A stretch of DNA of 25,911 nt from a virus: IMG/VR virus record IMGVR_UViG_3300029448_000320, positions 1 to 25,911 of that record; one strand, given 5' to 3'. Each line of letters begins with the position of its first letter. The stretch's first letter is position 1. Below are positions 1-25,911 of the stretch, one piece after another. Below the pieces are notes generated by a model. That model was given only the letters and a program-made list of their open reading frames with translations. It had not been told where the DNA came from and did not search any database. Made by a program: the position numbers and the translations under genes.

Positions 1-149
1 GGCTCAGTAAAACTACCTAGTTCTACTTGTATTAGATGTGATAAATCCTCAGGTTGTTTGCGACCTGTTTTGATTTCCCATAGCTCATACCATTGACCGT
101 CCATAATCTTGACGCAATCAGAGCCGCCTATAAATCCAGTTCTTTCCAT
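1..149 (-). CDS. YqaJ/lambda-exonuclease-like nuclease, N-terminal part (cut by window edge)
   Basis: The first 49 residues of a leftward gene are present; the rest lies outside the window. Near the N-terminus the protein reads FIGGSDCVKIM, followed by LWEIKTGR and then LIQVELGSFTE. This layout (GGSD motif, then LW..KTG, then QLG..TE) is typical of YqaJ-type phage recombination exonucleases, which degrade duplex ends for single-strand annealing recombination. The catalytic PD-(D/E)xK residues would be further downstream and cannot be checked. The ATG is preceded by AAGGAG at a good distance. It is the most distal early gene visible and lies 28 bases after the preceding minus-strand gene, so it is probably in the same transcript. 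The family call rests on the N-terminal motifs only. Confidence 0.72.
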   Translation of the reverse strand, partial: MERTGFIGGSDCVKIMDGQWYELWEIKTGRKQPEDLSHLIQVELGSFTE

Positions 150-177
150 AATGTGTTCTCCTTGTTTCCATTATATA

Positions 178-642
178 CTAGTTGTCAACAACATCAACCT
201 CATATTTCTTTAAGTCTTGGTTTGTAAGGTTGGTAGCAGCTAGAAGTTTAGTGCGCATGATGCCATTTTTAATATAGCTTTCTGCTATTGGTTCACCATT
301 GCGCACACGTTTTTCCATTATCTTGTAGGTATCTAGTTCATAGATTTCTGTTGGGTCTACTGGTACATCTGGTGCAGATTTTTTGGTGCAATCAATAAAT
401 GTTTTGACAGTAGGCCAAGTACGTGCGCCATGATTGGCGCGTATCTTAGACTCGACACGTTCGAGCAACGAGTTGAGTTGCTCTTGTGTTACATGAGCCG
501 CGATATTTGCGTTCACATCTTTAACAATAAACGTAAGTTCTTCCCTAAGAGAGTCATCATCCATCCTAGATGGTGGCTCATACCTCTTGAGAAGCCCCTG
601 TACCCACCGTCCGATGGTATTTGTACGCTCAGTATAGTTCAT
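178..642 (-). CDS. Hypothetical early protein, 154 aa
   Basis: I do not recognise the family with confidence. The protein is soluble, mostly helical and charged, with no membrane segment or signal peptide. A central ARTWPTVKTFID segment and a C-terminal acidic end (KKYEVDVVDN) are visible. The ATG at 642 has a strong GAGAGGAG ribosome site, and the stop of the initiator gene upstream is only 4 bases away, so the two are very likely co-translated. Position between a replication initiator pair and a YqaJ-like nuclease suggests a role in replication or recombination, perhaps as an accessory or loader protein, but that is inference from context. Two short perfect hairpins lie inside the gene (425-440 and 463-483). 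Confidence 0.8.
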   Translation of the reverse strand: MNYTERTNTIGRWVQGLLKRYEPPSRMDDDSLREELTFIVKDVNANIAAHVTQEQLNSLLERVESKIRANHGARTWPTVKTFIDCTKKSAPDVPVDPTEIYELDTYKIMEKRVRNGEPIAESYIKNGIMRTKLLAATNLTNQDLKKYEVDVVDN

Positions 643-646
643 GTAA

Positions 647-1057
647 TTACTCCTCTCTATGAAGCTGTTTAAGGGGCAAAGGAAAACTAAGAATATTATC
701 TAATCTTTCTTTGTTTGTCTCTTCGCGTAGGTCATCAATGTCATCTTCCCATCTCTCTCCGTTTAACCAAGTAGATGCATGGGGTATGTACTTCTTAGGT
801 GTGCCATTAGATTTAATTGCCTTAGCAAATTCTTGTGCTGCTATTATGATGTCATACTTGTCAGCTATTTTGCATGCATTATAAAAAGCATAACGTGCTG
901 TCTTCTTTTGCACGCGCTTGGGATATGCTTGCCAAAATCTATGGAAGTCTAACTCATCAGGTGACTGTGTGTCACCCAAAGAGTTAAGTTCTTTATTGTT
1001 ATAACTAATAAGGTTACTCTCTTTGTGTGACTGTGTGTCACTACTCTTGTCTTTCAT
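647..1057 (-). CDS. Replication initiator, C-terminal module (O/DnaT-like)
   Basis: This 136-residue protein carries FWQAYPKR, a run of basic and aromatic residues, and then YIPHASTWLNGERWEDD. The pair FW.AYPK and IPH.STWLNGERW..D marks the C-terminal region of many phage replication proteins (lambda O / replisome-organiser type) thought to contact the host helicase machinery. The start is taken at ATG 1057 because GGAGAACACAC precedes it; an in-frame start further upstream at 1114 has no such site. It overlaps the stop of the upstream HTH gene by 17 bases, so the two halves of what is often one protein are encoded as two coupled genes. The N-terminal linker (about residues 1-30) is low in complexity and contains DTQS twice, because the DNA there carries two palindromic iterons. 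Confidence 0.75.
   Translation of the reverse strand: MKDKSSDTQSHKESNLISYNNKELNSLGDTQSPDELDFHRFWQAYPKRVQKKTARYAFYNACKIADKYDIIIAAQEFAKAIKSNGTPKKYIPHASTWLNGERWEDDIDDLREETNKERLDNILSFPLPLKQLHREE
961..1041. repeat. Iteron pair, candidate replication origin
   Basis: The 15-mer GTGACTGTGTGTCAC occurs twice, at 961-975 and 1027-1041. Each copy is itself palindromic (GTGAC / GTCAC arms around TGTGT). Just inside them lie CAAAGAG (977-983) and its reverse complement CTCTTTG (1019-1025), enclosing an AT-rich stretch of 35 bases. The whole block sits in the replication-initiator locus, as lambda iterons sit inside gene O. The repeats are seen directly; the origin function is inferred. Confidence 0.5.
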
Positions 1058-1355
1058 GTGTGTTCTCCAATGGGCAAGTGAGGTCGTAAAGTGTGGTGTT
1101 GCCCTTGCATCCACGCTCTCGATGTAAAAATTTATTATCTTCTAGGTAGTTAATGCAACGAATAACTGTCCGACTAGATAGTCCTGTTCTCTTTGCTATA
1201 CCTTGAATAGATGGATAGCATACCCCATCTTCATTCACATAGGAAGCAAGAATAATATAGACATACTTAGCTAGTGCATTATTAACTTGCGTTCTGCAAA
1301 TATTTAATGCTAGTGTATCGGCATATATTGGACGCCTTTGAATCTCCTTATACAT
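1041..1355 (-). CDS. Replication initiator, N-terminal HTH module
   Basis: A 104-residue protein with a winged helix-turn-helix in its centre: CYPSIQGIAKRTGLSS, then TVIRCINYLEDNKFLHRERG. This is the pattern of phage replication-protein N-terminal domains (lambda O N-terminal / HTH_36 type), which bind origin iterons. The start is ATG 1355, preceded by GGAG and the same GGAGAACACAT leader seen at other early genes; the longer open frame upstream to 1508 runs through a hairpin and the next gene and is not credible. The stop codon lies within the second iteron, and the gene overlaps the C-terminal module by 17 bases. It probably acts together with that neighbour. A transcriptional regulator is the main alternative. 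Confidence 0.72.
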   Translation of the reverse strand: MYKEIQRRPIYADTLALNICRTQVNNALAKYVYIILASYVNEDGVCYPSIQGIAKRTGLSSRTVIRCINYLEDNKFLHRERGCKGNTTLYDLTCPLENTHERQE

Positions 1356-1382
1356 TGATGTGTTCTCCGACCAGTAATGTAT

Positions 1383-1418
1383 AACCCTCGACCTGCCATG
1401 AGGTCGGGGGTTTTTTTT
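1383..1418 (+). terminator. Strong intrinsic terminator pointing against early genes
   Basis: A 12-base-pair stem (1383-1394 with 1401-1412, one G.T pair) encloses the loop GCCATG and is followed by an unbroken run of eight T on the plus strand (1411-1418). Read on the minus strand, the G.T pair becomes an A.C mismatch and the tail is TTATAC, so the element is clearly better rightward. The flanking genes run leftward. It fills the gap between the HTH_39-like gene and the initiator gene. Confidence 0.7.
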
Positions 1419-1674
1419 AATCCCAGTCGGGCAACATCCAGTTACGTTCTTTCTTCTTTGGTTCATCTCCTTCTGGGAAATATTCATAGACTGCATACGT
1501 CTTGCCATTATATGTATGCATGTCAGTTGTAATAGTCATACCTTCTTCTCTAAGCATATGTATGACTGCTGCTAATCTAAAGCAGCCGAACTTCTCGAGT
1601 GCATCGAGTGGTGTAATCCTGTTACCTTCTTCTAGGTAGGATTTAATCTGAGTCTTCTGTGTTGCTCTTGTCAT
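1417..1674 (-). CDS. HTH_39-like winged-helix protein, 85 aa
   Basis: A small DNA-binding protein. TQKTQIKSYLEEG, ITPLDALEKFGCFRLAAVIHML and then EEGMTITT follow the helix-turn-helix pattern of the phage HTH_39 family (TPLEAL..FGCFRL..RI..LR.EG). An acidic-basic tail (EGDEPKKKERNW) follows. The start is set at ATG 1674 with GGAG three bases before it; a TTG at 1683 with its own GGAG is a possible alternative and adds three residues. It overlaps the end of the resolvase gene by 32 bases. Its stop codon lies in the A-run at the foot of the terminator hairpin. It probably regulates early phage transcription or takes part in replication; no target can be read from the sequence. Confidence 0.75.
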   Translation of the reverse strand: MTRATQKTQIKSYLEEGNRITPLDALEKFGCFRLAAVIHMLREEGMTITTDMHTYNGKTYAVYEYFPEGDEPKKKERNWMLPDWD

Positions 1675-1990
1675 GTTCTCCAACTAACTCCGCAAACAAA
1701 TCTCCGTCCATGATAACAAGCGTTTGCGGTTTGCCTGTTCGACGTTTGTAAAAGGCTATGTCTCTGCCTTCTAATACTTTGTAAGGGCTAGGGAAGTTAG
1801 ACTTATCCCTATACTTTACCTCACCTACTAAGTCTCTGCCTACCATAGACAGGTGTATATCTCCTGACCATTCACCGCCAAGCGCACCTGATAATGGTAC
1901 GCGCTTAGCTTTGATGCCTACTTTTTCGATGAGCCATTTAACAAACCATCTTTCATGGTAACTTCCCTTTGACTTATTGTTGTTTGCCAT
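1643..1990 (-). CDS. Hjc-like PDDEXK nuclease, putative Holliday junction resolvase
   Basis: A 115-residue protein with the arrangement of archaeal-type Holliday junction resolvases. It begins KGSYHERWFVKWL (E13), continues with AKRVPLSGALGGEWSGDI (D44) and then GEVKYR (E57, K59). Together E13, D44, E57 and K59 make a complete PD-(D/E)xK active site, and the RVPLSGA segment is characteristic of Hjc relatives. The likely role is cutting branched DNA formed during replication and recombination before packaging. The start ATG 1990 has GAGGGAC upstream. It overlaps the gene on each side, by 73 bases upstream and 32 downstream. A restriction-type nuclease of the same fold cannot be excluded. Confidence 0.72.
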   Translation of the reverse strand: MANNNKSKGSYHERWFVKWLIEKVGIKAKRVPLSGALGGEWSGDIHLSMVGRDLVGEVKYRDKSNFPSPYKVLEGRDIAFYKRRTGKPQTLVIMDGDLFAELVGEHDKSNTEDSD

Positions 1991-2115
1991 GTGTCCCTCT
2001 CATAACAATCTAAACAAATAAAATAATGTTTAGTTGGTTTATAACTATGCAACATAGCAACAAACCATTCAGTTGTAATACCGCAGGCTTCACAGTCAGC
2101 GGTATTTGATTTCAT
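1918..2115 (-). CDS. Small zinc-binding protein, 65 aa
   Basis: Two CxxC pairs (CEAC at residues 8-11 and CLDC about 23 residues later) surround a short aromatic-rich stretch (TEWFVAMLHSYKPTKHYF), consistent with one zinc ribbon. The start is put at ATG 2115; a longer frame beginning with GTG at 2181 would lie inside the XRE gene. There is no good ribosome site, so translation probably depends on the upstream gene, whose last 20 bases it overlaps. Its last 24 codons overlap the resolvase gene, which is long for an overlap and lowers confidence. No function can be named. Confidence 0.5.
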   Translation of the reverse strand: MKSNTADCEACGITTEWFVAMLHSYKPTKHYFICLDCYERDTWQTTISQREVTMKDGLLNGSSKK

Positions 2116-2323
2116 TCTTTGCTTTAACGACTTCGATTTTGCAACCAAGTGAATCCACCCAACACGATAGCATGAACCCACTTGGTATGCGCTTGTGCTG
2201 CTCCCATTTATGTATCAAAGAATTAGTAACACCTATCATAGACGCTAATTGTTCTTGACTTATTTTCTGTTTATGCCGTTCAATAACTAATTGTTCGACT
2301 AAAGATTTGTACTGAATACTCAT
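2096..2323 (-). CDS. XRE-family helix-turn-helix regulator, 75 aa
   Basis: A Cro/CI-type DNA-binding protein: QKISQEQLASMIGVTNSLI, then HKWEQHKRIPSG, gives the classic XRE helix-turn-helix at about residues 18-48. The remainder is a short tail ending in KIEVVKAKNEIKYR. It is small enough to be a Cro-like repressor. No clear Shine-Dalgarno precedes the ATG; instead a tiny frame (MSITLQTK, stop) ends in ATGA over its start codon, which might couple translation. No integrase or CI-sized partner is visible, so it probably tunes early-gene expression. The TAACTAG direct repeats near 3716-3742 are one possible target. Confidence 0.78.
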   Translation of the reverse strand: MSIQYKSLVEQLVIERHKQKISQEQLASMIGVTNSLIHKWEQHKRIPSGFMLSCWVDSLGCKIEVVKAKNEIKYR

Positions 2324-2354
2324 TTAGTCTGCAACGTTATAGACATGGTGTTCA

Positions 2355-2660
2355 CTAGTCAAGCCCATCATCATCTAAAAATTTAAATCTATGTAGAATT
2401 GTAGTATAACCTACAATATCTTCTAGGTTATTTTTAGTTATTTTGTGATGACATCGTGCTATCTTAACTAGTATCATCATAAAAGCTACGTCTTCTTTAC
2501 GAAACTTGTAGCCTCGAGTGTAGTCAGTCCACATATTAGCAATGTCAGTAAAGTTATTAGCTGCATCACCATACTCTTCATGCCTATCACCATAGACAAT
2601 TGAGTGTGCTTTTTGTAAAAACTTTTTAGAATTATCAGCTTTGTTACTCTTCGAGCTCAT
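2355..2660 (-). CDS. DUF6378-like phage protein, 101 aa
   Basis: The protein contains HEEYGDAANNFTDIANMW, DVAFMMILVKIARC and LEDIVGYTTILHRF. This conserved order (EYGD..N, DVA.MM.LVKIAR, D..GY) fits the phage DUF6378 family and resembles the all-alpha MazG/NTP-pyrophosphohydrolase fold, where acidic residues bind metal. A role in nucleotide metabolism is therefore possible but unproven. The ATG at 2660 has a strong AAGGAGG site and overlaps the upstream gene by 17 bases. Confidence 0.72.
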   Translation of the reverse strand: MSSKSNKADNSKKFLQKAHSIVYGDRHEEYGDAANNFTDIANMWTDYTRGYKFRKEDVAFMMILVKIARCHHKITKNNLEDIVGYTTILHRFKFLDDDGLD

Positions 2661-2823
2661 AGTATCCTCCTTCGCAATTACGACAGGGTTCTTCCCTGTG
2701 TTCTGGTATGTACATGCCAGCTACACCATAATCAGATGCAGCTGCGTTATATACTGGCAAGGCATAGTTATCTACCATGCCAGTACCAAGACATTCTTTA
2801 CATTTTAAATAAGTTACAGACAT
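2644..2823 (-). CDS. Small DnaJ-like zinc-finger protein, 59 aa
   Basis: CKECLGTG near the N-terminus and CRNCEGGY near the C-terminus are two CxxCxGxG-like knuckles, as in the DnaJ cysteine-rich zinc domain, here as a single minimal zinc site. The start at ATG 2823 is chosen because GGGAGGAG lies just upstream; the alternative ATG at 2835 lacks any ribosome site. It overlaps the last 10 bases of the DUF932 gene, so the ribosome site lies inside that gene's final codons and the two are translationally coupled. Function unknown; such mini zinc proteins are common among phage early genes. Confidence 0.72.
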   Translation of the reverse strand: MSVTYLKCKECLGTGMVDNYALPVYNAAASDYGVAGMYIPEHREEPCRNCEGGYYELEE

Positions 2824-3686
2824 AACTCCTCCCATTCTTTTGATTGTAGTGCTGACTTAACTAAATTAGTACGTTCAACAGATGTATTGTGTGGACTACG
2901 AGACATACGTCTACCTGTATTGTCAGTAAAATCTGTATGCGTAGACCAACTCGTTAAGCAATTATATAATGCCCATTTAGTATTACCTAGTTCTTGAGTG
3001 TGGTCATGATATAAACTCATTAGGTTCTCGAGTTGACGCTCGTTGTTTTGCTTGATGCTCGAGTGTGTTTTCTTTTTAACAAGTTTAGATTTAAAGAATT
3101 GTTCTACATAATCATCTGAAATATATTCATTAGCGTATGTATTCCAAACAGATTGTTTATCTTTGAATGTATCTAGTTGTCTAACAATATGATTAGCAGT
3201 TGCATCTACATTAACACGACTCGTATGCTTGAGAGAGATGCGTGCTAATGGGTCAGGGAATGTCATACCATTGAGACATACAAGACGTAAGCCGTCAGCT
3301 GATATGCAATACTTCCAAGCAGCATCATGGCTGCTAAACATTTGTATTCTAAAGTATGAAACATCACGCAACTGAGTCGGTGAGTTTGTAACCTCGAACT
3401 GTAGGTCAGGAAATAAAACGTCAACCTTTAGCTTGCGACCACCCTCATACACAGTAATCTTCTCATTGTAATCACTTGTAATATCAGATGTCTTGATAGC
3501 TGACATAAGATTGTCTACGATTTGGTCGTAGTTAATAGGCGTGTAGCTATTGCTATGCCTACCTAGTATTTGATTAGTAACTGGATGGGTGAGTACTTTC
3601 ATGTCTGGTATCTCAGTACCATCATCAAGATATGCTTTCCGTTCTTCGACCTGAAAGCTATGGTCAGGGGTAATAGTATCTAACAT
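2814..3686 (-). CDS. DUF932 phage/plasmid-like protein, 290 aa
   Basis: The protein matches the DUF932 pattern: LGRHSNSYTPINYDQIVDNL near the N-terminus, SADGLRLVCLNGM in the middle, NTKWALYNCLTSWSTH and ERTNLVKSAL toward the end. Members are widespread in phages and plasmids; their biochemical role is not established, though they are often found near replication and recombination genes. Length is usual for the family. The ATG has a perfect AAGGAG and the gene opens a run of overlapping early genes, with a candidate sigma-70 promoter directly upstream. Confidence 0.85.
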   Translation of the reverse strand: MLDTITPDHSFQVEERKAYLDDGTEIPDMKVLTHPVTNQILGRHSNSYTPINYDQIVDNLMSAIKTSDITSDYNEKITVYEGGRKLKVDVLFPDLQFEVTNSPTQLRDVSYFRIQMFSSHDAAWKYCISADGLRLVCLNGMTFPDPLARISLKHTSRVNVDATANHIVRQLDTFKDKQSVWNTYANEYISDDYVEQFFKSKLVKKKTHSSIKQNNERQLENLMSLYHDHTQELGNTKWALYNCLTSWSTHTDFTDNTGRRMSRSPHNTSVERTNLVKSALQSKEWEELCL

Positions 3687-3705
3687 TATGTATTCTCCTT
3701 ATATT

Positions 3706-3742
3706 ATAATGCAATTAACTAGCTAGATAGTCAAGTAACTAG
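3706..3742 (-). promoter_or_regulatory. Candidate early promoter with operator-like repeats
   Basis: On the minus strand TTGACT (3734-3729) and CATTAT (3711-3706) are separated by 17 bases, facing the DUF932 gene. Two direct copies of TAACTAG (3716-3722 and 3736-3742) lie 20 bases apart start to start, one in the spacer and one just upstream of the -35 box, as expected for a repressor operator. The predicted start site would leave a very short leader. Confidence 0.4.
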
Positions 3743-3826
3743 TTGATTTTATTGAATACTTTTCTGATGTATTATGCATAGTACAAAATCTAATTGAGTT
3801 AGTTTATTAAGCCCGACAATCCCGTG

Positions 3827-3838
3827 TTTGACCCCCAC
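3827..3838 (-). repeat. GTGGGGGTCAAA box, copy 1 (minus strand)
   Basis: This 12-base sequence on the minus strand is identical to one on the plus strand at 5333-5344, just after the small terminase gene. Both copies are non-coding and both are followed by a short CGGG-containing stretch and ATTGT. Function unknown. Confidence 0.4.
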
Positions 3839-3867
3839 TTTATAGGTTTGTTGCTATGGTAGCTGGC

Positions 3868-3951
3868 TTATATGCCAGCACCATGACCTATCAGTAGTAC
3901 GCCTATAACGATAATGCATAAAGCTATTGTTCCAATTAAATCCTGTACCAT
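3868..3951 (-). CDS. 27-residue hydrophobic micropeptide
   Basis: A very short frame with a perfect ribosome site (AAGGAG, eight bases before ATG 3951) encodes a peptide whose residues 5-22 (LIGTIALCIIVIGVLLIG) form one membrane-spanning helix. The N-terminus is MVQD and the C-terminus HGAGI. The stop codon sits in the loop of a perfect 6-base-pair hairpin (3862-3867 with 3874-3879). It lies alone between two early genes in a 330-base stretch otherwise free of genes. It could be an early membrane-acting or host-modifying peptide; it is too short to be a normal holin. Coding status rests on the ribosome site and the coherent helix. Confidence 0.55.
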   Translation of the reverse strand: MVQDLIGTIALCIIVIGVLLIGHGAGI

Positions 3952-4016
3952 GCGTGTCTCCTTTTTGCTGGTTAGTTGTAATAGGTAGACTCGAAAGCCT
4001 ACCTATCTAGGTTGAG

Positions 4017-4427
4017 TTATGATGCTCTATACTTTGACATCTTGGCATTAACCTCTTTGTTTTCCTCAGGTGTGAGGTGATTAACTTTAGCTGAAGTAGA
4101 AGACTTGTTTGTCCACTCTTCACCATGTAAATCTTTGAACACTGCTAAATCTGCTTCATGGTCTTGCTTAATTATAGCAAGAGTTTCTTCAGCTTGCTTA
4201 AACCATTCACTAATGGTTTCTGCTTTAGTAATGTTTCCATTGTCTCTAGCTGTATCATGGTCACTTACTAATGCAGGTAGTCTGGTATTTTGATACCAAT
4301 TCAGTAAATTGTAACTTTTGTAACATGAATCTTGAGACCTTTTTCTGTAAAGCCAGCCATCCTGTTCGACTGAGCTTGTACTTCCGTATTGAGCTACTTC
4401 CAGTTTATGTTTAATTAAAGCTTTCAA
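4017..4427 (-). CDS. Hypothetical early protein, 136 aa
   Basis: Not recognised. The protein is soluble, rich in charged and polar residues, with a Trp-containing N-terminal half (DGWLYRKRSQDSCYKSYNLLNWYQ) and a helical C-terminal half (AETISEWFKQAEETLAIIK, LTPEENKEVNAKMSKYR). The start is TTG 4427: a perfect AAGGAG lies seven bases upstream and no in-frame ATG is near. It is the first gene of the leftward cluster, next to the divergent control region, so it is probably expressed very early. A small perfect hairpin (4448-4464) is in its leader, just before the ribosome site. Confidence 0.7.
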   Translation of the reverse strand: MKALIKHKLEVAQYGSTSSVEQDGWLYRKRSQDSCYKSYNLLNWYQNTRLPALVSDHDTARDNGNITKAETISEWFKQAEETLAIIKQDHEADLAVFKDLHGEEWTNKSSTSAKVNHLTPEENKEVNAKMSKYRAS

Positions 4428-4447
4428 TGTATTTCTCCTTATAATAG

Positions 4448-4464
4448 ACGGAGTTTATCTCCGT
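4448..4464 (-). promoter_or_regulatory. Leader hairpin before the first early gene
   Basis: ACGGAG (4448-4453) and CTCCGT (4459-4464) form a perfect 6-base-pair stem with a 5-base loop, located about ten bases upstream of the ribosome site of the TTG-initiated gene. It may shield or stabilise the mRNA 5' end. Confidence 0.4.
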
Positions 4465-4571
4465 ACTTAGGATTGACAGCCATATTCTATCTGGCAAGGA
4501 TGCAATGAAAAACTAACAACACCACACACGCAACCAGTATTATACACAGAACTGCGCAACAACCATCTTGC

Positions 4572-4617
4572 AATAGGAATTGCGGAGGGTCCGCTTGCGG
4601 AAACCGTCATTCCTATT
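4572..4617. repeat. Branched inverted repeat (three-way junction)
   Basis: AATAGGAAT (4572-4580) and ATTCCTATT (4609-4617) form a perfect 9-base-pair outer stem. Inside are two hairpins: GCGGA / TCCGC around GGG (4582-4594), and GCGG / CCGT around AAA (4597-4607). Almost every base is used. It could be a structured RNA or a protein-binding DNA cruciform. Confidence 0.5.
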
Positions 4618-4658
4618 TCAAGACCAGATGGGATGTGGCAGACAAGACACGGAGATAA

Positions 4659-4778
4659 ATGCAGACTATTCTAAGGCAAGAGAAATACAGCCAGAAAGAT
4701 TTATGCAAAACATCAACGCCAGAAGTAGGTCAATCGGAATACAGGGAAGGAGACAGGAACTTGGATGGATTTACATAA
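4659..4778 (+). CDS. Possible small protein, 39 aa
   Basis: A short frame starts at ATG 4659 with GGAG four bases upstream and ends at TAA 4776-4778. The peptide begins MQTILRQEKYSQKDL and is polar, with one cysteine. It lies in the control region on the late-gene strand. The end of the frame overlaps an inverted-repeat arm, so the region may instead be purely regulatory. Nothing in the sequence identifies a function. Confidence 0.25.
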   Translation: MQTILRQEKYSQKDLCKTSTPEVGQSEYREGDRNLDGFT

Positions 4779-4828
4779 AAAGTCTCCCTTGTAATATGCT
4801 TGTAATATGTGTGCAATTTCCCTGTATT
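4738..4828. repeat. Nested inverted repeats with an 11-base tandem duplication
   Basis: AATACAGGGAA (4738-4748) pairs perfectly with TTCCCTGTATT (4818-4828). Within it GGAGAC (4749-4754) pairs with GTCTCC (4782-4787). Between the two right-hand arms CTTGTAATATG is repeated exactly twice in tandem (4788-4798, 4799-4809). The layout suggests a regulatory RNA fold or an operator with repeated half-sites. Confidence 0.5.
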
Positions 4829-4874
4829 GGCTCTCATAACATGCCTATTTGAGGAAAATGCAGGGTAAATACAT

Positions 4875-4912
4875 ATTGTGAGTTGACAACAGCATTTAAC
4901 TAAAACTATCTG
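4875..4912 (+). promoter_or_regulatory. Late promoter motif P1, before small terminase
   Basis: ATTGTGAGTTGACAA (4875-4889) is the first of four related sites. It contains a perfect -35 hexamer TTGACA; the best -10 at 18 bases is TATCTG. It lies about 60 bases before the small terminase start and probably drives the terminase genes. Confidence 0.5.
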
Positions 4913-4916
4913 TGAA

Positions 4917-4939
4917 GGGGGAGAGGTAAGGAGAGGGGG
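4917..4939 (+). repeat. Polypurine mirror repeat overlapping the terS ribosome site
   Basis: GGGGGAGAGG (4917-4926) is followed by TAA and then by its mirror image GGAGAGGGGG (4930-4939). All bases except one T are purines. The right half supplies the Shine-Dalgarno for the gene at 4950. Such mirror repeats can form triplex DNA, and the G-runs could form a weak quadruplex. Confidence 0.5.
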
Positions 4940-4949
4940 TTGTTCTGAG

Positions 4950-5327
4950 ATGATACCTGTAAGTAATAGAAAACTAACACGAAGACAGATAGCTTTAGTT
5001 GATGCATATGTAGCAAATGGAGGGAATGTCACACAAGCCGCAAAAGAAGCTGGATATGCAGAGGGAGATTCGGGCAGAGTCAGCGCACAAAGGGCTTTGA
5101 AGACTGCCCATGTCAAACAACACATGATGCAAGTAGTAGCAGATGAGTTTAGTAAACATGCTCCGATGGCATTGGGTCAGTTAGCTGGACTAAGCAAGAG
5201 AGCTAAGAGTGAGTATGTACAGCTAGAAGCGAGTAAAGATTTACTTGACAGGGCAGGATTCAAGCCTGTTGACCGCAGTCAAGTGCAAGTAGCTGGTGAC
5301 ATTCGTGTCAGCATAGACCTGTCATGA
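4950..5327 (+). CDS. terS: Terminase small subunit
   Basis: A 125-residue protein with the N-terminal helix-turn-helix of small terminases: LTRRQIALVDAYVANGGNVT, QAAKEAGYAE, then SAQRALKTAHVKQHM. This is the pattern of the Terminase_2-type DNA-recognition domain, which binds the packaging site and hands DNA to the large subunit. The C-terminal half is helical (LAGLSKRAKSEYVQLEASKD) and fits oligomerisation. It is the first late gene, preceded by a G-rich ribosome site and promoter motif P1, and is followed by the large subunit after one small gene. Length is usual. A recognition sequence in or next to this gene would be usual, which makes the G-rich boxes on both sides of it of interest. Confidence 0.82.
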   Translation: MIPVSNRKLTRRQIALVDAYVANGGNVTQAAKEAGYAEGDSGRVSAQRALKTAHVKQHMMQVVADEFSKHAPMALGQLAGLSKRAKSEYVQLEASKDLLDRAGFKPVDRSQVQVAGDIRVSIDLS

Positions 5328-5332
5328 GAGGG

Positions 5333-5344
5333 GTGGGGGTCAAA
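5333..5344 (+). repeat. GTGGGGGTCAAA box, copy 2 (after terS)
   Basis: Identical to the minus-strand copy at 3827-3838. It lies six bases after the terS stop, in a 78-base gap without genes, and is preceded by GAGAGGGG, which also occurs just before terS. A packaging-site or regulatory role is possible. Confidence 0.4.
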
Positions 5345-5405
5345 AACTGCGGGTTACATTGTGTTACTCCTCTACCGCTAGCATTTTTCTTGTAAAAGGT
5401 TCGAT

Positions 5406-5600
5406 ATGAGTTTTATTAGTACGATTAAGAGTGAGGACTTAGATATACTTCGTAAGATAGTTAAGAAGGTAAATTTTGTTCACTTTCCTAAAGATTTTGT
5501 AACGGATTACGAGGCTGACAAGTTTATTGATACGCTTGCTCCAGCGACTGTAGAGAGGTTGTTGAAGGTTGGTGTTGATAGTAAGGTAGCTGATAGGTAA
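5406..5600 (+). CDS. Small conserved-type protein between the terminase genes, 64 aa
   Basis: A 64-residue protein with no recognised domain. It is charged and mainly helical (EDLDILRKIVKKVNFVHFP, then DYEADKFIDTLAPATVERLL) and lacks membrane segments. The ATG has AAAGG upstream. Its stop overlaps the large terminase start by one base (TAATG), so the two are translationally coupled. Context suggests a packaging accessory role; nothing in the sequence proves it. Confidence 0.78.
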   Translation: MSFISTIKSEDLDILRKIVKKVNFVHFPKDFVTDYEADKFIDTLAPATVERLLKVGVDSKVADR

Positions 5601-7123
5601 TGGTTGACTTTAAGTACAAGCCTGATGGCGAGACTTTAAAAGCTTTTATGAAGGACGATACATTTTTCCGTGGCATAAGGGGGCCAGTTGGTTCTGGTAA
5701 ATCTGTTGGGTGTTGTGTTGAGGTATTTCGTAGAGCCTTGGGTCAAGAAAAGGGTAAGGATGGTAAGCGTAAGAGTCGCTGGGCTATTATTCGTAATACC
5801 AATCCACAGCTGCGAACTACTACTATTAAGACTTGGTTAGATTGGTTTCCAGAGAATGAGTGGGGTAAGTTTAATTGGTCTGTTCCGTATACTCATAGAA
5901 TACTAAAGGGTGACTTAGACCTCGAGGTTATTTTTTTAGCCCTTGATAGGCCAGAGGATGTAAAGAAACTGTTGTCTTTGGAGGTAACAGGTATCTGGAT
6001 TAACGAAGCTAGAGAGCTAGGTAAGAGTATTATTGATGCGTGTACTATGAGAACAGGTCGTTTTCCTTCTATGCGCGATGGTGGCCCTACTTGGTCAGGT
6101 GTAATAGCGGATACTAACGCACCAGAGGAAGACCATTGGTGGCCTATTATGTCTGGTGAGGTTCCTATTCCAGACCATATTCCTCGAGAGCAAGCTAAGA
6201 TGTTGGTTAAACCTACTAACTGGAGGTTCTATACTCAGCCCTCTGGTATGGTTGAGGTTAAGGATGAGGATGGGGAGATTGATAAGTATACCCCTAATAA
6301 GAAAGCTGAGAATGTAAAGAATATGTTGGACAGCTATTACCCTAATCTTATACAAGGTAAGACAAAGAGTTGGATAGATGTCTATGTAATGAATAGACTT
6401 GGTAGTATTCAAGACGGAAAGCCTGTATATTCTATGTTTGTTACTGATACACACGTTGCTAAAGAAGAAATCCCAGTTGCTGCTTCATTGCCCTTATACG
6501 TTGGTATAGACTTTGGGCTAACACCAGCGGCAGTATTAGGTCAAAAGGTACGCGGCAGATGGCTAATACAATCAGAGATTGTAGCCATTGATATGGGCAT
6601 TGTTAGATTTGCAGAGGTACTAAGAGAGGAACTAGCTACACGCTTCCCTGACTGCCCTGATGTTCTTATCTTCGGTGACCCTGCTGGAGACTTCAGAGCG
6701 CAGACAGATGAATCAACACCCTTCCACATATTAAGAGGAGCAGGGCTAAGAGCAGTACCAGCACCAAGTAACTCTGTAGACCTTAGACTCGAGGCGGTGT
6801 CCTCACAGTTAAATAAAATGTCCGAAGGTAAGCCTGCTTTTCTCATTGATAGGCGGTGTTCATCCCTCATAAAAGGCTTTGAGGGTGGATACTCCTACCG
6901 CAGAATGGAGGTATCAGGAGAAAGATATACAGATAAACCCGATAAAAATATGTATTCACACATACATGACGCACTACAGTACCTATTACTAGGGGCTGGA
7001 GAGGGCAGAAACCTTATAAGTAACCAGAAACCAGCGCAAGCTACAGTAGTACAACGCAACTTTGATGTGTTTGCGCGTACCAATAAGCCACGAAGACGAC
7101 AAGGATTATGGGCTAGAATGTAA
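5600..7123 (+). CDS. terL: Terminase large subunit (packaging ATPase/nuclease)
   Basis: At 507 residues it has both domains of a full-length large terminase. The ATPase part has Walker A GPVGSGKS at residues 28-35 and a Walker B region GIWINEARE, with E136 as likely catalytic glutamate. The RNase H-like nuclease part has three expected acidic residues in context: YVGIDFG (D304), IFGDPAGD (D360) and HDALQY (D457). It pumps DNA into the prohead at the portal and cuts concatemers. The start codon overlaps the previous stop by one base; no separate ribosome site is needed. Its GC content looks higher than that of the core-protein genes downstream. The next promoter motif begins at the last base of the stop codon. 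Confidence 0.95.
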   Translation: MVDFKYKPDGETLKAFMKDDTFFRGIRGPVGSGKSVGCCVEVFRRALGQEKGKDGKRKSRWAIIRNTNPQLRTTTIKTWLDWFPENEWGKFNWSVPYTHRILKGDLDLEVIFLALDRPEDVKKLLSLEVTGIWINEARELGKSIIDACTMRTGRFPSMRDGGPTWSGVIADTNAPEEDHWWPIMSGEVPIPDHIPREQAKMLVKPTNWRFYTQPSGMVEVKDEDGEIDKYTPNKKAENVKNMLDSYYPNLIQGKTKSWIDVYVMNRLGSIQDGKPVYSMFVTDTHVAKEEIPVAASLPLYVGIDFGLTPAAVLGQKVRGRWLIQSEIVAIDMGIVRFAEVLREELATRFPDCPDVLIFGDPAGDFRAQTDESTPFHILRGAGLRAVPAPSNSVDLRLEAVSSQLNKMSEGKPAFLIDRRCSSLIKGFEGGYSYRRMEVSGERYTDKPDKNMYSHIHDALQYLLLGAGEGRNLISNQKPAQATVVQRNFDVFARTNKPRRRQGLWARM

Positions 7124-7166
7124 TTGTGAGTTGCAAAAAATTTTTTTCTGTGCTTACACAGTAAGC
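7123..7166 (+). promoter_or_regulatory. Late promoter motif P2 with dyad over the -10
   Basis: ATTGTGAGTTGCAAA (7123-7137) matches P1 in its first eleven bases. TTGCAA (7131-7136) and TACACA (7155-7160) are 18 bases apart. A perfect dyad GCTTAC / GTAAGC (7152-7157, 7161-7166) overlaps the presumed -10. The site lies between terL and the head genes. Confidence 0.5.
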
Positions 7167-7188
7167 AAGAAACACAAAGGAGTATATT

Positions 7189-7443
7189 ATGTGCCTGCCA
7201 AAACCTAAAAGAGACCCAGCTATTGATGAACTTGCCAAGCTTCAAAAAGCGCAAGTTGCAGAGCAAGAAGCCGCAATAGCCGCTGATATTACCGAAGAAA
7301 AACAAGAAGACAAAGATTTAGCTATTACCGAAAGACAGGGTATGAAAATGCGTAGACGAGGCGGTGGCCGAGGTAGACGTAGAACTATGCTTGCTGGTGG
7401 TCAAGGCTATGAAGGTAGATTTGGTACAGGTAGATTTGGTTAA
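7189..7443 (+). CDS. Small basic virion-region protein, 84 aa
   Basis: The protein starts MCLPKPKRDPAIDELAKLQ, continues with an acidic, alanine-rich helix (about residues 22-45) and ends in an arginine/glycine-rich tail containing MRRRGGGRGRRR and repeats of GYEGRFG / GTGRFG. I do not assign a domain. Short proteins starting MC.. with a basic Gly-Arg tail often occupy the slot between large terminase and portal in T7-related marine phages; the tail could bind DNA or RNA. A strong ribosome site (AAAGGAG) precedes the ATG, and its stop overlaps the next start by one base (TAATG). Driven by promoter motif P2. Confidence 0.75.
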   Translation: MCLPKPKRDPAIDELAKLQKAQVAEQEAAIAADITEEKQEDKDLAITERQGMKMRRRGGGRGRRRTMLAGGQGYEGRFGTGRFG

Positions 7444-7817
7444 TGGAACAAAAATTATCTTCATCAGCTAAAAAAAGAAAAAATCTAAGGAGTGCAATAG
7501 ATAGTGTTGTTAATACTGTTACAAGAGCACCAAGGTCTTTAAGAGAAATAAAAAAAACTAGGAATGAAAAAATTGCAAAAGCAGAAGATAAATTTAGAAG
7601 CGGTGCAAAAATGGTTGTTGATGCTATTGCAGAAAGAAATAAAAATTCTCCAGAAACTCAAAAAAGAAATAAAGATAAAGATAGAGCTATTAAGGATATA
7701 TTAAAATCATATAATAAAGATAAACAATTAATTAAAACTTATGGAAAAGATGCTATGAAATCCAAGTCTTTTAATACTAAAAGAAAAAAACGTACTCTAT
7801 TAAATAAAGAGAAGTAA
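7443..7817 (+). CDS. Lysine-rich hypothetical protein, 124 aa
   Basis: Not recognised. It is extremely basic, packed with Lys, Arg and Asn, and probably helical (LREIKKTRNEKIAKAEDKF, AIKDILKSYNKDKQLIKTYG), ending KRKKRTLLNKEK. There is no signal peptide or membrane segment. Codons are dominated by AAA, ATT and TTA, giving a visibly more AT-rich gene than terL and portal on either side. It has no ribosome site of its own and relies on the one-base overlap with the upstream gene. It could be a DNA-condensing or assembly factor, or a recently inserted extra gene. Confidence 0.68.
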   Translation: MEQKLSSSAKKRKNLRSAIDSVVNTVTRAPRSLREIKKTRNEKIAKAEDKFRSGAKMVVDAIAERNKNSPETQKRNKDKDRAIKDILKSYNKDKQLIKTYGKDAMKSKSFNTKRKKRTLLNKEK

Positions 7818-7831
7818 GGAGATTATTCTTT

Positions 7832-9409
7832 ATGGATAATACCAGTAACTATGGTGACGACCCAGTTGCCAAAAAATATATGGAACGATATGAAAAGGCT
7901 AAGAGTTTAAGGGAAAACTTTGTGCCTTTGTTCGAGGAATGTTACGAATACGCTTTACCTATGAGGGAATCGTTTTACCATGAGCATGTTGGTCAAAGAC
8001 GCGATGATAAAATATTCGACGAGACTGCTGTGGTGGGTGTACAAGAGTTCGCTTCTCGTTTGCAGTCTGGTATTGTTCCCAACTTTGCTAGGTGGGCTGA
8101 CCTTGTTGCTGGTTCTGAAGTACCTAAAGGAGAGCGTGACCCAATTAACAACGACCTCGATGAGGTAACAGAGTATGTATTTGAGATAATACAAAACTCT
8201 AACTTCTCTCAAGAAGTGCATGAGTCTTTTATGGATTTAGCTGTAGGTACTGGTGTATTGGTAGTAGAAGAGGGCGACTCTTTAAATCCTGTAGTGTTTA
8301 GTGCAGTTCCTTTACCTCATGTAATACTTGATACTGGCCCTGATGATAAGATTGACCATGTGTTTAGGGAAAGAAAGAAAATACGTTTTGACCAAATACC
8401 TATATTATACCCTAATTCTTCTATGCCCCCTAAGATTACAAACATGATTGCTAGTGATGGCACTAAAACAACAACACTTTTGGAGATTGTGTGCAGAGAT
8501 TATGCATCTAAAAATGAAGAATCCTACTTACATTACGCTATATGTATGACAACAAAGTGTGTTGTGTTTTATAATAAGATGCAAGGTGTAGGTTCTAATC
8601 CGTTTATTTGTTTCCGTTGGTCTAAATGTGCTGGTGAAGTATATGGTCGTGGCCCACTTATGAACGCTCTTAGTGCAATTAAAACTACTAACCTTACTAT
8701 TGAGCTTATCTTAGAGAACGCACAGATGTCTATCTCTGGTATCTATCAAATGGAAGATGATGGCGTAGTAAACGTAGATACTATCCAGCTAGTCCCAGGC
8801 AGTATAATACCAAAGGGTATTGGCTCTGCTGGATTGCAGCCAATACAAGCTGCTGGTAACTTTGATGTTGCACAGTTGGTACTTAGTGACATGAGATTAA
8901 ATATTAAACGTGCATTATATAATGATATGCTAGGTAATCCCGATAGAACACCAGCTTCTGCTACTGAAGTTGCAGAAAGAATGGCTGATTTATCGCGTAG
9001 AATGGGGTCTGCATTTGGTAGATTACAGGCAGAATTAGTACAACCAGTGCTACAAAGACTAATATATATCCTTAAAAAGCAGGGTAGAATAGAAATACCT
9101 GTCGTAAATGGCAGAGAAGTTAAGGTTAAATCAATATCACCATTAGCTCAAGCGCAGGCAAATCAAGATATAAGTTCTGTATCTAGGTTCTTAGAGTTAG
9201 TTGGTGGTGTATTTGGCCCCGAAATGCTTAATATGTTAATCGATGGTGAGGAGACTGCGGTACATTTAGCTAAGAAGTTTGGTGTACCTGACGCATTAAT
9301 ACGAGATGAAGAGCAACGTAGGCAGATAGCTGAAGCTGCTCAACAGATGGCAGCAATGCAACAACAGCAGGCTCAACCACAACAACAGGAAGAAATGGTT
9401 GCCCAGTAA
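7832..9409 (+). CDS. Portal (head-to-tail connector) protein
   Basis: A 525-residue protein of the T7-type head-to-tail connecting family. The N-terminus (MERYEKAKSLRENFVPLFEE, then YALP) and the following VGVQEFASRLQSGIVP and FARWADLVAG are typical, as are GRGPLMNALSAIKTTN and the later region PASATEVAERMADLSRRMG with FGRLQAELVQPVLQRL. Twelve copies would form the ring at one head vertex through which DNA passes and on which the tail is built. Length is close to the T7 portal. The C-terminus is a glutamine-rich tail (QQMAAMQQQQAQPQQQEE). AAGGAG precedes the ATG, and the end overlaps the next gene by 11 bases. Confidence 0.93.
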   Translation: MDNTSNYGDDPVAKKYMERYEKAKSLRENFVPLFEECYEYALPMRESFYHEHVGQRRDDKIFDETAVVGVQEFASRLQSGIVPNFARWADLVAGSEVPKGERDPINNDLDEVTEYVFEIIQNSNFSQEVHESFMDLAVGTGVLVVEEGDSLNPVVFSAVPLPHVILDTGPDDKIDHVFRERKKIRFDQIPILYPNSSMPPKITNMIASDGTKTTTLLEIVCRDYASKNEESYLHYAICMTTKCVVFYNKMQGVGSNPFICFRWSKCAGEVYGRGPLMNALSAIKTTNLTIELILENAQMSISGIYQMEDDGVVNVDTIQLVPGSIIPKGIGSAGLQPIQAAGNFDVAQLVLSDMRLNIKRALYNDMLGNPDRTPASATEVAERMADLSRRMGSAFGRLQAELVQPVLQRLIYILKKQGRIEIPVVNGREVKVKSISPLAQAQANQDISSVSRFLELVGGVFGPEMLNMLIDGEETAVHLAKKFGVPDALIRDEEQRRQIAEAAQQMAAMQQQQAQPQQQEEMVAQ

Positions 9410-9656
9410 AGTTAATATTGGAATAGATGGATTCCAAAGAGATGCTACAAAAGATAAAGAGGTAAGCAAAAATATAGCTTCCTTGCTAGAGACTCCTGCT
9501 GGTAAGGAAGTTTTAAAGTATTTACGCTCTATAACTATAGAGATGGTAAATGGCCCGAATGTTACAACTGAGGAATTGCGTCATTTGGAAGGTCAGAGAT
9601 ATATAGTTGGTCTTTTAGAGAGGCGCATACAACACGCGCATAGGAAAAATCAATGA
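9399..9656 (+). CDS. Bbp19-like small structural-region protein, 85 aa
   Basis: The protein contains LLETPAGKEVLKYLRSITIE and ELRHLEGQRYIVGLLERRI, followed by a short basic tail. TPAG..VL..L and the GQR..V..L..RI helix fit the phage Bbp19-type family, found between portal and scaffold genes in many T7-like marine phages; its exact function is not settled. It starts with TTG 9399 inside the portal gene's last codons, with AGGAAG upstream; no in-frame ATG is available nearby. Its stop overlaps the scaffold start (ATGA). Confidence 0.75.
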   Translation: MPSKVNIGIDGFQRDATKDKEVSKNIASLLETPAGKEVLKYLRSITIEMVNGPNVTTEELRHLEGQRYIVGLLERRIQHAHRKNQ

Positions 9657-10381
9657 ATGAAACACTTATAGATACATCGACAGAAGAAGTTGCTGAAACA
9701 ACAGAAGCAACAGAAGCAGTAGAAACTCCTGATAGACCAGAATGGTTGCCTGAGAAATACAAAACAGGTGAGGATTTAGCTAAAGCTTATAAAGAACTTG
9801 AGTCTAAACTAGGTAACAAGGACGAATCTTTACGCAAAGAAATAGAAGAAGAACTAAACGTAAAACGTTATGAAAATCGTCCAGAGAATAAAGGTGATTA
9901 TAAATTACCAGAAGGAATAGATGAAGGTGAAGCAGTAGAGAGTGAGTTACTACAATGGTGGGCTGAACATTCTTTTGATAATGGTTATGGTCAAGAAATG
10001 TTTGAAGCTGGTATCCAAAAATATATGGATGCTATTGGTGGTGATGACATTAATATTGATGATGAGATGATTAAACTTGGTGACCAAGCATTAGATAGAA
10101 CAACTGCTGCTAGTGCATTTGCTAATAAGTTTTTTCCAAAAGAAGTTATGTCAGCAATAGAGCGTATGGCAGAAACTCATGAAGGTATTGTTGCAATAGA
10201 ACATATAATGGAAAGCATGAAGTCTCCGTCATTAAATCAAGGAGCAGACCCTGTTGATACTATAGATGAGTCTGATTTAAGAACTATGATGCTCGATGAC
10301 AGGTATCACAACCCAACTAAACGTGACCCTGCATATGTCAAATCTATCGAAGATGGATTTAAAAAGTTATATGGAACCTAA
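9653..10381 (+). CDS. Capsid assembly scaffold protein
   Basis: A 242-residue acidic protein between portal and capsid genes, as expected for a scaffold. It has a low-complexity acidic N-terminus (STEEVAETTEATEAVET), then PEWLPEKYKTGEDLAKAYKE, which is the hallmark of T7-type scaffolds (W.P.KF...EDL..AY.ELE..L), a charged helical middle, and a basic C-terminus (DPAYVKSIEDGFKKLYG) that would touch the coat protein. It directs coat polymerisation and leaves before DNA fills the head. The ATG sits in an ATGA overlap with the previous gene and is preceded by AGGAAAAA. Confidence 0.88.
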   Translation: MNETLIDTSTEEVAETTEATEAVETPDRPEWLPEKYKTGEDLAKAYKELESKLGNKDESLRKEIEEELNVKRYENRPENKGDYKLPEGIDEGEAVESELLQWWAEHSFDNGYGQEMFEAGIQKYMDAIGGDDINIDDEMIKLGDQALDRTTAASAFANKFFPKEVMSAIERMAETHEGIVAIEHIMESMKSPSLNQGADPVDTIDESDLRTMMLDDRYHNPTKRDPAYVKSIEDGFKKLYGT

Positions 10382-10886
10382 TGTTATCATGAAGCAGGGG
10401 CGGTTAAAGCTAGTCCCTGCTGAAAAGAAACATATTATACCCCTAGCTGAAACACTTAGTGAAGAAAATATATTTGAACTGTCATTGTTTGACAGAACTC
10501 CTATAGATTTTTTTATGGAATTTGTAGAAAAAGACGATGTTTATGTTGTTGAAAAGGATTATGTGCCTCTTGCAATTACAGGTGTAGAGGCTGATGGCCC
10601 ACAAACAGGGTTAATGTGGGCAATGTTTGCAAAAGATATGCAGAAAAATTGGTATAGTTTTTTAAAAGCTTCACCTAATCTCGTAGAATTTATGCATGGT
10701 AATTATTATAAGCTTAATATGAACATATTAGAATCTAATGAACGCATAATAAAGTGGGCATTATGGCTAGGATTTAAGGCAGATGCAGTCATAAAAGGAG
10801 AAAATGTGGATTATGTGCATTTTGTGCGTTGCAATTTGTTGAAAAAAAATGTTTACAATTTAGCATCACGGCCTGTGATACATTGA
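10371..10886 (+). CDS. T7 gp13-like / GNAT-fold protein
   Basis: A protein of about 171 residues with a shape like GNAT acyltransferases and T7 gp13 (DUF2833): RLKLVPAEKKHIIPLAETL at the N-terminus, VYVVEKDYVPLAITGVE and TGLMWAMFAKDMQKNW in the core, and SNERIIKWALWLGFKAD near the end, which resembles the acetyl-CoA fold's last helix-strand pair. Whether it keeps enzymatic activity cannot be judged; T7 gp13 is needed for virion assembly. Start 10371 overlaps the scaffold by 11 bases; ATG 10389 is an equally possible start. In T7 this gene follows the tail-tube genes, whereas here it separates scaffold and coat. Its 3' end contains promoter motif P3. Confidence 0.7.
   Translation: MEPNVIMKQGRLKLVPAEKKHIIPLAETLSEENIFELSLFDRTPIDFFMEFVEKDDVYVVEKDYVPLAITGVEADGPQTGLMWAMFAKDMQKNWYSFLKASPNLVEFMHGNYYKLNMNILESNERIIKWALWLGFKADAVIKGENVDYVHFVRCNLLKKNVYNLASRPVIH
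10821..10859 (+). promoter_or_regulatory. Late promoter motif P3, before the capsid gene
   Basis: TTTGTGCGTTGCAAT (10821-10835) shares the TTGTG-N-GTTG core. TTGCAA (10829-10834) is followed after 19 bases by TACAAT (10854-10859). It lies inside the last codons of the gp13-like gene, about 115 bases before the capsid start, and would give extra transcript for the most abundant virion protein. Confidence 0.5.
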
Positions 10887-10974
10887 GTAGCCCTTCTGGA
10901 TACCTACATTGACTATGTGAAGCAGATACCCAAGATACAAAATAGTGCAACTTTAATTGAAAAGGAAAGTCGTA

Positions 10975-11787
10975 ATGGCAAATTCAATCGACACAGCCTT
11001 CATCAAGCAGTTCGAGTCCGATGTGCATTTAGCGTATCAGCGTATGGGTTCTAAACTGCGTAACACAGTTAGGTCTACCAATGTAACTGGTAGCGTAGCT
11101 AGGTTCCAAAAAATTGGTTCTGGTGAAGCATCAACTAAATCTCGTAACGGTATGGTTACTCCTATGGAGCTAGCGCACACAACCGTTGAAGCAACAATGG
11201 CTGACTACTATGCCGCTGAATACATTGATAAACTCGATGAGTTAAAAATAAATATCAATGAGCGTCAAGCAGTAGCGCAATCTGCAGCTGCGGCTCTTGG
11301 TCGTAAAACAGATGCAATAATTGTTGCGGCCCTAGACGCTGGTGCAAATAGTACACAAATTCATGACACAAGTTCTGCTGTAGAAAAAGCTGACTTGCTT
11401 TCATTGTTTGAAACTATGGGCGCAGCAGAAGTACCAGAAGATGGTCAAAGATATTTAGCAATGCACCCTAAAGGTTTTGCTGATTTATTCTTAATCACAG
11501 AGTTTGCATCGTCAGATTTTGTTGGTGACCAAAATCTACCATTTGCTGGTGGCATGACAATGAAGAAGTTCTTAGGCTTTAATGTATTCTCAACAGCAGC
11601 AATAGCTGGTGGTAAGAATATGGCTTATCATACTTCAGCTATTGGTCTTGGTATCAACGCTGATGTTTCTACAGAGGTAAACTATATCCCTGAGAAAGCT
11701 TCTCATCTCACCACTTCAATGATGTCAATGGGGTCTGTTGCAATAGACGACAATGGTATCTACGAAGTTCTTGACAATAACGGATAA
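10975..11787 (+). CDS. Major capsid protein
   Basis: A 270-residue coat protein. The N-terminus (NSIDTAFIKQFESDVHLAYQ), the VARFQKIGSGEAS strand, VEATMADYYAAEYIDKLDEL and INERQAVAQSAAAALGRKTD, and the C-terminal NADVSTEVNYIPEKASHLTT are features of HK97-fold coat proteins of T7-related marine podoviruses. The start is ATG 10975, with AGGAAAG upstream; a TTG 18 bases earlier is unlikely. It forms the icosahedral shell. GC content and codon choice look more favourable than in later genes, consistent with high expression. A single small gene and a strong hairpin follow, so transcripts ending there would over-represent the capsid. Confidence 0.92.
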   Translation: MANSIDTAFIKQFESDVHLAYQRMGSKLRNTVRSTNVTGSVARFQKIGSGEASTKSRNGMVTPMELAHTTVEATMADYYAAEYIDKLDELKININERQAVAQSAAAALGRKTDAIIVAALDAGANSTQIHDTSSAVEKADLLSLFETMGAAEVPEDGQRYLAMHPKGFADLFLITEFASSDFVGDQNLPFAGGMTMKKFLGFNVFSTAAIAGGKNMAYHTSAIGLGINADVSTEVNYIPEKASHLTTSMMSMGSVAIDDNGIYEVLDNNG

Positions 11788-11805
11788 TAAAGGAAGGACT
11801 TTAAA

Positions 11806-12069
11806 ATGGCTTATGCGGCAAGTGGACTCTCTCGATTAGCTGGAGATTCAAATGGCAATATGTGGCGTTATACAACCACGGATGCTATTGCTACTGTTAA
11901 TACTGCTGGTTACTTTAATGATGCGGCTGGTATGTTAGCTGTTCGTGACTTAATTTGTGTTCACGATACTAACGTTCCAACAACAAATTTTGTAACTGTG
12001 TTAAGTAATACTGGTAGTGTTGTTGACGTTTCTGACGGCACAGCTGTAGCAGAAACAGACGGCGATTAG
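11806..12069 (+). CDS. Small capsid-associated protein (possible decoration protein), 87 aa
   Basis: The protein begins MAYAASGLSRLAGDSNGNMW, continues TTTDAIATVNTAGYFNDA, and has a beta-rich C-terminal half ending in an acidic tail. Proteins of this pattern commonly follow the coat gene in marine podoviruses; a decoration or head-completion role is usually suggested but not demonstrated. A GGAAGG ribosome site is present 12 bases upstream, and the gene is 18 bases after the capsid stop, so it is co-transcribed with it. The terminator-like hairpin starts four bases after its stop. Confidence 0.75.
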   Translation: MAYAASGLSRLAGDSNGNMWRYTTTDAIATVNTAGYFNDAAGMLAVRDLICVHDTNVPTTNFVTVLSNTGSVVDVSDGTAVAETDGD

Positions 12070-12073
12070 AGGA

Positions 12074-12097
12074 TTAGGGGGCTTAACAGCCCCCTAA
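12074..12097 (+). terminator. Late hairpin terminator/attenuator after the capsid genes
   Basis: TTAGGGGGCT and AGCCCCCTAA form a perfect 10-base-pair stem with a TAAC loop. No long T-run follows, only ATTACAT, so termination would be partial. It is in the same place as the T7 late terminator between capsid and tail tube A, and would keep tail genes at lower level than capsid. Confidence 0.65.
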
Positions 12098-12104
12098 ATT
12101 ACAT

Positions 12105-12689
12105 ATGGCAACAGCAGCAAATTCATCAATTGATGTTTCTTCAAGAGCTTTAATACTGATAGGCGCAGAGCCTATTACATCTTTTGAGGATTCTACTAAT
12201 GAAGCACTAGTTGCTTCTAATATGTATGAAGATATAGCAAGGGCGGCATTAACAAATTGTCGATGGCGTTTTGCAACAGAACAAGCACAGCTTAATTTAT
12301 TGTCTGACGCACCTACAGGAAGATATGATGCAGCATATCAGTTACCATCAAACTTAATAATGTTACACGCAGTTACAGTAAATGACTTTCCTATAGAGTA
12401 TCAAACCTATGGGGATAAAGTATTCTGTGATGCAAGCAGTACAGAGACTTTGATTGCTGATTATACATTTAGAGCATTGGAAGTTGATTGGCCTTCGTAT
12501 TTTACAATAGCTGTTGAATATACTTTGGCTAGTATGTTTGCTGTATCTATAGCTAGAGATACATCTATGGCTAGTATGATGGAAGACAAGGCTGCAATAT
12601 CTATGGCTAAAGCTAGAGCAAGTGACTCTCAGCAACAAACAACTAGGAAATTCAATACCAGTAGGTTTATTACTCAAAGGCGTAGCTAA
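12105..12689 (+). CDS. Tail tubular protein A (gp11-like)
   Basis: A 194-residue adaptor of the T7 gp11 family. DVSSRALILIGAEPITSFED, then ALVASNMYEDIARAALTNC and RWRFATEQAQL, with YQLPSNLIMLHAV further on, are the family's marks. Twelve copies sit under the portal and connect it to the nozzle. ATG 12105 follows the capsid hairpin by seven bases and has no ribosome site in single-stranded sequence; the only G-rich candidate is locked in the stem. Its stop overlaps the next start by one base. Confidence 0.92.
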   Translation: MATAANSSIDVSSRALILIGAEPITSFEDSTNEALVASNMYEDIARAALTNCRWRFATEQAQLNLLSDAPTGRYDAAYQLPSNLIMLHAVTVNDFPIEYQTYGDKVFCDASSTETLIADYTFRALEVDWPSYFTIAVEYTLASMFAVSIARDTSMASMMEDKAAISMAKARASDSQQQTTRKFNTSRFITQRRS

Positions 12690-15274
12690 TGCGGAAAGTT
12701 CGAGTACCAGTAAATAATTTCCAATTTGGTGAAATAAGTCCATCAGCAATATCAAGAACAGACTCTGCGGTATATGCGTCATCGGCTCAACGTGTAGAAA
12801 ACTTTTTACTTAGGAGTGAAGGTGGTGTTATTAAACGTGCTGGAACAGAACGCATTTACGAATATGATATTACTGTAGAGCAAACATCATTTACTATAAC
12901 TGTTTCTGATTATGCTAATATTGCAGTTGGTACTCAAATAAAGTTTTTAACACATGATGGAACAGAAATTACGTTAGAATCAGAAGCAGTTGGTAGTAGT
13001 AGTCCCTCTGCGTCTTCTGGTAATACTTATTATTTTAGACCTTATCAAAGCAATAATACTACTGCTGATAATATTTATACAGCTATTAATGCAATATCAG
13101 GATTTACAGTAGCTAACCCTGCTGCAGCAGTTGTGACTGTTGTAAGAGATTACCCTCAATCTGGTATTAATTTAACAGTAAGTACAACAGATAGTACACG
13201 TTTAACTGTTACTAATTTTACTGGTGGTAGTGATACTCAAAGCAGATTAATCCCTTTTATATTTTCTGATGACGAACAATATATAGTATCAATAGAAAAT
13301 GCTAAGTTAAGAGTATTCCGTGTAGTGCAATCAACTGGTGTTACAAGTTTAGTTTCTACATTAACTGCTGATGTAGATACTAATGCTATACCGTTTGATG
13401 ATGCATATATTCATGAGTATTCTTTTGCTCAAAGCGGTGACATTATGTGGATATGTCATTCGCTGTTTCAACCAAGATTATTAGTTCGTACAGGCGCAAC
13501 ATCTTTTCAATTAGAAGTAAAGGCGTTTGATAGTTTAACGTCAGATTCAACAGTAACAGATACGTTTCAACCTTATTATTATTTTCAAGACACAGGTGTT
13601 ACATTATCAGTTAATGCAACTGCAGCTGGCACAGGTAAAACTTTAACAACTAGTGCTGATTACTTTGTATCAGGTCATGTTGGTACACGTTTTAAATACC
13701 ATGATTCTGAAATACTTATAACTGCTGTAACAAATGCAACAACAGCTACAGGTACAATACTTAAAACATTACAACAAACGCTTATAAACAATGCGTTTAG
13801 AACAGCATCAGGTAGTGACGTAGTAGAAGTAACTCATGTTGGTCATGGTTTTGTAGGTGGTGAAACAATTACTATATCTGATGCAGCTTCAGTTGGCGGT
13901 ATATCTACTTCTAATTTAAATAATGCAGAATCTATAACATCTATTATAGACGAAAATACATATACGTTTACAGCTAATGGTGCAGCTAATGCAAGTGAAG
14001 ATGGTGGTGGTGCAGCAATTAAAATAACTACAGGAGCTGCAACACTAGAATGGCAAGAACAAACCTTCTCGAGTGTGAGAGGTTTCCCTGTAGCGGTTAC
14101 GTTCCATGAAAATAGACTAGTATTTGGCGGCACTTCCTCCCAACCTGACGCCATTTGGATGTCTAAGACAGGTGAATATTGGAACTTTGATGTTGGTGAA
14201 GCTAACGATACAGACTCAATTCAACTCATTGCCGCTACAGGTGAGGTAAATGAAATACGTCATTTGATTTCTAACAGAGACTTACAAATATTTACAGCGT
14301 CTAACGAACTGTTTGTACCTACATTTCTAGGTAATGCTATTACACCTACTAACGCTCAGTTAAGAAAACAAACTCCGTATGGTTCTGAGTGGATTCGTCC
14401 TGAGTCTTTAGATGGTGCTACTATATTTGTGCAAAAAAATGGTGCTATTGTTAGAGAGTATTTGTTTTCTGATGCAGAAGATTCTTATACATCTTCATCT
14501 ATATCTTCTATATCATCCCATCTTATTAAAACTCCTGTTGAGCAAACAGCACTTCGAGGTGCTATAAATCGTAACGAGTCTTATTTATTTATTACAAATA
14601 ATGATGGAACTATTGCAGTATTCAATTCTAATAGAACAGAAAAACGTGCTGGCTGGGTAGAGTTTACAACTCGAGGAATGTTTAAGTCTGTAGTTGCAAT
14701 AGATGATAAAGTATTTTGTAACATTGTTATTGATACTGGTGCTGGTACACAGAAAATGATTTTGTGTGAATTTAAAGATACAGTTAATTTAGATGTAGCT
14801 AAAACATATACTAGTACAACAGGTTCATTTTCAGTTAGTTCAGAGTTTGCAAATGGTGCAACAGTAAGTGTTATAAGTAATACTAACTATTATGGCGATG
14901 TAGTTGTTGGTAGTGGTAACGCTGATGTATCTTCTGTTGAAGCTATAACAACAGCAGAAATAGGATATAAGTTTGACGTCACATTAAAAACAAATCCTTT
15001 AGATTTTAGTGCAGACAATGGGCCAGTTACAGGATTACCTCGAGCATTAGGTAGTGTTTTCCTTGATTTAAATAGTACACTTGCAGTAAGTGTAAACAAT
15101 ACAGCATTAACAATACGTCAGGTTACAGATGATATGTCTAAGATAAGAACACCTGTTACTGGTAAAAAAGAATTTAGATTACTTGGTTATAGCAATGACC
15201 CACAGATAGAAATAACTCAGAGTGAACCATTGCCAATACAAGTTAATGGTCTTGTTGCGGAGGTAATTATATAA
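12689..15274 (+). CDS. Tail tubular protein B (gp12-like nozzle)
   Basis: An 861-residue protein, somewhat longer than T7 gp12. The N-terminus (VNNFQFGEISPSAISRTD, then ENFLLRSEGGVIKRAGTE) and the central VTFHENRLVFGGTSSQPD with MSKTGEYWNFDVG and IRHLISNRDLQIFTASNE are typical. It forms the tail nozzle below protein A. A beta-rich insert with VEVTHVGHGFVGGETITISD at about residues 375-445 resembles the FCCH-type domains found in some phage nozzle proteins. Its start and stop each overlap neighbours by one base (TAATG), so tail genes are translated as a chain. Confidence 0.92.
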   Translation: MRKVRVPVNNFQFGEISPSAISRTDSAVYASSAQRVENFLLRSEGGVIKRAGTERIYEYDITVEQTSFTITVSDYANIAVGTQIKFLTHDGTEITLESEAVGSSSPSASSGNTYYFRPYQSNNTTADNIYTAINAISGFTVANPAAAVVTVVRDYPQSGINLTVSTTDSTRLTVTNFTGGSDTQSRLIPFIFSDDEQYIVSIENAKLRVFRVVQSTGVTSLVSTLTADVDTNAIPFDDAYIHEYSFAQSGDIMWICHSLFQPRLLVRTGATSFQLEVKAFDSLTSDSTVTDTFQPYYYFQDTGVTLSVNATAAGTGKTLTTSADYFVSGHVGTRFKYHDSEILITAVTNATTATGTILKTLQQTLINNAFRTASGSDVVEVTHVGHGFVGGETITISDAASVGGISTSNLNNAESITSIIDENTYTFTANGAANASEDGGGAAIKITTGAATLEWQEQTFSSVRGFPVAVTFHENRLVFGGTSSQPDAIWMSKTGEYWNFDVGEANDTDSIQLIAATGEVNEIRHLISNRDLQIFTASNELFVPTFLGNAITPTNAQLRKQTPYGSEWIRPESLDGATIFVQKNGAIVREYLFSDAEDSYTSSSISSISSHLIKTPVEQTALRGAINRNESYLFITNNDGTIAVFNSNRTEKRAGWVEFTTRGMFKSVVAIDDKVFCNIVIDTGAGTQKMILCEFKDTVNLDVAKTYTSTTGSFSVSSEFANGATVSVISNTNYYGDVVVGSGNADVSSVEAITTAEIGYKFDVTLKTNPLDFSADNGPVTGLPRALGSVFLDLNSTLAVSVNNTALTIRQVTDDMSKIRTPVTGKKEFRLLGYSNDPQIEITQSEPLPIQVNGLVAEVII

Positions 15275-15738
15275 TGGACCCATTTACAATGGCTTTAGTT
15301 GGCACTGGTTTGCAAATGTTTAGTGCATCTAAGTCTGCTTCTTATGGTGCAGGAGCTGCTTTGCAAAATGCTGAGTTAGCTTTAATAGATGCTGAATTAT
15401 TAGAAGTTCAAGCAAAACAATCAGCATTTTTAAGGCGTAAACAATTTGAACAAGAAACTGCTGTAAATGAAAATATGTTTATGGGTGTAATGAATAGAGA
15501 TATTTCTGACCCAAGTGTTCAAGCATTTTTAAAACGTCAAAAAGAAATAATAGCTGGTGACGAAAGAAGAGCATCAGCGCAAACAAGTATGCAAAAAATA
15601 AGCAAACAAATTGAAGCAGCTTCTGAAAAAACTAGAAGTAAAAATCTAATTCGTTCTGGTAAAGTTTCTATGATAAGTAGCGCAGTTACTTTTGGAATGA
15701 ATTATAAAAAAACAAAAGGCTTTACGGAGTTTAACTAA
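15274..15738 (+). CDS. Internal virion protein, gp14-like
   Basis: A 154-residue protein with a short hydrophobic N-terminus (MALVGTGLQMFSASKSASYG) followed by a long charged helix (about residues 25-125) and a small C-terminal tail. Size, order and pattern (small glycine/alanine-rich N-terminus, then ELALIDAELLEVQAKQSAF) match T7 gp14-type inner core proteins, which leave the virion first and form a pore in the outer membrane. It starts and ends in TAATG overlaps. The assignment relies on position as much as sequence. Confidence 0.78.
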   Translation: MDPFTMALVGTGLQMFSASKSASYGAGAALQNAELALIDAELLEVQAKQSAFLRRKQFEQETAVNENMFMGVMNRDISDPSVQAFLKRQKEIIAGDERRASAQTSMQKISKQIEAASEKTRSKNLIRSGKVSMISSAVTFGMNYKKTKGFTEFN

Positions 15739-18700
15739 TGCCAGTAATTAGACAACAAGCTAGAGTAACAAACCAACCAATAGGTGTTGCCAGAATAAAC
15801 ACTGGTTCAGCACAATTATGGGAACAAATAAGTAATAATGCTGGAGAAATAGCTCAAAGTGCTTTTCAACAAATAGCTGAAAGGTCAAATGTTGAAGCTG
15901 TAGATATGGCTGAAGCAGCTAAAAGAGAAGATATTATTACTTTAGATAAAAATGGTATGCCAAAAGCTTTGGGTAATTTAGAAGGTTTTAATTTTAATGC
16001 ACAACAAGCGTTTAAAAGAGTTATTAATAATAGATTTGAAGAATCTATAAATACAGAATTATTTACTCAATCAAAACAGCTTGCATTAAATCCAAGCTCT
16101 AATGAGTTTGATATAAACATGAGCAAATACATTGCGAGTATGGTTAATAATGCTCCAAACAATAGATATAAAAGATTTATTCAAGATAAAGGGCAAGAAT
16201 ATTTAGCAAAAACAAAAATTAATTTAATTAAAGAAGAAAGAATACAACAAAAAAAAGATGCAAAAGCTTCTTTTGAAGTTAATAAAAAAATAGTTGAACA
16301 ACAACTTAATTCACTTACTAGGGCTGGTTCTTGGAAAGATGTAAGAAAAGGGGCTGAAGGTGAAACAACACTTTCAGAAACAAATGTTCTTATAGAAAAT
16401 GAAAAAAGAAAATTATTTGACTTAATTGAATTAAACATAATTACTGCTGAAGAAGGTCAAGATACATTAAATAATTGGTTAAAAGTTTCTGCTGACGGAG
16501 CTTTAAATAACATTGCACAAAAAATTAATACAAAAACTGATTTAGAATTTTTAAATGCTTTTTTAGCAATGGGAAATAAAACTTATTTAAATCAACTTCC
16601 AGAAGAATTTCACGAAGATTTAGAATATATTTATAGTAATTATATAAATAAAGATAATCAATCTGCTGTTAATAAAACATGGAACTCTAAATCAGATAAT
16701 ATTAAAAGTGTTATTACTGCAAACAATGAATTGTATCGCAGACAAATTGAAAATTTTTCTGAAGGTAAAGTAGTTGGAATTAATAATACTATTACACAGT
16801 CATTATATCGTACAGATATTGGTGTTGACGAAATTGGTCGTACCATTTTTGGAATTGCTAACAGGGAACAAATAGCATCTTTACAGGAAAATATTACTAA
16901 TCAATTTATTTTATACAAGGACGGTATACAAAAAGCTAGACCGCAAATTGGTGATGCAAGTGCTGATGAGCAATTACAAATTACAAGACGCGCTATGGTG
17001 TTACCATTTATAAATGATTTTTTAATTAAAAATCCTAGTGTTGAAAAAGAAACTTTAATTGCTGCTATATCAACTGGTAGTACAATGAACTTAAATCAAG
17101 ATGGTAAAGATTTAGTTAATTTTTTAAGGCGAACACCAGCGTTTACTGCTGAAGATGCAGAATGGGCTAATGGAAAAATTAGAGCTGGTAAAGATGAAGC
17201 CCTTTCTAGGAAAACAAGAGAGCTTGCTAAGTTAGATGTTTTACAAAAAATGACTGATTTAAGCGGTAGAGCGTCAAGAGGTGATTTAAGTATTGATGAA
17301 TATGACGAAGCTTTTAATTTTATGAGGGCTTCTGTTAGTAATGATAAACTTTTGTTTACTGCTACTGAAGTTAATAATATGTTAAGTCCTTTAAAAATTT
17401 CTTGGGCTAAAGGCTTGTTTAATAATTCACTTCCTGATGCTGATGAAAATGCATTAGAAGCTTTAGCATTATTTATAAGCAGCAATGGTAAAAGCAAAAA
17501 TGCTTTTGACGAGTATGATATAAAAACTTTTAATGAATTTGGAGATGAAATTGTAGTTACTAGTAATTTAGAAATACTTGGTAATGCAATGGTTTCTAAA
17601 ATGAGCGACAAAGAAATTACTGCAATTAATAAAGAAGTTACAGATAGATTAACTAGATTAAAGGCTTCTAATAAAGCAGATGCAGAAGTAACTCAAAAAC
17701 AAATATACGAAAATGATATTATTAATGGCCAAGGAAATATGGGTAGAGGTGTTCATCGTAAAGCTGTTGATAGAATTTTTGAAAAAGAAGGATTAAATTG
17801 GACAGACCCAGAAAGTTTAAACAATCAAACTGTAGTTGATTTATTAAAAACAGGTGGTTCTGAAACACTTAAAACAGCATTAGAGGCTGTTATAAGTGGT
17901 GGCTCATATGGTAATCCTCAAAATTTAGTTATGGCATTTAAATGGTTTACTGTTTTAAATGAAAAAGTTGACCCAAATACAGGAGTAAGAATTAATCCTT
18001 TAAGAGTAAATAAATTTCTAGGAGATAATCCACAAGCATATGCTAAATTAAATACTATTTTTGAACTTTCTCAATTTGAAGGTACAGAAAATATACTAAA
18101 AATATCTCAAGACCTAGCAAATGAAGCAACTAATGTAGAATTTCAAGATAAATTAAGAACTTATTTTAGAGATGAAGATAGTAAATTAAATACAAAAGTA
18201 AGTATAACAGAAATACAAAAACATCTCAGAGATGAATTTGATTTAGATGAAGAAGTAGCTAGGGAGTTAGCACCTTATGCTAAGTATTATTTATACACTC
18301 GTCCAAATTTAGATAACCTAGAAGAAATGTTAACAAAAGTTTCTGAAGAAATCTTCTTACCAACTAAATATGTATTTAGCCCTCACTCTAATGTTAAAGA
18401 AGGTTTTAGAAGTATTCATGCATTAGAAGCGGTAACAAATGGTAACTCACAACCAGCAGTAACACACATAGAAAAAGAACTTGCTCAGTTTGGTGATTAT
18501 AAACTAGGTGAAAATGCATATCTTATTCCACATAAATATGCTGGAACTGTTGGAGTAAGGTATGATGTTTATACTGTAGAAGAAGGAGCACTTGTTCCAA
18601 TTATTATTGATAGAGATGGTGAGGCTTTTTTACCAGCGTTTGAATTTAACACTAATTCTGATAGTGATGTTATGAAAACTGTCGAAGAATATAATAAAAC

Positions 18701-19433
18701 AAATGCTAGTCAATTAGATAATTTTAATTCTGCTGTAGAAAAAGCGCGTCTTGAAGCAAAAGCTAGATATGAATTAGATTATAAACCTGGCATAATACCT
18801 CCTATAGTACAAAATATTCATGCAGGGGCAAGACCTAGTGAACTTGGGGACCTTGAAAGCCTTAAAGAATGGCGCAAAAAAACTAAATACAAAATGCTAG
18901 AAGCTGATGGTCATTTTGAAATTGATGAAACAGATGTTCTTAAAGGTGAAAGAGCAGACAGCGCACGGTTTTTTGACCCTGCTAAAAAAAGAAAAGATGA
19001 GTCAGCAAAAGATTTTATTAAAAGAAGTGCTTATGAAAGTCCATCAATAGCTGATATGGCTGGTGAAGGTCTTTCAATTTTAGCAGAAAGATTAACTTTA
19101 GAAGGTATAAAAATAATAAAATCAACAATAAAAGCTAATGCAGAATTAGATAAAAAAAGAATGGAATATATAAAACGTAAACAAGAAGAATATAAACCTA
19201 AACGACAAAAACGTGGTGAATATATTAAAGCAGATACAGAAGAATTAAAAGCTATACGAAATATAACTAAAGATAATTTAGGTGTACGAGCTAAAGTAGA
19301 TGGAAACAATTTCTTCTTTTTCTATGATGGCCCTTATGCTGGTAAAATTTACAATAGTTTTAGAGAAAGAATACCAGCATCAGAAGCTACTAAGTTATGG
19401 GAATACTTTAATAACGAAGGTAGTGACGAATGA
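15738..19433 (+). CDS. Internal virion protein, gp15-like, 1231 aa
   Basis: A very large, soluble, helical protein between the gp14-like and gp16-like genes. The N-terminus (TNQPIGVARINTGSAQLWEQ) and repeated asparagine-, lysine- and glutamate-rich helices are typical of inner core proteins that form the DNA-ejection conduit across the periplasm. No lysozyme or transglycosylase motif was noticed. T7 gp15 is shorter (747 residues), so about 480 residues are extra; a beta-rich segment with YKLGENAYLIPHKYAGTVGV (about residue 920) may be one added domain. The C-terminal KRKQEEYKPKRQKRGEY stretch is strongly basic. It is clearly AT-rich in codon use. The stop overlaps the next start (ATGA). Confidence 0.82.
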   Translation: MPVIRQQARVTNQPIGVARINTGSAQLWEQISNNAGEIAQSAFQQIAERSNVEAVDMAEAAKREDIITLDKNGMPKALGNLEGFNFNAQQAFKRVINNRFEESINTELFTQSKQLALNPSSNEFDINMSKYIASMVNNAPNNRYKRFIQDKGQEYLAKTKINLIKEERIQQKKDAKASFEVNKKIVEQQLNSLTRAGSWKDVRKGAEGETTLSETNVLIENEKRKLFDLIELNIITAEEGQDTLNNWLKVSADGALNNIAQKINTKTDLEFLNAFLAMGNKTYLNQLPEEFHEDLEYIYSNYINKDNQSAVNKTWNSKSDNIKSVITANNELYRRQIENFSEGKVVGINNTITQSLYRTDIGVDEIGRTIFGIANREQIASLQENITNQFILYKDGIQKARPQIGDASADEQLQITRRAMVLPFINDFLIKNPSVEKETLIAAISTGSTMNLNQDGKDLVNFLRRTPAFTAEDAEWANGKIRAGKDEALSRKTRELAKLDVLQKMTDLSGRASRGDLSIDEYDEAFNFMRASVSNDKLLFTATEVNNMLSPLKISWAKGLFNNSLPDADENALEALALFISSNGKSKNAFDEYDIKTFNEFGDEIVVTSNLEILGNAMVSKMSDKEITAINKEVTDRLTRLKASNKADAEVTQKQIYENDIINGQGNMGRGVHRKAVDRIFEKEGLNWTDPESLNNQTVVDLLKTGGSETLKTALEAVISGGSYGNPQNLVMAFKWFTVLNEKVDPNTGVRINPLRVNKFLGDNPQAYAKLNTIFELSQFEGTENILKISQDLANEATNVEFQDKLRTYFRDEDSKLNTKVSITEIQKHLRDEFDLDEEVARELAPYAKYYLYTRPNLDNLEEMLTKVSEEIFLPTKYVFSPHSNVKEGFRSIHALEAVTNGNSQPAVTHIEKELAQFGDYKLGENAYLIPHKYAGTVGVRYDVYTVEEGALVPIIIDRDGEAFLPAFEFNTNSDSDVMKTVEEYNKTNASQLDNFNSAVEKARLEAKARYELDYKPGIIPPIVQNIHAGARPSELGDLESLKEWRKKTKYKMLEADGHFEIDETDVLKGERADSARFFDPAKKRKDESAKDFIKRSAYESPSIADMAGEGLSILAERLTLEGIKIIKSTIKANAELDKKRMEYIKRKQEEYKPKRQKRGEYIKADTEELKAIRNITKDNLGVRAKVDGNNFFFFYDGPYAGKIYNSFRERIPASEATKLWEYFNNEGSDE

Positions 19434-22400
19434 GTACAGTAAATGGTTTAGATTATTTTTCACGCACAGTTAGCCCTGATTTAAATTTACAAAGAACTGA
19501 TGAAAAAGTTCCTTGGACTAAACGAGCAGTAGCTAATTTAAAATTTAATTACCAAAATCAAATTAATTATATGTTTCATCGCCCTATCTATGATGAAAAC
19601 TTTAATCTTACTTATGATATGATACCTGATGATTTAAAACAGTACGCAGTATTATTAGCTGATTCTGAAAGCGAGGCTCATTTAGATAATCAAATTTCAA
19701 TGATACGCAAAGGTTTAGATACAAGAGCAGCTAGAAATCAAACAGGTTTTTTTGAAAGTTTTGCTTACGAATTGTTAGACCCAATTAATTTTATAGCGTT
19801 ACCTTTCGGTGGCCCTAGTTTTGGTATTGGTAAATCTGCTTTAAGAGTTGGTGCTGGTGTTACAGCGTTAATAGCTGGTAAAGAAGCTACTCGTTATGCT
19901 GTTGACCCATTAGCTACTAAAGAAGAGGTAGCGTTAGAGGTTGGTTCTGCGGCTGTGTTTGGTAGTTTGTTTGGTGGATTACTTGGTGTATCTCCTACAC
20001 TAAGAGCTAAAGCTACAGCTAAAGCAGTTAAAGAACATAAGACAGTATTGCGTGCATTAGATGGTTTAACACCAGATGATATAGAATTATTAGGTGCAAG
20101 AGAAACAAGAGCATTTGGAAAAGCTAGTAATAAAACATTAAGAACTGATTTATCTCTTGCAAAAAAACGCAATGATAACACGCGTGTTACAGAAATTAAT
20201 CAAGAAATAGCATTAAGAGAATTAGAAGGTTATAAAGATAAAGACCAAAATAGTATTTATAGAGATGATAACTTTTTTGTAAGAGGTGTATCTAATCCTT
20301 ATAAAAGATTTTTACGAACACCTTTAACAACAACTAAAAGTTATATGCATCAATTAGCAGCTGACCACGGTTTATTAACTAATGGTAATTTAGCTGGGGA
20401 AGTAACGGGTAGTTCTGTTTATGTAAAAGCTAAAGTAAGAAGAGGTCAAGTTTACAAAACACAATTAGAAATGTCTTTACTTTGGGCTGATGATATAGGG
20501 GGTGCAACAACTTTTGCTGGTTATAATCCTACTAATTTTAAAGCAAGAATTAATAAAAGAATTGGTCGAGAAGGTAAAGCTACATTAAATGATTGGATGG
20601 CAGGAGTAAGTCGAAAAAGAATATTAGAAGATTTTAATAATATGACTCCTAACGAAAAAAAAGCATCTGATATGTTAGATGATTATTTTAATAAATATGA
20701 AGTAGAATTAAGAGAAAATGGTTTAATAGGGTCTTCTAAACATTATAGAAAAATTATTAAAAAAGATGAAGATTCAATTACAGCACATGAAACTAGATTA
20801 AAAACATTAAGAGATAAAAGAGCTATAGAAAAATCTAAAAGAACAATAGCAAGGTTAAAAGAAAGACTTATTGAAAGTCGAAAATTACTTGATGATGCAT
20901 TTACAAATCCTAATAAACCAACAAATGAAACTCATTTCTTTGCGCGTTATTTTGATGCTGAAGCAATTAAAAAAGATAGAACAGGATTTACACAAAAAAT
21001 TATTGCACATTTTAAAGCTAACCCACATCCTAGGAAATCTGATAGTGACCAAGCTATAAAATTAAGAGCAGAAGAAACTGTTAAAAAAATTCTTAATGAA
21101 AGACATGACCCAATAAACCCTGACAAAATATTTTTAGGTGCTGGTTCTGCTAAACACACTATTAGTAGAACATTAGATATTCCTAATAAAGATGTTGTAG
21201 ATTACTTAGTTACTGACCCAATGGATGTTATGTACGAGTATGACAGGCGTATGGCTCCAGCTTTAGAATTTAATAAAATGTACGGTAATAAAGATATTGA
21301 AGATATATTAGATGAAATTGAATTAGATGGCATGGCTCAAGGTATGAGCCAAAGAAAAATTAATGCTGCGCTTAAAGATTTTAGACATATGTATGATAGA
21401 ATTGTTGGTGTTGTTAAAAAAGACCCAAGTAAAAGGTCTCATAAAATTGGTTATTTTTTAAGTGAGTTAGCAAGTACAAGTTATTTAGGTTCTGCTGGTT
21501 TAGCTACTATAAGTGAGCCAGCAAAAATGCTTATGACTAATGAATTAAGCACAGTATTTAGGTCATTGTTTTCTGCATTAGATAGATTTGATGATACAAC
21601 TTCTGTTGGATTTAGAGAAACTATGCTTGCTGGTGAAGGTTGGGAAGTAAGGGCTGGTGGAGCGCAAAGACGTTTTATGGAAGAAATGATGAGCAATAAT
21701 AAATACGCTAAAGTATGGAATCAAAGTAAAAATGCTTTTTATACATTAAACGGCCTTACTCCTATGACTGTATTTTTAAAAAATTGGGAAAGTTTAAATA
21801 GACAACATACTATTATTGACCGTTCTATTCGGTGGTCTCAAGGTAAAAATGCTAAAAAACCTATTACTTCTGAAGAAAGAACATTTTTAATAGGATATAA
21901 TATAGATTTTAAAACAGCGCAAAAAATTGCAAAAGCACCTTGGCAAAAAACTAGAGCAGGGCAATATGTTGCAAACACAGAAGCTTGGGTAAAAGCTACA
22001 GAATTTCCTGACGTTGCTGAAGGCGTTAATATTATTACAGGAGAAAAAGTAGGAAAAACTAATGACCAAGGCATTTATAAAAATGCTTGGTATGACAATA
22101 ATACAAAGACTATTTATATAGATGAAGATGATATACTTTTACAATTTAAGAAAAAACCTTGGTTATCTCCTACAAGAAAAGGTGTAAAGCCATTACCTGA
22201 TGATATGTTTAAAACTCCTCAAGACTGGTTAGATTTTGTTAAAATGCATGAAATATTACACACAACAAATAGACCAGAAAAATTTGGGTTTAAATTATTT
22301 GATGAAGTTAAAACTAAAAATGTTAAATTAAATAATGAAAATATAATAAATAGATATAAAGATAATTTAGATGAAGAAATAGATTTTAATTTACGTTCAA

Positions 22401-23986
22401 ATATATTTTTAAATAATGATGAATATGCAGAAGCTATTGCATTAAATAATTTTAAACAAGAAGTGTTTGAAGGAATAGTTAAAGGTAAAATAAAAACAGG
22501 CGACGATATAACAAAATTAAAAAGTTGGAACAATGTTAAAAACAAAGATGATTTTATAGAAACATCTAGTAATAAAGTTATTGATGATGATTTTAAAAAA
22601 GATTTTGCAAATGAGTCAAATGATTTAATTGATAATGATTGGCTGCAAGAAATTAAAATAGAAAATCGTGGTCTTTCTCCAGATGGTTTTGCAGAAGGTG
22701 GCCCTTATGGAACTAGAGAAGAATTTCCCCAAATTGATTTAATAAGAAAAATTGTAAATGATATTGGTAATGGTAGAACACGAAATAATGTAAGTGTTGA
22801 TGATTATTTTAATAAAGAAATTTTAGAAGAATTAATGGATGCAGAAGTTTTAGATTTTCAAAAAAGTTTTGCACCTAAAAAATTTAACAAAGAATATATA
22901 ACTCAATTAGAAGCTTTTCAAAATAATAAAATTTCTTCAGATGAATTTAAAAATAATTTCTTAGATATTTTATTTAAGCATGGTGAAGATTATAACAATA
23001 ATACAGTTAATATATTATTAAATAAACATGTTGATATGAAAACTGTTCATCAACAAAACGCACCTATTTATAGAGATATAAACGCTGACCTTTATTTTTC
23101 TAAAATACAAAAAGAAGTAGATAGTTTTACAAAAACAGCACCAAAACAATTTGATAAAGTTAAAGTAAGAAATCCTAAACAAATAGCAGAATATGAAAAT
23201 AAAATAAATGAACTAGCAATAGAAAAATTTAATTCTCAAGACAAAATAGATGAAGCTACAGTAGATACTTTTAGAGAAGCTATGTCTAATGGTATATTAA
23301 ATACAGTATTAATGGGAACGCCTGCTGACAGACCTATTGTTATGGATAATGTTATGTATGTGCCTATGAGTGTTGCAAAATTTCATCCATTTTTAAAAGA
23401 AGACCCAAAGTTTAAAGGTTATGCTAGAATTGAAAACGGAATGTTAGCTAGACCGTTACAGTTTTATTCTTATCTTATGGCTGCTGTTACAAAAATAAGC
23501 GGAAGTATGGCTCAGAACGGAGCTACAAAAAATAGAGCATTAGTTATGGCGGCTTTTATGGGCTTAGGTTATTTGCAATATCAAATAAGAGTTCCAGAAT
23601 ATATTAGAAAAAAAGATAATTGGCCTACTGTTTTATCTAGGTCATTAGATTATTCTGGTTTAGGCAATGTTTATAGTGATGTATTATACACAAGTATGCA
23701 TACAGCATTAGCTTTAGGTATGGATAACCCAACTCAATTTGGTAGAGATGAACCTTTAATAGCAGCAAAATATAATCAAAAGAAAAATTATGGAGAAGCT
23801 CTTACTGGCATTATGGGTGCTGGCCCTAGTATTGGTTACGATATTTCAATGGGTTTTAAAGATATGTTGCAAGGTGACATTGGTAAAGGTGGTGCAAAAG
23901 TTATGAGCAACCTTCCATACATGAGAACTATTTGGTGGAAAAAAGAAATGAAAGAATTAGCAAGGGCATTTGCTAGGAATTATTAA
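19430..23986 (+). CDS. Internal virion protein, gp16-like, with HExxH metallopeptidase insertion
   Basis: A 1518-residue core protein. Hydrophobic helices near the N-terminus (FGIGKSALRVGAGVTALIAG and VGSAAVFGSLFGGLLGV, about residues 130-190) and the C-terminal part with NGILNTVLMGTPADRPIVMD, ALVMAAFMGLGYLQYQIRVP and GAGPSIGYDISMGFKDM fit T7 gp16-type ejection proteins, which cross the inner membrane and pull DNA in. Between NTEAW (ending at residue 853) and ATVDTFREAM (from 1276), normally close together in this family as I recall it, lie about 420 extra residues. They include KTIYIDEDDIL and MHEILHTT with H940, E941 and H944, a zincin active-site motif. No transglycosylase motif was seen at the N-terminus. 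A protease could remodel core proteins or help penetration. Confidence 0.82.
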   Translation: MSTVNGLDYFSRTVSPDLNLQRTDEKVPWTKRAVANLKFNYQNQINYMFHRPIYDENFNLTYDMIPDDLKQYAVLLADSESEAHLDNQISMIRKGLDTRAARNQTGFFESFAYELLDPINFIALPFGGPSFGIGKSALRVGAGVTALIAGKEATRYAVDPLATKEEVALEVGSAAVFGSLFGGLLGVSPTLRAKATAKAVKEHKTVLRALDGLTPDDIELLGARETRAFGKASNKTLRTDLSLAKKRNDNTRVTEINQEIALRELEGYKDKDQNSIYRDDNFFVRGVSNPYKRFLRTPLTTTKSYMHQLAADHGLLTNGNLAGEVTGSSVYVKAKVRRGQVYKTQLEMSLLWADDIGGATTFAGYNPTNFKARINKRIGREGKATLNDWMAGVSRKRILEDFNNMTPNEKKASDMLDDYFNKYEVELRENGLIGSSKHYRKIIKKDEDSITAHETRLKTLRDKRAIEKSKRTIARLKERLIESRKLLDDAFTNPNKPTNETHFFARYFDAEAIKKDRTGFTQKIIAHFKANPHPRKSDSDQAIKLRAEETVKKILNERHDPINPDKIFLGAGSAKHTISRTLDIPNKDVVDYLVTDPMDVMYEYDRRMAPALEFNKMYGNKDIEDILDEIELDGMAQGMSQRKINAALKDFRHMYDRIVGVVKKDPSKRSHKIGYFLSELASTSYLGSAGLATISEPAKMLMTNELSTVFRSLFSALDRFDDTTSVGFRETMLAGEGWEVRAGGAQRRFMEEMMSNNKYAKVWNQSKNAFYTLNGLTPMTVFLKNWESLNRQHTIIDRSIRWSQGKNAKKPITSEERTFLIGYNIDFKTAQKIAKAPWQKTRAGQYVANTEAWVKATEFPDVAEGVNIITGEKVGKTNDQGIYKNAWYDNNTKTIYIDEDDILLQFKKKPWLSPTRKGVKPLPDDMFKTPQDWLDFVKMHEILHTTNRPEKFGFKLFDEVKTKNVKLNNENIINRYKDNLDEEIDFNLRSNIFLNNDEYAEAIALNNFKQEVFEGIVKGKIKTGDDITKLKSWNNVKNKDDFIETSSNKVIDDDFKKDFANESNDLIDNDWLQEIKIENRGLSPDGFAEGGPYGTREEFPQIDLIRKIVNDIGNGRTRNNVSVDDYFNKEILEELMDAEVLDFQKSFAPKKFNKEYITQLEAFQNNKISSDEFKNNFLDILFKHGEDYNNNTVNILLNKHVDMKTVHQQNAPIYRDINADLYFSKIQKEVDSFTKTAPKQFDKVKVRNPKQIAEYENKINELAIEKFNSQDKIDEATVDTFREAMSNGILNTVLMGTPADRPIVMDNVMYVPMSVAKFHPFLKEDPKFKGYARIENGMLARPLQFYSYLMAAVTKISGSMAQNGATKNRALVMAAFMGLGYLQYQIRVPEYIRKKDNWPTVLSRSLDYSGLGNVYSDVLYTSMHTALALGMDNPTQFGRDEPLIAAKYNQKKNYGEALTGIMGAGPSIGYDISMGFKDMLQGDIGKGGAKVMSNLPYMRTIWWKKEMKELARAFARNY

Positions 23987-24022
23987 TTGTGCGTTGAAAA
24001 ATATAAATTTAATTGATAACAG
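23986..24022 (+). promoter_or_regulatory. Late promoter motif P4, before the tail fibre
   Basis: ATTGTGCGTTGAAAA (23986-24000) shares the TTGTG-N-GTTG core. TTGAAA (23994-23999) and TAACAG (24017-24022) are 17 bases apart. It starts at the last base of the preceding stop codon, in a 56-base gap, and would give the fibre its own transcript. Confidence 0.5.
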
Positions 24023-24042
24023 GGGTAAAATGAGGTAACAAA

Positions 24043-25911
24043 ATGACTATAGCAATAGCAGACAATTCACCAAGGGTATCTTATTCTGTATCTGAAGGAG
24101 CAACACAAACAAGTTTTGCAGTTCCTTTTGAGTTCTTTGCAGATGCAGACCTTAATTTCATTGTTGATGGTACTACTAAGACATTAACAACACATTATAC
24201 TGTAAGCGGTGGGTCTGGTAGTACTGGTACTGTTACTACAACATCAGGCAATACAATTACTGGTGCTACTGGTGGCAGTACAGTTGTTATTACAAGAGAT
24301 ATTGCTTTAGAAAGAACAACAGATTTTCCAGCGCAAGGTTCATTTCAAATATCCTCATTGAATACTGAGCTAGATAGATTTACTGCAATAGCAGCTGACC
24401 TCAACGACAAAGCTGGTAGAGCATTACAGTTAACAGATTACGATACTGCGGTTTCATTGACTCTTCCCGATGTAGATTCACGCAAAGGTAAGGTGTTAGC
24501 GTTTAATGCTTCTACTGGTGCTGTTGAGGCTGGCCCAAGTACATCAGATGTACAGACTGTTACTGCTAATGCGGCTTCTGTAGCTTTACTAGGTACAAGT
24601 GATGCGGTGTCAGATATGAACGCGCTTGCTACTACTGACGTATTAGCTGATATGGCATTACTAGGTACATCTGCGGTAGTTGCGGATATGGCGTTACTTG
24701 GAACCTCTGCGGTTATTGAGGATATGGGCTTGCTTGCTACCTCTGCTGTTATTGAGGACATGGGTTTGTTAGGTACGTCTGCAAATGTAACAGCAATGGG
24801 TTTGTTAGGAACATCAGCAGTCATCGAGGACATGGGTATACTATCTGCAAGTGCTGTTGTTGCAGATATGGCCTTATTAGCTACGACAGATTGTATTGCA
24901 GACATGGCATTGCTTGGTAATAGTGATGTTATTGCTGATATGGCTTTATTAGCAACGAGCGATGTAATTTCAGATATGAATACATTAGCTACAAGCGACA
25001 TTGTTAGCGACCTTAATACGCTAGCTACATCAGATATTGTTAGTGATTTAAATGCACTTGCTACATCAGACATAATTTCCGACATGAACGCACTTGCTAC
25101 CTCAGATATAATTAGTGACATGAATACGTTAGCTACATCTGCGGTAATAGCTGATATGGCATCATTAGCTGGGTCAGGTGCTAATCCAAACATAACATCG
25201 GTTACTGCATCAGGCACTATACAGTTTGGTTCTCTCTCAGATGGCACTGTTACAATTACAGATATAGCTGACGAAGATAATATGGCTTCAAACTCAGCAG
25301 TTAAGTTAGCTACACAGCAATCTATCAAAGCTTATGTTGATGCTAACGCTGGATTAAGTCTTATTGACGAAGACAATATGGCAAGTGATTCTGCAACTCG
25401 ACCACCTAGTCAGCAATCAGTTAAGGCATATGTAGATGCTATACCTGATGTTATTGACGAAGATAACATGGCATCAAACTCTGCTACACGACCTCCTTCA
25501 CAGCAAAGCACTAAAGCTTATATTGATGGATTAACAGGAGATGCATCAACTTCTGCTAAAGGGCGGGCACAGTTTAGTTCAGATAATTTTGCGGCATCGT
25601 CTGGTACAATAACAATAAAAGACCAAGGTGTTCTTTATGCCGAAGTTCAAAATATAAGTGCTACTGATAAAATACTAGGTAGAAGTTCATCTGGTGCTGG
25701 CTCTATTGAAGAAATAACGTGTACTGCCGCTGGTCGCGCATTGCTCGATGATGCAAATGCTACTGCACAAGTTGCTACACTTGGTTTAGACACAGTTAAA
25801 AAACAAGGTTTAGAAACAATTTATGTACCAGCTACAGCAATGTTTCCAAATACAACGGCTGGTTGTTCTGATTTAACACAGGTTGAATTAGCAAATGGGC
25901 CAGAGCTAAAG
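24043..25911 (+). CDS. Tail fibre protein, N-terminal 623 residues (cut by window edge)
   Basis: The frame is open from ATG 24043 to the window end. Residues 1 to about 140 (VSYSVSEGATQTSFAVPFEF, FADADLNFIVDG, ERTTDFPAQGSFQ, LNTELDRFTAIAADL) form the T7 gp17-type domain that anchors fibres to the tail. Residues 188-379 are sixteen 12-residue repeats. Three modules with DEDNMAS.SA and QQS.KAY.D follow (about 408-496), then a segment with ISATDKILGRSSSGAGSIEE and the start of what may be the distal receptor-binding part (ETIYVPATAMFPNTTAG). GAGG lies seven bases before the ATG. The fibre recognises the host surface. Confidence 0.9.
   Translation, partial: MTIAIADNSPRVSYSVSEGATQTSFAVPFEFFADADLNFIVDGTTKTLTTHYTVSGGSGSTGTVTTTSGNTITGATGGSTVVITRDIALERTTDFPAQGSFQISSLNTELDRFTAIAADLNDKAGRALQLTDYDTAVSLTLPDVDSRKGKVLAFNASTGAVEAGPSTSDVQTVTANAASVALLGTSDAVSDMNALATTDVLADMALLGTSAVVADMALLGTSAVIEDMGLLATSAVIEDMGLLGTSANVTAMGLLGTSAVIEDMGILSASAVVADMALLATTDCIADMALLGNSDVIADMALLATSDVISDMNTLATSDIVSDLNTLATSDIVSDLNALATSDIISDMNALATSDIISDMNTLATSAVIADMASLAGSGANPNITSVTASGTIQFGSLSDGTVTITDIADEDNMASNSAVKLATQQSIKAYVDANAGLSLIDEDNMASDSATRPPSQQSVKAYVDAIPDVIDEDNMASNSATRPPSQQSTKAYIDGLTGDASTSAKGRAQFSSDNFAASSGTITIKDQGVLYAEVQNISATDKILGRSSSGAGSIEEITCTAAGRALLDDANATAQVATLGLDTVKKQGLETIYVPATAMFPNTTAGCSDLTQVELANGPELK
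24604..25179 (+). repeat. Sixteen tandem 36-base repeats in the fibre gene
   Basis: Sixteen in-frame units of exactly 36 bases encode variants of VIADMALLGTSA. Invariant or nearly so are Met/Leu at position 5, Leu at 8, and Thr/Ser at 10-11. Early units use EDMGLLGTSA, middle ones ADMALLATSD, late ones SDMNTLATSD, so neighbours are most alike, as expected from local duplication. A partial unit (VALLGTSD) precedes the array. Confidence 0.9.
25264..25530 (+). repeat. Three DEDNMAS/QQS-KAY fibre modules
   Basis: Three copies of a module of about 26 residues with the core DEDNMAS, then SAT(R)PP or SAVKLAT, then QQS.KAY.D, begin near 25264, 25363 and 25453. This module is common in phage tail fibres and likely forms a trimeric shaft segment. 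Confidence 0.75.

Follow-up and report, generated by a model that had tools for sequence, protein, structure and literature searches.

Genes and features at the divergent junction

The virus record IMGVR_UViG_3300029448_000320 comprises 27,785 bases, and the stretch analysed here (the window, 25,911 nucleotides) is a part of it; the source is a marine virus that infects bacteria. Rightward from the terminase small subunit gene terS (4950..5327, + strand; phrog_2538, E 3.5e-14), which is the first gene in that direction, run T7-like structural genes including terL, the head-tail adaptor, the major head protein and tail proteins. Leftward from position 4427 the genes are smaller, and a long fold-back sits at the divergent junction with the rightward terS/structural operon. 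On the minus strand at 1643-1990 there is a RusA-like Holliday-junction resolvase (phrog_244, E 7.4e-12), which would be relevant should the repeat described below ever form a cruciform.

The first leftward gene, gene1 (4017..4427, minus strand), encodes 136 amino acids, starts with TTG, has an AAGGAG ribosome-binding site (complementary to 4435-4440) and is overlapped by the left arm of the fold-back. It belongs to no Pfam or PHROG family, its one NCBIfam match in the window is sub-threshold (TIGR00731, 16.6 bits, where the cut-off is 73.1), and a search of 50,697 phage records with the gene1 protein of locus L008 returned nothing. Structure prediction confidently (pLDDT 88.8) gives the protein as a long antiparallel helical hairpin. 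With this model Foldseek found nothing in the PDB at E 0.001 or better, and its best viral structure matches are uncharacterised phage proteins (E 0.001). A lengthened Rop variant (E 0.88) is one among many helical matches and too weak to be informative.

Between the fold-back and terS lies the element TTGACA, 17 nt, CTATCT (4883..4911, + strand), which we take from its consensus to be a sigma70-like promoter. The motif TTGAC recurs within 130 nt upstream of terS in 129 of 144 loci, and this conserved element is located downstream of the right arm; upstream of the left arm, a scan of 11 loci found no conserved sigma70-like promoter on the + strand. The promoter is followed by a polypurine tract that is mirror-symmetric rather than inverted, GGGGGAGAGG-TAA-GGAGAGGGGG (4917..4939, + strand), and that might form a G-quadruplex or a triplex. 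Relatives often carry GGGGGGAGAGAGGGAGAGGGGGG instead. In 71 of 144 loci, paired G tracts lie in the 130 nt that precede terS, and in some groups (those of L039 and L010) the G tract pairs with the gene1 antisense within the fold.

A long fold-back and its tip

The inverted repeat originally reported at 4572-4617 is the apex of a far longer fold-back. The two arms, 4334-4494 and 4624-4786, pair on the + strand over about 125 bp and enclose a tip hairpin at 4566-4623; the repeat search, too, gave arms longer than the reported stem. In the fold of 4150-4950 the outer helices are 4334-4371/4748-4786, 4375-4412/4708-4745 and 4416-4449/4664-4703, and the inner ones are 4453-4464/4649-4660, 4470-4494/4624-4648 and the tip, 4566-4585/4604-4623. 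The left (5') arm (4334..4494, + strand; folding and alignment) runs antisense to gene1, covering its leader, its ribosome-binding site, its start codon and roughly its first 30 codons, and is thus by construction complementary to the start of a protein gene on the opposite strand. The right (3') arm (4624..4786, + strand; folding and alignment) is a non-coding, inverted copy of the beginning of gene1 that has diverged from it by substitutions and short indels, and its alignment goes on, more weakly, to about 4919. On the 5' side of the tip there is an A/C-rich, largely unpaired loop (4495..4565, + strand; folding and pattern scan), in which ACAACCATC and an 18-nt spacing to AGGGT are common to the relatives.

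The structure of the fold-back is well supported. The + strand of 4430-4690 folds at -85.6, against -49.3 +/- 3.9 for its shuffles (z -9.3, 0/100), while the minus strand gives z -4.2 and the neighbouring 4690-4950, taken on its own, a z near 0.

The sequence-only reading had described 4572-4617 as a compact three-way junction in which a 9-bp perfect outer stem encloses two small hairpins. The stem is real, since AATAGGAAT (4572-4580) pairs fully with ATTCCTATT (4609-4617), but the boundaries were too narrow: the 9-bp stem is lengthened by TCTTG/CAAGA to give the complete tip hairpin (4566..4623, + strand; repeat search and folding), and beyond the A/C-rich loop the stems extend to 4334-4786. 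Within the reported repeat (+ strand; folding and covariation), the 9-bp stem is followed by an internal loop, AGGG/AA, and an apical TCCG/CGGA stem. As RNA, the 46-nt tip folds at -19.4 kcal/mol on the + strand (z -3.6; 1/200 shuffles equally good) and at -17.8 kcal/mol on the minus strand (z -4.3; 0/200). The three-way form did not hold up for RNA, which prefers the linear hairpin by 3.7 kcal/mol (-19.4 vs -15.7); it is the minimum only under DNA parameters (-11.1 vs -9.7 for the linear form).

Covariation, which had been proposed as a check, points the same way, and compensatory changes are present in the tip as well as in the arms of the L039 and L010 groups. The tip alignment consists of the window and L094, L001, L002, L003, L005, L089 and L093, some of which are nearly identical, so that its eight sequences amount to about four kinds. 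In it, the linear pairs covary (0.263 vs 0.102 in shuffles, 0/500 as high), with both sides changed in 9 of 30 pairs and 90.8% of cells paired, a share that drops to 48.3% or less when the sides are slid. The nine pairs of the three-way junction do not covary (0.063 vs 0.080 in shuffles; 401/500 as high).

Other parts of the first description can be judged from the same region. The statement that the element is not a tRNA agrees with ARAGORN, which finds none. The region had been called gene-free, which is right for the tip and wrong for the structure as a whole, given that the left arm lies within an opposite-strand gene. Coding potential at the tip would have spoken against a structural role, and no coding sign is seen there: the + strand ORF at 4580-4852 has no PHROG match, and its region differs in relatives by a long insertion. 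The suggestion of a structured RNA survives by virtue of the compensatory changes; the words small and compact do not, as the tip caps a fold-back of several hundred nucleotides. A transcription signal in the sense of a terminator is unlikely, because neither strand has a T-run after the hairpin. Rfam 15 gave no match at gathering score in the window, in 15 loci or in 18 further loci; up to E 5 the only match was at chance level (E 5), elsewhere in the region, and nothing was credible.

Recurrence upstream of terS

Loci were sampled as 80 relatives of the terS of the window, 80 relatives of the terS of Pelagibacter phage EXVC031P Hodr (OQ414635) and 11 found by the tip pattern (five of them on contigs already sampled). 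Where enough upstream DNA was available, each terS locus was scored by its best inverted repeat within 1,300 nt upstream of terS, and 136 control stretches came from other parts of the same records and from phage MEP301 (mean 54, maximum 100). In the first set, with the window and Hodr included, 43 of 77 loci score above 100, that is, above every control; when both terS sets are reduced to 77 clusters of upstream sequence, 33 do. A score of 100 or less is no evidence of absence: among the other 44 clusters, L018, L015, L066 and L052 still fold strongly upstream of terS, without a long copy of the gene.

The relatives come from uncultivated phages and from the isolate Hodr; the arms reach about 500 bp and may span the whole gene. 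In L005 the arm alignment covers the entire gene, with 375 matched positions, and a stretch of 1,021 nt folds at -518.6 kcal/mol. Hodr has the same arrangement, with 185 matched positions and a repeat that ends beside terS (L082; 19529-19742 pairs with 19792-19996); the annotation of its record mentions nothing of this kind. Among bacterial genomes, eight loci with terS relatives were found in metagenome bins, whose hosts are uninformative, and four of the seven that were scored exceed 100 (L197, L198, L200 and L201). A search for DNA similarity to 4430-4960 in phage records returned two chance matches only, and the literature searched, with subscription papers outside its coverage, described no structure of this type from these phages.

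The overlapped gene is in most groups a member of a single family (alignment A7, 14 members), whose identity between groups falls to approximately 25-40%. For Hodr and L047, the matches listed include none between the overlapped gene and the gene1 family, and the fold-back is nonetheless present, which implies that a gene1-specific target is not required.

Co-evolution of the arms with gene1

To judge from its substitution pattern, gene1 is under purifying selection both within and outside the arm. Between L010 and L009, pN and pS are 0.02 and 0.21 inside the arm, and 0.065 and 0.16 outside it; over ten pairs, the values inside the arm range from 0.07 to 0.82 for pS and from 0.006 to 0.36 for pN. 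The synonymous rate shows no consistent lowering inside the arm, and it is therefore the inverted copy that follows the gene.

The alignments indicate how: the opposite arm tracks the synonymous drift of gene1 through compensatory changes, which exceed the controls, as expected of a structured RNA under selection. In the L039 group, which has 232 pairs, pairing holds in 86.1% of cells but in no more than 46.6% once the arms are slid, and 33 pairs are changed on both sides vs 18.9 in shuffles (0/500). The L010 group has 260 pairs and 2,080 cells, and 97.0% of these cells are paired; changes on both sides occur in 23 cells vs 10.0 in shuffles (0/500), although counted as pairs the number is eight, not clearly above the shuffles (6.5; 78/500). 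A single case can be followed by eye: C4480-G4638 in the window becomes A-T in L094, its nearest relative.

One strand is favoured

Each transition that separates the arms results in a G-U pair on the + strand (A-C on the minus strand) or in the converse, so that the two strands can be compared. Over the 33 clusters there are 415 transitions of the G-U type on the + strand and 131 of the A-C type, along with 879 transversions; 30 clusters favour the + strand, two the minus strand (L124, 5:10, and L127, 2:6, as G-U:A-C) and one is tied (sign test, 2.5e-7). Among mismatches with three matched pairs on either side the counts are 78 G-U, 13 A-C and 104 others, these last including 26 GA/AG, 9 GG and 39 TC/CT. 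In 52 low-scoring loci, whose alignments are mostly due to chance, the counts are 539 vs 407. The signal of the window itself is weak (9 vs 5, and none of its eight clean mismatches is G-U or A-C). Strand-specific base composition was considered as the cause of the bias and set aside: the keto skew of the flanking + strand (0.059) is estimated to yield about 1.13:1, which is too small.

Because transitions of the G-U type outnumber those of the A-C type, it is the + strand that folds. Most likely it does so as RNA, which is the simplest carrier.

Possible roles of the fold-back

The fold-back sits between divergent genes and overlaps the first leftward one, a position that suggests a cis-antisense, double-stranded RNA role. 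From this structure, its recurrence, the co-evolution of the non-coding arm with the gene and the strand preference, we infer transcription and a regulatory action: a long fold-back RNA that is antisense to this leftward gene would act as a cis-antisense regulator at the divergent junction. We place the probability of this explanation slightly below one half (about 0.47). The rightward (+ strand) transcript would have as its 5' arm the antisense of the first leftward gene (its leader, start and about 30 codons in the window, the whole gene in some relatives) and as its 3' arm the inverted and diverged copy of the same gene region. It would then fold into one imperfect rod, of about 140 bp in the window and up to approximately 450 bp in relatives; the cap would be a tip that is specific to the subgroup and likely to bind a protein. 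The RNA may shut down or process the leftward mRNA, probably through the double-strand-specific RNase III, around the early-to-late change, as rightward expression takes over. The weak points of this explanation are that no promoter is evident before the left arm and that the conserved promoter comes after the right arm.

The properties of the fold-back can also be accounted for in other ways. Packaging sites often sit directly before terS, as the fold-back does, and the + strand could fold as single-stranded DNA, or the repeat as a cruciform, during replication or packaging (as an origin, a terminase site or a self-priming end), with no RNA involved. DNA tolerates G-T as well, the tip adopts the three-way junction under DNA parameters, and the genome encodes the RusA-like resolvase (1643-1990). 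The left ends of contigs, moreover, cluster 0-200 nt upstream of terS in 16 of the 94 loci whose sampled stretch includes such an end (12 at 0-100 nt and 4 at 100-200 nt, with 1 more at 200-500 nt). These ends, however, do not share one position and some fall within the G tract, which is what assembly breaks would produce and which leaves a genome end at the fold-back unsupported. The pairs of the three-way form do not covary, and the G-A and G-G mismatches that DNA tolerates are not enriched (26 and 9, vs 39 TC/CT). Besides, a double-stranded cruciform has no strand preference, so that the G-U bias needs one exposed strand, and we consider a DNA element of this sort unlikely. The palindrome might instead be kept for a DNA reason, with the strand bias reflecting the avoidance of pairing in the leftward gene1 mRNA; a leader that included the right arm would be loosened by minus-strand A-C mismatches. 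Little would be gained, since the minus strand folds nearly as strongly (in L005, -484 vs -582 kcal/mol), and other types of mismatch would serve better, all of which makes this proposal very improbable.

A different kind of explanation does without function: an inverted duplication whose arms are kept alike by template switching, or quasi-palindrome correction. Template switching can create and mend hairpin arms, according to PMC8794818, and the absence of a consistently lowered synonymous rate in the arm, with the copy following the gene, fits such a process, which may well contribute to the way in which the arm follows gene1. As the whole explanation it is distinctly doubtful. Correction at the DNA level is strand-blind, yet G-U exceeds A-C threefold, and sixfold where the context is clean, a bias that template switching does not seem to explain; many short indels persist in the arms, the design is kept even where gene1 identity is no more than 25-40%, and an unselected palindrome of this size should presumably be lost. 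As for the view that only the local element at 4572-4617 matters, as a small three-way-junction RNA, a terminator or a processing site, the 46-nt fold does beat its shuffles. Relatives, however, keep the linear tip within the long fold-back and not the three-way form, there is neither a T-run nor an Rfam match, and this view is already largely refuted and hardly credible.

Comparison with known systems

The antisense RNAs OOP of lambda and sar of P22 are short, cis-encoded phage RNAs that are not known to carry an inverted copy of their own target. The fold-back RNA would resemble them in being read, at a regulatory junction, from the strand opposite a gene start and would differ in that its antisense part makes up one side of a rod as long as approximately 450 bp. 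Hairpin loci of flies and plants arise by inverted duplication, and their RNAs act in trans through Dicer and Argonaute. The likeness to fly hairpin RNA loci and to plant inverted-duplication hairpin genes (PMC10292708, among others) lies in a long, gene-derived hairpin whose arms evolve with the gene; here, unlike there, one arm is the opposite strand of the gene itself, in a phage. The mitochondria of Nematomorpha contain coding palindromes, with both arms coding and perfect repeats of up to 284 bp (PMC6649704); they share with the fold-back the presence of long inverted repeats over coding sequence and the joint maintenance of protein and secondary structure, whereas here one arm codes and the arms are imperfect and strand-biased. 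GOLLD, ROOL and OLE (PMC12286853) are likewise large structured RNAs of bacteria and phages; the fold-back is a rod and not an ornate multi-domain structure, it overlaps a gene, and it has no Rfam match (window and 33 loci).

It is quite possible, although we put it forward tentatively, that these fold-backs represent a novel class of phage RNA, a giant fold-back in which the antisense of a neighbouring gene supplies one arm and compensatory evolution keeps up the other; the odds are fair that it warrants a class separate from the known cis-antisense and structured phage RNAs. If so, the same DNA would have two readings, the first leftward gene and a long double-stranded RNA, regulatory or structural, and the design would have been retained across many divergent phage lineages, even through gene replacement. 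Bacteria usually destroy long double-stranded RNA; a phage group whose non-coding DNA follows a coding gene, and so preserves a hairpin hundreds of base pairs long, would be an uncommon example of selection for RNA structure on top of protein sequence. The element matches nothing in Rfam, its relatives are plentiful in IMG/VR, and Hodr, on Pelagibacter HTCC1062, is an isolate that permits direct tests of transcription, RNase III cleavage and timing.

Additional observations

Several other structures were seen in these genomes. L018, L015 and L006 have, upstream of terS, a different and very stable multi-domain structure of about 500 nt without a long gene copy; in L018 it gives z -10.8 on the + strand and -3.9 on the minus strand (ten shuffles each). 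L123-L125, L200 and L201 carry a long inverted repeat (about 418-442 matched positions) without the + strand bias, which may be a recent copy or use the opposite strand. Between gene1 and the next leftward gene there is a 27-codon ORF (3868-3951, minus strand) for a small hydrophobic peptide, MVQDLIGTIALCIIVIGVLLIGHGAGI, noticed by eye, as were its counterparts in L005 and L002. Directly past gene1, at approximately 3975-4015, lies a short GGTAGACTCGAAAGCCTACC-like hairpin with an equivalent site in L005 and L002, and, again by eye, the three sequences show compensatory differences.
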